Part shown: piece after piece, positions 1 through 64,000 of the stretch
Layout of the letters: every line of letters begins with the position of its first letter
Position numbering within the stretch: the stretch's first letter is position 1
Assembly (NCBI RefSeq): GCF_014204525.1
Contig: NZ_JACHLP010000013.1
Span: 1 to 64,000 of the forward strand
DNA length: 64,000 bases
DNA from: Roseateles oligotrophus
GTDB lineage: Bacteria > Pseudomonadota > Gammaproteobacteria > Burkholderiales > Burkholderiaceae_C
Reading direction: 5' to 3'
Notes under the pieces: model-generated
Databases searched by the model: none
What the model was told of the DNA's origin: nothing
What the model saw: the letters and a program-made list of their open reading frames with translations, nothing else
Made by a program: the position numbers and the translations under genes

Positions 1-456
1 GACGTGGACAAGTTCAAGCTCTTGGCCTTTGTGCTCTCGGCCGCGCTGGCTGGCCTGGCCGGTGCCACCAAGACCTTGGTGCTGGGCTTTGCCACGCTGA
101 CCGATGCCTTGTGGACCACCTCGGGCCTGGTCATCCTGATGACCCTGGTGGGCGGCATGGGCACCCTGGTCGGGCCCATGGTGGGCGCCCTCATCATCAT
201 CGCGCTGGAGAACAAGATCGGCGACCTGGGCAAGGCCCTGGCCGACGCCACGGGCGTGCAGTGGTTCAACGGCCTGGGCGAATCGGTCAGCCTGGTCACC
301 GGGCTGATCTTCATCGTCTGCGTGCTGGCGTTTCGGCGCGGGGTGGTGGGGGAGGCGCTGGCCTTGTGGGAGAGGCGGGGGGGGTGGGCGTTAGGAAAGA
401 GCGTCGGCTTACGCTGCGCTAAGCCGACCTACAAGCTCCCCATCAACAAGCCCTGA
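1..456 (+). CDS. LivM-type branched-chain amino acid ABC permease, C-terminal part
   Basis: The frame is open at the left edge, so only the last 150 or so residues are present. They show hydrophobic membrane segments and the glycine-rich stretch VGGMGTLVGPMVGAL, typical of the LivH/LivM inner-membrane permeases that import leucine, isoleucine and valine. A substrate-binding protein of the same system and valine-degradation genes follow, separated by a LysR gene on the other strand. The last 25 or so residues are hydrophilic and unlike the family. They follow a run of eight G (377-384), and with one G fewer the frame would stop at 392-394, in front of the hairpin at 403-428. As read, the stop overlaps the LysR gene by 28 bases. 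Family assignment is good; the exact C-terminus is doubtful. Confidence 0.85.
   Translation, partial: DVDKFKLLAFVLSAALAGLAGATKTLVLGFATLTDALWTTSGLVILMTLVGGMGTLVGPMVGALIIIALENKIGDLGKALADATGVQWFNGLGESVSLVTGLIFIVCVLAFRRGVVGEALALWERRGGWALGKSVGLRCAKPTYKLPINKP
403..428. terminator. hairpin between convergent livM and lysR genes
   Basis: A perfect 9-bp inverted repeat, GTCGGCTTA and TAAGCCGAC, with an 8-base loop. It abuts the LysR stop codon at 429-431 and lies just after the likely true end of the permease. There is no long T run. It probably ends transcription from both sides. Confidence 0.55.
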
Positions 457-1322
457 CTCTCCCCCACCACCTCGCGCAAGAACTTCCACAAGGCGTTGAC
501 CCGCGCGATATCGCGCTGTTCCTTGGGCGCGTAGAGCCAGAAGCTGCGCAGGATGGAGGCCTGGCCCGCCAACACAGGCTGCAAGTCGGCGCAGCCGCTG
601 GCCATGAAGCAGGGCAGCACGGCCAGGCCATGGCCGCGGCGGGCGGCGTGCAGCTGGGCCACGATGCTGGTGCTGCGCAAGGGCGTGGCCGCCGCGGGTG
701 CCAGCTTGGCCAGATAGCGCAGCTCGGCGCTGAAGGCCAGTTCATCCACATAAGCAATCAGGCGGTGCTGCTGCAAGTCGGCCAGCTGCCGGATCGGCGC
801 GTGCCGGGCCAGGTAGGCCGGGGTGGCGTAAAGGGCCAGGCGGTAGTCGGTCAGCTTGCAGGCCACATAAGCACCCTGGCGCGGGCGCTCGATGCTGATG
901 GCCAGATCGGCCTCGCGCTTGGACAGGTTGACGAAGCGCGGCACGGCCAGCAGGTCCACGCTGATGGCCGGGTGGCGCTCGCAAAAATCGGCCAGCTGCG
1001 GGGCCAGGAAGTAACTGCCAAAACCCTCGGTGGCGCCGAGGCGCACATGGCCGTGCAAGGCATGGCTGTCGCCGCCGATATCGGCGTCTGCCAGCGCCAG
1101 CGTGTCCTCGATGCGCTGCACCGACTCCAGCAGGCGCTGGCCCATGGCGGTGAGCCGGTGGCCTTGCGGGCTGCGATCGAACAGCTGGGTGCCTATGTCC
1201 TGCTCCAACTGCTTGAGACGGCGGGTGATGGTGGATTGATCCAGGTCCAGCGTGACCGCCGCCTCCATGGCCGAGCCCTGGCGGGCCACGGCCAGAAAGA
1301 CGCGCAGATTGTCCCAATTCAT
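429..1322 (-). CDS. LysR-family transcriptional regulator
   Basis: 297 residues, normal for the family. The N-terminal winged helix-turn-helix spans about residues 1-60 (DLDQSTITRRLKQLEQDIG is the recognition region) and is followed by a LysR substrate-binding domain. The start ATG at 1322 gives the canonical MNWDNLRVFLAV opening; the much longer open frame upstream is a shadow of mmsA. The gene is divergent from the branched-chain amino-acid binding protein gene at 1455, with 132 bases between them that hold a LysR-type box. It most likely controls that transport and valine-degradation cluster and itself. The effector is unknown. Confidence 0.9.
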   Translation of the reverse strand: MNWDNLRVFLAVARQGSAMEAAVTLDLDQSTITRRLKQLEQDIGTQLFDRSPQGHRLTAMGQRLLESVQRIEDTLALADADIGGDSHALHGHVRLGATEGFGSYFLAPQLADFCERHPAISVDLLAVPRFVNLSKREADLAISIERPRQGAYVACKLTDYRLALYATPAYLARHAPIRQLADLQQHRLIAYVDELAFSAELRYLAKLAPAAATPLRSTSIVAQLHAARRGHGLAVLPCFMASGCADLQPVLAGQASILRSFWLYAPKEQRDIARVNALWKFLREVVGESQGLLMGSL

Positions 1323-1356
1323 CTTCACAACCAGGCCCTCCGGGTTCTCCAGGATC

Positions 1357-1370
1357 TTGCAAAAACGCAA
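1357..1370. promoter_or_regulatory. possible LysR-type operator (T-N11-A)
   Basis: TTGCAAAAACGCAA is a dyad, TTGC-N6-GCAA, containing a T-N11-A spacing. It sits 35-48 bases upstream of the LysR start and about 85-98 bases upstream of the divergent binding-protein gene. That is the usual place for an autoregulatory LysR box. Only one site was noted, so this is tentative. Confidence 0.4.
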
Positions 1371-1454
1371 GCCTGTTGCGCATTTTCCTCGCTTCGCCTT
1401 GCATAGCCGCAGGCCTACATTCAGGCCGGCGCAAACAAGATCGGAGACAAGGAC

Positions 1455-2699
1455 ATGGCACCCAGGTATTTGAATTTGAAGGCGAGCGCCGCGGCCTGCG
1501 CGCTGGCCCTGCTCAGCCCCCTGCCGGCACTCGCCGCGCCCGGCCAGATTTCTGACGGCGTCGTCAAGATCGGCATCCTCACCGATATGTCGGGCGCCTA
1601 CTCGGGCATGGGCGGGCCGGGCTCGGTGGTGGCGGCGCAGATGGCGGTGGACGACTGCCTGCGCGGGCCTTGCAAGGGCATGAAGATCGAACTGCTCTCG
1701 GCCGACCACCAGAACAAGCCCGACATCGCCTCCGGCAAGGCGCGCGAATGGCTGGACCGCGACAAGGTCGATGCCCTGGCCGACCTGACCAACTCGGCCG
1801 GCGCCCTGGCCGTCCAAAAGCTGATCAAGGAAAAAGGCGGCATCGCCCTCTACAGCGGCCCGGCCACCACCCGCCTGACCAATGAGGATTGCGCGGCCAA
1901 CGGCTTCCACTGGATGTTCGACACCTATGCCATGGCCAATGGCGCGGCGGCCACGCTGACCAAGAACGGCATGAAGAACTGGTACTTCCTGACCGTGGAC
2001 TATGCCTTCGGCCATTCGCTGGAGAAGGACACCGGCGAGATCGTGCGCGCCAACGGCGGCAAGGTGCTGGGCAGCGTCAGGCACCCGCTGGGCGCCAGCG
2101 ATTTCTCCTCCTTTTTGCTGCAGGCGCAAAGCTCCAAGGCCCAGGTCATAGGCCTGGCCAATGGGGCGCAGGACACGGTCAATGCCATCAAGGCGGCACG
2201 CGAGTTCGGTGTGGGTGGCAAGGATCAGCAGATCGCCGCCCTGCTGGTCTTCCTGACCGATGTCCATGCCCTGGGCCTGGAGACGGCGCAGGGCCTGAGC
2301 TTCACCGATGGCTTCTACTGGGATATGGACGAGGCCACGCGCGGCTTTGCCGCCCGCTTCGCCAAGCTGCACAAGGGCGGCGCCAAGCCCACCATGGTGC
2401 AGGCGGGGGTCTACTCCAGCGTGCTGCATTACCTGAAGTCGGTGGCGGCCCTGGGCAGCGACGACTCGACCCTGGTGGCCAAGAAGATGCGCGAGCTGCC
2501 CATCGAGGACGCGGTGATGCGCAATGCCAGCATCCGGCCGGACGGCCGGGTCATCCACGATATGTATCTCTTCCAGGTCAAGAAGCCGGCCGAGTCCAAG
2601 GCGGCCTGGGACTATTACAAGCTGGTCAGCACCATCCCCGCCGCCAGCGCCTTCAAGCCGCTGGAGCAATCCAGCTGCGAACTGATCAGCAAGAAGTAA
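1455..2699 (+). CDS. branched-chain amino acid ABC transporter substrate-binding protein
   Basis: 414 residues. An N-terminal signal peptide (about residues 1-27, ending LPALAA) exports it to the periplasm. The mature part starts VVKIGILTDMSGAYSGMGG, the opening of the type I periplasmic binding fold used by LivJ/LivK-like proteins (Peripla_BP_6). It captures an amino acid or related small carboxylate and delivers it to a LivHM permease such as the one ending at 456. mmsA begins 7 bases after its stop, so the two are probably cotranscribed, which points to valine or another branched-chain substrate. The exact ligand cannot be read from the sequence. Confidence 0.88.
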   Translation: MAPRYLNLKASAAACALALLSPLPALAAPGQISDGVVKIGILTDMSGAYSGMGGPGSVVAAQMAVDDCLRGPCKGMKIELLSADHQNKPDIASGKAREWLDRDKVDALADLTNSAGALAVQKLIKEKGGIALYSGPATTRLTNEDCAANGFHWMFDTYAMANGAAATLTKNGMKNWYFLTVDYAFGHSLEKDTGEIVRANGGKVLGSVRHPLGASDFSSFLLQAQSSKAQVIGLANGAQDTVNAIKAAREFGVGGKDQQIAALLVFLTDVHALGLETAQGLSFTDGFYWDMDEATRGFAARFAKLHKGGAKPTMVQAGVYSSVLHYLKSVAALGSDDSTLVAKKMRELPIEDAVMRNASIRPDGRVIHDMYLFQVKKPAESKAAWDYYKLVSTIPAASAFKPLEQSSCELISKK

Positions 2700-2705
2700 G
2701 ACACC

Positions 2706-4205
2706 ATGACTGAAATCACCCGCCTGAGCCATCTGATCGATGGCAAGCCCTATGCCTCCGCCAGCACGCAGTGGCGCGATGTGATCAACCCCGCCACGCA
2801 AGAAGTCCTGGCCCGCGTGCCCATGGCCACGGCGGCCGAGGTGGAGCTGGCCGTGGCCAGCGCCAAACAAGCCTTCAGCAGCTGGCGCAATAGCTCGCTG
2901 GGCAGCCGCATGCGCATCATGCTGAGGCTGCAGCAGCTGGTGCGCGAGCACACGCCGCAGCTGGCCGAGCTGATCACCCGCGAGCATGGCAAGACCCTGC
3001 CCGATGCCGAGGGCGAGGTGGCGCGCGGGCTGGAGGTGATCGAGCATGCCTGCGCCATCCCGACGCTGCAGCTGGGCGAGATCGCCGAGAACGCCGCCAG
3101 CGGCGTCGAGGTCTACAACCTGCTGCAGCCCCTGGGCGTGGGCGCCGGCATCACCGCCTTCAACTTCCCCGTCATGCTGCCCTGCTTCATGTTCCCGCTG
3201 GCCCTGGCCACCGGCAACTGTTTTGTGCTCAAGCCCTCGGAGCAAGACCCCAGCTCGACCCTGCTGCTGGCCGAGCTGGCCCAACAAGCCGGCCTGCCGC
3301 CGGGCGTGCTCAACATCATTCACGGTGGGCCCGAGGTGGCCGACGCGCTGTGCGACCACCCCGACATCAAGGCCCTGTCCTTCATCGGCTCCACCCAGGT
3401 CGGCACCCATATCTACCGCCGCGCCAGCGCGGCCGGCAAACGGGTGCAGGCCATGATGGGGGCCAAGAACCACTGCGTGGTCCTGCCCGACGCGAACAAG
3501 GAGCAGGCCATCAACCACCTGATCGGCTCGGCCTTCGGCGCGGCCGGCCAGCGCTGCATGGCCAACTCGGTCTTGCTGCTGGTGGGCGAGGCGCAGAGCT
3601 GGCTGCCCGAGATCGTCGCCAAGTCCAAGGCCATGAAGGTCGGCCCCGGCACGGACCGCCAGGTCGATGTCGGCCCCCTGGTCAACCCACGCGCCCTGGA
3701 GCGGGTGCGCCGCCTGATCGACAGCGGCGAGGCCCAGGGCGCCCGCCTGCTGCTGGACGGCCGCGACTGTGTCGTGCCCGGCTTTGAACGCGGCAATTTC
3801 ATAGGCCCGACGATTTTTTCGGAAGTGAAGCCCGGCATGGCGGTGTATGACGAAGAGATCTTCGGCCCCGTGCTCTGCGTCATCGGCGTGGACAGCCTGG
3901 ACGAGGCCATCGCCTTCATCAACGCCAACCCGAATGGCAACGGCACGTCCATCTTCACGGCCAGCGGCTGGGCGGCGCGCAAATACCAGAACGAGATCGA
4001 TGTGGGCCAGGTCGGCATCAATGTGCCCATCCCGGTGCCGGTGGCCTATTTCAGCTTCACCGGCTCGCGCGCCTCCAAGCTCGGCGACCTGGGGCCTAAC
4101 GGCAAGCAGGCCCTGAGCTTCTGGACCCAGAGCAAGACCGTCACCGCCCGCTGGTACGAGCCCGGCCAGGGCAGCAGCCGGGTCAACACCACCATCGCTT
4201 TGTGA
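2706..4205 (+). CDS. mmsA: CoA-acylating methylmalonate-semialdehyde dehydrogenase
   Basis: 499 residues, the full family length. It oxidises methylmalonate semialdehyde (and malonate semialdehyde) to propionyl-CoA or acetyl-CoA with NAD and CoA, the last step of valine degradation. It has the aldehyde dehydrogenase fold with [16 protein letters not shown] in the N-terminal NAD region and the nucleophile in GQRCMANSV at Cys284. FNFPVM and the long C-terminal block [14 protein letters not shown] are typical of MmsA rather than of general aldehyde dehydrogenases. It follows the binding-protein gene by 6 bases and is followed by mmsB. Confidence 0.95.
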
Positions 4206-4248
4206 GCATCCCAGGCCCCTGGCGGTGCCCGGCGTTCGTGGAAAAAAA

Positions 4249-4332
4249 TGCAACCACAGAGTCACGGAGACACAGAGGTGAATCGGCTTTCTGGCTTGCA
4301 TTTCTCAGTGCCTCTGTGCCTCTGTGGTTGCA
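4249..4332. repeat. imperfect inverted repeat of the CCACAGAG type
   Basis: The outer arms TGCAACCACAGAG and CTCTGTGGTTGCA pair perfectly over 13 bases. Inner CACAGAGG/CCTCTGTG blocks pair again around a central loop of about 25 bases. The whole element fills the mmsA-mmsB gap. It resembles a dispersed intergenic CACAGAG repeat seen in several proteobacteria. It could form a stable hairpin in the mmsAB transcript and lower or stabilise expression of the distal gene. Confidence 0.7.
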
Positions 4333-4368
4333 TTTCGGAAATTTGTTTCTGGTGAGAAGGAGCTACCC

Positions 4369-5253
4369 ATGAACACCGCCTTCATCGGCCTGGGCCATAT
4401 GGGCCTGCCCATGGCCTTGAATCTGCTCAAGGCCGGCCTGGCCCTGAGCTGCTACGACCTCGCCGAGGCCCCGCTGGCCCAGGCCCAGGCCGCCGGCGCG
4501 CGCCGCGCCGCCGGCATCGCCGATGCGGTGACCGGGGCCGATGTCGTCATCACCATGCTGCCGGCCTCGCGCCATGTGGAGGGTGCTTATCTGGAAGCCG
4601 ACGGCGGCATCCTCGCCCATGCGAAAGCGGGGGCGCTTTTGATCGATTGCTCCACCATCGCCCCGGCCTCGGCCATCCGAGTCGCACAGGCTGCGGCCGA
4701 GCGCGGCCTGGCCATGATCGACGCCCCCGTCTCCGGCGGCACGGCCGGTGCCCAGGCCAGCAGCCTGACCTTTATGGTCGGCGGCGAGGCGGCGGCCTTG
4801 GAGCGCGCCCGCCCCTGGCTGGAAAAGATGGGCAGCAATATCTTCCACGCCGGCGCCAGCGGCTGCGGCCAGACGGCCAAGGTCTGCAACAATATGCTGT
4901 TAGGCATCCTGATGCTGGGCACCTCGGAGGCCTTGCGGCTGGGCATTGCCAACGGCATGGACCCGGCGGCGCTGTCGCAAATCATGAGCAAAAGCTCGGG
5001 CCGCAACTGGGCGCTGGAGCTCTACAACCCCTGCCCCGGCGTGATGCCCCAAGCGCCGGCCTCGCGCGGCTACCAGGGCGGCTTCGGCGTGGACCTGATG
5101 CTCAAGGACCTGGGCCTGGCCGTGGAGGCCGCGCACAGCCATGCCGCCGCCACACCGCTGGGCGAACTGGCCCGCCAGCAGTATCAGCGCCTCAGCGAGC
5201 AAGGCCATGGCGGGCTGGATTTCTCCTGCGCCTTCGCCTACCCGGAGCATTGA
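4369..5253 (+). CDS. mmsB: 3-hydroxyisobutyrate dehydrogenase
   Basis: 294 residues. It oxidises 3-hydroxyisobutyrate to methylmalonate semialdehyde with NAD, the step before MmsA in valine breakdown. The N-terminal dinucleotide motif FIGLGHMGLPMA (residues 4-15), the DAPVSGGTAGA substrate loop and the catalytic Lys171 in GCGQTAKVCNN are all present. I chose ATG 4369 because AGAAGGAG lies just upstream and the protein then begins directly with the Rossmann strand; an in-frame start at 4324 would add an unusual leader inside the repeat element. It is probably in one transcript with mmsA despite the 163-base gap. Confidence 0.93.
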   Translation: MNTAFIGLGHMGLPMALNLLKAGLALSCYDLAEAPLAQAQAAGARRAAGIADAVTGADVVITMLPASRHVEGAYLEADGGILAHAKAGALLIDCSTIAPASAIRVAQAAAERGLAMIDAPVSGGTAGAQASSLTFMVGGEAAALERARPWLEKMGSNIFHAGASGCGQTAKVCNNMLLGILMLGTSEALRLGIANGMDPAALSQIMSKSSGRNWALELYNPCPGVMPQAPASRGYQGGFGVDLMLKDLGLAVEAAHSHAAATPLGELARQQYQRLSEQGHGGLDFSCAFAYPEH

Positions 5254-5362
5254 AAGTACAGCGGGGTGGCGGCGCCCCAACGCCCGCCCGTCCCCGGTGC
5301 AAAGCGGGCGCTGAGCGCGCAGCGTTCTGGGCTAAGCTGGCGGCACCACCAGCAGCCCATGA

Positions 5363-6541
5363 ATGCCAATCCGCATGAATAGCGAACTTCTGGCCGCAGA
5401 AAACCAAGCCCTCAAACAGCAGTTGCAAAGCCTGTTGCACGAGGCCAGGCTCAACGAAGACAAGATGCAGCGCTTCGAGCGCCTGGAGCATCAGCTGATC
5501 GCCGCGCACTCCCTGCAGGGCCTGGTGAGCCTGCTGCTGAGGGCCTACAAGCAGGCCTTTGCCATCGACCATGTGGCCCTGCTCCTGCTCGACCCGGCCG
5601 GCGAGGTCGACCGCATGCTGCAGACCGAGACCGGCAGCCTGGACGCGCTGCCGGGCCTGCGCCTCTACCCGGCCCACAGCGGCGCCAGGCTGCTGGAGGC
5701 CGCCTACTGCGGCACGCGCAAACCGCGGCTGGGCGCTTTCGACGCCGGGCTGCATGCGCAGCTGTTCGCGCCGGCGGCCGCCCCAGACATTCGGTCCATG
5801 GCCTTGCTGCCCCTGGCCCGCCACGGCCAGCTGATCGGTGGCCTGCATTTCGGCAGCGTCGATGCGGCGCGTTATGAGGCCGGCGCGGGCACCCATCTGC
5901 TGGAGCGCCTGGCCAATATCGTGGCCGTCTGCCTGGAAAGCGCCTTCAACCAGGAACGCCTCAAGCGGCTCGGCCTGACCGACACCCTGACCGGCGTGCA
6001 CAACCGCCGCTATTTCGAGCACCGCTGCCTGATCGAGATCGCCCAGGCGCGGCGCTACCGCCACCCCCTGGCCTGCTTATTCCTCGATGTGGACAAGTTC
6101 AAGAGCATCAACGACCGCTTCGGCCATGCCACCGGCGACGAGGTGCTGCGCGGCATCGGCCATCTGATCCAGGGCCAGCTGCGCGCCGGCGACACGATTG
6201 CCCGCTACGGCGGCGAGGAGTTCGTCGTGCTGCTGCCGCAGACCTCGGCCGAGTTCGCCCGCGAGATCGCCGAGCGCATACGCGCCAGCGTGGCCCAGCA
6301 GCGCTTCGTCGCCGCCGCGCCCCTGCCGGACGGCAGCGGCAGCGAGACCCCGGCCGCCGCCGCCACCCTGAGCGTCACCGCCTCCCTGGGCCTGGCCATG
6401 CTGCCGAGCGACACGGCCGGCATGGAAGCCTCGGCCGTGGCCGAACGCCTGGTGGCCGCGGCCGACCAGGCGCTCTACCAGGCCAAGGAGCTGGGCCGCA
6501 ACCGGGTGGTCGCTGCCGACCGCCCCGCAAGCACCTCGTAA
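5363..6541 (+). CDS. GAF-like/GGDEF diguanylate cyclase
   Basis: 392 residues, soluble. A short N-terminal coiled coil (about 5-45) precedes a GAF/DUF484-like sensory domain (about 45-200) and a C-terminal GGDEF domain that makes c-di-GMP from two GTP. The active-site motif is GGEEF (in ARYGGEEFVVLLPQ), and an RAGD inhibitory I-site lies five residues before it, so it should be active and subject to product feedback. An alanine/proline-rich insertion interrupts the domain after the active loop. A second in-frame ATG at 5375 could be used; neither has a clear ribosome binding site. It ends 7 bases from the convergent caspase-like gene. Confidence 0.9.
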   Translation: MPIRMNSELLAAENQALKQQLQSLLHEARLNEDKMQRFERLEHQLIAAHSLQGLVSLLLRAYKQAFAIDHVALLLLDPAGEVDRMLQTETGSLDALPGLRLYPAHSGARLLEAAYCGTRKPRLGAFDAGLHAQLFAPAAAPDIRSMALLPLARHGQLIGGLHFGSVDAARYEAGAGTHLLERLANIVAVCLESAFNQERLKRLGLTDTLTGVHNRRYFEHRCLIEIAQARRYRHPLACLFLDVDKFKSINDRFGHATGDEVLRGIGHLIQGQLRAGDTIARYGGEEFVVLLPQTSAEFAREIAERIRASVAQQRFVAAAPLPDGSGSETPAAAATLSVTASLGLAMLPSDTAGMEASAVAERLVAAADQALYQAKELGRNRVVAADRPASTS

Positions 6542-6548
6542 ACGCGGC

Positions 6549-7505
6549 CTATCTTGCCGCGAGGCCAAAGCCAGGGCGGCTGCTCAAGGCCCCGACGAAC
6601 TGGGGGTGGGGAAAGGGCCGCTCCCGGTAGCTCGCGCGTAAGGCCTCGGCCAGGTCCAGAAAGCTGCCCTGCCAGCCCCGCAAGGCCAGCGCCAGCCGGT
6701 AGGTGAAGAGGCCGTAGCGCTGCCTGGGCCCGCCGTCCGGGGCGGGCAGCAACTCCTCCAGCGCGCCCTCGTCCTCCTGGGCGGCGAAAAAGCCCACGAA
6801 CTGCCCCTCCACACCGGCGGACGGGTGCCGCTCGGCCGGCGGCGGCCGCTGCAAGCCGCCGCGCTGCAGCCCCTCCTGCCAGCGGGCCAGCCACAGAGGC
6901 AGCGGGATCTGCAGTTCCAGCGGCGAGGCATAACGCCAGGTCTCGGCGTGGCCAGGCCGGCGCAGCAGATCCGCCGCATGGCAGGTGTCCAGCACCGCCC
7001 AGACATGGGCGCCGCGGCTGCGTATGCGCTGCAGGGCCTGGCCGATCTCGCGGTCCGGCAGGGCGCCTTGCACGGCCTGCTGCTCGGCGCTCCAGCGCCA
7101 GGTGTCGCGCGGCAGAAAGACCTCTTGCAGGCCGTCGGCCTCGCGCCGGCCGCCGCTCTTGCGCCAGGCCTGCTGCGGCTGCGGCACTTGCGCGCCATGG
7201 CCGGACAGATAGACCAGCACCCAGTCGCCCGCCCGCGCCTGGCCGGCCAGGCGGGCCAGGTTCTGGACGATGGCGGCCCGGGTCGGCGGCTCGCCCGAGG
7301 CCTCGGACAAGACCCGCACCTGGCCGGCCTCGAAGCCCAGTTCGGCCAGCGAGCGCGCCATCAGCGCCACATCATTGGCCGGGCCTTCCAGGCTTTTGCC
7401 CGGCAGATGGGGGTAGGCGCTGACCCCCACCAGCAAGGCATGGTTGGCCGCCAGGGCCGTGCCGGCCAGCAGGCTCAGGCCCACAGCGCCGCACCAGCGC
7501 CTCAT
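6549..7505 (-). CDS. secreted caspase-like (peptidase C14) protein
   Basis: 318 residues. A signal peptide (about 1-19, ending GTALAA) precedes a caspase fold beginning HALLVGVSAYPHLPGKSLEG. The catalytic His103 lies in YLSGHGAQ and Cys175 in LDTCHAADL, so the dyad is intact. Family members cleave after Arg/Lys or Asp; the preference here is not readable. The start ATG (7505-7503) overlaps the stop TGA of the upstream TPR-CHAT gene (7504-7502), an ATGA junction that implies translational coupling. The product should act in the periplasm with the TPR-CHAT protein. Its start inside a longer open frame was chosen for the ATGA overlap and signal peptide. Confidence 0.85.
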   Translation of the reverse strand: MRRWCGAVGLSLLAGTALAANHALLVGVSAYPHLPGKSLEGPANDVALMARSLAELGFEAGQVRVLSEASGEPPTRAAIVQNLARLAGQARAGDWVLVYLSGHGAQVPQPQQAWRKSGGRREADGLQEVFLPRDTWRWSAEQQAVQGALPDREIGQALQRIRSRGAHVWAVLDTCHAADLLRRPGHAETWRYASPLELQIPLPLWLARWQEGLQRGGLQRPPPAERHPSAGVEGQFVGFFAAQEDEGALEELLPAPDGGPRQRYGLFTYRLALALRGWQGSFLDLAEALRASYRERPFPHPQFVGALSSRPGFGLAAR

Positions 7506-10456
7506 GCCCCGTGCAGCACAAAAGCCGCCCAGACCCGCGGGTCGCGCAGCCTGGCCTGGCCGTGGCGCATGAACTCGCGCTTGCTCAGGGCCAGGGCCTG
7601 CGCCTGGCTCAGGCCCTGGCGCAGATGTTTGAAAAAGCGGGTGACGAAGAGGGCGGTCTCGCGGTCGGCCACCGGCCACAGCGTGGCCAGGGTATTGCCG
7701 TTGCCGGCCACGAAGAGGGCGTAAGACATGCCGACCAGGCCCTCGCCGTTGACGACCCGCCCGCGCGCCGTGTCGCAGGCCGACAGCACGACCAGCTCGC
7801 TGGCCAGGCGCAGCGGCAGCCATTCGGCCACGGAGACAAAGCCGTCGTGCAGCACGTCCTCACCATCGGGCTTGAGCACCAGGCTGGAGAACTCGGGCTG
7901 CTCGGGGTCGAAGTAGCCATGGGCGCTGAACAGCAGGTAGCGAAAGCGCGCCAGCTCGCCGCTGTCCGAGAGCTGGCGCAAGCGCGTCTCGGTGGCGCCG
8001 TCCGCGCTGATCTGCAGCACCTGGGCGGGCGGGAACAGGGCCGCCACCTGCTCCATCTCGTAGCGCGCAAACGGCAGGCGCGGCCAGGCCGAGCGGGCCA
8101 GGGCCTGGCCGGCCTCCTGCAGATTGCGGGCCGAGCGCAGCAGGCCGGAGCGCGAGCGCTGGGCACCATCCGCCGCCTGGGCCTCGTCCGACTGCGGGTA
8201 GCTGGGGTCGCCAAAAGCCAGCAATTGCCGCTCGGCGGCCTGCTCGCCCAGGCGCTGCGCCTGCCTTTGCCGCACCATCTTCAGGGCCGCGAAGCTGTGC
8301 ACCTGCTGGGTCGCCAGGCTTTGGCCCAGCGGCCTGCCCCGCCAGGGCAGGCTGTCCCAGGGCAGCAGCCAGAGCGGGCCGTCGGGGGCGATCAGCAGGC
8401 GGGTGCCGGCGGGCAGGCTGGCCTGCAGAGGCTGCAGCAAGGCCTGGGCCAGTTGCTGGCCCAGGGCCTGCACGGCCTGCGGCGCGCCGACCGAGGTGGC
8501 CCCGGCGGGCTGGCAGTCCGCCTCGGCCGCGGGCGCCGGGGGCAGCAACAACATCGGCACTTGCGCAGCGGCCTGGCTGGGCCCGGCCTCGCCGCAGGGC
8601 TGCGCGGCGCCGGGGCGGCGCCAGCGCCATTGCCCGGCCTCCTGCCAGCGCAGCAGGCGCTGGCTGCCGCCCTCCCCGGCCAGCAGGCTGCGGTACAGCG
8701 CCACCTGTTCGGCCAGCCGGGGCTGGGGGCCCAGATCGTGCCAACGCAGGCGCGCGGCTGAGTCGAGGGTGAAGGCCCGCACACGCTGCTCGGCATCCAG
8801 CAGAAAACTAAGGAACACCTCCCCCGGCCTCAGCAGGCCGGCCGCCTCGGCGGCCTGGGCCTGCGGCGGCCGGGACAGCAAGGCATAGGCCGGATGCTGG
8901 GCCGCCAGCCGGCTTTGCAGCTGGCGCAGCTCGCGGCTGTGCTGCTGCGCCTGTGCCTGGGCCGCCTGGCGGGCCGGCGGGTTCTGCGCCCGGGCCCGCG
9001 CCGCCTCGGCCAGGGCCAGGTCTTGCTGCAGCTGGCGCAGGCCTTGGGCGTCTTCCGTGGGCAGGCCGGCCTGGGCGGCGGCCTGGCCCTGCGCCATCTG
9101 CTCCAGCAGCACGCGGGCCTTGCTCAGCTCCATCAGCTCAAAAGCCTGCTGCGGCCGCCCCTGCGCCAGCAGCAGGTCCATCAGGCGGTGGTAGACGGTG
9201 GCATGCAGCTGCAGCCATTCGCGGCGCTGGGCGGCCGACATCTCGGCCACCTCGCCGCGCTGCTGCTCCAGGCTCTCGACCAGGGCTTGCAAGGTCTGCA
9301 CGGCGGCGGGGCGCTCGCCCAGGGCGGCCTGGGCCTGGGCCAGGCCATAGCGGGCGGCCACCACATCGCCGCCGCCGCGTACGCCCAGCTGCTCAAAACC
9401 CTGCACGGCTTGCTGCAGCGTCGCCCGCGCCGCCGGCCACTGGCCCAGCTGGCCTTGCGCCGCGCCCAGCAGCTGGCGCGCCCGCAAGCCATAGGCCTGC
9501 TCGGCCGTGCCGCTGCGCTCAAACAAGGCCAGGTCTTGCTGCAAACCCGCCTGCGCCTGCTCGGCCTGGCCCAGGGCCAGCAGGCTGTAGGCCAGGCCGC
9601 TGCGCAGGCGCAGCGTCAGGGCGTGCTCGGGGCCCAGGGCGGCCGTGACCGCAAGCACCGCGGCGGCATAGGCCTGCCGGGCTTCTTCAAAACGACCCAG
9701 GCGCATCAGGATGGCGCCGTAGTTGTGGACGGACATGGCGGTGTCGGAATGGCCCTCGCCCAGCGTTTCCCGGCGCAGCGCCAGGGTCTGCTGGGCCAGG
9801 CTCAAGGCCTCGTCCAGCCGCCCGGTCTCCGCCAGGGCCGTGCCGTAATTGGCCATCATGGTCAGCGTGTCCGCATGCCGCAGGCCCAGGCTTTGCTGCT
9901 GGGCCTGCATGGCGCGCTCGAACAGGCGGCCCGCAGCATCCCACTCGGCCAGGCGGCTCAGGCAGGCGGCCAGGTTTTGCAGCGTCATCAGGGTCAGCTC
10001 ATGCTGGGGGCCCAGCACCCGCTCCTGCAGGGCCAGGGCTTGCTGCCCCAGTTGCTTGGCCTCACGGAAGCGGGCGTTGTAGAGCAGGGCGACGCTTAGA
10101 TTGCTCATATCCGTCAGCGTGCGCTGATCCTCCTCGCCATGCAGCTCGCGGCGCAGCGGCAACAGCTGCTGGCGCAGTGCCAGGCTGTCGGCGTAACGGC
10201 CCAGCTCGCTCAGGGTGGTGCCCATCAGGCTGAGCAGCTCCAGGCTGCGGGGGTCGCGCTCACCCCATTGCCGGCGCGCCTCGCTCAGGGCCGGCTCCAG
10301 GCGCTGCAGCGCGGCATCGGGCCGGCCCTCGTCCAGCAAGGCATTGACCTCGAGCAGCGCCGGAGAGTCGCTGGCCGAGTCCTGCACCGCCATGGCACCG
10401 CCCCAGGCATGGACGGCCGCAAGACCCAGCAGGGCCGACAAGATTGTTTTTCTCAT
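7502..10456 (-). CDS. secreted TPR-CHAT cysteine protease
   Basis: 984 residues. A signal peptide (about 1-23, ending GGAMA) is followed by tandem TPR-like helical repeats (about 30-340, repeated blocks of the type LGEGHSDTAMSVHNYG), a Gln/Ala-rich helical region (about 400-540) and a C-terminal CHAT domain (about 640-984). The CHAT dyad is intact: His846 in FSAHGYF and Cys894 in LSACDTARG. CHAT domains are caspase/separase relatives, and the TPR part usually recognises a partner. The gene is divergent from the ECF-like sigma gene (112 bases apart) and coupled to the caspase-like gene. Unlike cytoplasmic TPR-CHAT proteases this one carries an export signal. Confidence 0.88.
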   Translation of the reverse strand: MRKTILSALLGLAAVHAWGGAMAVQDSASDSPALLEVNALLDEGRPDAALQRLEPALSEARRQWGERDPRSLELLSLMGTTLSELGRYADSLALRQQLLPLRRELHGEEDQRTLTDMSNLSVALLYNARFREAKQLGQQALALQERVLGPQHELTLMTLQNLAACLSRLAEWDAAGRLFERAMQAQQQSLGLRHADTLTMMANYGTALAETGRLDEALSLAQQTLALRRETLGEGHSDTAMSVHNYGAILMRLGRFEEARQAYAAAVLAVTAALGPEHALTLRLRSGLAYSLLALGQAEQAQAGLQQDLALFERSGTAEQAYGLRARQLLGAAQGQLGQWPAARATLQQAVQGFEQLGVRGGGDVVAARYGLAQAQAALGERPAAVQTLQALVESLEQQRGEVAEMSAAQRREWLQLHATVYHRLMDLLLAQGRPQQAFELMELSKARVLLEQMAQGQAAAQAGLPTEDAQGLRQLQQDLALAEAARARAQNPPARQAAQAQAQQHSRELRQLQSRLAAQHPAYALLSRPPQAQAAEAAGLLRPGEVFLSFLLDAEQRVRAFTLDSAARLRWHDLGPQPRLAEQVALYRSLLAGEGGSQRLLRWQEAGQWRWRRPGAAQPCGEAGPSQAAAQVPMLLLPPAPAAEADCQPAGATSVGAPQAVQALGQQLAQALLQPLQASLPAGTRLLIAPDGPLWLLPWDSLPWRGRPLGQSLATQQVHSFAALKMVRQRQAQRLGEQAAERQLLAFGDPSYPQSDEAQAADGAQRSRSGLLRSARNLQEAGQALARSAWPRLPFARYEMEQVAALFPPAQVLQISADGATETRLRQLSDSGELARFRYLLFSAHGYFDPEQPEFSSLVLKPDGEDVLHDGFVSVAEWLPLRLASELVVLSACDTARGRVVNGEGLVGMSYALFVAGNGNTLATLWPVADRETALFVTRFFKHLRQGLSQAQALALSKREFMRHGQARLRDPRVWAAFVLHGA

Positions 10457-10530
10457 GGGATTCCATTGTTGTCAGTCCAAGATCGCCGGCAGGCATCTTG
10501 CCACGGGCGATCAGCGCACGGGCGCGGCTT

Positions 10531-10561
10531 GGCCTGACAATGCGCGCGCACCCCGCTCTTC
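10531..10561 (+). promoter_or_regulatory. candidate ECF promoter upstream of the sigma gene
   Basis: GGCCTGACAA, 14 bases, GCTCTTC. The identical bipartite arrangement with the same spacing recurs at 11913-11943 before the lipoprotein gene. Such paired boxes in front of a sigma gene and a neighbour are typical of ECF autoregulation. GCTCTTC ends only 7 bases before the sigma ATG at 10569, so the transcript would be nearly leaderless. Confidence 0.6.
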
Positions 10562-10568
10562 CCTGCGG

Positions 10569-11231
10569 ATGAACGCGCTTGATATGCCTGCCCGACCCTT
10601 GTTCGACGCCCCCGCCTTCCTCCAGGCCCTGCGGCTCGGTGGCTCCGCCGCCGAGCGCGCCACGCTGGGCCTGCTGCAGCATTACCGGCCCTTGCTGCGC
10701 GCCTGGCTGCGCACCGCCGGCGTGGCGGCCGGCGATGTCGATGACTTGATCAGCGAGATCCTGTTCAAGGCCGTCACCGGCGCCCATGCCCTGCGCTCGG
10801 CGGCGGCCTTCCACAGCTGGCTGATGCAGATTGCCCGGCACGAGCTGGGCGCACATTGGCAGCAGCGCCAGCGCGAGCGGCAGCTGTTTGTGAACACCCC
10901 GCCCGGCCCGGAGGCCGAGGTCGCCGAGGCCCTGAACCTGCTGGAGCAATGGCCCGACGAGGGCCTGTCCGACCCCTTGCTGCGCCTGTGCCTGCAGGGC
11001 CAGCTGGCGCACTTCAAGCAGCAGTCTCAGGAGCGCCATGCCTGCATCACCCTGATCGCCCTGGGCCATGAGGCCGCCGAGATTGCCGAGCTGATCGGGC
11101 GCAGCTACGGCGCCACGCGCCAGTACATGAGCCAGTGCTGCGCCGCCCTGCTGGAGGCCTTGAAGCCCTGCCTGAGCGAGGCCCAGCAACAAAGCCTGAA
11201 ACGGGGCCAGGCCCAAGGAGTGAAGCCATGA
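10569..11231 (+). CDS. ECF-like RNA polymerase sigma factor
   Basis: 220 residues. Residues about 20-95 form sigma region 2, with PLLRAWLR, DDLISEILFKAV and FHSWLMQIARHELGAHW resembling the core-binding and -10 recognition helices. A second helix-turn-helix at about 165-205 (EIAELIGRSYGATRQYMSQC) fits region 4, which reads the -35 element. The linker is longer and the sequence more divergent than in classical RpoE. The ATG at 10569 is preceded by no strong ribosome site; ATG 10584 is an alternative. It overlaps the next gene by ATGA (11228-11231), the standard layout of sigma/anti-sigma pairs. Confidence 0.78.
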   Translation: MNALDMPARPLFDAPAFLQALRLGGSAAERATLGLLQHYRPLLRAWLRTAGVAAGDVDDLISEILFKAVTGAHALRSAAAFHSWLMQIARHELGAHWQQRQRERQLFVNTPPGPEAEVAEALNLLEQWPDEGLSDPLLRLCLQGQLAHFKQQSQERHACITLIALGHEAAEIAELIGRSYGATRQYMSQCCAALLEALKPCLSEAQQQSLKRGQAQGVKP

Positions 11232-11884
11232 AGAACGAGCACAAGCCAGACCCGGGCCTGGACCCGCAGGCTTGCTGGGACGCGCTGAGCGCGCGCGCGG
11301 CCGGCGCGGGCCAGGCCAGCGCCCGCGCCGGCCGGCTGCTGCGCGAGCTCTTGCAGCAGGCGCCGCCGGACGAGGCCGAGCAGCGTCGCGACGCCCAGCT
11401 CGACCAGGCCTTGCTGCAGCGCTTGCGCGCCAACGGGGCCCTGGCCGGTGACCGCCCGGCCCGGCGGCCCTTCTTCGGCTGGCGGCTTGGCGCGGCGGGC
11501 TCCGGCCTGGCCCTGGCCGGCCTGGCGGCCCTGCTGCTCTGGCCCGGCGGGCCCGAGCCAGCACTGCACGGCGATGCCCAGGACGAGGCCGGCCGCATGC
11601 GTGGCGACGCAGCGGCGCAGACGCTGCAAGTCCAGAATCCACAGGCCTGGAGCGAGGATCTGCAAGCCTTGCTGCAGCGCCAGCAGATCCCGCTGCGCAT
11701 CACGGCGCTGGGCGGCGGGCGCCTGGAGCTGCAAGCCCAGCTGCCGCCAGACGACGCGCAAGCGCCCGCGCTGCGGCAAGGCCTGGCACAGCGCGGCGTG
11801 CAAGCGCCCAGAAAGGGCCGGCTCTGGCTGCTGCTGACGCCGCTGCCCGGCAGCGCTGCCGCGGCTTCGGCAAGCGCTCGGTGA
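11228..11884 (+). CDS. single-pass membrane protein, candidate anti-sigma factor
   Basis: 218 residues, no recognised family. The N-terminal 80 residues are charged and helical (cytoplasmic by the positive-inside rule, RPARRPFF just before the membrane). One transmembrane helix spans about 84-106. A periplasmic tail of about 110 residues follows. No zinc-binding HxxxCxxC anti-sigma motif is present. The ATGA overlap with the sigma gene and the topology match anti-sigma factors of the RseA/FecR type, hence the inferred role of sequestering the sigma factor until the periplasmic part is sensed or cleaved. The function is inferred from position and topology only. Confidence 0.6.
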   Translation: MKNEHKPDPGLDPQACWDALSARAAGAGQASARAGRLLRELLQQAPPDEAEQRRDAQLDQALLQRLRANGALAGDRPARRPFFGWRLGAAGSGLALAGLAALLLWPGGPEPALHGDAQDEAGRMRGDAAAQTLQVQNPQAWSEDLQALLQRQQIPLRITALGGGRLELQAQLPPDDAQAPALRQGLAQRGVQAPRKGRLWLLLTPLPGSAAAASASAR

Positions 11885-11894
11885 TAGGGGATTT

Positions 11895-11912
11895 CCCGGG
11901 TTTGCGCCCGGG
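11895..11912. terminator. GC hairpin after the sigma/anti-sigma pair
   Basis: CCCGGG, a 6-base loop, CCCGGG, immediately after the anti-sigma candidate and directly before the second promoter-like motif. There is no T run, so it is a weak terminator candidate that may simply insulate the next promoter. Confidence 0.3.
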
Positions 11913-11943
11913 GGCCTGACAAATGCGCGGCAAGACGCTCTTC
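11913..11943 (+). promoter_or_regulatory. candidate ECF promoter upstream of the lipoprotein gene
   Basis: GGCCTGACAA, 14 bases, GCTCTTC, a match in both boxes and in spacing to 10531-10561. The intervening bases are partly shared as well (TGCGCG). It ends 32 bases before the ATG at 11976. This predicts that the lipoprotein is a target of the adjacent sigma factor. Confidence 0.6.
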
Positions 11944-11975
11944 ACCAACGTCATTGACCCCAGAAAGCCCAAGCC

Positions 11976-13703
11976 ATGCCTACGCCTTACTCAGCTCCTG
12001 CGACTCCCTGCCCCTCGCCTGCCCTCCCACTGATCGCCCTCAGCCTGGCCACAGGCCTGCTGCTGACGGCTTGCGGCGGCGATGGCGGGGCCGGCCAGAC
12101 CCCGGCACCCGCGCCCGCGCCAGCACCCGCTCCGGCCTTCAAGGGCGTCAGCCTCGGCGGCACGGCCGCCGTTGGCCTGGCCCTGGCCGGCGCCAAACTG
12201 GAGGCCAAATGCAGCGTGGGCGCGGGCAGCACCACGACCGCCAGCGACGGCAGCTACAGCCTCAAGATGGACGGCGCGGCCCTACCCTGCGCGCTGCGCC
12301 TGAGCAGCAGCGATGGCAGCCGCGTCCTGCACTCCCTGGCCGAGGGCACGGGCAGCGCGGCCGAGGGCCTTGTCACGACCGCCAATATCAGCCCCCTGAC
12401 CGAGCTGGTGCTGGCCAAGCTGGCCGGCAGCGCCAGCACGCCGGCCGAGCTGTACGCCGGCTACAACGCCGCCAACAGCCCGACGGCGGCCCAGATCGCC
12501 CAGGCCAAGAGCGCGGTGGCGGCCGCGCTCAAACCGGTGCTCAACCTGGACGGCATCGACCCCATCAGCAGCGCTTTCAAGGCCGCTACCGCGGCCGGCA
12601 CGCCCGGTGACGCCACCGACCAGAAGCTCGACACCTTGATGGCCGCCCTGGCCCGGGGCAAGACCACGCTGGCCGCACTCGCCAACACCCTGCTCAGCAG
12701 CGGCTCGGCCGAGGCGGCGGCCGCCGCCGTCAGCGCCGCCCTCACAGCGCCACCGCTGGCCGACTGCCCCACGCTGCGCAGCGGCAGCTATGCCATGGTC
12801 AGCCGCCGCGGCGAAGTGCAGGAAATGCAGCTCGACCTCGCCCGCATGGAGGCCAGCGACGCCCAGAGCACGCTCAAACTCGTCGCCACGGCCGAGGCCT
12901 GCCGCTTCGCCGGCCTGGATGGCCAGGGCCGCAAGCAGGTCGAGATCGCCTTCGGCGCGCAAGCCGTGGGCCTGGGCGTGACCGAGGCCGACGCCCAGGG
13001 GGACCGCGGCACCGCCCTGTTCTTCCCCAAGCAGACCTTGGCACTCGCCGATCTGGCCGGCGCCTGGACGCTGGTGGACTGGGATCAGCCCTCCTCGACC
13101 CAATTGCCGCGCTTAGGGCTGGCCAGTGTCACGCTGGCGGCCGACGGCGGCTTCGTCGCCCAGGGCTGCACGCAGACCGGCGGCGTCGCCGATTGCAGCG
13201 ATCCGGCGCGCAAAAACCAGGGGCAGATCAGCCTGAACGCCAAGGGCCAGCTGCAGCTACCCGGCGGCGCCCTGGGTTATGCCTTCCGCAGCAGCGACGG
13301 GACGCAGATGCTGGCCTGGGGCAAGCCCAATGGCGGCGGCATGACGCTGCTGAGCCGGGCCAAACCCCTGGCCCTGCCGGCCGTGGGCAGCAGCTACAAG
13401 GCCTGGGAATCCAATGGTTATGCCGCCCTGCCCGCCCCGGACGTGTTTGTGGCCCAGGCCCTGGGCGCGTTTGAGACCCGCTTCAGCACCGCCGATGCCG
13501 CGGCCGGCAGCTTCGGCACGACGGAAGGCGTGCTGCTGTTCGCCAACAAGCCCCTGCCCGGCCTGGTCTACCGGCCGGCCGGCCAGAGCGGCGGCAAGAG
13601 CTGGACCGAAGGCGTGCTGCTGGAGGTGAAGGGTCTGCTGTATGTGATGGGCAGCGGCGACGCCAACCAGGCCTCGCTCATCCTGGCCTTGCAAAAGCCC
13701 TGA
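11976..13703 (+). CDS. outer lipoprotein of unknown function
   Basis: 575 residues. The signal peptide ends in a lipobox LLTAC with lipidated Cys33, then GGDGGAG and a Pro-Ala repeat linker (about 41-54). Residues about 55-110 look like a small beta domain of the carboxypeptidase-regulatory type ([17 protein letters not shown]). The rest is Ala-rich helical (about 110-260) and then beta-rich with no recognised family. It is preceded by the same promoter-like boxes as the sigma gene, so it may be the envelope target, sensor or substrate of the sigma/protease locus. No catalytic motif was seen. Confidence 0.75.
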
Positions 13704-13738
13704 CAAGCTCGCGGGCGGGGCCAGCGACAATCGGCGCC

Positions 13739-14650
13739 ATGAGTTCCATCGCCTCGCCCACCCCCTCCCGCCTGCAGCTCTACCTCCAGCTGATACGCTG
13801 GGACCGCCCGGCCGGCTGGCTGCTGCTCTTGTGGCCCACGCTGTCGGCCCTGTGGATCGCCGCCGACGGCTGGCCGGGCTGGCATTTGCTGAGCGTCTTC
13901 ACGCTGGGCACGGTGCTGATGCGCTCGGCCGGCTGCTGCGTCAACGATGTGGCCGACCGCGACTTTGACAAACACGTCAAGCGCACGGCCAATCGCCCCG
14001 TCACCAGCGGCGCGGTCTCGGTCAAGGAAGCCTTGGGGCTGGGCGCGCTGCTGGCCCTGGCCTCGTTCGGCCTGGTGCTGACGAGCAATCCCCCCACCAT
14101 CCTGCTCAGCTTCGCGGCCCTGGCCGTGACCCTGCTCTACCCCTATGCCAAGCGGGTGCTGAATATGCCGCAGGCGGTGCTGGGTGTGGCCTTCAGCTTC
14201 GGCATCCCGATGGCGTTTGCGGCCGCGCTGGGCGGCAATGAATGGAGCCTGGCGGCCATCCAGGCGGCGGTGCCGCGTTCGGCCTGGGCCCTGCTGCTGG
14301 CCAATCTGTTCTGGGTGCTGGCCTACGACACCGAGTACGCCATGGTCGATCGCGACGACGACATCCGCATCGGCATCAAGACCTCGGCGCTGACGCTGGG
14401 GCGTTTCGACGTGGCCGGCGTGATGGCCTTCTACGCCATCTATCTGGGCAGTTGGGCGGCCCTGGGCCTGCGCCTGGGCCTGGGCTGGATCTTCCTGGCC
14501 GGCGTGGCCGTGGCCGCCGCACAAGTGCTCTGGCATTACCGCCTGATCAAGGACCGCAGCCGCGAAGGCTGCTTCAAGGCCTTCCGCGAAAACCACTGGC
14601 TGGGTTTCGCCGTTTTCGCCGGCACGGTGCTGGACCTGGCAATGCGTTGA
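13739..14650 (+). CDS. ubiA: 4-hydroxybenzoate polyprenyltransferase
   Basis: 303 residues, full length. An inner-membrane enzyme that joins the polyprenyl chain to 4-hydroxybenzoate in ubiquinone synthesis. Both aspartate-rich motifs that bind Mg-diphosphate are present: NDVADRDFD in the first half and [12 protein letters not shown] in the second, with about eight to nine hydrophobic helices. Chorismate lyase (ubiC), which makes its substrate, lies nearby on the opposite strand at 15279-15857. Confidence 0.95.
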
Positions 14651-14677
14651 ACTTGCCGCACGCGGCAAGTTCAACGC
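14644..14677. terminator. strong hairpin at the end of ubiA
   Basis: A perfect 15-bp inverted repeat (left arm 14644-14658, right arm 14663-14677) with loop CACG. The left arm includes the ubiA stop codon. There is no long T run, but the stem is very stable, and it sits between convergent genes, so it probably terminates both. Confidence 0.65.
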
Positions 14678-14704
14678 GCCGAGAGCACAGGCCTGCGCTA
14701 GCGC

Positions 14705-15241
14705 TCAGCTGTTCTTCAGCGCGGCCTTGAGGTTCTTGGCCTCGACCCGCTTGGCCTTGGTGGCGGCACGCTGGTAGGCTTCTTCGGCCTGCTCGCGCAA
14801 CTCCACGGCCTTGGCCAGGGCAGCTTGGTACTTCTCCACCGTGTAGGTGTTTTCGGTTCCGATATAGACGCTGCGGCCGCGCGGCGAACCTCCGAAACGC
14901 GGCAACGATACGGCAAAGCTGCAATCGCGTACCCGGCTGCTGGCGCGCTGGCGCACGATAGGGCCGGAGATACCGACCGGCAGACTGCTGCCCTTGTTAC
15001 CGCTGGGCCGACGTTGCAGGCGTGACGGCGCCGGCAACTTGGCAATTCGACTCAATAATTCCTTGGTGGCTGCCGCCAACGCTGCCGCTGCGCCGCTACC
15101 GTCCTGCGAGTGATCAGAGAACAGCTTGGTGCCGCCGTAGCGAAGTTGCCAGCCATGGGTGGACTGATGGTCGATACGCTGAATGCACTGCGGCACAGAA
15201 AATTGCTGGCCGCTAAAAATGACGATGTCTCTGGTTTTCAT
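14705..15241 (-). CDS. AP2-like two-repeat protein
   Basis: 178 residues. Two short segments resemble bacterial AP2/integrase-type DNA-binding domains. The first (about 30-65) contains HGWQLRYGGTKLFSD followed by an Ala-rich helix; the second (about 95-150) contains AVSLPRFGGSPRGRSVYIG followed by a Lys/Glu helix. Such domains bind DNA through a three-stranded sheet. I chose ATG 15241 because GAGGA lies 6-7 bases upstream. The gene lies 37 bases after ubiC in the same direction and may be its distal partner. The family call is tentative and no function is known. Confidence 0.6.
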   Translation of the reverse strand: MKTRDIVIFSGQQFSVPQCIQRIDHQSTHGWQLRYGGTKLFSDHSQDGSGAAAALAAATKELLSRIAKLPAPSRLQRRPSGNKGSSLPVGISGPIVRQRASSRVRDCSFAVSLPRFGGSPRGRSVYIGTENTYTVEKYQAALAKAVELREQAEEAYQRAATKAKRVEAKNLKAALKNS

Positions 15242-15278
15242 GAGATTCCTCAAACTGCTTGATGAACCTCCCTGTGGT

Positions 15279-15857
15279 TCACAGTTTAGAGCCAGGCCTC
15301 GTCCTAACGCTTTGCTTACCCCCCCCTAATTTGGGTGAGATGCCTGCCAAATCAGGCACGAAAAGCTCCATCACGCGCAAGTCCGCGCCACCCCGACTGA
15401 ATACCGAATTACGTGACCACAACATCTGTGCGGAGGGCGGAACGCCTGTCGCTTGCAGCCACTGCTTTTTCATCTGCCGTCGAGTGTGGCCGTTACGGGA
15501 AAGCCGTCTTGGCTGCAGTTCGCTGCGCTTGACCCGGGGGTCGGCGTAAAGCAGATTCGCCAGCGGCCTGGAGCCCAGACCCTTGAGCGAGCGCCAGGGT
15601 CCGGCCAGGGCACTCGCGTGCAAGGAGGAACGAGCCCACACCAGCGGGGTCCCATCAACACGCAAGATAACTTCACGGACAAACGTACAGCCGCGGCGCG
15701 GCAGACCCAGGGCCTTGAGCTCCTGCGCACGCAAAGGCTGGGTGCCTTGGCGCAGGATCTGGACCTCGAAATGCTGGCCCAGGCGGGCCAGGCGGCGGCT
15801 CAAAGAGCCCGGCGCGCGCAGCCAGGCGCGCAATGTGTCTCGACTCGCAATACCCAT
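15279..15857 (-). CDS. ubiC: chorismate lyase
   Basis: 192 residues. It splits chorismate into 4-hydroxybenzoate and pyruvate, the entry to ubiquinone synthesis. Family features are WLRAPGSLSRRLARL near the N-terminus, the FVREVILRVDG core with its conserved Arg/Glu, SSLHASALAGPWRSLKGLGSRPL in the middle and LWSRNSVFSRGG near the end. It starts 13 bases after the proC stop, so proC-ubiC are likely cotranscribed. The C-terminal tail is longer than usual and follows a G8 tract (15319-15326 on the plus strand as C8); one extra G would give an immediate stop. The start has no good ribosome site, so coupling to proC is likely. Confidence 0.85.
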   Translation of the reverse strand: MGIASRDTLRAWLRAPGSLSRRLARLGQHFEVQILRQGTQPLRAQELKALGLPRRGCTFVREVILRVDGTPLVWARSSLHASALAGPWRSLKGLGSRPLANLLYADPRVKRSELQPRRLSRNGHTRRQMKKQWLQATGVPPSAQMLWSRNSVFSRGGADLRVMELFVPDLAGISPKLGGGKQSVRTRPGSKL

Positions 15858-15870
15858 ATTCGGAGGAAAT

Positions 15871-16686
15871 TCAGGCGCCGAATTCGTCACCCAGTTCGCG
15901 CGCGCGCCGCTGCGCGGCCAGCACCGCGCGACGCATCGAAGCCGCCACCTGGTCGGCCTCCAGGCTGCTGATGGCGGCCTGGGTTGTGCCCCCTTTAGAG
16001 GTGACACGGGCCCGCAACACGGAGGGATCTTCCACCGACTGCAAAGCCAGTTCAGCGGCACCCGAGCAGGTGGCCAGGGCCAGCAGGCGACCTTGCTCGG
16101 CCGTCAAACCCATCTCCACCGCGGCGGCCATCATGGCCTCGACCACATAAAAGAAGTAGGCCGGGCCGGAGCCCGAGACGGCGGTCACCGCGTCCAGATC
16201 GGCCTCCTTGCCCACCCATAGGCTGCGCCCGGTCGGCGCCAGCACCTCTTCCACCCATTGCTTGTCGGCTTCGCTGACGGCGGCACGACCGAACAGGCCG
16301 GTGATGCCCTGGCCGATCAAGGCCGGCGTGTTGGGCATGCTGCGCACCACCCGCTCCGTGCCGCTGAGGCGGGCGATCGCATCGCTGCGGATACCCGCCA
16401 TCACCGAGAGCTGCAAGGCCTGGCCGACCCAGGGTGCACAGGGGGCGGCGGCATCCGTAAAGAATTGCGGTTTGACGGCCCAGACCACCAGGCCAGCCTC
16501 GCCGAGCGCCGCCTCGGGGCGGGCAAACACGCGCACGCCCAAGTCCTGGCTGAGGCGGGCACGGGCCTCGTCAAAAGGCTCGACGACCAGAATCTGCTGC
16601 GGGGCGCGGCCGGCCCGGAGCAGGCCGCCGACGATGGCGCTGGCCATATTGCCGCCGCCTATGAATGCAATGCTTGTGTGGCTCAT
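15871..16686 (-). CDS. proC: pyrroline-5-carboxylate reductase
   Basis: 271 residues, typical length. It reduces pyrroline-5-carboxylate to proline with NAD(P)H. The Rossmann motif FIGGGNMASAIVGGLL is at residues 8-23. The C-terminal dimer region carries the signature SGSGPAYFFYVVEAM and the segment VTSKGGTTQAAI. It is cytoplasmic and probably leads the unit proC-ubiC-AP2-like gene. Proline degradation (putA) lies about 13 kb away, unrelated in regulation as far as can be seen. Confidence 0.95.
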   Translation of the reverse strand: MSHTSIAFIGGGNMASAIVGGLLRAGRAPQQILVVEPFDEARARLSQDLGVRVFARPEAALGEAGLVVWAVKPQFFTDAAAPCAPWVGQALQLSVMAGIRSDAIARLSGTERVVRSMPNTPALIGQGITGLFGRAAVSEADKQWVEEVLAPTGRSLWVGKEADLDAVTAVSGSGPAYFFYVVEAMMAAAVEMGLTAEQGRLLALATCSGAAELALQSVEDPSVLRARVTSKGGTTQAAISSLEADQVAASMRRAVLAAQRRARELGDEFGA

Positions 16687-16743
16687 GGATTTGGGAGGAA
16701 AAGCTGCACTTCAGTGTAAGGCGAGGCCGCTGGCCGGCCGGGC

Positions 16744-18279
16744 TCAAGGCGGCTGGGCTGCGGCCAGATCCTGTGCCACCGTGGCGGCCACATCGGCCTG
16801 GATCCAGGCCCAGAAGGGATTGCTGCGCAGGCGGTTCAGCGAGCCCAGCTCGATGCTGACGGCGCCGCTTTCCCCGCGCAGAAACCAGGAACCGATGCTG
16901 GGGATGCCATGGCGCCCGCTGCCCGGCTCGAAGCCATAGGCCGGGTCGTCCGGCGGCAGCAGCAGGGCCAGATGCCCCAGGGAAGCGAGCGAAGGCGGCC
17001 AAGCCAGGCCGGACCTGGGCGCGGCCAGCAATTCGGGCTCGCTGGCGGCCGGCGCCCAGCGCTGCGCCTGCAGCTCGGCGCCCTGGCTGGCGCCGTTGCC
17101 GATGATGTCCAGCGTGTAGCCGCGCGGGCCGGCCAGGGCGCGGTCCAGCAAGGCCTGGGATTCGGGCCGCAAGATGCTGCGCAGATAGGCTTGGCGATTG
17201 AGGTCAAACATCACCAGGCGATGCTGGGAGCCGGGCAAGCGGGCGTAGAGCTGGTCCAGCACGCCCTCGGCGCCCACGGTGGCATCGACCACCGACTGCC
17301 AGCTCAGCACCGGTGGCAGCTGCGCCAGGCGGCCGGCCCGCTCGGCCGCGGCCAGCTCCCGCTGCAAGGCCTGGGTGGCGCGATTGACCTCGCGGGCGGC
17401 GTTGAAGGGGAAGGAGTTGAATTTATAGGGGTCGTACTCGGCCACCAACTCCTGCCAGCGCACTTTCTGCAGAGCCGGCACCGGCAAGGCGCTGAGCACA
17501 TCCACCACCTCGGCCAGTTCGGCCACCGGCGGCAGGCTGATAGCGGGCGCGGCCAGCAGCACGCGGCTGGGGCGGCGCAGGGCCGGGTCCTTGAGTGTCT
17601 CCAGGCTGTACAGCAGGGCCAGGGCGCCGCCGGTGGAGAAGCCGCCGATATAAAAAGGCTGCTGCGGCCCGGCGCGGCCCGCCACATCGCGGGCGGCGAT
17701 GCGCACCGCAGCCTGCCAGTCGGCCAGGCGCATGTCCAGCATCATGGAGGGCAAGGTGCCGTGGCCGGGCAGGCGCAAGACCGTCACCGCCAGACCCTGG
17801 GCACGCAAGGTTTCGGCCAGGGCCTTCATCACATAGGGTGAGTCCGTCAAGCCGTGAATCAGCAAGGCCTGGCCCTTGGGCTTGGGCGGGCTCAGGCGGA
17901 AGGAGCGGTTGTAGGGCGCGCCATCCACCAAGCGCATCAGCTGGCTCTTGGGGTTGAAGCGGCTGTCGACCCAGGCGGCGTCCAGGGCCTGGCCTTTTTT
18001 GCCGACCCGCTCGTTTCGCCATTCGGCCTGCTTGGCGGCCAGCTCTTCGAACAGCAGGGTTTCACGCCGGAGATAAGCCTCGAAGTCCAGGTCCGCATGC
18101 CGGGCGGCGCTGAACTCCTGCTGCAGCTTCTCCTGATGCCAGGGCTGCAGCGGCGGCAAGGCCGTGACGGCATACAAGGTGTAGCCGGCCAGCAGCGTCA
18201 GGCTCAGCAGCAAAAGCCAACCGAGCAGACGCAGCAGGCTGCGCATCAAGCGGCGCAACAATGTATTCAGCAGCGTCAT
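16744..18279 (-). CDS. membrane-anchored alpha/beta hydrolase
   Basis: 511 residues. An N-terminal transmembrane anchor (about 14-38) is followed by a helical region and an alpha/beta hydrolase domain beginning QALLIHGLTDSPYVMKALAE at about 139-158. The nucleophile elbow is GFSTGG, and the RLPGHGTLPS segment resembles lysophospholipase/monoglyceride lipases. The His of the triad is probably in the C-terminal region (SGRHGIPSIGSW area), but I cannot fix it. The substrate is unknown; an ester of lipid type is likely. It stands alone between proC and the SYLF gene. Confidence 0.82.
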   Translation of the reverse strand: MTLLNTLLRRLMRSLLRLLGWLLLLSLTLLAGYTLYAVTALPPLQPWHQEKLQQEFSAARHADLDFEAYLRRETLLFEELAAKQAEWRNERVGKKGQALDAAWVDSRFNPKSQLMRLVDGAPYNRSFRLSPPKPKGQALLIHGLTDSPYVMKALAETLRAQGLAVTVLRLPGHGTLPSMMLDMRLADWQAAVRIAARDVAGRAGPQQPFYIGGFSTGGALALLYSLETLKDPALRRPSRVLLAAPAISLPPVAELAEVVDVLSALPVPALQKVRWQELVAEYDPYKFNSFPFNAAREVNRATQALQRELAAAERAGRLAQLPPVLSWQSVVDATVGAEGVLDQLYARLPGSQHRLVMFDLNRQAYLRSILRPESQALLDRALAGPRGYTLDIIGNGASQGAELQAQRWAPAASEPELLAAPRSGLAWPPSLASLGHLALLLPPDDPAYGFEPGSGRHGIPSIGSWFLRGESGAVSIELGSLNRLRSNPFWAWIQADVAATVAQDLAAAQPP

Positions 18280-18352
18280 GCCCGGCCCTTATTCGTGAAG
18301 AGGCGGCCATTGTGCGGGACGCGCCCGGGCTACGGGCGCGTCAAGACCCGAA

Positions 18353-18928
18353 TCAGAATTCGATCTTGCTGATCTTGCTGCCATTGAGGGTGGCCGCCGC
18401 CATCAAGCCCGCATTGGTCAGGGCAAAGGCGTTGACCGCGTTGTCCAGGCTATTGGTGTCTATGGTGCCGTTGGCCCCCACCTTGACCAGGGCCACCGAG
18501 GCATCGGCGCCGGCCGTCCAGCCCTTGCTCTTGCGGAACTCATCCAGCGCGTTCTGCGTCATGAACATCAGCACCAAGGCCTTGGACTGGGCACCGGCCT
18601 GGAAGCCAAAGGACACGGCGGTGGTCTTGTAATAGTCCACCGTGCGGCCAGCCACGCGCAAAGCGCCTTCGCCGTACTCGCCGCCCACGCCCAGGCCGGC
18701 GGCATAGACCTTGGGAAACACCAGGATGGCGCGGGCCTTGCCGGCCAGCTCCTGCGAACCCTTGACGCTGCCGTACAGCGTGGCCAGGGTGGCGTCCGTG
18801 CCTTTTTCGATCTCGGCCTTTTGTTCGGCCGGGCTGGCGCTCGCACCCTTATTGGTCGTGCAGCCAGACATGAGAGCCAGGGACAGGCCCAGGGCGAGAG
18901 GGGCGAGCAGCAGATTTCTACGCAGCAT
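18353..18928 (-). CDS. SYLF (YSC84-like) lipid-binding lipoprotein
   Basis: 191 residues. Signal peptide with lipobox (LMSGC, Cys about 22). The mature part matches the SYLF family: ARAILVFPKVYAAGLGVGGEYGEGALRV, a central hydrophobic GFQAGAQSKALVLMFM and a C-terminal KVGANGTIDTNSL. SYLF proteins bind phosphoinositides or other lipids in eukaryotes, and the bacterial role is unknown. ATG 18928 was chosen because a GGAG lies 9 bases before it and it begins the signal peptide; an upstream in-frame extension is not export-compatible. Confidence 0.88.
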   Translation of the reverse strand: MLRRNLLLAPLALGLSLALMSGCTTNKGASASPAEQKAEIEKGTDATLATLYGSVKGSQELAGKARAILVFPKVYAAGLGVGGEYGEGALRVAGRTVDYYKTTAVSFGFQAGAQSKALVLMFMTQNALDEFRKSKGWTAGADASVALVKVGANGTIDTNSLDNAVNAFALTNAGLMAAATLNGSKISKIEF

Positions 18929-19146
18929 GGTGGGCTCCAATTCTTCTTCAGAGTGAGGGGACAGGGGCAAGCCTGACCATACTGCGAAAGTCCGCGCCCT
19001 TGTGAAGAGCGGTAAGCCAACGGGGCGGGAATGCAACCCATGGCAACTGAGCGTTAGCCCTGCGGGGGCTCGTCACCGACCGGGCCAAAGCCGGCCCATC
19101 GCCGGAGCGGCGTCACCCCGATTCGGGACAGCGCCCAAGCCACTTG

Positions 19147-20616
19147 TTACAAATGAGCGCGTTGGGGCGCCAGCAAGCGCCCCAGGCAAGCCACCGCCTC
19201 GCGCAGCTGGGCGTCAAAAGGCAGGCCGCAGTTGATGCGCAGAAAGCGGTCGTAGCGCATGGAGTTGGAGAACATGGCGCCCGGTGCCAGGCGTATGCCC
19301 TGGGCCAAGGCCGCCTCGAACAAGACCTCGGAGGATGAGCCTTCGGGCAGCTCCACCCACAGGCTCAGGCCGCCGCTGGGCAGGCTCATGCGCGACTCGC
19401 GCGGCAGATGGCGGGCCAGGGCCTCGGCCATCTGCTCGCGTTGCTGGGCCAGGCGGGCCCGCATGCCGCGCAGGTGGCGGGTCATATGGCCGGCCTTGAA
19501 AAAGTCCGCCACCGCCAGCTGGGCCAAGGCCTCGTTGGGGCGGGACTGGCTGTACTTGAGCATCTCCAGGCGTTGCTGCCAGCGCCCGCCCGTCATCCAG
19601 CCCAGGCGCATGCCGGGGGCCAGGATCTTGTGCAGGGAGCTGCACAGAATCACCCGCCCGCTGCGGTCAAAGGACTTGATGGGCCGCAGCGTGCCGGGGC
19701 CGTCGTAGAAGCTTGCGTAGCTGTCATCCTCGATCAAGGCCAGGTCCTGGGCCTCGCACCAGGCCAGCAACTCCTGCTTGGCCGCCTCGGGCATGATGGC
19801 GCCCAGCGGGTTCTGCAGATTGGGGATCACCGCCACCGCCTTCAGCCCCGGCGTGCGCGCGGCCGCCTCGCGCAGGGCGGGCAGGGAGATGCCGGTATGC
19901 GGGCTGGTGGGGATCTCCAGCGCCTGCAGCGACAAGCTCTCCAGAATCTGCAGCAGGCCGTAATACGTGGGCGACTCCACCGCCACCACATCGCCCGGCT
20001 GGGTGACGGCGCGCAGGGCCAGGGTCAAGGCCTCGGTGCAGCCGTGGGTGACGACGATCTCGTCCGCCCGCAGCTGGAGCTGTTGCTCCAAAGCATGGCG
20101 GGCCAGGGCCGCCCGCAACGAGGGCTCACCCCCTGGCAAGGACGGCGTCACCAGATGCAGGGCATGGTGGCGCAGAACGCGCAGACTGGCCTGGCGCAGG
20201 CGCTCCAAAGGATACAGATCGGGCGCCGCCACGGCCCCGGCCAGATTGACCCGCACCTGGGCGCGCAAGGCCCGCTCCAGCACCGAGGACACCTTCTGAT
20301 GCACGCCGACATAACGTGCCGCATCCACTGGCGCCGCCACGGCGGGCTCGTGCGCCGGTGGCAAGCGCGGCGTCTGGCCCTGCCGCGCAGCCGCGGCGAC
20401 GAAGTAGCCGGCCCTGGCACGCGCCTCCAGCAGGCCCTGGCCCTCCAGCCAGCGGCAGGCCTGCAAGGCGGTGGACATGCTGACGCCATGCAGCGCCATC
20501 AGCCCGCGCACCGAGGGCATGCGCGCGCCCGGTGGCAAGGTGCCCTGGCGGATGGCCTGGCGGTAATGCGTGCCCAGGCGAACGTAAAGCCGGGCGTCCT
20601 CGATGGTCAGCGTCAT
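19147..20616 (-). CDS. MocR-type GntR regulator with aminotransferase domain
   Basis: 489 residues. N-terminal winged helix of the GntR family (about 1-75, with MPSVRGLMALHGVSMSTALQ as the recognition part), a linker, then a fold-type I PLP aminotransferase-like domain (about 115-489). The PLP-binding lysine is Lys330 in SSLHKILAPGMRLGW. The aspartate motif IEDDSYASF is present. Such proteins sense an amino acid or PLP through an external aldimine. It is divergent from the DUF2917-like gene at 20802, and this pair is a likely regulator/target arrangement. Confidence 0.9.
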   Translation of the reverse strand: MTLTIEDARLYVRLGTHYRQAIRQGTLPPGARMPSVRGLMALHGVSMSTALQACRWLEGQGLLEARARAGYFVAAAARQGQTPRLPPAHEPAVAAPVDAARYVGVHQKVSSVLERALRAQVRVNLAGAVAAPDLYPLERLRQASLRVLRHHALHLVTPSLPGGEPSLRAALARHALEQQLQLRADEIVVTHGCTEALTLALRAVTQPGDVVAVESPTYYGLLQILESLSLQALEIPTSPHTGISLPALREAAARTPGLKAVAVIPNLQNPLGAIMPEAAKQELLAWCEAQDLALIEDDSYASFYDGPGTLRPIKSFDRSGRVILCSSLHKILAPGMRLGWMTGGRWQQRLEMLKYSQSRPNEALAQLAVADFFKAGHMTRHLRGMRARLAQQREQMAEALARHLPRESRMSLPSGGLSLWVELPEGSSSEVLFEAALAQGIRLAPGAMFSNSMRYDRFLRINCGLPFDAQLREAVACLGRLLAPQRAHL

Positions 20617-20801
20617 GAACGGGATTGTCGGCCCAGCGACCCGCGGGCCAGCGCTACAGATGGCCGCTCTGCGCTGCGATACAGCGGCAAAAAAGCCGCT
20701 GCTCCGCAGCAATCGCCACGCTTCTGTGCCTGTGCGCCGGGGCCAGACCCGGCGACAGTGAGCCCAACCCACGATGCATGCCAGCGAAGCCCAGACCCAT
20801 C

Positions 20802-21149
20802 ATGACGCCCCACGACGCGCCCCTCCTCCTGCAACTGCCACGCGGCGCCCAGCGCCTGCTGCAACTGCCCGCCGGCAGCCTGCTGCAGGTCCACAGCGGC
20901 CGCCTCCTGCTCTGCCAGGCCCTCAGCGGCCTGCTGCCCGGCCTGAGCCTGGCCGACAGCCTCTGGCAGGCCCGCTGCGAGCTGCTGCCCGGCCAGGTCT
21001 GGCAGGCGCCCGAGACGCTGTGGCTGCGCCTGGACACGCCCGGTCAGGACTGCCTGCTCTGCCTGCTGCCGGCCGAGATTCCTGCCGGCCTGTGGGCCCG
21101 CGCCCGGGCTTGGCTCGGCGCTTGGCTGAAAAGCCCAGACCTGGCGTGA
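20802..21149 (+). CDS. small cupin-like DUF2917-type protein
   Basis: 115 residues. The beta-rich pattern (LLQLPAGSLLQVHSGRLLLC, then LLPGQVWQAPETLWLRL) resembles DUF2917, a short cupin-like family of proteobacteria with no defined role. The start ATG 20802 is preceded by no clear ribosome site, and in-frame upstream starts also exist. It is transcribed away from the MocR regulator and is probably under its control. Confidence in the family is moderate. Confidence 0.55.
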   Translation: MTPHDAPLLLQLPRGAQRLLQLPAGSLLQVHSGRLLLCQALSGLLPGLSLADSLWQARCELLPGQVWQAPETLWLRLDTPGQDCLLCLLPAEIPAGLWARARAWLGAWLKSPDLA

Positions 21150-21213
21150 CGGCCCTTGCACCGGACCCATCGCGGCCCAGACACACATCCGAGGGCCAGC
21201 ATGCGCTCCCGGC

Positions 21214-23346
21214 TCAGAACTGGTAGCTCGCGCCCAGGCCCAGCTGGCGGCCCGAGCCGGCCGTGCCCGCGCTGACGCCTGGGGCGAAGTAGTAGGTATA
21301 AAGCTCCTGGCGCTTGCCGTTCAGATTGCTGGCCCACACAAAGAGCTCGGCCGGGCCGTTTTCCAGACTCAGCCGGGCGTCCAGGCGCTGGTGCGAGGAC
21401 AAGCAGGTCTCGCCATGGTTTTGCGGATCGCCGGCACGCTCGCCAAGATAGCGGTAGCCCAGCCTGGCCCGCAGCACCGGCGCCTGCAGCCCCAGCAAGG
21501 CCGGCAGCGCCTGGCGATAGTCCAGGCTGAGCTGGCCGCTCCAGCGAGGCACATCCGGCACCCGAGCGCCGGCCGGGACGGCACCGCCCGGCACATGGGT
21601 CAGACCGCTCAGGATCTTGGCCTGGGTATAGGCCAGGCCGCCACTGACGGTCCAGGCGGCCGTGGGCCGCCAAGCGGCTTCCAGCTCCAGGCCCTGGCTG
21701 CGCGTGTCGGTGTTGAGGCCCTGAGCGGCAAAGGTGGCCACGTCATAACCCAGCAAATGGTCATCGCGGACCTGGTTGATGAACAGGGCCGCCGTGGCGC
21801 TCAGGCTTCGGTCGGCCCGCTCGCCCTTGAGACCCAGCTCCAGGCTGTCCACATGACCGGGCTTGAGCGCCGCGCCGTCCGCCACCTGGACGCCGTAGTC
21901 GATAAAACCGCCCGGCTTGTGGCCGCGCGCCAGCACCGCATAGGCATTCAACGCCGGGCTCAGCGCCTGCATCAGGGCCAGGCGGCCGGTGCTGGAGCCC
22001 TCGTTCAGATGACGCAAGTCCTGGCTGTCGGGCATGCCGGTCTTGCTGAAACTGGCCTCGTAACGCTTGCGCTCACGGGTATGGCGCAGGCCGGCGGTGA
22101 GCCGGGTGCCGGGGCGCAGCGAATGGCTGATCTCGCCAAAGAGGGCGTGGCTGTCGGTCTCGAACTTGCGCCGCCCGACATGGCCCGACATGGGCATGGC
22201 GTCGTCGTGATGGCGGCGAATTTCCTCGCTCTGCAAACCCACGCTCCAGAACAGCGGAGCGCCGGCCAGCGAGCCCAGGCGCAGCTCGTGCTGCATCGCG
22301 CGGGCCCGGGTGTCAACGGCCAAGCAGATCTCGACCGGCGTGCCAAAGGCGGCCTGCGACAGGTTCTTGGGGTAGCAGGAATCGCTGCCACCTTCGGTCG
22401 GCACATAGGCGCTCAGCCAAACCAGCCGGCTGCCGGCGAACTCATGCTGCAGCTCCAGCGAATGACGGGCGGCCTTGTTGGTGGCGCGGCTGGCGGCCGG
22501 ATCGAGGTCGACGCTGGGCGGTGAGGCATGGGGGCGCAACAGGGTCATGCCGATGCGGCCGCGCTGGTCCTGCCGCTCCGAGATCCACAACAGCTTGCTG
22601 CGCACGGCCGCCTGCCATTGCAGCGACAGACGCCCGCCGCTCTCGCGAATCTCGGTCAGCGGCCGGCCGCTGCGCAGATTGAGCACATCGCTGTCCTGCT
22701 GGTTGCCGAACAAGGCGACGCGGGCGCTCAGCGTTGGGCTCAAGGGGCCGCCCACGGCCGCCTCGATGCGGCGCTGGCCCTGCTGACCGAACTCGATGCG
22801 GCCATGGCCCTCGAGATGACGGGTCGGGCGGCGCGAGCTGATATTGAGCGCGCCGGCCTGGCTGCTGCTGCCCAGCAGCGTGCCCTGCGGACCCTTCAAG
22901 ACCTCGATGCGGTCCACGTCCAGCATGGCCAGGTTGGCGCTGCGACCGGACAAGGTGACGCCGTCCAGGCTCATCAGCACCGAGCGGTCCTCGGCACTTA
23001 TCTGGAACAAGGAACCGACCCCGCGCATGCGCACATTGGCGTCGCCAAAACCGCCAAAGGAGTTGACCTCGACGCCCGGCAGGCCGCGCAACACATCCTC
23101 CAGCTGCAGCTGATGGCGCTGCTCCAGCTCGCTGGCGTCGATGCTGCTGACGCTGAAGGGCAGATCGCGGGCGCGCTCCTCGGTGCGCCGGGCGGTCACC
23201 GTGACCGGCGGCAATTGGCGAGTGGCGGTCGCGGTGGGCGGGGTGACTTCACCATCGGCCTGGGCCAGGGCGTCGGCGCCCAGCGCCGACGCCAGAGTGA
23301 GCAAGACGCAGGGCAGCAGGCCCGGGGAACGCGAGGAATGCAGCAT
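21214..23346 (-). CDS. TonB-dependent outer-membrane receptor
   Basis: 710 residues. Signal peptide (about 1-28, ending ADALA), a TonB box-like LPPVTVTARR, a plug domain (about 60-190, DLPFSVSSIDASELEQRHQLQLEDVLRGLPGV region) and a 22-strand barrel ending in the aromatic terminus LGLGASYQF. Such receptors import ferric siderophores or similar compounds with TonB energy. A Fur-type box lies 72-86 bases upstream, and an AraC regulator is divergent. I chose ATG 23346 because it begins a classic signal peptide; the longer frame to 23433 runs into the Fur box. The ligand cannot be deduced. Confidence 0.92.
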   Translation of the reverse strand: MLHSSRSPGLLPCVLLTLASALGADALAQADGEVTPPTATATRQLPPVTVTARRTEERARDLPFSVSSIDASELEQRHQLQLEDVLRGLPGVEVNSFGGFGDANVRMRGVGSLFQISAEDRSVLMSLDGVTLSGRSANLAMLDVDRIEVLKGPQGTLLGSSSQAGALNISSRRPTRHLEGHGRIEFGQQGQRRIEAAVGGPLSPTLSARVALFGNQQDSDVLNLRSGRPLTEIRESGGRLSLQWQAAVRSKLLWISERQDQRGRIGMTLLRPHASPPSVDLDPAASRATNKAARHSLELQHEFAGSRLVWLSAYVPTEGGSDSCYPKNLSQAAFGTPVEICLAVDTRARAMQHELRLGSLAGAPLFWSVGLQSEEIRRHHDDAMPMSGHVGRRKFETDSHALFGEISHSLRPGTRLTAGLRHTRERKRYEASFSKTGMPDSQDLRHLNEGSSTGRLALMQALSPALNAYAVLARGHKPGGFIDYGVQVADGAALKPGHVDSLELGLKGERADRSLSATAALFINQVRDDHLLGYDVATFAAQGLNTDTRSQGLELEAAWRPTAAWTVSGGLAYTQAKILSGLTHVPGGAVPAGARVPDVPRWSGQLSLDYRQALPALLGLQAPVLRARLGYRYLGERAGDPQNHGETCLSSHQRLDARLSLENGPAELFVWASNLNGKRQELYTYYFAPGVSAGTAGSGRQLGLGASYQF

Positions 23347-23417
23347 GAAGAATCCCAAAAATGGCAGCCCTGCTCCGCCTTGGCGAGTGGGTCTGTCCGG
23401 AGACTGAATAAAATTAA

Positions 23418-23432
23418 TGATAATGATTCTCA
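23418..23432. promoter_or_regulatory. Fur box between receptor and AraC regulator
   Basis: TGATAATGATTCTCA fits the 7-1-7 Fur consensus (TGATAAT, one base, ATTNTCA). It sits in the AT-rich divergent promoter region of the TonB receptor and the AraC regulator. Iron-bound Fur should repress one or both genes. Confidence 0.8.
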
Positions 23433-23484
23433 TTCTTGTCTCTACCCGAATCCGGTCGTTCTTGGCCCGGATGAGTTCGTCCCC

Positions 23485-24459
23485 ATGTCCGATCTCAACA
23501 AAACCCGCAGTACGCCCGCGGCCCAGGCCCTCCTGAGCGCCTCGGCCCTGACCGCCAATCCCTTGCTGCTGGGCCTGCCCAGCGGCTCGACGCTGGACCT
23601 GGCGCAGCGCGCGGTCGGCGAGGGCGTGGAGCTGCTATGGGCGACGGCCTGGCTGGCCGCACCGCTGGAGCTGAACCTGCGCGATGACCGCGACTTCATC
23701 CAGTTCAACTACGGGCTGGAGGGGCGCGCCGAATGCCGGGTGCGGCTGCCCCGCGGCCGGCGTCAGGAGTTTGTGCATCAGCAGGAGGGCTGCATCCAGT
23801 TCACCCCCGATCTGCTGGGCAACTTCCGCATGCAAGGAAGGTTCCGCAGCGTCTCGGTGGCGGTGCAGCCGGCGGTGCTGCAGAGCTGGCTGGACGGCGA
23901 GGCCGATATGGAGCTGGCGCGTTCGCTGGCCGCCGGCGACTATCTGTCGCTGGGCCATCGCAGCGCCGCCCTGCATGTCGCCGCTACCGAGCTGTACCGC
24001 CATCTGACGCCGGACACGCCCGCGCACGCCCAGCCCCAGCAACGCCACCCGCTGTGGCTGCAGGGCCAGATCCTGCGGTTTGTCGGCCTGATCCTGGAGT
24101 CGCGCCGGCCCAGCCTGGCCGGCAGTCCCCTCTGCCCCAGCGACATCGCCCGGCTGACCCGGGCCCGCGACCAGTTGCTGGCCGATCTGTCTTGTGCGCC
24201 CACACTGGCCGCCCTGGCCGCCACCCAGGGCCTGAGCCTGCTCAAGCTCAAAAAAGGTTTTCGCCTGCTGTTCGGCCACAGCCCCTACGCGCTGTTCCAG
24301 ATCGAGCGCATGCATGCGGCCCAACACATGCTCAGGCGCGGCGAACGCTCGGTCACCAGCGTGGCCTCCGAGCTGGGCTATACCAATATCAGCCACTTCG
24401 CGGCGGCCTTTCGCAAGCAGCTGGGGGTCAACCCGGCGCAGATCGCGCGGGCGCGCTGA
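23485..24459 (+). CDS. AraC-family regulator (PchR-like)
   Basis: 324 residues. The N-terminal half is an effector-binding region with FIQFNYGLEGRAECRVRL, and the C-terminal 100 residues carry two helix-turn-helix motifs (TLAALAATQGLSLLKLKKGF and SVTSVASELGYTNISHFAAA). It resembles the PchR/AlcR regulators that activate siderophore receptor genes when the ferric siderophore is present. It is divergent from the TonB receptor, with the Fur box between them, and likely activates it. ATG 23485 was chosen over the far upstream open frame, which lies inside the receptor gene. Confidence 0.9.
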   Translation: MSDLNKTRSTPAAQALLSASALTANPLLLGLPSGSTLDLAQRAVGEGVELLWATAWLAAPLELNLRDDRDFIQFNYGLEGRAECRVRLPRGRRQEFVHQQEGCIQFTPDLLGNFRMQGRFRSVSVAVQPAVLQSWLDGEADMELARSLAAGDYLSLGHRSAALHVAATELYRHLTPDTPAHAQPQQRHPLWLQGQILRFVGLILESRRPSLAGSPLCPSDIARLTRARDQLLADLSCAPTLAALAATQGLSLLKLKKGFRLLFGHSPYALFQIERMHAAQHMLRRGERSVTSVASELGYTNISHFAAAFRKQLGVNPAQIARAR

Positions 24460-24554
24460 TCCGGGCCACCGCAACCCTTTTCGGGTGGCGGCCCGGGCTG
24501 AAATGTCTATGGTTCAGCGCCATCGGGCCATGCCCGCTGACTCTGGAACCCACC

Positions 24555-25436
24555 ATGACCCATCCCCCCGGCCTGCATATCCGCGGCCTGAGCAAGACTT
24601 ACGGCAAGGGCCCTGCCGCCCTGCAAGGCATCAACCTCGATGTAGGGCCCGGCCTCTACGGCCTGCTGGGCCCCAACGGCGCGGGCAAGAGCACGCTGAT
24701 GCGCACCCTGGCCACGCTGCAGCCGCCCGACAGCGGCAGCATCGCGCTGGACGGCATCGATGTGCTGCGCGACCCCCAGGCCCTGCGCCTGCGCCTGGGC
24801 TATCTGCCACAGCAGATCGGCGCCTACCCGCAGACCAGCGGCCTGCAGATGCTGGAGCGCTTTGCCTGGATGAAGGGCTTCAGCGACGCGCACGAGCGCC
24901 GCCGCGAGGTCCAGACCCTGCTGGAGCGGGTCAACCTCAGCGAGGCGGCGGCGCGGCCCGTCAGCAGCTACTCGGGCGGCATGCTACGCCGGCTTGGGAT
25001 TGCGCTGGCCCTGATCGGCGCGCCCCGCTTGCTCATCGTCGACGAGCCCACCGCCGGCCTGGACCCGGCCGAGCGCACGCGTTTTCATCGCGTGCTGGCC
25101 GATGTGGCGGCCGATGCCGTGGTGCTGCTGTCCACCCACATCGTCGAAGACATCGAGAACCTGTGCACCCGCCTGGCCATCCTGGCCGGCGGGCGCATCG
25201 TCGCCGAGGGCACGCCAGCCGGCCTCTGCAGCGCGCTGGAGGGCCGGCTCTGGGCCTGCCTCGCGCCCCGCGGCACACCCGTGCCCGAGGGCCTGCACGC
25301 CTGGGCCACGCCGGCCGGCACGCGGGTGATCCGCGAGGCCGCCCAGCGGCCCGGCCCCGACTGGACCGCCCACAGCCCACGGCTGGAGGACGCCTACCAC
25401 CTGGCCCTGCAGCGCCAGCCGGGAGGGCGGACATGA
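24555..25436 (+). CDS. ABC transporter ATP-binding protein
   Basis: 293 residues. Walker A GPNGAGKST, signature YSGGM, Walker B RLLIVDEPTAGLD and a switch His in LLSTHIVED are all intact, with a C-terminal extension of about 70 residues. It has the form of ABC-2 type export ATPases. Its stop overlaps the start of the large permease gene (ATGA, 25433-25436), so the two form one transporter. It follows the AraC gene by 95 bases and may share the iron-linked cluster. Confidence 0.93.
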   Translation: MTHPPGLHIRGLSKTYGKGPAALQGINLDVGPGLYGLLGPNGAGKSTLMRTLATLQPPDSGSIALDGIDVLRDPQALRLRLGYLPQQIGAYPQTSGLQMLERFAWMKGFSDAHERRREVQTLLERVNLSEAAARPVSSYSGGMLRRLGIALALIGAPRLLIVDEPTAGLDPAERTRFHRVLADVAADAVVLLSTHIVEDIENLCTRLAILAGGRIVAEGTPAGLCSALEGRLWACLAPRGTPVPEGLHAWATPAGTRVIREAAQRPGPDWTAHSPRLEDAYHLALQRQPGGRT

Positions 25437-28400
25437 GGGCCCTCTTGCATGCCCCCGGATGCTGGGCCACCGTCTGGCGCGAGGCCGGTGTGGAATGGGA
25501 CTTCGGCCGACGCAGCGGCGTGGTGCTGCTGATCCTGCTGGGCCTGAGCGCCTACCTCCTGATGGTGCTCAGCCATGCCGGCTACCTGCGTGAGCTGGGC
25601 GCGGCCGACATCCCGCGCAATGCGCCCGGCCTGGTCTATCTGATGACGGCGGGCGACGCCTTCTTCCTGATCTTTGCCTGGGCCTGGATCTATGCCCAGC
25701 CGCTGCTGCGCGAGCAACGCGCCGAGCTGCTGGAGCCGGTGCTGGCCGCGCCGCTGAGCCTGCGCGCCCTGATGCTGGGGCGCTTTCTGGGCGCCAGCGG
25801 CGTGGCCTTGCTGGTGGGCTCGTCCCAGGTGCTGGGCTTTTTGCTCTCGCCCCTGCTGGCCTGGATCGGCGCCGTGCCCGCCCAAACCATCGCCGCCATG
25901 CCCTGGGCGGCCTTTGCCTGGGCCAGCCTCGTGATCACCCTGCCCTCGGCCCTGGGCATGGGCGCGCTCTACACCCTGGCGCTGCTGCGCACGCGCAGCC
26001 TGGCCGGGCCCTTCGGCATGGCCGCCCTGCTGATGCTCAGCTGGATGCTGTGCATGATTGTGATGAAGGACGGGCGCATGGACCCGTTCTGGTCCGCCGT
26101 GTTGGACCCCTCGCTGTTTGCCGAGGCCGAGACCCAGGTCAAGCGCTGGACTCCGGCGGAAAAATCAAGCGCCCTGCTGGCGCTCAGCCCCGCCCTGCTG
26201 CTGAACCGCTTGCTGTGGTGCGGCCTGCCGCTGCTGGCCCTGGGCTGGGCGCTGTGGCGGCTGCGGCGCGAGCAGTTGCTGCCCGGCGCGGACACCGCCC
26301 CGCAGCGCGAGCTGGCGGCACCGCAACCACGCGGCCGCAGCAGCAACAACAACAGCGCCAAACCGGCGCTGCGCCATCAGCGCTGGTGGCGGGTGGCCGG
26401 CGCCGAGCTGGGCTGGCAATGCCACCAGTTGCTGGCACGGCGTGCTCTGTGGCTGAGCCTGGCCGGGCTGCTGCTGGTGGCCCTGGGCGGCGGCATGGTG
26501 CATGCGCTGAACCATGCGGACGGCCCCATGCTGCCGCGGGCCGAGTTGCTGGCCCCGCTGATGAGCAAGATGATGTTTGTGCTGATCGTCATCGTGGTCG
26601 CCGCCGCCACCGGCCTGGTGATGCGGCGCGACCAGGTGGCCGGCTTTGGCGAGATGCTGGATGCCACGCCCGCCCCCGAGTTCCTGCGCCTGCTGGCCAG
26701 GCTGGCGGCCGTGGCCTTGCTGACCCTGCTGTTCACCCTGGTGCCGGGCCTGGCCGGCAGCCTGCTGGTGCTGCTGGACGGACAGGCCCTCTCAAACTGG
26801 GCCGATCCGCTGATCTACCAGCTGGCGGTGATCCTGCCGGCCCTGCTGGAAATGGCGGCGGCCATGGTGTTGCTGCATGCCTTGATACGGCCGGCCGGGG
26901 CGGCCTACGCGGCCTCCATGCTGGCCGCCTTCATCTTCGTGCTCAACCATGAGCTGGATCTGCTGTCCTTCCCGCCGGCCGAGTTCGGCATGCCGGTGGA
27001 GCTGCACCTCTCGCCCCTGACCGGCTGGCAACCCTGGCGCGAGATGTTGGTGTGGATGGGCGCGTGGAAGCTGCTGCTGTGCGCGGCCCTGCTGGCCTTG
27101 GCGGCCTGGGTGCTGCCACGCGGCCAAGCCGAGGGCTGGCGGGCCGCGGCCACGGCGGCGCGCGCCCGCAGCCGGGGGGTCGGGCTGAGCCTGGCCGCGC
27201 TGCTGCTGGCGGCCCTGGCCCTGTACCCACGCCTGAGCGAGCGGCTGATCGAGCAAGGCGGCTGGCAATCCTCAACACAGGCCGAGGCCGAAAGCGCGCA
27301 ATGGGAGCGTGCCTGGCTGGGCCGCGCCGCGCCCTTCCGGCTGCAGGGTGGCCGGCTGACGCTGAGCCTGGAGCCGGCGCGGCAGCAGGCCCGCGGTGAA
27401 TGGCTGATCCAGGGCCTGCAGGTCGAGGGTGGCTGGCTGCATGCCGAGCTGCCCGCCGGCCTGCGCGAACTCAGCGCGGAGCTGGACGGGCGCGCCCTGC
27501 CGGTGCAGATCGAGGCCTCACTGGCCAGCCTGCCGATACCGCCCTGCGTTCCCGCCGGCTGCACGTTGCGGCTGCGCTGGCGGCTCGACACGCTGGGCTG
27601 GTCGGCCCCGGGCGAGGCCCGCTGGCTGGGTCCGCAAGGCCTGTGGGCGCGCGCCCGCGACGCCGCCCCCAGCCTGGGGCTGGATCCGCAGCGCCAGCTG
27701 CTCGCGGCCAGCGCGCGCAGCGCGCAAGGCCTGCCCGCCGCCGTCCCCACGCTGCCGGTGGGCCACAGCCGCAGCGCGCTGGGCATCGCGCCGGCCGGCG
27801 ACTGGCAGTGGCTCATCACCCAAGCCGGCACAGCCGCGCCGCTGCAGCAGGGCAGCGGCCACGGGGCGCTGGACTTTGCGGCCGTCTGGGCCCCGCAAGC
27901 CCAGACCACCCAGGTGGCCGGGCTGAGCCTCAGCCACGACGCCAGCCGCGCCGGCATGGCCACGGCGCTGGCCGAGGATGTGCAGGCCATGCAGCAATGC
28001 GTGGCGGCACGCCTGGGCGGCGCGCGGGCCGTGAATCAATTGGTGCAGCTGCCGCGCGGCCTGGGTGAGCCGGCCCTCAGCCCGCAGGGTCAGCTACTGC
28101 TGCCCGAACTGCCGCACTGGGATGTGGCCGAGCAAGGCATGGGCCGGCTGCTGCGTCGCGCCACCATCGCCACCACCCTGGCCGCCGACGCGCTGGTGAG
28201 CGGCGCCGACCTGCGCAGCGCCGCCAGCGCCGCTGCGATCCAGGAGGGCCTGGCCGGGGCCATCGCCCTGCTGTGCGTGGGCGACAGCGACGGTCTGCCT
28301 GCGCTCTCCCGCCTGCTGCAGCGCCAGGCCGATCTGAGCATGCTGAGCTTGTCGGCCAGCAGCACGCCCGTCGGCCCGGCCGAGCGGGCGCTGCACGCGG

Positions 28401-28804
28401 GCTGGGCGCGCGATCATCTGCCGGCGGCCTGGCTGGCCTGGGCGGCCCAGCGCAGCCCCGCCGAGCTACAGGCCTTGGCCAGCGCCCTGCGCAGCACGCA
28501 GTCCTTGCGCGCGGCCTTGCTGAGCGCCTACCCGGACGCCGAGGTAGCCCTGCTGCTGGGCCCGCCGCTGGCGGTGGATGTGATGGCCGATGCCGAACCC
28601 GCGCAGCGCAGCCGGCTGTGGCGCTGGCGGCAAGGCGCCTGGCTGGCCGACCCGGCCGGCCAAGCCGCAGACCTGCTGCAGCTGCAGGCCCAGGCCGGCG
28701 GCCGCCTGCGCATCAGCCCCCTGGCCAGGGGGGGCACGCCCGACCCGCAGGGCCTGCTGCTGTCGGCCCTGCCAGCGCTGGAGCGCTCGCCGCAGGACAA
28801 CTGA
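25433..28804 (+). CDS. ABC-2 permease with degenerate M1-peptidase-like C-terminal domain
   Basis: 1123 residues, about three times an ordinary ABC-2 permease. Residues about 1-280 and 310-600 each look like a membrane half (several hydrophobic helices each), joined by a hydrophilic linker with a run of Asn/Ser. The last 500 residues are soluble and beta/alpha mixed. They contain AAAIQEGLAGAIALL, which resembles the zinc-ligand Glu motif of M1 aminopeptidases (Glu938). Exactly 18 residues before it, residues 915-919 read TLAAD where HExxH is expected, so both zinc His are absent. Fusions of ABC-2 permease with M1-type domains are known in proteobacteria. I infer an inactive peptidase domain used for substrate or partner binding. 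It pairs with the ATPase before it. Confidence 0.8.
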   Translation: MRALLHAPGCWATVWREAGVEWDFGRRSGVVLLILLGLSAYLLMVLSHAGYLRELGAADIPRNAPGLVYLMTAGDAFFLIFAWAWIYAQPLLREQRAELLEPVLAAPLSLRALMLGRFLGASGVALLVGSSQVLGFLLSPLLAWIGAVPAQTIAAMPWAAFAWASLVITLPSALGMGALYTLALLRTRSLAGPFGMAALLMLSWMLCMIVMKDGRMDPFWSAVLDPSLFAEAETQVKRWTPAEKSSALLALSPALLLNRLLWCGLPLLALGWALWRLRREQLLPGADTAPQRELAAPQPRGRSSNNNSAKPALRHQRWWRVAGAELGWQCHQLLARRALWLSLAGLLLVALGGGMVHALNHADGPMLPRAELLAPLMSKMMFVLIVIVVAAATGLVMRRDQVAGFGEMLDATPAPEFLRLLARLAAVALLTLLFTLVPGLAGSLLVLLDGQALSNWADPLIYQLAVILPALLEMAAAMVLLHALIRPAGAAYAASMLAAFIFVLNHELDLLSFPPAEFGMPVELHLSPLTGWQPWREMLVWMGAWKLLLCAALLALAAWVLPRGQAEGWRAAATAARARSRGVGLSLAALLLAALALYPRLSERLIEQGGWQSSTQAEAESAQWERAWLGRAAPFRLQGGRLTLSLEPARQQARGEWLIQGLQVEGGWLHAELPAGLRELSAELDGRALPVQIEASLASLPIPPCVPAGCTLRLRWRLDTLGWSAPGEARWLGPQGLWARARDAAPSLGLDPQRQLLAASARSAQGLPAAVPTLPVGHSRSALGIAPAGDWQWLITQAGTAAPLQQGSGHGALDFAAVWAPQAQTTQVAGLSLSHDASRAGMATALAEDVQAMQQCVAARLGGARAVNQLVQLPRGLGEPALSPQGQLLLPELPHWDVAEQGMGRLLRRATIATTLAADALVSGADLRSAASAAAIQEGLAGAIALLCVGDSDGLPALSRLLQRQADLSMLSLSASSTPVGPAERALHAGWARDHLPAAWLAWAAQRSPAELQALASALRSTQSLRAALLSAYPDAEVALLLGPPLAVDVMADAEPAQRSRLWRWRQGAWLADPAGQAADLLQLQAQAGGRLRISPLARGGTPDPQGLLLSALPALERSPQDN

Positions 28805-28830
28805 GCGTCAACACAGCCCGGCCAGCAAGA

Positions 28831-28863
28831 CCACGCCCCCAGGCGTGGCCTTGTTAGCCACGC
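28831..28863. terminator. overlapping hairpins between convergent permease and OMP genes
   Basis: CCACGCC/GGCGTGG (28831-28848, loop CCCA) and GCGTGGC/GCCACGC (28843-28863, 7-base loop) share their middle strand and cannot form together. They lie between the two stop codons, so they probably terminate transcription from both sides. Confidence 0.5.
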
Positions 28864-29388
28864 TTAAAAGCCCAGGCTCAGTCCCAGGGCAAAGTAGTTG
28901 GCGGCCCCGTTGACCTGCAGCGCTAACTCCTTGCTGAGGCTGAAGCGGGCCGTGGCGAAGAGGGTGGAATGGCGAGACAAACGCGCGCCCGCACCCAGGC
29001 TCATGCCGGACTTGAAGCTCCAGTCGGCCGAGGCCAAAACGGCGTAGTCATCGGTCCAGTCGGCGCAGTAATTGCTGCGGCTCTGGGCGCTTGAGCCGCT
29101 CTGGCAGGCATTCGGGCTGCTGTCGTTCACCCGCAGCAGACTGCCGAATGCGGAGTCGCGGTCATGCAGGATGCCGCTGAGCGGCATCAGATTGAAGCCA
29201 AGCTGATCGCTTTTGAAGCGGTAGCCCAGCTGCCATTCCAGGCCCTTGATATTGAACCATTGGCCATAACCCAGGCTGGCCACCCATTCGCCGGCCTGGG
29301 CGGAGGGGCTCAGCAAGCCGCCGGCCAGCAGCAAGGGCAGCAGGAGGCGGGTGGGCCGGCGGCATGAATCAGCGATGAGACAGGGCAT
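28864..29388 (-). CDS. outer-membrane beta-barrel protein, unknown
   Basis: 174 residues. A signal peptide (about 1-32, ending SPSAQA) is followed by short alternating strands (GEWVASLGYGQWFNIKG, then AGARLSRHSTLFATARFSL) and ends in aromatic F, all typical of a small eight-stranded barrel. It has no catalytic His-Ser pattern that I could place. Two cysteines in the first half could form a disulphide. ATG 29388 is used here; a GTG at 29412 would add 8 residues. It is separated from putA by hairpins. Confidence 0.6.
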   Translation of the reverse strand: MPCLIADSCRRPTRLLLPLLLAGGLLSPSAQAGEWVASLGYGQWFNIKGLEWQLGYRFKSDQLGFNLMPLSGILHDRDSAFGSLLRVNDSSPNACQSGSSAQSRSNYCADWTDDYAVLASADWSFKSGMSLGAGARLSRHSTLFATARFSLSKELALQVNGAANYFALGLSLGF

Positions 29389-29404
29389 AAGCGGAAAAGA
29401 GACC

Positions 29405-29428
29405 GGCGGCACCGGTATCGGTGCCGCC
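29405..29428 (-). terminator. hairpin followed by T-rich stretch, minus strand
   Basis: A perfect 10-bp inverted repeat, GGCGGCACCG and CGGTGCCGCC with loop GTAT. Read on the minus strand it is followed by TCTCTTTT, the form of an intrinsic terminator. It lies between putA and the outer-membrane protein gene and should stop putA read-through. Confidence 0.65.
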
Positions 29429-29464
29429 TGGTTTGAAAGTTAGCTCTGCGGCATTCTGCCTCAG

Positions 29465-29486
29465 CCTGGCGTGCCGACACGCCAGG
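29465..29486. terminator. hairpin just after putA
   Basis: A perfect 9-bp inverted repeat, CCTGGCGTG and CACGCCAGG with a 4-base loop, 10 bases after the putA stop. It has no T run of its own and acts together with the hairpin at 29405. Confidence 0.5.
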
Positions 29487-29496
29487 TCTTGCGCCC

Positions 29497-32400
29497 TCAG
29501 TGCATGCCCGCCAGCAAGGCCGCGTTGCCGCCCGCCGCCGCCGTGTTGATGGTCAGGGTCTGCTCGGCGCTGAAGCGGTATTGCTGGCTGGCCTGGGCCA
29601 CTTCGGCGGCGCTGATCAGGGGGCGGATGGCGCCCTGCTCGGCCGCCATCTGGCGCCACAGCTCGCGCTCGGTGGCCACATCCTGCGCGGCCAGCACGAC
29701 GCCGGCCAGACGCTCGTCGGCCAGCAGGCCGGCCAAGGCCTCGCGGCCTCCTTGCTGGATCTGCAGCAAACCCATCGGCAGGCCGGCCTGGCGCAGGCGC
29801 TGTTGCAGGGTCTGCGCCAGGGTCAGGGCCGGGCCCTGGGCCAGCAGGGCCAGGCTGTTGCCCGAGGCCAGGGTGGCGCACAAGGCCAGGGCCAGGGCTT
29901 CCTCGCTGGCGCCTTGGGCCAGCAGGGCCAGCACGCCGCGGCCATGCAGGCGCAGCTCATTGCTTTCGCCGGTGGGGCCGGGCAGGCTTTGCTCGCTGAG
30001 GCGCAGCTGGCTCAGGCTCAGGCGGGCCGAGAGCTGGGCCGAGCTGGCGTGGCCGTCAAAGGCGCGGCGCAGCAGGGCCACGCGTTCGGACAGGGCGGTA
30101 TTACCCCAAGCCTGCTGCGCGGCCTGCAAGCCGGCCAGATCAAAGCTGGCCGCGGGCGCCGGGCTGGCCGGCGCGCTGAGGCCGGCCTGCCCCAAGGCCG
30201 GGGCCGCATCGGGCAAGGCGCAGAAGCGATACAGATAGTTGGGGCCGCCGGCCTTGGGGCCGGTGCCCGACATGCCTTCGCCGCCAAAGGGTTGCACGCC
30301 GACGACGGCACCGATCACATTGCGGTTGACGTAGACGTTACCGATGCGGGCCTTGTCGGCCAGGCGCAGGGCGCGGCTGTCGATGCGGGTCTGTATGCCC
30401 AGCGTCAGGCCATAGCCCAGAGCATTGATCTGCTCCAGCACGGCGTCCACATCGCCGCCCCAGCGCAGCACGTGCAGCACCGGGCCGAAGATCTCCTGGC
30501 GCAGCACATCGATGCGCGGGATCTCGAAGGCCACCGGCTGCACCAAGCGGGGCATGGGCTCATGCACCTTGGACTCGGCGATCAGCTTGGCCTCACGCTT
30601 GAGGCGGGCCACGTTCTGCTGGATATTGTCGAAAGCCTCCTCGTCGATGACCGGGCCCACATCGGTGGCCAGCTCGGCCGGCTGGCCCACCCACAGCTCC
30701 TGCAGGGCGCCGCGCAGCATCTCGATCACGCCCTCGGCAATGCTCTCGTGCACGCACAGCAGGCGCAGAGCCGAGCAGCGCTGGCCGGCCGAGCGGAAGG
30801 CCGACTGCACGACGGCGTCCACCACCTGCTCGGGCAGGGCGGTGGAGTCCACCACCATGGCGTTCAGGCCGCCGGTCTCGGCGATCAGGGGCACGACGGG
30901 GCCGTCCTTGGCCGCCAGCTTGCGGTTGATGATTTGCGCCACCTGGGTGGAGCCGGTGAAGCAGACACCGGCCGTGCGGGCATCGGCCACCAGGCCGGCG
31001 CCGACGGTCTCGCCCGCGCCGTGCAGCAGCACCAGGGCATCGCGCGGCAGGCCGGCCTCGATCAGCAGCTCAACAAATTGCTGGGCCACAAAAGGCGTCT
31101 GCTCGGCCGGCTTGGCCGCCACGGTATTGCCCGCCACCAGGGCCGCCACCACCTGGCCGGCAAAGATGGCCAGGGGGAAGTTCCAGGGGCTGATGCAGAC
31201 GAAGACGCCACGGCCTTGCATGCGTGGGGCATCGCTCTCGGCTTGATCGGCGTAGTAACGCAGGAAGTCCACGGCCTCGCGCACCTCGGCCACGCAATCG
31301 CCCTGGGTCTTGAAGGCCTCCTTCACCAGCAGGGCGCAGAACTCGGGCAGGCGGGCGTCCAGCGCATCGGCGGCGCGGCGCAGGATGGCGGCGCGCTCGG
31401 CCACCGGCCGGCTGTTCCAGCCGCCAAAGCCGGCTTGCAGACGGGCCATGGCGGCCTCCACGGCCTCCGGCCTGGCCTCGGCGACGGCATCCAAGCGCAC
31501 CTCGTCCAGGGCCTGCAGCAGGGGCTGGCGTTGGGCGATATCGGTCAGATCGGCGCCGCTGGAATTGCGGCGGCCGAAGCCCAGGCGGTCCAGATACAGA
31601 GCCGGCGGCAGCGGCAGCGCGCCCTGGGCCTGCACCTGCGCCAGCGGCGAGCCCAGCAGCTCGGGCACCTGCACATTCACATCGGCCAGTTGATGGACGA
31701 AGGAGGAATTGGCGCCGTTCTCCAGCAGGCGGCGCACCAGATAGGCCAGCAGGTCGCGGTGCTCGCCCACCGGAGCGTAGACGCGGCAGGGAATCGTGCC
31801 GTCCTTCAAGACCTCGCGGTAGACGCCCTCGCCCATGCCGTGCAGGCGCTGCATCTCGAACTTGGCGCCGGCCTTGCGGGCCATCTGCACGATGGCGGCG
31901 ATGGTGCCGGCGTTGTGGCTGGCGAACTGCGGGTAGATCACATCGGCGTGCTCAATCAAGGCCTGGGCGCAGGCCAGATAGGACACATCGGTGTGCTGCT
32001 TGTGGGTGAACACCGGGTAGGCGTTCAGGCCCAGCTCCTGGGCGCGCTTGATCTCGCCGTCCCAGTAAGCACCCTTGACCAGGCGCACCATGAAGCGCAG
32101 GCCGTGCTTTTTGGCGATGGCGGCGACCTCGTGGATGACCGGCAAGGCGCGGGTCTGATAAGCCTGCACGGCCAGGCCGAAGCCGCGCCACTGCGGATAG
32201 CTGCCGGCAATGCGAGCGGCCAGGGCATCCAGCACATCGAGCGAGAGCTCCAGGCGGTCCACCTCCTCGGCATCGATGGTCAGATTGATATTGGCGCTAG
32301 CGGCCAGCTCGATCAGCTGCCACACGCGCGGCAGCAACTCGGCGAACACGCGTTCGCGCTGCAAGACCTCGTAGCGCGAGAACAGGGCGCTGAGCTTGAT

Positions 32401-33108
32401 GGAAATGCCGTCGGCACCCTCGGGTGAATCGGCCTTGGCCTGGGCGGCGATGGCCTTGATGGCGCCCACATAAGCGGCCTGGTAGCGCTCGGCGTCCAGC
32501 TCGGTGCGAGCGCCCTCGCCCAGCATGTCGTAGGAGAAACGCAGCATGGGCTGGACCTTGCGCGCATCCGCCGCCTCGCCCATGGCCTCCTGGATATTGC
32601 GGCCCAGCACGAACTGGCGGCCCAGCAGCTGGATGGCGCGCACCGTGGCGGCCACCACGGTCTGCGCGCCCAGGCGAGTCATCAGGCCACCCTGGCCCTC
32701 GGCATCGGGCAGAAACTTCTTGGACAACGAGATGGCCGAGGCCGACAAGCTGGCCAGCATCTTGTGCGGGCCCTCCGAGCCGCCGTCAAACTGGCCGCGG
32801 CCCAACTGGTCGGCCGTCAGGGCGATGGCGGTGGGCGCGTCCGGCACCCGCAGCAAGGCCTCGGCCAGGCGCATCAGGGCCAGGCCTTCCGAGCTGGTAA
32901 TCGGATATTCGCGCAGCAGCGACTCCATGGCCCAGAAGGGCGCGGGGTTGGCCCGCACCTGCTGCACCCAGGGGCCGGCCAGCTGGATGACGGCGGGCCA
33001 GTCCAGGCGCTCGCCCAGGGACTGCACCAGGGCATTCACCACCGCCTGCTCGTCGCGATAGGGGCTGGGCAGGCGGGCGGCTTCGGGCAAGAGGGCGAAT
33101 GTGCTCAT
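29497..33108 (-). CDS. putA: bifunctional proline dehydrogenase / delta-1-pyrroline-5-carboxylate dehydrogenase
   Basis: 1203 residues. It oxidises proline to glutamate in two steps at the membrane. An N-terminal helical arm leads to a FAD proline dehydrogenase barrel (about 190-480, with RFMVRLVKGAYWDGEIK) and an aldehyde dehydrogenase domain (about 560-1000) with nucleophile in GQRCSALRLL and a long CAALDH-like C-terminal part to 1203. There is no N-terminal ribbon-helix-helix DNA-binding domain, so this PutA is not its own repressor; the divergent Lrp gene probably regulates it. Length fits the larger PutA types rather than the minimal 1000-residue form. Confidence 0.95.
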   Translation of the reverse strand: MSTFALLPEAARLPSPYRDEQAVVNALVQSLGERLDWPAVIQLAGPWVQQVRANPAPFWAMESLLREYPITSSEGLALMRLAEALLRVPDAPTAIALTADQLGRGQFDGGSEGPHKMLASLSASAISLSKKFLPDAEGQGGLMTRLGAQTVVAATVRAIQLLGRQFVLGRNIQEAMGEAADARKVQPMLRFSYDMLGEGARTELDAERYQAAYVGAIKAIAAQAKADSPEGADGISIKLSALFSRYEVLQRERVFAELLPRVWQLIELAASANINLTIDAEEVDRLELSLDVLDALAARIAGSYPQWRGFGLAVQAYQTRALPVIHEVAAIAKKHGLRFMVRLVKGAYWDGEIKRAQELGLNAYPVFTHKQHTDVSYLACAQALIEHADVIYPQFASHNAGTIAAIVQMARKAGAKFEMQRLHGMGEGVYREVLKDGTIPCRVYAPVGEHRDLLAYLVRRLLENGANSSFVHQLADVNVQVPELLGSPLAQVQAQGALPLPPALYLDRLGFGRRNSSGADLTDIAQRQPLLQALDEVRLDAVAEARPEAVEAAMARLQAGFGGWNSRPVAERAAILRRAADALDARLPEFCALLVKEAFKTQGDCVAEVREAVDFLRYYADQAESDAPRMQGRGVFVCISPWNFPLAIFAGQVVAALVAGNTVAAKPAEQTPFVAQQFVELLIEAGLPRDALVLLHGAGETVGAGLVADARTAGVCFTGSTQVAQIINRKLAAKDGPVVPLIAETGGLNAMVVDSTALPEQVVDAVVQSAFRSAGQRCSALRLLCVHESIAEGVIEMLRGALQELWVGQPAELATDVGPVIDEEAFDNIQQNVARLKREAKLIAESKVHEPMPRLVQPVAFEIPRIDVLRQEIFGPVLHVLRWGGDVDAVLEQINALGYGLTLGIQTRIDSRALRLADKARIGNVYVNRNVIGAVVGVQPFGGEGMSGTGPKAGGPNYLYRFCALPDAAPALGQAGLSAPASPAPAASFDLAGLQAAQQAWGNTALSERVALLRRAFDGHASSAQLSARLSLSQLRLSEQSLPGPTGESNELRLHGRGVLALLAQGASEEALALALCATLASGNSLALLAQGPALTLAQTLQQRLRQAGLPMGLLQIQQGGREALAGLLADERLAGVVLAAQDVATERELWRQMAAEQGAIRPLISAAEVAQASQQYRFSAEQTLTINTAAAGGNAALLAGMH

Positions 33109-33266
33109 GATGGGCGGTCTGGATGGACGGTTAGGAGGGTGCTGTGCGCTCAGCGGACGGTTTTTAGCCGGGGCAGTTGGCGCTTTTTAGCGAGTGGCGG
33201 AACTTTAAAAGCCTTTGCCATGAATTAAATTCGCAACATCTGGCTATTGATGGTGGAAAATCCGGC

Positions 33267-33737
33267 ATGACCGCCGATTCCCCCCTCGACAAGACCGATG
33301 CCCGCATCCTGCGCGTGTTGCAGGCCGACGGCCGCATCTCCAATCTCAAGCTGGCCGAGGCCGTGCACCTCTCACCCACGGCCGTGCTGGAGCGCGTCAA
33401 GCGCCTGACGCGCGAGGGTTTCATCCTGGGTTATGAAGCCCGGCTCAACCCCGAGAAACTGGGCGCGGCCATGCTGGTTTTCATCGAAATCCTGCTGGAC
33501 CGCACGGTACAAGACGTGATGGACAACTTCAAGGCCGCCGTGCAGACCCGGCCCGAGATCCTCGAATGCCATCTGGTGGCGGGCGGTTTTGACTATCTGC
33601 TCAAGACCCGCGTCTCCGATATGAGCGCCTACCGCGAATTCATCGGCAGCGTGATCTGGACCCTGCCGGGCGTGCGGGAGACAAGAACGTACGCGGTGAT
33701 GGAAGAGGTGAAGAGTACGAATGCGTTGGCGTTTTGA
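33267..33737 (+). CDS. Lrp/AsnC-family regulator, probably of putA
   Basis: 156 residues. An N-terminal helix-turn-helix (about 8-60, RILRVLQADGRISNLKLAEA and SPTAVLERVKRL) and a C-terminal RAM ligand domain (GFDYLLKTRVSDMSAYREF) make a complete Lrp protein. It is divergent from putA with 158 bases between them and closely resembles the PutR/BkdR type that induces putA with proline. ATG 33267 is preceded by GGTGGA and was chosen over an upstream in-frame start that lacks a matching domain. Autoregulation of the shared region is likely. Confidence 0.92.
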   Translation: MTADSPLDKTDARILRVLQADGRISNLKLAEAVHLSPTAVLERVKRLTREGFILGYEARLNPEKLGAAMLVFIEILLDRTVQDVMDNFKAAVQTRPEILECHLVAGGFDYLLKTRVSDMSAYREFIGSVIWTLPGVRETRTYAVMEEVKSTNALAF

Positions 33738-34264
33738 GGGTAACAAACCGCCCCGGTTGATTCGTGACATTGATGCCGCGTCTATGACATCGCGGCGTGT
33801 CTGACTCAATAGGACATTAGGTCTCGTCTGGCCGCCCCACAAAAACAGCCTCTGTTCCCTATGGGAATATCTTTCTCGAGGGGCGCCGAAGAGCTCGTTA
33901 TGGCGGATCGCGCGCCCTTCCCGGACGCGGCCAAAATCATCGAATCGACAACATTCCAGTTCAAGCGGAATCGAGTACACCTTAAGAATCAATGACTTGC
34001 GTCGATCAGCGATGCCAATGGGTCGCAAACCAACTTTCGCCGTGACAACTATGCTGCACGCGGTCGGAACCTTCCCGTCCCGTCATCACTGACCCTGCAT
34101 ATTCGCCTCTGTAAAACTGGGCGCTCGCGACACCTGATAGCCGGGAACGTACTCATCGCCCTACACAAGAGGCAAGTCCTCGGAACGGTATAGGGCAGCG
34201 ACGGAGTCAGCCAGGCGCCTTGGATTCGTCCCGCGGACCTCCATGCCCCGGTGCTCCGCACAAC
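33738..34264. other. gene-free stretch at the left edge of the accessory block
   Basis: About 530 bases of lower GC than the flanks. No open frame here looks coding, and no tRNA, integrase or direct repeat was seen. The composition change begins right after the Lrp stop, so this is likely the left junction of the accessory region that follows. Confidence 0.5.
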
Positions 34265-34852
34265 TCACCTGGCATCGCGAGCCCTTGCATCCAACTCCAC
34301 AATCTTCCGAAACCAATCAAGCGGCTTGTCGGACTCCTCGTAGAGCCTAAGTACCTTGTACGGTAAGCCGGTGTCCCGAAGTTCATCCGCCGGGCGGCGA
34401 CCCTGATGAATCGCATAGCCGTCAACCTCAATGGCTGCATGCAGTTTCCACCTGGGTTGGCCGTTGTCGTCGCCATAGAACAACCCGAAGTCGTGGGTAA
34501 TCTCCTTGGTCGCCGACTGCAACTGTGGAACGAACATCAGGGCAGAAGGTCCTCCCCATTCCTTGTCGGTCTGATACCACCCAAACCAGGGTTCGACGAG
34601 CCATAAGCCCAGATAGGAGCGCCCCCCAAAGTCCACCTGTGAGGTGTTCAGCGTCAGTCTGTCTGGCCCCCCGCCCTCTCTGCTCTTCGTTTCAAGGTAG
34701 TGCCAAGCTCCCAGGAAGAACGCCTGCTCGAGCAAGGAGTCGGCGAGGGACAGAACATCCAGCGCCTGCGTGCCCAAGCGAGGCTTCCAACTGACATGAA
34801 GCATCTGCTCGCAGATGTACGCGACGTTTCGCTCAGAGACGGGATATGGCAT
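34265..34852 (-). CDS. endonuclease-like (PD-(D/E)xK type) protein
   Basis: 195 residues, unrecognised as a whole. The C-terminal half has HDFGLFYGD, then AAIEVDGYAIH and further on a DELRD...KVLRLYEE pattern. This Asp...Glu-x-Asp-Gly...His...Arg layout resembles the Vsr/DUF559 nuclease family, in which the acidic residues bind Mg. ATG 34852 is used; a GTG at 34858 is possible. It is downstream of the PIN gene on the same strand, 104 bases apart. A role in DNA restriction or damage in a defence context is inferred. Base composition is lower in GC than the chromosome. Confidence 0.5.
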   Translation of the reverse strand: MPYPVSERNVAYICEQMLHVSWKPRLGTQALDVLSLADSLLEQAFFLGAWHYLETKSREGGGPDRLTLNTSQVDFGGRSYLGLWLVEPWFGWYQTDKEWGGPSALMFVPQLQSATKEITHDFGLFYGDDNGQPRWKLHAAIEVDGYAIHQGRRPADELRDTGLPYKVLRLYEESDKPLDWFRKIVELDARARDAR

Positions 34853-34956
34853 GTTCACGTTTACTCAAAGGGGTGATACGGCGTTGAGCGCCGGAGGCGA
34901 TGGAAAGCTTTAAGCATAGGCTAGCCGCGTGATTGCATCGGTGCAAACGGCCCCCG

Positions 34957-36096
34957 CTAGCGGACGGTCAGGGCGTCCACCGAGAAGCCACCAAGCTCTA
35001 GCGTTTCCGGATCAAGTCGAAAGCTGGCCGAAAAATAGGCCTTGAGTCCCAGCCGAAGCGCCACGAAGTCGTCGGTGCGGACGACATCCCAAACGCTGGT
35101 GTTCGAACTTGCTATTCGCTGCGCCAGGTCGGCCTGAGAGGCCGGGAGATGCAAATCAATTCCGACGCCGCGAAGGTAAAAGTGACAGCTAACGAACAGT
35201 TCGCCCCGGATTGCTTCTGCCAAATCAATGTCTAGGTCTTCCAGCCCCTCTAACATCTCGGCGTCAGAGCCGGTGATGGTTAGTTCTTCGGCACGGTTGC
35301 CGAACAGTGACATGGCCACCATTCTCTGGGTGCTCGAGTCGAGGTTCTGCAGGAACCGCAGCCCCTGCGCCTCCACATACTCCTCGATTCGGTCACGCTC
35401 CTTGGCAAGGTCGACTGCATGGGCGGTTTTATCCACCTTTGAATCGACGAAGGCGGAGACGGAAACGAAGGGTGTGACGACCTGTTTCAGGTTCCGAAGA
35501 TCGTCTTTGAGGTTGCCGTGGAAGGACGCGAAAGCCCTTGGCTGACGGACTTCTTCGCCGCCTTCTTTGGCCCTTGAATCCTTGCCTGGCGGCCGGTCGT
35601 AAAAGTCTGACCAGTTGTCGCTGATGAAAGCGACCTCTTCGCCCTCGCGGCAAACAGCGGCCACAGAGTCGAGCATGGATAGCCAGATAAGGGCGTCTCG
35701 ATACCCATCTTGCCCATCCGCATCGAACGGCTTTCGACGGGCGAGCGCGCGTTCAACCAGCTTTGCGTGCGGAATATGGTCGTACTCGATGACCTTGATC
35801 CATTCCACCCGCTCGCGGAGGGCCGCTAGTAGGTCAAACGGCGGCGCCTCTTGCACCGGCGCTTTGGGATCGCTTTGGGAGGGCACGAGCCGAGACAGTT
35901 GGTTCCGGGCCTTCTCTGCATCCGCGAGCGCCGCGCTGACCTTTTCCCTGTGCTTGTTCTCGACCTCCTGCACTACCAAGCGCGAGAGAAGCAGTTCATA
36001 CCCGTTGTTGTTTAAGAAGTGAAAGAGATAGCGCATGGGCGCGCTTTCCAACAGGAAGTCGGCGATGAACTGATTGGAATCGACGAAAACCTTCAT
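34957..36096 (-). CDS. PIN-domain (DUF4935/PIN_8-type) RNase-like protein
   Basis: 379 residues. The N-terminal PIN domain (about 1-170) has VFVDSNQFIADF with the first acidic residue, VVQEVENKH, GYRDALIWLSML and VAFISDNWSDF with the last acid. All four metal-binding positions of the PIN fold are in place, so RNase activity is plausible. The C-terminal 200 residues are unrecognised and may sense a trigger. Its ATG overlaps the stop of a 31-codon upstream frame (36093-36188), which suggests translational coupling. It is in the defence-type accessory block. Confidence 0.75.
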   Translation of the reverse strand: MKVFVDSNQFIADFLLESAPMRYLFHFLNNNGYELLLSRLVVQEVENKHREKVSAALADAEKARNQLSRLVPSQSDPKAPVQEAPPFDLLAALRERVEWIKVIEYDHIPHAKLVERALARRKPFDADGQDGYRDALIWLSMLDSVAAVCREGEEVAFISDNWSDFYDRPPGKDSRAKEGGEEVRQPRAFASFHGNLKDDLRNLKQVVTPFVSVSAFVDSKVDKTAHAVDLAKERDRIEEYVEAQGLRFLQNLDSSTQRMVAMSLFGNRAEELTITGSDAEMLEGLEDLDIDLAEAIRGELFVSCHFYLRGVGIDLHLPASQADLAQRIASSNTSVWDVVRTDDFVALRLGLKAYFSASFRLDPETLELGGFSVDALTVR

Positions 36097-36188
36097 CTGG
36101 TCTGCTCGGTGGTTCTGCTCATTGTGCAGCGCCTAGCCTGCAGGCCGCGAACGAGCCCTGCTAGCAGCTTGAGCTGCAGGACATCCAT
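36093..36188 (-). CDS. 31-residue leader frame coupled to the PIN gene
   Basis: A short open frame, MDVLQLKLLAGLVRGL and on, with an excellent GAGGAGAG ribosome site 6-7 bases before its ATG at 36188. Its stop overlaps the PIN start (ATGA). The PIN gene has no ribosome site of its own this good. It may be a regulatory leader peptide or a tiny antitoxin-like partner. No homology is claimed. Confidence 0.5.
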   Translation of the reverse strand: MDVLQLKLLAGLVRGLQARRCTMSRTTEQTR

Positions 36189-36395
36189 GTTTCTCTCCTC
36201 GGGCGTCAGAGCCGGTGCACGCTTTGCGGGCCGCCCGTGGGAAACACGAATGGGGGGTGGCACTCAGTACAGCAGTCCGACTTCGTCGTACCCCGAAGGG
36301 CGCGTGCGGCAGGCGACGGCAACCGAGCGTGAAGATAGCACTTTGGCGCCCCCAACGCACGTCGGCGCATCCAGCGCCGTGACGACCCGACGAAC

Positions 36396-37220
36396 CTACT
36401 GGTTGTTCTTGAGCCGACGGAGAAACGTCCTGGCGGTGATGAGCACCAGATGCAGGCGGAAGGTGCTGCGGTCCTCGTCAGAGAGGCCAGGATGTGAGCC
36501 CTCCGTGTGGAGCATCTTGAACAGGCCGTTGAGGTAGTTCTTCCCGTCGTTTGTCCACTCGTTTCGAGGCTTTGACAGGAACTCGCGCTCGGCCAGCCAG
36601 GCCCGGCGGTTCTCAGAGCTACCTCGTGCCGCAGCTTCCGCCGGGTCGATCTTGTGGGCAATGTGCTCGAAGAGGCTCTCCAGGAACGTCCGGGTTTGAC
36701 TGTTCGCCGCCGCCCAATCTCCGCGGGTATGCGCCTCGATAGCTTGGTCAAGGTGGCCAAGCGCTGTCTGGAACGCGAATTCCTTGAGCAGCCGATGGAC
36801 TTCGTCATCGGCCGCCGGCAAGTCCACCTCCGCAGGTAGGGCCGCCCGGAGCACCGGCGCATTCGGCGCTTCGTCCCGCCACTCCACGACGAAGCCGTCC
36901 AGCGCTAGGGCGCGCACCAACCTCGCCTGCTCAGTCCTGGGGCTGTCGACGTTTACCATTAGCGCAACCGCCTGACGCACCGCAGCCTCGGTCAACGTAA
37001 CCGTGCCGTCAAGCGTCTGCACCTCATCTGACCCTCTGGTCAGGATTAGCCGGCCGAGCTGCGCAGCCTTCTTCGACACGCTGATGGAAGAGTCCGAAGG
37101 GATGTGCCGCTCTAGACTCAGCCAGAGCACAAGGTGGTCGAACTTCGCCTGGGAAAGACCTACGTCAAGCATAACGACGGCAGCGAGGATCGTCGGGCGG
37201 GTAAAGGGGTTTTGGCGCAT
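36396..37220 (-). CDS. Abi-like protein with abortive-infection C-terminus
   Basis: 274 residues. The C-terminal part (LNGLFKMLHTEGSHPGLSDE, then DRSTFRLHLVLITARTFLRRL) matches the abortive-infection C-terminal family, a helical domain found in phage-resistance genes. The N-terminal 140 residues are unrecognised. It is divergent from the HEPN-like gene at 37330 and faces the PIN gene. A role in phage defence is inferred from the family and neighbours. Confidence 0.7.
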   Translation of the reverse strand: MRQNPFTRPTILAAVVMLDVGLSQAKFDHLVLWLSLERHIPSDSSISVSKKAAQLGRLILTRGSDEVQTLDGTVTLTEAAVRQAVALMVNVDSPRTEQARLVRALALDGFVVEWRDEAPNAPVLRAALPAEVDLPAADDEVHRLLKEFAFQTALGHLDQAIEAHTRGDWAAANSQTRTFLESLFEHIAHKIDPAEAAARGSSENRRAWLAEREFLSKPRNEWTNDGKNYLNGLFKMLHTEGSHPGLSDEDRSTFRLHLVLITARTFLRRLKNNQ

Positions 37221-37329
37221 GGTTCGACATCTTGCCTCATTGGTGAGCAGATCGCTCCCGCGGCCAGCAAGCGCTCAGCACCGACGTCTGCCTGTCACCG
37301 CAGAATGTGGCGTGTTCACCGGAGCCACC

Positions 37330-37926
37330 ATGTCTATCCGCCATCTCAGTGTGCTGAAAAACCTCGATCAGGTCTTTGACACCTATGACCTTGACGAGTT
37401 TCGAGACCTGTTCACCACGTCGCTAAGCCGGAGGGAAGCCGACCTTACCAAAGCATCCAGTGAAGCCAACGCTATGGCTTCTGCCGACGACGAACACGCT
37501 GAAGGCTACGCCTCCCACCTGGAGGATCGGTGGATGATGTTGAAGGAAGTCAGCGACCTGTCCTGCCAGCTGCTGATAGTTGCGCTATTTCGACAGACGG
37601 AGCTTCACATCAAGCGCGTTGTCGGACGCACGATCCCTTCGGCTAACCCAAGCTCTCTATTTCAGTTCAAGGCGTTGAAGGGAGCCCTCCCGTTCCCCAT
37701 TGAATCCGTCGCCAACTTCAACGCCTTCAATGAACTGCGCATGCTGAACAACGCTGTGAAACATCAGGGAGTGGTCAGTCAGGAGCTGAGCTCCAACTTT
37801 CCGGTCTGGATAGTCGGCGAGGCTCTTACAGGCCTTGACGCGGCTTACGAGCGCTTGAAGCCGGCTATCGCAGGTTTCATCGCCTCCTTCGTAGTGAATT
37901 GCTATGGCACCAAGACGGCTCCTTGA
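37330..37926 (+). CDS. HEPN-like helical protein
   Basis: 198 residues, all helical. Residues ELRMLNNAVKHQG (about 136-148) resemble the RNase-active loop of HEPN-type proteins, although the Arg-to-His spacing (7 residues) is one more than the usual 4-6. ATG 37330 is used although it lies in a longer open frame, because that upstream frame overlaps the Abi-like gene on the other strand. It is divergent from that gene with 109 bases between them. A toxin or defence role is inferred weakly. Confidence 0.45.
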   Translation: MSIRHLSVLKNLDQVFDTYDLDEFRDLFTTSLSRREADLTKASSEANAMASADDEHAEGYASHLEDRWMMLKEVSDLSCQLLIVALFRQTELHIKRVVGRTIPSANPSSLFQFKALKGALPFPIESVANFNAFNELRMLNNAVKHQGVVSQELSSNFPVWIVGEALTGLDAAYERLKPAIAGFIASFVVNCYGTKTAP

Positions 37927-38077
37927 CCGACGCGACCCGCCCAAATAGGCGGCGCTCCTCGCCAGGGCGGTCCGGTATCCTGCACAGGGCGGTGTCCTGT
38001 CCGTGCGATTGCTGCGTAAACCCATCCAGGCGCCTCATCGAAGTCGGCGCCCGCTCCCCACAAGCTCAAAGTCCAAC

Positions 38078-38983
38078 ATGAACCTCTTCGTCATAAACAC
38101 CGACCTTAAAGACGACGCGGTTGACGCTGAGCATCACTGGTTTCACAGGGGCATCGCCGTGACAAGCGGCGGCGCGCGATACCGCAACGGCCTGCAGCGC
38201 CCTCGCGGGGGCGACCTGCTGGCGCTGTATGTCAACGGGCGGGGGATCGCAGCGGTCGGGCGCGCCGTCAACGACACCGTTGTGGATGTTCACGGCGACG
38301 GGTTGGTCAATCCAAAGGAGCAAGAGGAATACCACCGCGCAGTGGTCTGGCAGTACGACCTCAGGGACAAGCCGATAACCGTGTCGGACCTTCGAAAGCT
38401 CAGCATATTCGGGCAGAACGCTGTGAGCCAGGTCAAGTTGACCAGCGCGTACCAGGGGTTCCTTCAGCTACTGGCAGGCCGGCCGGCAAATCCGCAGTCG
38501 GATCGGACGGAACTGAGGCGCTCGGCCGCCCTGGTTCAAAAGACCGGCCCGCTGACTCGGCCGGCGGGATCACGGAACCCGGTGCAGAAGCAGGCTACCG
38601 GCTTGGTCTTCGACCGTGATCCTGCCGTGAAGGCCTGGACGCTTCGGCGTTCTAAGGGGCTGTGCGAGTGCTGCCGTAAGAAGGCGCCGTTCACAGACAA
38701 GGACGGCATTCCCTACCTCGAGTCGCACCACATCGTGCACCTAGCTAACGGCGGACCGGATACTCCCGACAACGCTGCTTCGGTTTGCCCGAACTGCCAC
38801 AGGGAGCTCCACCACGCCAGCGCGAGTTGGTGGAGAAACTGCGCCTTCACGTTCTCGCGGCTGAGGATGCCTCTGACGGGACGCTGGCGTAGCGATTGCA
38901 GACATCCAACGAAGGGCGCCTTTCCATGGCCTACTGAGACGTTTAAGGGCAAGGATGTTCAGGCGGCTTTGAAGTTCGAGTGA
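38078..38983 (+). CDS. HNH endonuclease with EVE/PUA-like N-terminus, probable 3' frameshift
   Basis: 301 residues as read. Residues about 1-120 look like an EVE/PUA-type domain (GDLLALYVNGRGIAAVGRA) that may read modified bases. Residues about 190-250 form an HNH nuclease with Cys pairs (CECC and CPNC) and the catalytic ESHHIVHLANGG and NCHRELHH blocks. After HHASA the frame becomes poor. In the neighbouring frame the sequence continues GAG TTG GTG GAG (ELVEKLRLHVLAAED) to a stop at 38890-38892, which looks like the natural end. So one base was probably lost near 38820, and the last 50 or so residues as read are false. It may act as a modification-dependent restriction enzyme. Confidence 0.75.
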   Translation: MNLFVINTDLKDDAVDAEHHWFHRGIAVTSGGARYRNGLQRPRGGDLLALYVNGRGIAAVGRAVNDTVVDVHGDGLVNPKEQEEYHRAVVWQYDLRDKPITVSDLRKLSIFGQNAVSQVKLTSAYQGFLQLLAGRPANPQSDRTELRRSAALVQKTGPLTRPAGSRNPVQKQATGLVFDRDPAVKAWTLRRSKGLCECCRKKAPFTDKDGIPYLESHHIVHLANGGPDTPDNAASVCPNCHRELHHASASWWRNCAFTFSRLRMPLTGRWRSDCRHPTKGAFPWPTETFKGKDVQAALKFE

Positions 38984-39477
38984 GCGGCGGCCGAGCCGCG
39001 GCATCGTACTTGCGACCGAGGGCGCTGCCACGCCAACTGCACACCGCCGGCTTGCTTCACAAAGTCACCTATGGGGCTTTGAATAGAGCTTCACACTAGG
39101 CCAGTAGTGCCTCTGCCTAACTGTAGGCCGCGTCGTCTTAGGATGACCTCGTTCTGCCCACGAGGTGACGACATGGAACGAATGCGGAGTTGGATGCAAG
39201 AAGCAAGGTCGCTTGGCGCAGGGCTACTGCCACTGCACCCAAGCGCTTGAACGAAGTGCGCCAAGGTACGCCACCACGATACCGACGCTCTGACCGGCCC
39301 CCTCCCCCGCTCACCCCAAAGGGGGAGACAACGCCCCTCAAGCGGCCTCGCTCCCCCAAGCTATCCCCCATCACCCATCCCCCCGTGTGATGGGAAAGGC
39401 CGCCGGCGTCGCCGAATATTTGCTCCATGCCGCGGCGACCCAGTGCTCGCCGCGGCCACAGTCCGACGGAGCCCATC
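38984..39477. other. intergenic stretch at the right edge of the accessory block
   Basis: About 490 bases with no convincing gene. A 25-codon frame (39173-39250, MERMRSWMQEARSLG and on) has a fair GAGGTG ribosome site but no recognisable product; it could be a remnant. The GC-rich repeat at 39302-39357 marks a return to chromosomal composition. Confidence 0.4.
39302..39357. repeat. CTCCCCC/GGGGGAG extragenic repeat
   Basis: CTCCCCC (39302-39308), GGGGGAG (39321-39327) and a second CTCCCCC (39351-39357). The middle block can pair with either side. The pattern resembles the dispersed CTCCCCC repeats common between genes in Burkholderiales and may mark the joint of the accessory block. Confidence 0.6.
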
Positions 39478-39669
39478 ATGCAATTCCAAGTCCAGATCGC
39501 CGCCCAGGTCCACATCCCTGCCAGCCGGATTCAACAGCTGCTGAATGCCGAGGCCGGCGCGGACGAGGAGCCGGCAAAACCCTATGGCTGCGGCTGGTTT
39601 GACTCCAGCTACGAGCTTTCCGCCGGCTTGGAGGTGATTGAAAACGCCGGCTTTTGCTTCGCCGACTGA
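39478..39669 (+). CDS. 63-residue protein, unknown
   Basis: MQFQVQIAAQVHIPASRIQQ and on, with an acidic, compact sequence and a GGAG ribosome site 8 bases before the ATG at 39478. It contains the aromatic/Cys block YGCGWFDSSYE. No family recognised. Its last 61 bases overlap the 3' end of the convergent PAP2 gene, so both proteins must share that sequence. Confidence 0.55.
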   Translation: MQFQVQIAAQVHIPASRIQQLLNAEAGADEEPAKPYGCGWFDSSYELSAGLEVIENAGFCFAD

Positions 39670-40316
39670 GCCTTTGGCGCGGCCGGGCGCCGATGCGGCT
39701 CCCAGCGATGAAAGGGCAAGCTCCTTCCCGACAGCTGCAAAGACAGGCGCGTCACCCAATCGTGGCTCTTGGAAGGCGGCGCATGAAAGGGCAGCAGCAT
39801 CAGCGCAGCCAGCACCCCGGCGGGCAGCCAGGCCGGTGGGTGCAGGCGCAAGGCGGGGGCCTGGCGCAAGCTCATCAGGCTGGCGGCGCTGCCGATGACG
39901 AAGCCAAGCACGGCCTCCGATGGCGAGTGCGCGCCAACTTCCAGGCGCGAGTAAGCGATCAGGGCGGCCAGGGCAAAGGCCAGGCCGACGGCGCATTTCT
40001 GCATCCACTCGCCGCGGCTGCGGGCCAGCACCCAGGCCAGGCCGGGCAGGCTGGCGGCGGCAAACATGGCGTGGCCGGAGATGCCGGTGAAGTCCCAGGC
40101 CTCCACTCCCCAGCCCCAGCCGATGAAGGCCAGCTTGCTGGCCGTCGTGAGGCCCGCTGCGGCGCATAGCCAGAACAGCCAGCGCCGGACAAAAGCGGCT
40201 TCACCCGCCCGCCAGCACAGCCACAGGGCCGCCACCAGCACCAGAGGCAGGAGGATCTGGGCCTCGCCCAGACGGGTCAGGCTGAGCCAGGGAGCCACAA
40301 AAATCCGTTCAATCAT
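39609..40316 (-). CDS. PAP2-family membrane phosphatase
   Basis: 235 residues, several transmembrane helices. The phosphatase motifs are GISGHAMFAA (about 78-87) and YSRLEVGAHSPSEAVLG (about 122-138), which carry the catalytic His residues. Such enzymes dephosphorylate lipid phosphates such as undecaprenyl pyrophosphate or phosphatidate at the periplasmic face. The C-terminal 60 or so residues are a hydrophilic tail overlapping the small gene at 39478. It has no operon partner. Confidence 0.8.
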   Translation of the reverse strand: MIERIFVAPWLSLTRLGEAQILLPLVLVAALWLCWRAGEAAFVRRWLFWLCAAAGLTTASKLAFIGWGWGVEAWDFTGISGHAMFAAASLPGLAWVLARSRGEWMQKCAVGLAFALAALIAYSRLEVGAHSPSEAVLGFVIGSAASLMSLRQAPALRLHPPAWLPAGVLAALMLLPFHAPPSKSHDWVTRLSLQLSGRSLPFHRWEPHRRPAAPKAQSAKQKPAFSITSKPAESS

Positions 40317-40383
40317 GCGGCCATGCTAAGGGCTGAGCGTGACGAAGCCAGCAGCGACCCCTCGCAAGCGTCGGCAATCGTGT

Positions 40384-41346
40384 TCAATAAATCTCGGGCA
40401 CCACCATCTGCTGCGGCACCGGCTGGCGCTCGTAATCTTCATGCCGCTCGCGCGAGGGCAGGATCACCGGGGGATGCGGGATCTCGTGATACGGCATCTG
40501 CGCCAGCAGATGGGCCATGCAGTTGAGGCGCGCCTTTTTCTTGTCGTCGGCCTGCACCACCCACCAGGGCGCCTCGTGGATATGGCTGCGCTCCATCATC
40601 TGTTCCTTGGCCTTGGTGTAGTCCTCCCAGCGGCGGCGGGACTCCAGGTCCATGGGGCTGAGCTTCCACTGCTTGAGCGGGTCGTGGATGCGGCCCAAAA
40701 AACGGGTGTGCTGCTCTTCGTCCGAGATGGAGAACCAGTACTTGATGACCTGGATGCCGGCGCGCACCAGCATCTTCTCGAACTCGGGCACCGAGCGGAA
40801 GAACTCTTCGTACTCCTCGTCGGAGCAAAAGCCCATCACCCGCTCGACGCCGGCGCGGTTGTACCAGCTGCGGTCAAACAGCACGATCTCGCCGCCCGCC
40901 GGCAGATGCGAGATATAGCGCTGGAAGTACCACTGGGTGCGCTCGCGGTCGTTCGGCGCCGGCAGGGCCGCCACCCGGCAGACGCGCGGGTTCAGGCGCT
41001 GGGTGATGCGCTTGATCACCCCGCCCTTGCCGGCCGCGTCGCGGCCTTCAAAAATGATCACGGCCTTGTGCTTGGTCGCCATCACCCAGTCCTGCAGCTT
41101 GACCAGCTCGCCCTGCAGGCGGAACAGCTCCCTGAAATAGTCGCGCCGCTGCGAGCGCTGCTCGCTGCTGAAGCAGCCTTGGGCGGCGTCGAAGGCACGG
41201 TCGTCGATCTCCATCTCCAGCTCTTCGTCGTAGCTGTCGATCAGATCGGCCTGCATGCGCTGCATCATGGCCGCATGCTCATCGGTGGCCTGGGCCGCGG
41301 CCGTGCCGGTGGCCTCGGGAAGCAGGGTGGGTTCGTCTTTGCTCAT
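40384..41346 (-). CDS. ppk2: polyphosphate kinase 2
   Basis: 320 residues, one PPK2 domain. Walker A FEGRDAAGKGG, Walker B VLFDRSWYNRAGVERVMGF and the lid segment DLESRRRWEDYTKAKEQMM are all present. It transfers phosphate between polyphosphate and GDP or ADP; a single-domain class I form is expected. The start ATG 41346 begins a typical acidic N-terminal tail; an upstream in-frame start lies outside the family. It stands alone and is divergent from the DUF885 gene at 41519. Confidence 0.95.
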   Translation of the reverse strand: MSKDEPTLLPEATGTAAAQATDEHAAMMQRMQADLIDSYDEELEMEIDDRAFDAAQGCFSSEQRSQRRDYFRELFRLQGELVKLQDWVMATKHKAVIIFEGRDAAGKGGVIKRITQRLNPRVCRVAALPAPNDRERTQWYFQRYISHLPAGGEIVLFDRSWYNRAGVERVMGFCSDEEYEEFFRSVPEFEKMLVRAGIQVIKYWFSISDEEQHTRFLGRIHDPLKQWKLSPMDLESRRRWEDYTKAKEQMMERSHIHEAPWWVVQADDKKKARLNCMAHLLAQMPYHEIPHPPVILPSRERHEDYERQPVPQQMVVPEIY

Positions 41347-41518
41347 GGGGTGCTTGCATTGGAGGGGCGACTGACCAGCCTGCCATGGCTCCATGACAAA
41401 TTCATGACCCAAACTTTCGCCAGCCCCGCAAGCCAGGGCGCAGAATGGCGCCCGCAAGCACTGACAGGTGCTCCGGCCCATTCATTCATTCCCCAAAGCG
41501 CAAACCGCGCCTCGCACC

Positions 41519-43396
41519 ATGAATCAACGACCAAGCCTGCTCCCCAACTTCCGCTTGAACCTGGCCGCTGCCGCGGTTGCGGCCTGCCTGGCCCTGCCCG
41601 CCGCCGCCACCTTGCCGCCGCCCAGCCCGCAGGAGCAGGCGCAAGCCCAGGTGCAGCAGCTGTTCGATGCCGAGGTCGAGGCCTTTCTGAAGGCCTATTG
41701 GCAGCTGCTGCCCGAGGCCGCGGCCGCGGCCGGCCAGTACGAGGCCGCCGCCCGCCTGCCCGCGCCCAGCGAAGCCGCCCGCCAGGCGCAGATCCGCTTT
41801 TGCGAGAGCTGGCTCAAGCGCCTGGCCCTGCTGCCCAAAAAAGCCGCGCTGAATGCCTCGCAGGCCGGCGATCTGGCCCTGCTGGACAACCATCTGCAAG
41901 GCACGCTGTGGGCGCTGAAGCAGTTGCGCAGCGATGTCTGGGACCCGACGGGCTACAACGTCTCGGGCGGCTTCAGCGATCTGCTCAACAAGGGCGAATA
42001 CACGCCCCAGCAAAGGCTGCAGTGGCTGGAGCAACGCCTGCGCCAGGTGCCGGCCTATTACCGCGCCGCCCTGCAAAACATCAAGAACCCCAGCCCCCCC
42101 CTGCTGCAGATGGCCATCTCGCAGAACCAGGGGGGCCTGGAATTCCTGACCGAGGGCATCCCCGCCCTGCTCAAGACGGCCAAGGCCGACGCCGCCACCG
42201 CCAAGCGCGTGCTGCAGCAGCGCGACCTGGCCCTGCGGTCCATGCAGGGCTTTATCCAAGCCTTGCAGAAGATCGACGCCCGCCAGACGGCGGACGGCAG
42301 CGGCCGCTCCTTCCGCATCGGCCGCGAGGCCTTCCACGAGAAGTTCCGCTACGAGATCCAGGCCGAGGTGGATGCGCCCACGCTTTACCAGCGCGCGCTG
42401 GACCAGAAGGCCGCCCTGCATCAGCGCATGAGCGAGCTGGCCGACGGCCTGTGGCCCCAGCTCTTCCCCGGCGAGGCGGCACCGGCCGCCCGCCTGGACA
42501 AAATCGCCCGCGTCATTGACAAGTTATCCGAGCGCCATGTCTCGGCCGCGGGCTATATCGACGAGATCCGCGCCCAGCTGCCGGCCCTGGCCGACTGGGT
42601 CACGAAACATGATTTGCTGACCCTGGACCCCAGCCGCCCCCTGCAGGTGCGCGAAACCCCCGCCTATATGCGCGGCCTGGCCGGCGCCTCCATCAGCGCG
42701 CCCGGCCCGCTGGACCCGCAGGGCGTGACCTATTACAACGTCGACCCGCTGGACCCCATCGGCAAGCCCGAGAAAACCGAGTCCTATCTGCGCGAGTACA
42801 ACCACTGGGTGCTGCAGATCCTGAGCATCCACGAGGCCATCCCCGGCCATTATGTGCAGCTGCTCTACTCGAACAAATCGCCCTCCAAGGTCAAGGCCTT
42901 GTTCGGCAACGGGGCCATGGTGGAGGGTTGGGCCGTCTACTCCGAACGCATGATGATGGAGAGCGGCTGGGGCAGCGACAAGGACGGCAAGCCCAGCCCC
43001 GAGATGGGCCTGATGTATGCCAAGTGGAATCTGCGCGTGGTCTGCAATGCCATCCTGGACTACAGCGTCCATGTGCTGGGCATGAGCGAGCAGCAGGCCT
43101 TGCATCTGCTGGAGAAGGAAGCCTTCCAGTCGCATACCGAGGCGACCGAGAAATGGCACCGCGCCCAGGTCAGCTCGGTGCAGCTGAGCAGTTACTTCGC
43201 CGGCTTCTCGGAAATCCTGGCCCTGCGCGATCAGCTCAAGGCCGGCCAGGGTCGAGCCTTCAATCTGAAGGCCTTCCACGAGGAGTTCCTCAGCCACGGC
43301 AGCGCGCCGGTGGCCATGGTCAGCCAGTTGATGAAGAGTGCCGCCGCCAGCAAGCGCGGCCTGCCGAAGACGCCCAAGCCGGAGCAGTCGCGCTGA
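41519..43396 (+). CDS. DUF885 metallopeptidase-like exported protein
   Basis: 625 residues. Signal peptide (about 1-30, ending ALPAAA). The C-terminal half has IHEAIPGHYVQLLY and EGWAVYSERMMMESGW, a zinc-binding layout (HExxxGH and a downstream Glu) shared by DUF885 proteins. They are thought to be peptidases of carboxypeptidase type, but the substrate is unknown. ATG 41519 is the signal-peptide start. It is convergent with the BLUF gene, with a hairpin between them. Confidence 0.85.
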   Translation: MNQRPSLLPNFRLNLAAAAVAACLALPAAATLPPPSPQEQAQAQVQQLFDAEVEAFLKAYWQLLPEAAAAAGQYEAAARLPAPSEAARQAQIRFCESWLKRLALLPKKAALNASQAGDLALLDNHLQGTLWALKQLRSDVWDPTGYNVSGGFSDLLNKGEYTPQQRLQWLEQRLRQVPAYYRAALQNIKNPSPPLLQMAISQNQGGLEFLTEGIPALLKTAKADAATAKRVLQQRDLALRSMQGFIQALQKIDARQTADGSGRSFRIGREAFHEKFRYEIQAEVDAPTLYQRALDQKAALHQRMSELADGLWPQLFPGEAAPAARLDKIARVIDKLSERHVSAAGYIDEIRAQLPALADWVTKHDLLTLDPSRPLQVRETPAYMRGLAGASISAPGPLDPQGVTYYNVDPLDPIGKPEKTESYLREYNHWVLQILSIHEAIPGHYVQLLYSNKSPSKVKALFGNGAMVEGWAVYSERMMMESGWGSDKDGKPSPEMGLMYAKWNLRVVCNAILDYSVHVLGMSEQQALHLLEKEAFQSHTEATEKWHRAQVSSVQLSSYFAGFSEILALRDQLKAGQGRAFNLKAFHEEFLSHGSAPVAMVSQLMKSAAASKRGLPKTPKPEQSR

Positions 43397-43409
43397 GGAA
43401 AACGAAAGA

Positions 43410-43425
43410 GCGGGTGCTGGCCCGC
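43410..43425. terminator. hairpin between DUF885 and BLUF genes
   Basis: GCGGG, a 6-base loop, CCCGC. On the minus strand it is followed by TCTTTCGTTTTCC, so it mainly terminates the BLUF transcript. On the plus strand there is no T run. Confidence 0.5.
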
Positions 43426-43426
43426 C

Positions 43427-43858
43427 CTAGCCTGGCTGCTTGCGGGCGCTGCGCCAGAAGTCGCGCAGCAGGATCAGGCCGGGGCTGTCATCGGCCCGGT
43501 CCGCCTCGGCCCGCAGCCGCCACCAGTTGGCCTGGGACAAGGCCTGCATCTCGCCTCGGCTGGAATGCACAAAGTCCATGTCCCAGCCCTCGAAGCTACG
43601 CGCCGCAATCGGCTCCAGCAGCAGCTCGGTGAGGCCACGATGGGCCGGGTTGGCCTTGATGCGACCATAGGTCTCCAGCACGGCGCTGCGCGGGCCTTCC
43701 AGACACTGCATGAAATTGCCCTCGTCGTAGAGCAGCACGCCGGTCAAGCCATTGATGTGATTGCGGGCCATGGCTTTCTTGAGCATGGCTTGCAGCTGCT
43801 CATCGCTCATCAGCTGGGACGCGGTACTGACGTACACCAGGGTGCAAAGATCGGACAT
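43427..43858 (-). CDS. BLUF blue-light photoreceptor
   Basis: 143 residues, a single BLUF domain that holds FAD. The photocycle residues are in place: Tyr9 in LVYVSTAS, Asn33 in ARNHINGLTG, Gln51 in FMQCLEG and a Trp92 in FEGWDMDF. It has no output domain, so it signals through a partner. HDOD and PAS-GGDEF-EAL genes lie next to it, a plausible light-to-c-di-GMP route. ATG 43858 was chosen because it opens the domain directly; the longer frame has no family match. It probably ends at the hairpin at 43410. Confidence 0.92.
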   Translation of the reverse strand: MSDLCTLVYVSTASQLMSDEQLQAMLKKAMARNHINGLTGVLLYDEGNFMQCLEGPRSAVLETYGRIKANPAHRGLTELLLEPIAARSFEGWDMDFVHSSRGEMQALSQANWWRLRAEADRADDSPGLILLRDFWRSARKQPG

Positions 43859-44026
43859 GGGCGGCACTCGACAGCAGAAAAAGTGCGGGAGGACGGGTTG
43901 AGCCATGCTACTTGCCGTCAAGGTTAGCGGCAAGCGCAGGCCAGGTCTGGGGCCTGCCTACAGTTTCAAGCCCGGCGTCCGATAGATCAGGCGCAGGGCC
44001 TGGGTCTCGCCAGGCCTGCGACCGGC

Positions 44027-44929
44027 ATGGACGATAGCCCCCCACTCTTCACCCCGCTCTTTCTGGAGACGCCCAGGCACGGCTTGCTGGCCTGGGTGGA
44101 GTTTTTCCGCCGGGTCGAGATTCCGGTGCAAGCGCACACGGCCCTGCGCCTGGACGAGCTGGCGCAGGACGAAGACGGCGTGGACATGAATGAGTTGGCC
44201 GCCCTGATCAACGCCGACCCGCTGATGGTGCTGCGCCTGTTGCGCCATGCCGGCAGCTTGGGGCACAAAGGCCGCAACACCGCCGACCCCAAGACCGTGG
44301 ACTCGCTGGAGACCCTGATCCTGCTGGGCACCGGCCCCTTCTTCCGCGCTTCGGTCGGCCTGCCGCAGGCGCAAGACTGGCTGGCCAGCCGGCCCGAGGC
44401 CCTGGCCGGCCTGCAGCGGGTGCTGGAGCTGGGCCAGCGCGCCGCCAGCTTTGCCCATGGCTTTGCCGCCCAGCTGGACGACCCCAAGGCCCCGCTGATC
44501 CACGAGGCCACCTTGCTGCACCATTTTGTCGAGATGCTGATGTGGTTGCATGCGCCGGCCCTGGCCGGGCGCATCGACGCGCTGCAGGCCGCCACGCCGG
44601 GCCTGCGCACCCGCCAGGCCTGCCACTCGGTGCTGGGCATCGATGTGTTGGAGCTGCGCCTGGCCCTGATCAAGGCCTGGCGCCTGCCTGATGTGTTAGC
44701 CCAGCTGACCGATGACGACCACGCCCACCGCCCCCAGGTGCGCTGCGTGATGCTGGGCCTGCGCCTGGCCCGCCACACCCGCGAGGGCTGGAACCACCCC
44801 GGCCTGACGCAGGACGTGCAGGACATCGCCACACTGCTGAACCTGGGCCTGGAGCCCACGCTGCGCCTGCTGCCCAAGCTGGAGCTGGGCGCAGCAGATG
44901 CACCGGCCTTCGCCTCAGAGGGCGAGTAG
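44027..44929 (+). CDS. HDOD-domain protein
   Basis: 300 residues, helical. Residues about 20-220 resemble HDOD (DEDGVDMNELAALINADPLMVLRLLRHAGSLGHKG), the HD-superfamily variant without catalytic His-Asp pairs that acts as a protein-binding module in signalling. The rest is unclassified. It is divergent from the BLUF gene (168 bases between) and overlaps the convergent PAS-GGDEF-EAL gene by 15 bases at the 3' end. It is likely part of the same light/c-di-GMP signalling region. Confidence 0.82.
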   Translation: MDDSPPLFTPLFLETPRHGLLAWVEFFRRVEIPVQAHTALRLDELAQDEDGVDMNELAALINADPLMVLRLLRHAGSLGHKGRNTADPKTVDSLETLILLGTGPFFRASVGLPQAQDWLASRPEALAGLQRVLELGQRAASFAHGFAAQLDDPKAPLIHEATLLHHFVEMLMWLHAPALAGRIDALQAATPGLRTRQACHSVLGIDVLELRLALIKAWRLPDVLAQLTDDDHAHRPQVRCVMLGLRLARHTREGWNHPGLTQDVQDIATLLNLGLEPTLRLLPKLELGAADAPAFASEGE

Positions 44930-47308
44930 CAAGTCCCCCGACGCCACCCCCTGCACCACCTCCCGCTGCGGCGCGGGCTGCGGCTGCGCCAGGACGAAAT
45001 CCCACGCCGCCATCGGCCGGCCGTAATACCAGCCCTGGGCCCAGTCGCAACCCTCGCGGCGCAGCCAGGCGGCTTGCTCGGCCGTCTCCACGCCCTCGGC
45101 CAGCACATCCAGATTGAGGCTGCGCGCCAGCACGATGACGGTGCGGGCGATGGCGGCCACGCTGGCGTCGCTGCCCAGCTCGCTGACGAAGCTGCGGTCG
45201 ATCTTGAGCGTCTGCACCGGCATGCGGCGCAGATAGGACAGCGAGGAGTAGCCGGTGCCGAAGTCGTCGATGGCCACCCGCACGCCGCGCTGGTTGAGCG
45301 CACCCAGCAGTTGGATGGCGGCCTCGGCATCCTCCAGCAGCAGGCTCTCGGTCACCTCCAGCTCCAGCGCCTGGGCCGGGCAGCCGGTGGCGGCGAGTAT
45401 GGCTTCCACCATCTCGACAAAGTCCGGCTGGCGCAGCTGGCGGGCCGAGACGTTGACGGCCACCTGCTGCGGCTTGCCGGCCACGCCCTGCCAGCGCGCG
45501 GCTTGAGCGCAGGCCGTCTCCAGCACCCAGCGGCCTATGGGCACGATCAGGCCGGTCTCCTCGGCCAGCGGGATGAATTCCATCGGCGAGACCGGGCCGC
45601 GCGTCGGGTGGTTCCAGCGCAGCAAGGCCTCGGCGCCGATCAGCGCACCGTCCGACAAGCGCAGCTGCGGCTGATACTCCAGGCGGAACTGCGCCACCTC
45701 GCAAGCATGGCGCAAGGCATGGGTCAGCTCGAAGCGCTGCTGCACGGCCAGGGTCAGCTCGGGCCGGTAGGCCTGCACCGTGTTGCGGGCCTGGGCCTTG
45801 GCCCTGCACATGGCCGCCTCGGCATTGCGCAGCAACTCGTCCACCGTCCGGCCATCGGCCGGGAACAGGGCCAGGCCTATGCTGGCGCCCAGATTGAAGC
45901 GGCGCTGAGGCTCGCTGTCGCCGACGGCGATGGGCTCGCGCATGGCCTCGATCAGGCGCTCGCCCAGGCGCATGGCGCTTTCCTCGTCCACCTGGCCGGA
46001 CAGCACGATGACGAACTCGTCCGCCCCCACCCGCGCCACCGAATCGCTCAGGCGCAGCACATTCAAGAAGCGGGCCGCGGCCTCCTTGAGCACCGCATCG
46101 CCCGCCGCATGGCCGGCCACATCGTTGACCTCGCGGAAGCCGTCCAGATCGATATAGAGCACGGCCACGCCGCTGCGCTCGCGCTCGGCAATGCCGATCT
46201 GGCGCTCGATGCGGTCCCGCAGCAGGGCCAGATTGGGCAGGCCGGTCAGGCGGTCGTGCAGCTCCTGGTGCAGCAGCTCGGCCTCGGTGGCCTTGATGCG
46301 CGAGATATCGGTCAGCACCGAGAGGTAATGCGCCTCGCCGCCCGCCTCGGCCGGCGGCACGCTGACGATGGTGGCCCACAAGGGCACGGCCACGCCGACC
46401 TTGTTGCGCTCCAGCAGCTCGCCGCTCCACTTGCCCTTGGCACCCACCTCGGCCCACAGCTCTTTGAGGATCTCGGGGTTTTGCTCGCCGATCTGCAGAT
46501 AGTGGGGCATGGTGCCCAGCAGCTCCTCGCAGCTATAGCCGGTGATGGCACACAGGGCCGGGTTGACATCGCGGATCAGCAGATCGGCATCCAGCACCAT
46601 GATGCCCTCGCCGCAATGCTCGAACACGGTGACGGCCCGGTGCAGCTGGCTCATGGCCTCGCGCAGCGCCGTCACATCGCGGGCCACGCCCACCGAGCCC
46701 ATATTCTGGCCATCGGCAAACACCGCGGCCTGCACCACGTCCAGGCAGATGCGCTGGCCGTCCGGCCGGGTCGACCAGGCCAGGGTGCGCTGCATGCCGC
46801 CGACGGCCGAGCTGCTGTGATTGAGGGCCAGGCTCCAGTCCGGGCTCTGGCTCAGCTGCTGATCGCTGAGACCCAGCAGCTGCGACTCGGGCAGGCCGGT
46901 GCAATGGACGAAGGCCGGGTTACAGCCCTCGTAAGCGCCGCGCTGATCCTTGAAGTAGACGGGGTCGGGGATCGCATTGAGCAAGGCGCTGAGCTTGCTG
47001 CGCTCGCGCTTGACGGCCAGCAACTCCTGGCGGCGCAGGCGCAAACGCAGGCGCAGCATATAAAGCAAGCCCAGGGCCAGACCCATGGCCACCACGCCCA
47101 GCAGGCTGAAGGCCAGCCACCAGAAGCTGGGCTCGTGCAGAAAGGACAGATCCACGCCGAGCAGCAGCGGCGCGGCCGCCCCGGCCGGCGGCGCCACAGC
47201 CAGCACCGCGCCGCCCAGCGCGACGGCCCTGAGCCCCGTGCCGGGCGCGCGGCTTGCGCCCCTTCCTGTCGACCTGGCAGGCGACCGGCGGAAGAAATTT
47301 GCTTTCAT
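44915..47308 (-). CDS. PAS-PAS-GGDEF-EAL membrane protein, probable c-di-GMP phosphodiesterase
   Basis: 797 residues. An N-terminal membrane region with a transmembrane helix at about 58-85, two PAS domains (about 100-230 and 230-350), GGDEF (about 355-520) and EAL (about 535-785). The cyclase motif is GADEF instead of GGDEF (VARVGADEFVIVL), so cyclase activity is probably lost and it may only bind GTP. The EAL core is complete (AEALLRW, DDFGTGYSSLSYL, LKIDRSFV), so it should hydrolyse c-di-GMP. Its end overlaps the HDOD gene, and the two may be linked in light or redox signalling with the BLUF protein. Confidence 0.9.
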   Translation of the reverse strand: MKANFFRRSPARSTGRGASRAPGTGLRAVALGGAVLAVAPPAGAAAPLLLGVDLSFLHEPSFWWLAFSLLGVVAMGLALGLLYMLRLRLRLRRQELLAVKRERSKLSALLNAIPDPVYFKDQRGAYEGCNPAFVHCTGLPESQLLGLSDQQLSQSPDWSLALNHSSSAVGGMQRTLAWSTRPDGQRICLDVVQAAVFADGQNMGSVGVARDVTALREAMSQLHRAVTVFEHCGEGIMVLDADLLIRDVNPALCAITGYSCEELLGTMPHYLQIGEQNPEILKELWAEVGAKGKWSGELLERNKVGVAVPLWATIVSVPPAEAGGEAHYLSVLTDISRIKATEAELLHQELHDRLTGLPNLALLRDRIERQIGIAERERSGVAVLYIDLDGFREVNDVAGHAAGDAVLKEAAARFLNVLRLSDSVARVGADEFVIVLSGQVDEESAMRLGERLIEAMREPIAVGDSEPQRRFNLGASIGLALFPADGRTVDELLRNAEAAMCRAKAQARNTVQAYRPELTLAVQQRFELTHALRHACEVAQFRLEYQPQLRLSDGALIGAEALLRWNHPTRGPVSPMEFIPLAEETGLIVPIGRWVLETACAQAARWQGVAGKPQQVAVNVSARQLRQPDFVEMVEAILAATGCPAQALELEVTESLLLEDAEAAIQLLGALNQRGVRVAIDDFGTGYSSLSYLRRMPVQTLKIDRSFVSELGSDASVAAIARTVIVLARSLNLDVLAEGVETAEQAAWLRREGCDWAQGWYYGRPMAAWDFVLAQPQPAPQREVVQGVASGDLLLAL

Positions 47309-47467
47309 GCCCCACCCAAACTATGAGGTCAGCGTCTGCCGGCTTGAGCTGTTAGATCGGCATGGCTAGCGCTGCTGCTTTTTTGAATCTTGACCGCCGG
47401 GACAACAGGCGACCCCTCGTCTCATCGTTTCGGTAGTGTCAGCGCCAGACTTGAGTTAGAGCAGGGT

Positions 47468-51045
<3,578 letters not shown>

Positions 51046-51090
51046 TGGCAGACGCCAGCGGCCCGCCAGGGCCCGCTGTTGGGACCCCGC

Positions 51091-51117
51091 AAAGGCCATC
51101 CTCGGATGGCCTTTTTT
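51091..51117 (+). terminator. intrinsic terminator after the DUF4397 gene
   Basis: AAAGGCCATCC, loop TC, GGATGGCCTTT, running into six T (51112-51117). A perfect 11-bp stem followed by a T run: the clearest rho-independent terminator in the window. Confidence 0.9.
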
Positions 51118-51198
51118 CATGCCCGCAAAGGCCAAACCCTCGGCCTATACTGCCTCGAAATCAGCGGGGCGCATGAGCGCTCCTAACAAGGCGCTGAG

Positions 51199-54100
51199 AT
51201 GGCATCACCCTGCTCTGAACGCGAGATTGCCTACTACCGCGACGCCCATCGCCTGATGCTGGGCCTGGGCGGCCTGCATCTGCTGTGGTCCCTGAGCCTG
51301 GCTTCCAGCACCCAGACCTGGGGCCTGGCCCTGGGGGTGGGCCTGCCGGCCCTGGCCATTCCGGCCTGGTGCGCCTGGCGCTTCCCGGGTCGGCTGGTCT
51401 CCCGCCTGCTGATGGCCCTGGCCTTCATCGTGCTGACCGCCCTGGTGATCCAGCAGACCGGCGGCGACCCGGAGGCGCATTTCAGCTTCTTCGTGCTGCT
51501 GGCGGCCCTAGTCGTCTACTGCGACTGGCGACCCATCGCCCTGGCCAGTCTGGCGCTGGCCCTGCATCACATCGTGTTTTTGCTGCTGCAACCCCTGGGT
51601 CTGGGCATCACCGTCTTCAACGACGAGCGCACCCTGCTGGACAGCCAGTCCCTGTGGCAGCACCTGCTCTACGTCGGGGTGCAGGCCGTCGTCGTGTCCT
51701 TCATCGCCATCCGCATGCGGCGCCTGGTGCTGGAGTCCCATGCCGTCAGCGACGCGGTCCTGCGCATGGCCGCCGGCGAATGGGAGACGCCGCTGCCCGC
51801 GGCCGAGCTGAAGCGCTCCGCCCCGCTGAGCGCGCTCAACATCATGCAGCAGCGCCTCACCCACACCCTGGCCGATCTGCAGGCCGCACGCCTGCATGCC
51901 GAGGAGGCGACCGAGGCCAAGAGCCTGTTCCTGGCGAATATGAGCCATGAGATCCGCACCCCGCTGAATGCCATCATCGGCCTGTCCCATCTGGCCAGCC
52001 GCACCGAGCTGACGGTGCGCCAGCGCGACTACATCAGCAAGATCCGCCTCTCCGGCGAGCAGCTGCTGGGCCAGATCAACGACATCCTGGACTTCTCCAA
52101 GGTGGAGTCCGGCATGCTGACGATCGAGCACATCGCTTTCGAGCTGGACGCCATGCTGCAGAACGTGGCCAATGTGATCGCCGAGAAGGCCAATGACAAG
52201 GGCCTGGAGCTGGTGTTCGAGGTCGCGCCCGAGGTGCCGCCCTATCTGCTGGGCGACCCCCTGCGCCTGGGCCAGGTGCTGGTCAATTACGCCAATAACG
52301 CGGTCAAGTTCACCGAGCAGGGCGAGATCATCGTGCGGGTCCGCCTGGCCCAGGCCCTGGAGCCCGCCAGCAGGCCCAGCCATGTGCTGCTGCGCTTCGA
52401 GGTCAAGGACACCGGCCCGGGCCTGGGCCCGGCCCAGATGGGGCGGCTGTTCCAGAAATTCTCCCAGGCCGATAGCGGCGGCGGCCGCAAACACGGCGGC
52501 ACCGGCCTGGGCCTGGCCATCAGCAAGGGCCTGGCCGAGTTGATGGGCGGCACGGTGGGCGTGGAAAGCGTGTCCGGCCGAGGCGCCACCTTCTGGTTCA
52601 CGGCCAAGCTGGAGGTGGGCGAATTCAAGGCCAGGCCCTTGCTGCCCAGCGTCGACCTGCGCGGCCGCCGAGTGCTGGTGGTGGACGATAACGAACATGC
52701 GGCCATGGTGCTGAGCGATATGCTGGCCGCGCTCGGCTTCAAGGTGGAGACGGCCAGCTCCGGCGCCTCTGCCATCTACGCCGTGCGCGATGCCGAGGCG
52801 GCCGAGCGCCATTTCGACATCGTCATGATGGACTGGCAGATGCCGGGCATGGACGGCCTGGAGGCGGCCCGCCGCATCCGCGAGCTGGGTCTCAAGCACA
52901 TGCCGCAGCAGGTGATGGTGACGGCCTACGGCCGCGAAGAATCCATACGCGGCGCCCATTCCTCGGGCATGGTGGAGGTGATGCTCAAGCCCGTCAACGC
53001 CTCCCTGCTGTTCGACACCATGGTCAAGCTGGTCAGCGAGCAAGACGCCGCCCAGGCCAGCCAGGCGCCGGAGGCCGAGGAAGCCCTGAGCCCCAAGGAG
53101 ACGCTGAACACCCCGCCCAAGCTGCAGAACCTGATTGGCGCGCGCATCCTGCTGGTGGAAGATAACGAGCTGAATCAGCAGATCGCGAAGGAGCTGCTGG
53201 AAGAAGCCGGCTTTGTGGTCGACCTGGCCGAGCACGGCCTGGCGGCCCTGGCCCGGGTCGACAAGCAGCGCTACGACCTGGTGCTGATGGATATGCAGAT
53301 GCCGCAGATGGACGGCCTGGTGGCCACCCGCCAGATCCGCGCGATGCGGCGGCACAGCGGGCTGCCCATCGTGGCCATGACGGCCAATGCCCTGCCCGGC
53401 GACCGCGAGCGCTGCCTGGCGGCCGGCATGAACGACTATCTGGCCAAGCCCATCGAACCCGAGGCCATGTGGAGCGCCCTGGCCCGCTGGATCAAGCCCC
53501 ACGCCGGCCTGGGCAACCCACACCCGGCGCGTCCGGTGTTCGAAAAACCCATCACCCTGGTCAGCCGGCCCGAGCAGGCCGTGCGCCTGCCCAGCCACAT
53601 CCTCGGCCTGGACATGGCCCTGGGTCTGCGCCGGGTGGCGGGCCGGCCGGCCGTCTACCTGGATCTGCTGCACAAATTCATGGGCACACGCCGCCTGGCC
53701 CTGCTGGAGATCCGCGACGCCGTGCTGGCCGAGGACTGGCCGCTGGCCGAACGCCACACCCGCACGCTCAAAGGCCTGGCCGCCAATATCGGCGCCACCA
53801 GCCTGCAGGACGCCCTGGAACCGCTGGAAACCGCCCTGCGCGAGCCGCCTGCCCCGGCCCGCCTGCACGCCTTGATGAGCGTGGCCGAGAAGCAGCTGGA
53901 CGATTTGATCCTCGCCCTGACCCTGCAGCTGCCCGACCGCCGCAGCCCGGATGCCGAGCCCGAAGCCGGCGGCGAGGCCGCGGGCATGGATGCGGTGCAG
54001 CTGCAGTCCCTGCTGGAGCAGTTGGACACGGCCCTCAGCCGCGACGCCGCCCAGGCCCAGGCGCTGCTGAACCGCCACAGCGCCCTGCTGCGCGCCGCCG

Positions 54101-54228
54101 GCGGGGTCGAATTCGAGGCCTTGCAAAGAGCGATTCAGGCGGCCGCCAGCGGCCCCGCCCAGCGCGGCGCCCTGGATGCCGCCCGCCAGATCCTGGCGCG
54201 CTTTCTGAAGCTGCACGAGCCGCTATGA
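51199..54228 (+). CDS. hybrid sensor histidine kinase (HK-REC-REC-HPt)
   Basis: 1009 residues. An N-terminal membrane module with about five to six helices (about 20-180) precedes a HAMP-like segment, a dimerisation domain with His250 in NMSHEIRTPLNAI, an ATPase domain, and two receiver domains (about 490-610 with MMDWQMPGMDG; about 650-770 with LMDMQMPQMDG). An HPt-like helical domain ends the protein. In the HPt the usual phospho-His in the HTLKG motif is Arg: the sequence reads ERHTRTLKGLAANIG, so position 855 is Arg, with a His at 853 two residues before. This suggests that relay through this HPt is broken or rewired. No response regulator gene is adjacent. Confidence 0.9.
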   Translation: MASPCSEREIAYYRDAHRLMLGLGGLHLLWSLSLASSTQTWGLALGVGLPALAIPAWCAWRFPGRLVSRLLMALAFIVLTALVIQQTGGDPEAHFSFFVLLAALVVYCDWRPIALASLALALHHIVFLLLQPLGLGITVFNDERTLLDSQSLWQHLLYVGVQAVVVSFIAIRMRRLVLESHAVSDAVLRMAAGEWETPLPAAELKRSAPLSALNIMQQRLTHTLADLQAARLHAEEATEAKSLFLANMSHEIRTPLNAIIGLSHLASRTELTVRQRDYISKIRLSGEQLLGQINDILDFSKVESGMLTIEHIAFELDAMLQNVANVIAEKANDKGLELVFEVAPEVPPYLLGDPLRLGQVLVNYANNAVKFTEQGEIIVRVRLAQALEPASRPSHVLLRFEVKDTGPGLGPAQMGRLFQKFSQADSGGGRKHGGTGLGLAISKGLAELMGGTVGVESVSGRGATFWFTAKLEVGEFKARPLLPSVDLRGRRVLVVDDNEHAAMVLSDMLAALGFKVETASSGASAIYAVRDAEAAERHFDIVMMDWQMPGMDGLEAARRIRELGLKHMPQQVMVTAYGREESIRGAHSSGMVEVMLKPVNASLLFDTMVKLVSEQDAAQASQAPEAEEALSPKETLNTPPKLQNLIGARILLVEDNELNQQIAKELLEEAGFVVDLAEHGLAALARVDKQRYDLVLMDMQMPQMDGLVATRQIRAMRRHSGLPIVAMTANALPGDRERCLAAGMNDYLAKPIEPEAMWSALARWIKPHAGLGNPHPARPVFEKPITLVSRPEQAVRLPSHILGLDMALGLRRVAGRPAVYLDLLHKFMGTRRLALLEIRDAVLAEDWPLAERHTRTLKGLAANIGATSLQDALEPLETALREPPAPARLHALMSVAEKQLDDLILALTLQLPDRRSPDAEPEAGGEAAGMDAVQLQSLLEQLDTALSRDAAQAQALLNRHSALLRAAGGVEFEALQRAIQAAASGPAQRGALDAARQILARFLKLHEPL

Positions 54229-54936
54229 ATCGGCGTCCTTGCCGCGCAGCTCGCGCAGCGCGTCGGCGGCGATCCAGCGCGCGCTGCGCGAAGCCTGGGC
54301 CTGGATGCGCAAGGCCGCGGCCAGCGCCTCGGCCCGCAGCGCCGGCTTGCGCTTGCCGATCTGGCGCAGCGCCCAGTTGACCGCCTTTTTGACGAAGTTG
54401 CGCTCGTCCCCCGCCGCCGCCTCGATCAGGGCCAGGCGGGCGATGAAGTCGGCATCGGCACGGCGCTTGTCATGCACCGCCAGCACGGCCAGCAGGGAGA
54501 AGGCGCTGCGCCGCACATATTCCGCCTCGGCCGCCGCCCAGCGCGGGATGCAGGCCCAGGCCAGGGGCGAGCGGCGAAAGGCGTTGAGGCAGGCCTGATC
54601 GCAGACATCCCAGGCCTGCATGCCCTGCGTCCAGTGGTCCATCTGGGCCTGGCTCAGCTGCCGGGGCTCGGCCAGCAGGGAGGCCAGGATTTGCGCGTCC
54701 GGGATACCGCTGTCCCACAGCCGCAAGGCCAGTTCGTGGTCGGGGCCCATGGCCTTGCCCAGGGCACGCAGCTGCGGCACGGCCACGCCCAGGCGCGCCT
54801 CGCCATGCATGGCAAAACGCTGCATGCCAGCCAGTTGCTCGGGCCTGGCCAGCGCGCGCAAACGGGCCATGGCATCAGCCAGACGGGACGCCAGATCGGC
54901 GCCGTCCTGAGGGCGAGGAGAGGAAGCGGCTGGCAT
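54223..54936 (-). CDS. AlkD-like DNA alkylation repair protein
   Basis: 237 residues, entirely helical HEAT-repeat layout. PQLRALGKAMGPDHELALRLWDSG and the C-terminal FVKKAVNWALRQIGKRK are typical of the AlkC/AlkD family, glycosylases that remove alkylated purines without base flipping. A Trp/Asp pair usual in the active groove is present in outline (WDVCDQACLN). Its stop overlaps the hybrid kinase stop region by 6 bases; the genes are convergent. Confidence 0.82.
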   Translation of the reverse strand: MPAASSPRPQDGADLASRLADAMARLRALARPEQLAGMQRFAMHGEARLGVAVPQLRALGKAMGPDHELALRLWDSGIPDAQILASLLAEPRQLSQAQMDHWTQGMQAWDVCDQACLNAFRRSPLAWACIPRWAAAEAEYVRRSAFSLLAVLAVHDKRRADADFIARLALIEAAAGDERNFVKKAVNWALRQIGKRKPALRAEALAAALRIQAQASRSARWIAADALRELRGKDADS

Positions 54937-55420
54937 GGTGCAGGCAAAGCGAAGGCCGTGGACTGGCGGCCATTGTGCCGCCGCCGCGAGCCCGACGGGC
55001 CGGCCTCGACTCCCGTTTCATCCGCCCGACAACCCCCGTATTTGAGGGGCCGGACAAGCCCGAACAAGAGCGGGCTGACACACAGCTGCCACGGCTCGCT
55101 GGCTATTCTTCGCCTCGGTGAAGTGCTGAGGTCTTGTCGGCCCTTGGGCTAGCTGCCCGGCAAAGACGCGTCGTCGGAATTTCTCCGCCTCTTGAGCACA
55201 GGGTGCGGGAGGCCTGCGGATTCATGCCTGAAATTGCGCCAGTCAAACAAAATGGCAAACGTTTGCGAATGCGGACGAGCAGGGCTGTTTGAGGCGCCGG
55301 ACACAGCAGGGCGGCTGGTCGGAGGACGAGTCGGCCCGGCGGCGTCATCTCCAGGCACCGCGAGCCCTGGCCTCTGTCGAATCTTGTCCAAGCAATCAAC
55401 ACAGAGAGATCCTTACCGTG
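54937..55420. other. upstream region of the PEP-CTERM gene
   Basis: Nearly 500 bases with no good gene. It contains an AT-richer centre and a 12-bp palindrome (55255-55266). It is probably the promoter region of the PEP-CTERM gene, but no -10/-35 pair is certain. Confidence 0.4.
55255..55266. promoter_or_regulatory. palindrome GCAAACGTTTGC, possible operator
   Basis: A perfect 12-bp palindrome inside TGGCAAACGTTTGCG, about 155 bases before the PEP-CTERM start. The AAACGTTT core is common in LacI/GalR-type operators. A sigma-54 reading was considered and rejected because the GG-GC spacing is one base short. Confidence 0.3.
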
Positions 55421-56248
55421 ATGAAAAAGCAAACCCTCTTGCTGGCCGCCGCCCTGAGCGCCCTGGCCCTCGCAGCGCCCGCCCATGCCGCCGTGTCGGT
55501 GAACAGCAGCAGCTTTGTCTACAGCCAGTCCTTCGACAGCCTGGCCAAGACCACCTCGACCAGCAGCGTCGCCTGGGCCAATGACAGCACCCTCGCCGGC
55601 TGGAGCCTGTTCAACAAGGACAAGGCCGCCATCACCAGCTATCTGGCCGATGCCGGCGGCTCCAACACCGGCGGCTTCCGCAGCTTCGGCGTCGGCGGCA
55701 ATAGCGACCGTGCCCTGGGCGGCGTCGGCTCCGGCGGCAGCTATTTCGGCTCGCCCGCCAACGGCGCCGTGGCCGGCTGGATCGCCCTGTCCCTGAGCAA
55801 TACCAGCGGCAGCGCGCTGGCCGGCTTCAAGCTGGGCTTCGACGGCGAGCAGTGGCGCAACGGCGGCAACACGCCCGGCGTGGCCCAATCCATGGTGCTG
55901 GAATACGGCTTCGGCGCCACTTTTGCCGGCGTCACGAGCTGGACCGCCCCGGGCGCCAACTTCGACTGGAGCTCGCCGGTATTTGCCTCCACCACGGCCG
56001 CGGCCGTGAACGGCAACACCACGGGCCTGGTCGCCAACCGCGGCGCTCAGATCAACACCAGCTGGGCCGCCGGCGACACCTTGTGGATTCGCTGGACCGA
56101 GAGGAACGACCTCGGCAACGACCACGGCCTGGCCATCGACAATGTGAACTTCAGCGCTGTCGCCGCCGTGCCGGAACCCCAGACCTATGCCCTGTTGCTG
56201 GCCGGCCTGGGCGCCATCGGCTTCGTCGCCCGCCGCCGCAAGGCCTGA
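55421..56248 (+). CDS. PEP-CTERM exported protein
   Basis: 275 residues. Signal peptide (about 1-23, ending APAHAA), a beta-rich middle with repeats of Gly/Ser/Asn, and the C-terminal sorting tail VPEPQTYALLLAGLGAIGFVARRRKA: PEP motif, one membrane helix and an Arg-rich end. Exosortase cleaves at the PEP motif and attaches the protein to the exopolysaccharide layer. ATG 55421 begins the signal peptide. No exosortase gene is in the window. Confidence 0.92.
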   Translation: MKKQTLLLAAALSALALAAPAHAAVSVNSSSFVYSQSFDSLAKTTSTSSVAWANDSTLAGWSLFNKDKAAITSYLADAGGSNTGGFRSFGVGGNSDRALGGVGSGGSYFGSPANGAVAGWIALSLSNTSGSALAGFKLGFDGEQWRNGGNTPGVAQSMVLEYGFGATFAGVTSWTAPGANFDWSSPVFASTTAAAVNGNTTGLVANRGAQINTSWAAGDTLWIRWTERNDLGNDHGLAIDNVNFSAVAAVPEPQTYALLLAGLGAIGFVARRRKA

Positions 56249-56430
56249 GAACCGTCTCGGCTGCTCCCTGGCATCGGGCCGGCGCGGCGTCCATAACGGC
56301 CCGCCTGACGTGGCCGTGGCGCCGCCATCCGCGGCATGGCCAGGGAGCTGCTGGCGGCAAACGGCGAAACGCCTTCAAAACTGCTCTAATGCGGCCCGTT
56401 TCCCAACGCGCTTGAAAGGCCGCCACCGCC

Positions 56431-56760
56431 ATGTACGCCTCCACCTTCATCTTCGCCAAGAAGCAGTACGACGAGGAGTTCCATCGCCTGGACCAGATCA
56501 TTGCCGAGGCGGCCAAGTCCATGCCCGGCTATCTGGGCGAGGAGGCCTGGGAGAACCAGGCAACGGGGGTCTATTCCAACGTCTATTACTGGGACTCGCT
56601 GGAGGCCTTGCAGCAGCTGATGCAGCACCCGGCCCATCTGCAGGCCAAGGCAGCCCAGGCGAATTGGCTGGACGGCTACAAGGTGGTGATTGCCGAGGTC
56701 TTGCGCAGTTATGGCGAGCCCGGGCTGGGGCTGACGAAGCCGACGCCCACACCGGCCTAA
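56431..56760 (+). CDS. antibiotic biosynthesis monooxygenase (ABM)-like protein
   Basis: 109 residues. A short ferredoxin-like fold: strand MYASTFIFAKK, helix, GYLGEEAWENQATGVYSNVYYWDSLEALQQL, then helix and strand. These small domains oxidise polyketides or heme, or act as stress monooxygenases; the substrate is unknown. It stands between the PEP-CTERM gene and the thioredoxin-like gene, each with its own spacing, so no operon is clear. Confidence 0.7.
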   Translation: MYASTFIFAKKQYDEEFHRLDQIIAEAAKSMPGYLGEEAWENQATGVYSNVYYWDSLEALQQLMQHPAHLQAKAAQANWLDGYKVVIAEVLRSYGEPGLGLTKPTPTPA

Positions 56761-56857
56761 CGCCGGGCGCATTTGCTTGCGCGGTTTTCGCGCGCAAAGC
56801 CGGGCGGCAAGCCTCACAATGCGGAGCTGATTCCGCTGCACTTGGACGAAGAAGACC

Positions 56858-58411
56858 ATGACACTCAAGCCCACCTTGCTCGCCGCCAGCCTCAGCCTCG
56901 GTCTGCTGGCCGCAGCCCTGCCCGCCCAGGCCGCTCTCGCCCCCAGCGCCAACCCGGCCGCCGTGGCCTGGCAGGAGGCGGGCGCCGACGCCGATATCGA
57001 GCGTGCCTTCGCCCAGGCCCGCAGCGAGAAGAAGCCGCTGCTGCTTTACTGGGGTGCCAAGTGGTGCCCGCCCTGCAATCAGCTCAAGGCCACGCTGTTC
57101 AACCGCCAGGACTTCATCGAGCAGACGCGCGCCTTCGTCGCCGTCCACATCGACGGCGATTCGCCCGGCGCGCAAAAACTGGGCACCCGCTTCAAGGTGC
57201 GCGGCTATCCGACCATGATTCTGTTCACCGCCGACGGCGCCGAGCTGACCCGCCTGCCGGGCGAGATCGACGCCCCCCAGGTGCTGAAAGTCATGCAGCT
57301 GGGCCTGGCCGGTGGCCGCCCGGTCAAGGCCGTGCTGGCCGATGCCCGCGCCGGCAAAAAGCTGAACGTCAATGAATGGCGCCTGCTGGGCTTTTACTCC
57401 TGGGAATCGGATCAGGACCAGCTGCTGCCCCAGGCCGAGGTGCCTGCCCTGCTGGCCCAGCTGGCTGCGGCCGCCCAGGACCCCGACACCGCCACCCGGC
57501 TGTGGCTCAAGTCCCTGGCCGCCAGCGACGATGGCAAGGGCGGCCTCAAGGCCGATGCCGCCCAGCGCGCCCGCCTGGCCAAGGTGCTAACGGACAAAGA
57601 AGACGCACGCGCCCTGGCCGATGTGCTGACGAATGGCGCCGCCGACATCGTCAAGACCCTGGCCCCCCAGGCCGGCCCGGAACGCCAGGCCTTGCTGAGC
57701 CAGTTTGACGCCGCCCTGAAGCGCCTGGAGGCCGACGCCAGCCTCTCCCGCGCCGACCGCCTGCAAGCCCTGCAGGCCCGCGTCGACCTGGCCCGCCTGG
57801 AGCTGGCCAAGAGCGAGATCCACCCCAAGCTGAGCCCGGCCCTGCTGAAGGATGTGAAGGAACAGGCCGCCCGCGCCGACCGTGAAATCACCGACGGCTA
57901 CGAGCGTCAGGCCGTGATCAGCTCGGCCGCCCATCTGCTGGGCCAGACCGGCCAGTGGAAGGACAGCGACGAGCTGCTCAAGGCCGGCCTAGCCAAGAGC
58001 CACTCACCCTACTACCTGATGAGCGGCCTGGCCAATAACGCCAAGAAACAGGGCCGCAAGGACGAAGCCCTGCGCTGGTCGGAAGAAGCCTTCAACAAGA
58101 GCCAGGGCCCGGCGACCCGCCTGCAATGGGGCGCCGGCTATATGGCCAATCTGGTTGAACTCAGCCCGCAGGACAGCGGGCGCATCGAGAAGACGGCCGC
58201 CCTGCTGTTCAACGAGGCCGCCCAGGACAAGGGCAGCTTCTACGAGCGCAGCGCCCGTTCCCTGCAGAAAGTGGGCGCCAGCCTGAAGCAGTGGAACGCC
58301 AAGGGCCAGAATGAGGCCGCCATCAAGCGCCTGCGCGCTCAGCTGGACGGCATCTGCGCCAAGGTCGAGGTGGCCGACAAGCAGCGCGCCACCTGCGAGG
58401 CCTTGCTATAA
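56858..58411 (+). CDS. thioredoxin-family exported protein with helical C-terminus
   Basis: 517 residues. Signal peptide (about 1-25, ending LPAQAA) and a thioredoxin domain (about 35-145) with the active pair Cys70 and Cys73 in KWCPPCNQ. About 350 further residues form a helical, TPR-like region (AKSHSPYYLMSGLANNAKKQGRKDEALRWSEEAF) and end with two Cys. It should reduce or isomerise disulphides in the periplasm and hold its substrate with the helical part. It is much longer than a simple thioredoxin. It is convergent with the GST gene. Confidence 0.85.
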   Translation: MTLKPTLLAASLSLGLLAAALPAQAALAPSANPAAVAWQEAGADADIERAFAQARSEKKPLLLYWGAKWCPPCNQLKATLFNRQDFIEQTRAFVAVHIDGDSPGAQKLGTRFKVRGYPTMILFTADGAELTRLPGEIDAPQVLKVMQLGLAGGRPVKAVLADARAGKKLNVNEWRLLGFYSWESDQDQLLPQAEVPALLAQLAAAAQDPDTATRLWLKSLAASDDGKGGLKADAAQRARLAKVLTDKEDARALADVLTNGAADIVKTLAPQAGPERQALLSQFDAALKRLEADASLSRADRLQALQARVDLARLELAKSEIHPKLSPALLKDVKEQAARADREITDGYERQAVISSAAHLLGQTGQWKDSDELLKAGLAKSHSPYYLMSGLANNAKKQGRKDEALRWSEEAFNKSQGPATRLQWGAGYMANLVELSPQDSGRIEKTAALLFNEAAQDKGSFYERSARSLQKVGASLKQWNAKGQNEAAIKRLRAQLDGICAKVEVADKQRATCEALL

Positions 58412-58417
58412 GGTCGC

Positions 58418-59026
58418 TTACTTGAGCAGGCCCTCGGCCTTGAGGGCCGCCTGCACGGCCGGGCGAGAGGCCACACGCTCGCGCAAGGCCAGCAGATGGC
58501 TCAGCCCGTCCAGGCTCACGCCCACATACTGGCCCCAGTTGCTGACGACGAAGAGGTAGGCGTCGGCCACGCTGAACTGCTCACCCAGCAGGTATTGCCG
58601 GCCTTCCAACTGCTCGTTGACCCAGCTCAGCCGGGCTTGCAGGGCCGCTCGGACCTGGGCCTTGGTCTCCTCCACCGTGGCCGGGTTGAACAGGGGCGAG
58701 AAGCCCTTGTGCAGCTCGGAGGTGATGTAGTTCAGCCATTCCTGCAGGCGGTAACGCTCCCACGTGCCATTGGCCGGGGCCAGCTTGGCGGCCGGGGCCA
58801 GATCGGCGATGTATTGCACGATGGCCGGGCCTTCGGTCAGGCGCTGGCCGTCGTCCAGCTCCAGCACGGGCACCGAGCCCTTGGAATTGATGCTGTAGAA
58901 GTCGGTGCCGTCCTGCAGCTTCTTGGTCTTGGTGCTGGCCAGCACCAGCTCGAAGGGCAGGCCCGCCTCGCGCAAGGCGATATGGGGGGACAGGGAGCAG
59001 GCACCGGGGCTGTAATAAAGCTTCAT
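58418..59026 (-). CDS. glutathione S-transferase, beta-class-like
   Basis: 202 residues. The N-terminal thioredoxin-like domain (about 1-80) has Cys10 in MKLYYSPGACSLSPHIALREAG, the beta-class active cysteine, with NSKGSVPVLELDDG for glutathione binding. The C-terminal helical domain follows. ATG 59026 begins this fold; the longer frame upstream has no match. It detoxifies electrophiles or reduces mixed disulphides. It is divergent from the MaoC gene at 59160. Confidence 0.92.
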   Translation of the reverse strand: MKLYYSPGACSLSPHIALREAGLPFELVLASTKTKKLQDGTDFYSINSKGSVPVLELDDGQRLTEGPAIVQYIADLAPAAKLAPANGTWERYRLQEWLNYITSELHKGFSPLFNPATVEETKAQVRAALQARLSWVNEQLEGRQYLLGEQFSVADAYLFVVSNWGQYVGVSLDGLSHLLALRERVASRPAVQAALKAEGLLK

Positions 59027-59159
59027 GCTGAGATCCTTCAAATCCAATGGAGGGCCGACGATACGCCGAATTCCCTGCGCTTGCAGCGCAAGCAAAATTG
59101 CCCCGGCGCTGTCGCCCAGGTGATGCCGGCCCACGGCCTGGCTTAGCTATATTGGCGCC

Positions 59160-59615
59160 ATGCCTACCTACGCCTTTGAAGACTTCACCCCCGGCCGCGT
59201 GTTCGAGTTCGGCGGGATGAGCGTGGACCGTGAAGAGGGCCTGCGCTTTGCCGCCGCCTACGATCCGCAGCCTCTGCATCTGGACGAAGTCGCCGCCGAG
59301 GCCTCGGTGCTGGCCGGCCTCTCGGTCAGCGGCTGGCACACCTGCGCCATGGTCATGCGCATGATGTGCGATGCCTATCTGCTGGACTCCACCAGCCAGG
59401 GCTCGCCCGGCATCGACAATCTGCGCTGGCTCAAACCCGTGCGTCCCGGCGACACCTTGCGGGTACGCATGACGGTGCAAGAAGCCCGCGCCAGCCAGAG
59501 CCGGCCGCAGATCGGCCTGGTGCGCTCCATTTGGGCCGTGTTCAATCAAAAAGACGAGCAGGTGCTCAGCATGGAAGGCTGGGGCATGTTTGGCCGGCGC
59601 GAGGCTGGCGGCTGA
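59160..59615 (+). CDS. MaoC-like (R)-hydratase/dehydratase
   Basis: 151 residues. A hot-dog fold with the hydratase motif AAAYDPQPLHLDEVAA (Asp and His of the (R)-enoyl-CoA hydratase active site) and the conserved SGWHTCAMVMRMM. Likely hydrates trans-2-enoyl-CoA in fatty-acid or polyhydroxyalkanoate metabolism. The substrate is not certain. It is convergent with the PspC gene, 9 bases apart. Confidence 0.85.
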   Translation: MPTYAFEDFTPGRVFEFGGMSVDREEGLRFAAAYDPQPLHLDEVAAEASVLAGLSVSGWHTCAMVMRMMCDAYLLDSTSQGSPGIDNLRWLKPVRPGDTLRVRMTVQEARASQSRPQIGLVRSIWAVFNQKDEQVLSMEGWGMFGRREAGG

Positions 59616-59624
59616 ACGAGCAGA

Positions 59625-59957
59625 TCACTCTTCTTCCGGCACAAAAATCCACAGCAGCAGATAGACCAGCAGGCCGCTGCCGGCGCACAAGACCAGCAAG
59701 CTCACCAGCAAGCGCCACAACCAGGCGGGGGTGGCTGTCAGCTGGGCCAGGCCACCGCAGACACCGCCTAACCAGCGATCCTGACGGCTACGCCTGAAGG
59801 CATTGATGGAGGACACCCCGGCCCCCAAGCCCGGGGCCGCAGCCGCCGGCCCCGCATCGCCCAGCACCTTGGCCTTGGCGCGTGCGTACTCATCGTCGGA
59901 CAGAACACCGCGCTGATGCAGCTCGGCCAGCTTGGCCAGTTCTTCGCTGAAAGACAT
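59625..59957 (-). CDS. SHOCT and PspC domain protein
   Basis: 110 residues. An N-terminal SHOCT domain (about 4-32, EELAKLAELHQRGVLSDDEY) and a C-terminal PspC domain (about 58-110, DRWLGGVCGGLAQLT with a membrane segment and LLWIFVPEEE). PspC-type proteins respond to envelope stress at the inner membrane. ATG 59957 was chosen because it opens the SHOCT domain; an ATG at 59984 would add 9 residues. It stands alone. Confidence 0.85.
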   Translation of the reverse strand: MSFSEELAKLAELHQRGVLSDDEYARAKAKVLGDAGPAAAAPGLGAGVSSINAFRRSRQDRWLGGVCGGLAQLTATPAWLWRLLVSLLVLCAGSGLLVYLLLWIFVPEEE

Positions 59958-60197
59958 GGGTGAACCCTTTCTTGCTGATGGCATTGGGCACAGCCTAAGG
60001 CCTGCCCACCGGCAGCTCCAAGGCCTTGCGACGAACTGCAGCTTGGGGCGGCCGGACGGATCACAAGCGCCGCAGCCGTTCAGGCATTAGGACCATTCAA
60101 CGCCCCAATCCGCCATTCGCCGCCTGCCGCAGCGAAGGCCGGGCCAAGCTCCCCATAATCCGCCCAATCCCAGAAACACTGACCAAGGACGGGTGGA

Positions 60198-61724
60198 ATG
60201 AGACAGAGACAAAACAAGCAGCGCCTGCTGCTGAGCAGCCTGACGGCCGCGGCGATGAGCTTGGGCTTGGGCCAGGCCCTGGCCCAGCACGCGCCAGCCG
60301 ACGGCAAAGCCACCCAGCCCTGCCGCGTGGCCGGCATCGCCAATGAGCTGCAATGCGGCAGCATCAAGCGGCCGCTGGACCCGGCCCAGCCCCAGGGCAG
60401 GCAGATCGATGTACATTTTCTGGTCGTGCCGGCGATGGCGCGCAACAAGCAGCCCGACCCGGTGCTGATGCTGGCCGGCGGCCCTGGCCAGAGCGCCATC
60501 GATATTGCGCCCATGGTGCTGAGCCGGCTGGCGCGCCTGAACAATCGGCGTGATCTGGTCTTCATCGACCAGCGCGGCACCGGCAAGTCCGCGCCCCTGC
60601 AATGCGCCGACGTCTCCAAGCTGCCGCTGGCCCAGGTGCTGGACCCGCAGTTCATGCTGAAGAATTTGGAGCAATGCCGCCAGGACCTGGGCAAGCTGCC
60701 GCACGGCGATCTGCGCCAGTACAGCACCACGCTGGCCATGCAGGACTTCGACGCCGTGCGTGAGGCCCTGGGCGCGCCGCAGTGGAATCTGATCGGCGCC
60801 AGCTATGGCACCCGCGCGGCGCTGGAATATCTGCGCCTGTTCCCGACCAAGGTGCGCCGCACCGTTATCGACGGCGTGGCGCCGCCGGATATGGTGCTGC
60901 CCGCCAGCTTCTCGACCGACGGCCAGCAGGCGCTGAACGCCATGCTGCAGTTCTGCGAGAAGGACGCCGGCTGCAGCCGGCAATACCCCCAGCTGCGCCA
61001 GGAGTGGGCGGCTTTGCAGCAAGGCCTGCCCCGCAACATCAGCGTCAGCGACCCACTGAGCGGCAAGCCGGAGCAGTTCAGCCTGACGCGCGAACAGCTC
61101 TTGCGCAGCGTGCGCATGCCGCTGTACAGCCCCAGCCTGGCCGCTGCCCTGCCCGCCGCCATCCACGCCGCGGCCGGGGGGCGCTGGGAGGGCCTGCTGG
61201 GCTTGTCCGGCGCCATGGCCTCGAACAAGGGCATGCGGCTGGCCGAGGGCATGCATTTCTCGGTCGTCTGCGCCGAGGATGTGCCGCGCCTGGAGGCCGG
61301 CCTCGGCAAGGACGCGCCGGGCAGCGACTTCGGCGACAGCGATGCCAAGCTCTACACCCAGGTCTGCAAGCACTGGCCGCGCGCCCAGCTGGCGCCGGAG
61401 TTCTTCAGCATCCCGCCCGCGCCCTCGCCGGTGCTGCTGCTCAGCGGCGGCGCCGACCCGGCCACGCCGCCGCGCCACGGCGAGCGCGCGGCCAAGGCGC
61501 TCGCGGCCAAGAACCCGGCCATTGCCCAGCACATCGTCGTGCCCGAGGCCGGCCATGGCGTCAGCAGCATTGTCTGCATGCGCGATGTGCTGTTCCGCTT
61601 CATCGACAGCAAGACCGACGCCGCCGCCCTGCCCCAGGACGCCGGCTGTGCCAGCAAGATCCCGCGGCCCACGGCTTTCATGCCGGTGCAAAGCGCCCCC
61701 GCCAACGCAAAGGTTGCCCCATGA
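60198..61724 (+). CDS. exported alpha/beta hydrolase (proline iminopeptidase/TAP-like)
   Basis: 508 residues. Signal peptide (about 1-29, ending GQALAQ), then an alpha/beta hydrolase with oxyanion motif MLAGGPGQSAID, VFIDQRGTGKS, the nucleophile elbow GASYGTRAALEY and a C-terminal TAP-like block ending in the His of PEAGHGVSSI. It resembles the tripeptidyl aminopeptidase/SlpE type of exported peptidases. Its stop overlaps the start of the ABC ATPase gene (ATGA, 61721-61724), so it is the first gene of a three-gene operon with the NatAB-type exporter. Its substrate may be a peptide handled with the exporter. Confidence 0.88.
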   Translation: MRQRQNKQRLLLSSLTAAAMSLGLGQALAQHAPADGKATQPCRVAGIANELQCGSIKRPLDPAQPQGRQIDVHFLVVPAMARNKQPDPVLMLAGGPGQSAIDIAPMVLSRLARLNNRRDLVFIDQRGTGKSAPLQCADVSKLPLAQVLDPQFMLKNLEQCRQDLGKLPHGDLRQYSTTLAMQDFDAVREALGAPQWNLIGASYGTRAALEYLRLFPTKVRRTVIDGVAPPDMVLPASFSTDGQQALNAMLQFCEKDAGCSRQYPQLRQEWAALQQGLPRNISVSDPLSGKPEQFSLTREQLLRSVRMPLYSPSLAAALPAAIHAAAGGRWEGLLGLSGAMASNKGMRLAEGMHFSVVCAEDVPRLEAGLGKDAPGSDFGDSDAKLYTQVCKHWPRAQLAPEFFSIPPAPSPVLLLSGGADPATPPRHGERAAKALAAKNPAIAQHIVVPEAGHGVSSIVCMRDVLFRFIDSKTDAAALPQDAGCASKIPRPTAFMPVQSAPANAKVAP

Positions 61725-62554
61725 TCCAGATCGACAACGTCAGCAAGCAGTTCGCCTCCCGCGGCGGCAGCAAACCCGGGCTGAGCCTGGCCAGCCTGCT
61801 GGGCAAGCGCAGCGCGCCGCAGCTGGTGCAGGCCGTCAAGGACGTCAGCGTCCATGCCCCGGACGGCCGCATCACCGGCCTGCTGGGCGCCAACGGCGCC
61901 GGCAAGACCACCACCTTGCGCATGCTGGGCGGCTTGTTCCAGCCCGATAGCGGCAGCATCACGGTGGACGGCATTGCCGTCGCCAGCCAGCCGCGCGAGG
62001 CCCTGGCCCGCATGGGCATTCTGGGCGACGCCCATGGCCTCTACCCGCGCCTGTCGGCGCGCGAGAACATCATCTACTTCGGCCGCCTGCAGGGCATGGA
62101 GGCAGATGCGGCCGACGCCCGTGCCGTCGAACTGGCGCGTTTGCTGGAGATGCAGCACATCCTGGACCGCCGCGCCGAGGGCTTCAGCCAGGGCGAGCGC
62201 ATGAAGACCGCGCTGGCCCGTGCCCTGGTGCACGACCCCGCCAATATCGTGCTGGACGAGCCCACCAACGGCCTCGATGTGCTGGCCACCCGCGCCCTGC
62301 GCGAGGCCTTGCGCCATCTGCGCTCGCCCGCCGGCGGGGCCAAGACCATCATCTTCTCCACCCACATCATGCAGGAGGTGGAGCAGCTCTGTGAGCATGT
62401 GGTGGTGGTGGCGCAAGGCCGCAGCGTGGCCGAGGGCTCGGTGCCCGAGCTGCTGGAGCTGGCCGGCGAGGCCCGCTTCGAGGACGCCTTCGTCAAACTG
62501 GCCTTTGCAAGCGCAGTGGCCGAAGAACAAAAAAATCTCAGGAGCGCCGCATGA
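61721..62554 (+). CDS. natA: ABC exporter ATP-binding protein, NatA-like
   Basis: 277 residues. Walker A LGANGAGKTTT, signature FSQGERMKTALARAL, Walker B IVLDEPTNGLD and switch FSTHIMQEV. The SQGE variant of the signature is characteristic of the NatA/ABC-2 group that exports sodium or small peptides. It is coupled at both ends by ATGA overlaps with the hydrolase and the permease genes. The name follows the family; sodium transport is not proved. Confidence 0.88.
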   Translation: MIQIDNVSKQFASRGGSKPGLSLASLLGKRSAPQLVQAVKDVSVHAPDGRITGLLGANGAGKTTTLRMLGGLFQPDSGSITVDGIAVASQPREALARMGILGDAHGLYPRLSARENIIYFGRLQGMEADAADARAVELARLLEMQHILDRRAEGFSQGERMKTALARALVHDPANIVLDEPTNGLDVLATRALREALRHLRSPAGGAKTIIFSTHIMQEVEQLCEHVVVVAQGRSVAEGSVPELLELAGEARFEDAFVKLAFASAVAEEQKNLRSAA

Positions 62555-63744
62555 GCCCAACCCTTCCAGCCACCGGTCTGTGGCGCAATTTCTGCGTCGT
62601 TTTCTGCAAGGAAGCCAGCGACGCCCTGCGCGACCGCCGCACCCTTTTGCGCCTGCTGGTGCCCGCCGTGCTGATGGGGCCGCTGCTGCTGCTGGCCATG
62701 TCGGGCCTGATCTCCTCGTTTGAGAGCCGGGCCGAGAAGCGCGAGATCCTGGTCGCCGGCATCGAGCACGCCCCCACCCTGCGCAACTTCATCGAGCGCC
62801 AGACCTACACCATCAAGACCGCCCCGGCCGACTACGAGAAAGGCCTGCGCGCCAACACCTTGCTGGAGCCGGTGCTGGTGGTCGGCAAGAACTTCGAGCA
62901 GGAATTGCTGGCCGGCGAGCAGCCCACGCTAGAGCTGGTGAGCGATAGCGCCAACCAGCGCGCCGAGGCCGGCCAGGCCCCGGTGCAGCGCCTGGTCAAC
63001 AGCTTCAACCGCGAACGCGCCAGCCTCAATCTGGCCCTGCGCGGGGTCTCGGTGCAGCTGCTGCAGCCGGTCGATCTGCAGGAGCGCGATCTGGCCAGCA
63101 CCCAGGCCCGCGCCGCCCGCATCACCAGCATGATTCCCATGTTCATCATCATGGCCGTGCTCTACGGTGCCCTCACCGCCGCGCTGGACAGCACGGCCGG
63201 CGAGCGCGAACGCGGCTCGCTGGAGCCCCTGCTGATGAACCCGGTGCAGCAATTCGCCCTGGTGCTGGGCAAATGGGGTGCCGTGGCCGGCCTGGGCCTG
63301 GCCGTGGCCCTGCTGTCCAATCTGAGCTTCATCCCGGCGCAATGGCTGCTGCAGAGCGACAGCCTGCAAGCCATGTTCCAGTTCGGCGCGCCCGAGGTGA
63401 TCGCCTGCTTCCTGCTGCAGCTGCCGCTGGCCGCCGCCATGGGCGCGGTGCTGATGGCCATCGCCATCCGCACCAAGAGCTTCAAGGAGGCACAGGCCAG
63501 CAGCGGCCTGATCATCACCCTGGTGGCGATGGCGCCCATGGTGACCCTGCTCAACCCGGGTGGCGACGCCGCCTGGTATCTGTGGGTGCCGGGCCTGGCC
63601 CAGAACACCTTGATGATGCAGGTGCTCAAGGGCGAGAGCCTGCGCCTGCTGCAGGTCTTGCCCAGCGTGCTCACCGGCCTTGTGCTGACGGTAGGCAGCC
63701 TGGTCTTCGTGGCCCGCTCGATGCGGGGCGCGGTGGCCAAATAA
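62551..63744 (+). CDS. natB: ABC-2 permease, NatB-like
   Basis: 397 residues. One N-terminal helix (about 31-52), a periplasmic loop of about 140 residues and about five more helices in the C-terminal half (IPMFIIMAVLYGAL, LLQLPLAAAMGAVLMAIAI and on). This is the NatB layout of ABC-2 exporters. AGGAGCGCCGC precedes its ATG at 62551, which overlaps the natA stop. It is followed by a CGCGGG repeat and a bidirectional terminator. Confidence 0.85.
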   Translation: MSPTLPATGLWRNFCVVFCKEASDALRDRRTLLRLLVPAVLMGPLLLLAMSGLISSFESRAEKREILVAGIEHAPTLRNFIERQTYTIKTAPADYEKGLRANTLLEPVLVVGKNFEQELLAGEQPTLELVSDSANQRAEAGQAPVQRLVNSFNRERASLNLALRGVSVQLLQPVDLQERDLASTQARAARITSMIPMFIIMAVLYGALTAALDSTAGERERGSLEPLLMNPVQQFALVLGKWGAVAGLGLAVALLSNLSFIPAQWLLQSDSLQAMFQFGAPEVIACFLLQLPLAAAMGAVLMAIAIRTKSFKEAQASSGLIITLVAMAPMVTLLNPGGDAAWYLWVPGLAQNTLMMQVLKGESLRLLQVLPSVLTGLVLTVGSLVFVARSMRGAVAK

Positions 63745-63768
63745 CGCGGGCGCGGGCGCGGGCGCGGG
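63745..63768. repeat. four CGCGGG hexamers after natB
   Basis: CGCGGG four times in a row immediately after the natB stop. A short tandem repeat of unknown role; its copy number could vary. Confidence 0.8.
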
Positions 63769-63783
63769 CGCCGCAACAATAGT

Positions 63784-63810
63784 CAGGCCCTGCGGGGCCT
63801 GTTTTTATTT
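63784..63810. terminator. bidirectional terminator at the end of the window
   Basis: CAGGCCC, loop TGCG, GGGCCTG, then TTTTTATTTT. It ends the natB transcript. The T run overlaps the stop of the convergent partial gene, and the other strand offers a weaker A/T run, so it may serve both. Confidence 0.8.
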
Positions 63811-64000
63811 TGCGCCGAAGTAAAGCATCAGATCGGCGGATGTCGGCTGGCCGCCGCAGGCCGTTGTCTTGCGATCGGGCTCATGCACATAATGGCCCAG
63901 ACGGACGGATTCTCCCGATGGAGCTTGCATGAAGCCTTGCCTGCGCTCGTTTGACTCAAGCCGCTCAGCGAAAGCCTGGACGCGCCAGGCCGAGCCGGAA
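63805..64000 (-). CDS. C-terminal part of an unknown protein, open at the right edge
   Basis: The frame is open across the window edge and ends at the stop 63805-63807. It encodes about 64 residues ending VHEPDRKTTACGGQPTSADL and then MLYFGAK, with no stop inside. The composition and codon use fit a real gene. No family could be assigned from this tail. It is convergent with natB. Confidence 0.6.
   Translation of the reverse strand, partial: SGSAWRVQAFAERLESNERRQGFMQAPSGESVRLGHYVHEPDRKTTACGGQPTSADLMLYFGAK

Follow-up and report, generated by a model that had tools for sequence, protein, structure and literature searches.

Five genes lie within positions 6549-13703 of the window, the 64,000-nt stretch of DNA analysed here (Roseateles oligotrophus, GCF_014204525.1, contig NZ_JACHLP010000013.1). 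An earlier sequence-only reading had described a sigma/membrane protein gene pair divergent from a TPR-CHAT/caspase gene pair, with a lipoprotein gene following, and this layout was found. The minus strand carries a C14 caspase/metacaspase-like peptidase (6549..7505, 318 aa) and a TPR-CHAT protease (7502..10456, 984 aa). The plus strand carries an ECF sigma factor (10569..11231, 220 aa), a single-pass membrane protein as proposed anti-sigma factor (TM protein; 11228..11884, 218 aa) and a large lipoprotein (11976..13703, 575 aa, lipobox LTAC). The ATGA coupling described for both pairs is real, with overlaps at 7502-7505 (caspase/TPR-CHAT) and 11228-11231 (sigma/TM protein). PADLOC hits were limited to a caspase model and a weak match to BovA (CHAT), with nothing for the other three genes. 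No Pfam family was found for the lipoprotein.

Sigma factor, membrane protein and proteases

Judged by its sequence, the sigma gene product is an ECF sigma factor with regions 2 and 4 only. Region 2 (Sigma70_r2) was above the Pfam cut-off (3.2e-9) and region 4 below it; the family profile matched ECF sigma structures over both regions (best E 5.7e-16). Translation could also begin at a second in-frame ATG, at 10584.

Hydropathy shows a single hydrophobic stretch in the TM protein, at residues 87-105 (11486..11542, plus strand). It is modelled as a helix at 91-104, which bears out the single transmembrane helix seen earlier. The positive side is predicted inside and the C-terminal domain in the periplasm, a predicted topology like that of RIP-controlled anti-sigma factors. 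The AF2 model (mean pLDDT 76) consists of a helical N-part inside, the TM helix, a disordered linker and a ferredoxin-like periplasmic domain at residues 131-205 (11618..11842, plus strand). The domain has the order strand-helix-strand-strand-helix-strand, with ten-residue pLDDT means of 90-96 except for 77 at 171-180. Neither Pfam nor NCBIfam assigned the TM protein to a family at E<=0.001. The known anti-sigma domains RseA_N, zf-HC2, FecR and RskA were absent from it in both databases at this threshold and, in Pfam, from five relatives. Matches of the periplasmic domain to known folds were weak (best E 0.33), and the family profile found two nitrogenase-associated chains as its only PDB sequences at E<=1. 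A tblastn search for the TM protein on plasmids gave no match at E<=1e-5.

Both proteases are clear members of their families, and the His/Cys dyads noticed from the sequence are present in both. The C14 domain of the caspase (PF00656, 4.2e-19) scored 69.6 bits against a curated cut-off of 21.4. Its dyad is His103/Cys175 and its acidic S1-type residues are Asp45 and Asp173, equated through motif spacing with the S1 residues of TbMCA2 given in the available text of PMC4357240; the dyad and both acidic residues are kept in 20/20 caspases of the compared loci. Metacaspases are the nearest solved chains by sequence. The TPR-CHAT protein combines TPRs with a CHAT domain (PF12770, 3.3e-57; 194.6 bits, cut-off 24) and the dyad His846/Cys894, which is kept in 30/31 CHATs compared. 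At L077, a paralogue locus in the same genome, the CHAT is without the dyad region. The model of the TPR-CHAT protein matched the folds of separase (best), DdvA and Csx29 at low global TM-scores (0.2-0.4). The DdvA structures are 8rot and 8rw5, which we take from the entry name to be Myxococcus DdvA. A CHAT-domain profile found seven PDB sequences at E<=1 (3e-4 to 0.18), all named TPR-CHAT, CHAT domain protein or Csx29; the DdvA sequence was not matched in this search.

The signal peptides claimed for both proteases stand in part. Signal-like N-termini are visible on both window proteins, and a crude hydrophobicity score classed 26/31 CHATs and 15/20 caspases as signal-like. Five of each group failed this score, and the window caspase, at 1.88, was slightly below the threshold of 2.0.

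Recurrence of the gene set and the conserved Arg-Gly

The neighbourhood, which the sequence-only reading had treated as a unit, holds in related and distant genomes and recurs in other genera. Among 37 distinct loci of the TM-protein family, a sigma gene was present within 10 kb at 36, as was a CHAT or caspase homologue (36/37); since the loci used to build the profiles had first been spotted near proteases, this count is partly selected. A control of 20 zf-HC2 anti-sigma loci (20 of 26 places) had sigma genes at 19 and neither CHAT nor caspase at any. CHAT occurred at 27 of the 37 loci, a strong caspase at 19 and both at 12, and weak caspase homologues alone at two; many loci have CHAT alone or caspase alone. 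Places found by profile only and not used as seeds had sigma and protease in 12/12 cases of the family sample (at L171, weak caspase homologues only). In the order sample, 6/7 had a protease (L189 weak only), and the seventh was on a 4.3-kb contig.

In the order and phylum samples, G050:C2:304415 and G814 are profile seeds and were not counted as independent. Duplicates were removed (L082=L163, L191=L125, L061=L081, L070=L090, L065=L111), as were L085, a near-copy of L084, L100, which shares a contig with L189, and L066, a cut relative of L065. The TM protein of L102 is outside the family and excluded from the 37, with its CHAT and caspase counted among the 31 and 20. L190, a weak profile match (1.3e-5) with a sigma gene but no protease, was treated as a non-member. 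Weaker matches outside the counts numbered 6, 8 and 6 in the three profile searches. Conversely, no such TM protein was found at 63/80 loci around related caspases, so the caspase family works elsewhere too.

Common genes could have come together by chance in one strain, since CHAT-like matches occur in 26/59 related genomes and ECF genes are common. The recurrence against the zf-HC2 control contradicts this, and we regard chance as highly improbable.

A near-invariant Arg is found in 36/37 relatives of the TM protein, followed by Gly in 30/37, with the same result in three alignment modes. It corresponds to Arg125 (Arg125-Gly126 codons 11600..11605, plus strand). The residue before it is Met, Leu, Trp or Tyr in 29/36; in the window it is Met. 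The Arg sits in a variable linker, some 14 residues out from the membrane, and its distance to the TM helix varies from 8 to 23. In the AF2 model, the low-confidence linker (pLDDT<50) comprises residues 107-125 and ends at Arg125. Apart from the conserved Arg, Lys and Arg make up 12 of 397 linker residues (3% versus 11-14%). In the analysis behind these figures, the Arg was placed by eye in six of 36 proteins; a recount of the Arg on 37 proteins in three alignment modes gave the same result. Among nine control anti-sigmas with a TM helix, hydrophobic-Arg-Gly occurred in one.

Arg125-Gly126 looks like a candidate site-1 cleavage site (Met-Arg / Gly), which the sequence-only reading had not contained. 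The proposed Arg suits the P1 specificities reported for metacaspases (Arg/Lys) and separase (Arg) in the available part of PMC4357240. The Arg-Gly could also be structural or a docking element, at lipid headgroups or the domain edge; the periplasmic domain would then control the proteases or bind a ligand, and sigma release would need no cut there. Arg125 is about five residues ahead of the first strand of the domain in the AF2 model, and the Arg is kept alike in CHAT-only and caspase-only loci, both of which would fit a structural role. This role is at odds with the predicted disorder of the linker, the variable TM-Arg distance and the scarcity of Lys and Arg nearby, features that a single cut site suits better than a fold. 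We judge it improbable. For a cut at this bond, the conservation across both locus types would mean that one site serves two protease types, or else the Arg has another role.

Promoter boxes and the lipoprotein

The promoter-like boxes reported before are real. TGACAA-N15-CTCTTC precedes the sigma gene (10535..10561, plus strand), where it may provide autoregulation, and the lipoprotein gene (11917..11943, plus strand). No other exact match, at a gap of 15 or 16, exists in the 5.3-Mb genome; a reversed control had 0. With up to two mismatches, the pattern occurs at 11 places versus five for the reversed control, counts that would leave room for a larger regulon of weaker sites. One site with one mismatch is at G000:C7:272034.

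In a two-block scan of the related loci, L081, L162 and L163 carried this box ahead of sigma, and L162 and L163 also had it behind the gene of the TM protein. Together with the window, these loci have eight exact boxes: four before sigma, three before a lipoprotein gene and one running off a contig end (L081). L081 also has a box with one mismatch and gap 14 before its lipoprotein gene, and L163 has an additional one-mismatch box upstream of sigma, at 7501.

The lipoprotein had been considered as a possible protease substrate. The box of the sigma gene lies before it, likewise in two relatives, so it is more probably an output of the sigma factor. The lipoprotein genes of the window, L162 and L163 share position and promoter only; the idea of the same lipoprotein in the relatives was dropped, as the window lipoprotein has no sequence homology to the relatives' proteins.

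The proteases themselves may be outputs. An ordinary ECF pair would then sense envelope stress via a general site-1 protease of the DegS type, and CHAT and caspase would be effectors, e.g., in surface-protein processing. Sigma, TM protein and caspase genes point in one direction at L084, L090, L092, L110, L112 and L125, where autoregulation would induce the caspase, and large surface proteins adjoin several loci. Yet none of the eight exact boxes in the four loci is aimed at CHAT or caspase, and a general protease leaves a single kept Arg amid scarce basic residues unexplained. We consider proteases acting purely as effectors unlikely, if deserving of some weight. Given the many co-directional loci, a protease could be both input and output.

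Proposed relay and related systems

The gene set, its co-occurrence, the Arg-Gly in the predicted disordered linker, the dyads, the boxes and an RseP homologue in the genome (above cut-off) were obtained by computation. From these we infer, with moderate confidence, a relay from membrane to gene that brings its own proteases, in which sigma is freed after a periplasmic clan-CD cut of the anti-sigma factor at Arg125. The ECF sigma factor would be bound by the TM protein and so held at the inner membrane. An envelope signal, perhaps sensed by the TPRs of the CHAT protein, would activate one or both of the presumably exported proteases in the periplasm. CHAT, caspase, or one via the other would cut the anti-sigma factor after Arg125 just outside the membrane, and the small C-terminal domain would be shed. 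The genome's RseP homologue, as site-2 protease, would act with cytoplasmic proteases to complete the degradation. The freed sigma factor would act at both boxes and transcribe its own operon together with a single surface lipoprotein gene next to it.

The relay has prior art in CRISPR CASP-sigma, the sigma-metacaspase operons of 2012 and DdvA. The TM protein resembles RseA (RseA-DegS-RseP) and other RIP anti-sigmas in its single pass, cytoplasmic N-part, short periplasmic linker and candidate site-1 near the membrane, besides the RseP homologue in the genome. It differs by lacking an RseA-type Pfam domain and by the clan-CD cysteine proteases encoded alongside. The site-1 proteases named for anti-sigma RIP in the available text of PMC7593790 (DegS, DegP, SipS, SipT and Prc) are serine enzymes; if the relay is true, clan-CD cysteine proteases would join them. 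Metacaspase genes in sigma-70 operons were listed for Myxococcus, Anaeromyxobacter, Haliangium, Sorangium, Ralstonia and Fibrobacter (Asplund-Samuelsson 2012, PMC3501461); the text available mentions neither an anti-sigma partner nor a CHAT protein, a cut site or a promoter. In Myxococcus xanthus, the ECF sigma DdvS has DdvA as its anti-sigma factor (PMC4374960, in part). The TPR-CHAT model has the DdvA structure among its best fold matches; by record title and fold match, a TPR/CHAT-like part seems fused to the anti-sigma in one chain, unlike the separate genes of the window. Separase (C50) and metacaspases (C14B), the best fold match of CHAT and the best sequence matches of the caspase, share clan CD and a P1 of Arg or Arg/Lys, but are eukaryotic with unrelated substrates.

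To our knowledge, little is known of what bacterial caspase homologues and most CHAT proteins cleave in nature. The 2012 survey, in its available part, left 70/217 metacaspase operons without function (PMC3501461). The family supplies a concrete candidate substrate, a cut site predicted to one bond and a promoter usable as a reporter. If the relay is true, the little-understood bacterial caspases would gain a job, unlocking a membrane-held sigma factor. We see about an even chance that, beyond the window, secreted caspases and separase-like CHATs are dedicated site-1 proteases of an ECF sigma/anti-sigma family, cutting hydrophobic-Arg/Gly by the membrane. The caspase step would then control surface-protein transcription, not death, with no part for CRISPR, and CHAT and caspase might act in series.

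In type III-E CRISPR CASP, the TPR-CHAT protease Csx29 acts on Csx30, the inhibitor of an ECF-like CASP-sigma (Strecker 2022, PMC10028731, in the text available). The window likewise has a TPR-CHAT protease, with a fold match to Csx29, beside an ECF sigma and an inhibitor candidate. Here, however, the proteases appear to be exported, a 218-aa membrane protein takes the place of Csx30 as inhibitor candidate, and the proposed site is a periplasmic Arg-Gly. The TM-protein profile had no Csx30 match in the PDB, where the presence of Csx30 was judged from the title of entry 8eey. In agreement with the reading that no CRISPR is involved, no CRISPR effector was found: RAMP (Cas7-like, PF03787) was unmatched in the genome, with the positive control matched in four of 14 genomes, and none of the eight flanking window proteins scanned belonged to a cas family. 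If the relay is true, the protease-sigma wiring of type III-E would have a CRISPR-free, envelope-facing counterpart. One partial Cas1 match is located on another contig of the genome.

Gene set and its recurrence

In the 5.34-Mb genome, the five genes are flanked by genes for a GGDEF protein (5375-6541) and UbiA (13739-14650). The minus strand encodes the caspase (6549-7505; Pfam C14, 4.2e-19) and the TPR-CHAT protein (7502-10456; CHAT, 3.3e-57). The plus strand encodes the sigma factor (10569-11231; Sigma70_r2, 3.2e-9), the membrane protein proposed as anti-sigma factor (11228-11884) and the lipoprotein (11976-13703). The ATGA coupling described in the sequence-only reading is present as gene overlaps in both pairs, TPR-CHAT/caspase and sigma/membrane protein. 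The sigma family profile matched ECF sigma structures (best E 5.7e-16); in a family scan, neither the membrane protein nor the lipoprotein had a match.

Relatives of the sigma and CHAT proteins have neighbouring genes of the same types, differently arranged. A profile of the membrane protein was searched against 399 genomes of the family (E<=1.7e-8), 399 genomes of the order (E<=1e-15) and 398 genomes of the phylum. All 12 family places outside the own genome adjoin a sigma gene and a CHAT and/or caspase gene; at one of them, locus L171, caspases were matched only weakly, and genome G022 of this sample corresponds to locus L103. The order sample yielded eight places outside the own genome, one being itself a profile seed (L090). 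Six of the seven others have a CHAT or caspase gene (weak homologues only at locus L189), and the remaining one sits on a 4.3-kb contig. The sole confident place in the phylum sample outside the own genome was the profile seed L125. With so few places in the three samples, the system is rare and patchy. Among 80 caspase loci, the best of 320 caspase relatives, the membrane protein was present in 17 and not found in 63. The 17 are mostly from Beta- and Gammaproteobacteria, with one Mariprofundus by record title. Of all caspase loci, those most similar among the ones with a name came from Roseateles MAGs (53% and 48% identity).

The proposed co-conservation was borne out for sigma factor, membrane protein and a CHAT or caspase protease. 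The 37 distinct loci comprise a sigma gene in 36, a CHAT gene in 27, a strong caspase in 19 and both proteases in 12; any CHAT or caspase homologue occurs in 36. Twenty control loci from relatives, with zinc-finger anti-sigma factors, had a sigma gene in 19 cases and no CHAT, caspase or member of the membrane-protein family.

The own genome has a second set (contig C12, positions 885-9222 of locus L077) of sigma factor, membrane protein, CHAT protein without dyad, and caspase. The caspase belongs to a different subtype, and the neighbourhood also includes a PEP-CTERM surface protein.

A conserved arginine in the membrane protein

The single transmembrane helix noted earlier in the anti-sigma candidate was predicted again, with inside-positive charges: the 20 residues before it are net positive in 28 of 30 proteins and the 20 after it net negative in 24 of 30. 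An AF2 model from 16 sequences has helices between residues 13 and 68, the transmembrane helix at 91-104, a linker with pLDDT <50 (107-125) and a high-confidence domain (131-205). The latter is labelled ferredoxin-like here for its order of strand-helix-strand-strand-helix-strand.

The column of Arg125 is Arg in 36 of 37 relatives and the next is Gly in 30 of 37, equally in three alignment modes; Arg is also invariant in independent smaller alignments (25 and 16 rows). When 36 proteins were anchored at this Arg (positions -14 to +15), entropy was 0.18 bits at Arg, 1.03 at the next residue and at least 2.28 elsewhere; no other position is comparably conserved. The preceding residue is Met, Leu, Trp or Tyr in 29 of the 36. 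In 30 proteins, the spacing between the transmembrane stretch and Arg ranges from 8 to 23 residues, with a median of 14. Basic residues other than this Arg account for 12/397 linker positions (3.0%); the proportion is 10.8% for the domain and 14.1% for the N-terminal part. In 25 of 36 linkers there are none. Hydrophobic-Arg-Gly occurs in the same region in one of nine control zinc-finger anti-sigma factors with a transmembrane helix. The conserved Arg looks like a site for a single proteolytic cut. The sole exception, L171, has Leu and caspases of another, weakly matched kind; lacking Arg, it offers a natural experiment on altered specificity. Its sigma/membrane-protein pair lies beside a run of five caspase-like genes (2-9655).

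Proteases and proposed relay

The His/Cys dyads (in the window proteins His103/Cys175 and His846/Cys894) are kept in all 20 caspases and in 30 of 31 CHAT proteins, with locus L102 counted in both sets. The exception is L077, whose CHAT protein lacks the stretch with both residues. The solved chains best matching the caspase are metacaspases (E 1.6e-16). For trypanosome metacaspase MCA2, PMC4357240 gives Cys92, Asp95, Ser156 and Asp211 as potential S1 pocket; the P1 residue it gives is Arg in the case of separase and Arg/Lys in that of metacaspases. By motif spacing, the last three pocket residues correspond to Asp45, Ser101 and Asp173 of the window caspase, and Cys92 to Pro42. Both aspartates are kept in 20 of 20 caspases. 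The TPR-CHAT model (mean pLDDT 74) matched separase (E 1.8e-12), DdvA (2e-11) and Csx29 (5e-11); global TM-scores were low for all three (0.2-0.4).

Signal peptides had been read on both proteases. By a simple hydrophobicity score (threshold 2.0), 26 of 31 CHAT proteins and 15 of 20 caspases have a signal-like N-terminus; the window caspase itself, at 1.88, falls below. Wrong or split gene starts seem to account for some of the failures. Locus L093 has a Tat-like start, RRHFLK.

In the proposed relay, periplasmic CHAT and/or caspase would cut the membrane protein after Arg125, and an RseP homologue, found in the own genome, would act after this first cut. The sigma factor would then switch on its own gene and the lipoprotein gene. 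The TPRs would be a natural sensor or adaptor. Some loci have CHAT alone, some caspase alone and some both, which suggests that either protease can do the job.

Putative sigma output and known systems

TGACAA-N15/16-CTCTTC occurs exactly twice genome-wide, before the sigma and the lipoprotein genes, and the reversed control pattern not at all, which upholds the shared promoter-like boxes. A longer pattern with up to two mismatches gave 11 places versus 5 in the control; weaker sites are therefore indistinguishable from chance. The exact box also precedes sigma in three relatives (L081, L162, L163). In L162 and L163, it recurs between the membrane-protein and lipoprotein genes. L081 has another exact box, directed off the contig, and, about 8 kb from sigma, a lipoprotein gene preceded by a one-mismatch, gap-14 box. 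In none of these four loci is an exact box directed at CHAT or caspase. As far as tested, their lipoproteins are unrelated in sequence, and neighbours elsewhere include Calx-beta repeat proteins (L167, L168), an Ig-domain lipoprotein (L162) and the PEP-CTERM protein (L077). The lipoprotein had been considered a possible protease substrate. Given the box positions, the unrelated lipoproteins and the surface-protein neighbours, it is better read as a putative sigma output, which may be an interchangeable surface protein.

In the window (10535-10590), 8 bases separate the end of the box from the sigma ATG, which may mean a leaderless sigma mRNA or a translation start at a second ATG (10584); spacing in L081 is similarly short. 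L163 has an additional one-mismatch box upstream of sigma (7501; exact box at 7735). The Calx-beta proteins of L167 (596-5131) and L168 (11864-15709), from two genomes of one genus, are very large (11 and 9 matched stretches) and encoded directly after CHAT.

CHAT cleavage of Csx30, an inhibitor of CASP-sigma, and the RseA parallel were described by Strecker et al. (PMC10028731); in that text, the word 'periplasm' does not occur. A RAMP search of the own genome gave no match, and the one match to Cas1 is partial and lies on another contig. A type III-E effector is therefore not in sight, in agreement with a system free of CRISPR. Sigma-70 genes in metacaspase operons are mentioned by Asplund-Samuelsson et al. 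(PMC3501461). DdvA is a Myxococcus anti-sigma factor according to PMC4374960, and the TPR-CHAT model resembles a solved structure that carries this name. This suggests that in DdvA anti-sigma and TPR-CHAT-like functions may be fused in one protein. No description of this membrane-protein family or its Arg-Gly site came up in the literature searched, which did not include the main ECF classification, nor any of an anti-sigma factor as target of exported CHAT or caspase proteases.

Two other contexts were observed. Six loci with Rhodobacterales-type names (L118, L129, L131, L136, L144, L157) each carry a pair of oppositely oriented caspase genes some 6 kb from each other and lack the sigma/membrane-protein pair; this caspase context, too, is a recurrent one. 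Members of a small recurrent family (cluster c4, about 106-247 aa), most of them with a signal-like start, occur in L091, L093, L098, L102 and L125, close to the caspase gene in four of the five. The L098 MAG contig is titled Bordetella parapertussis, a name that may be a binning label.
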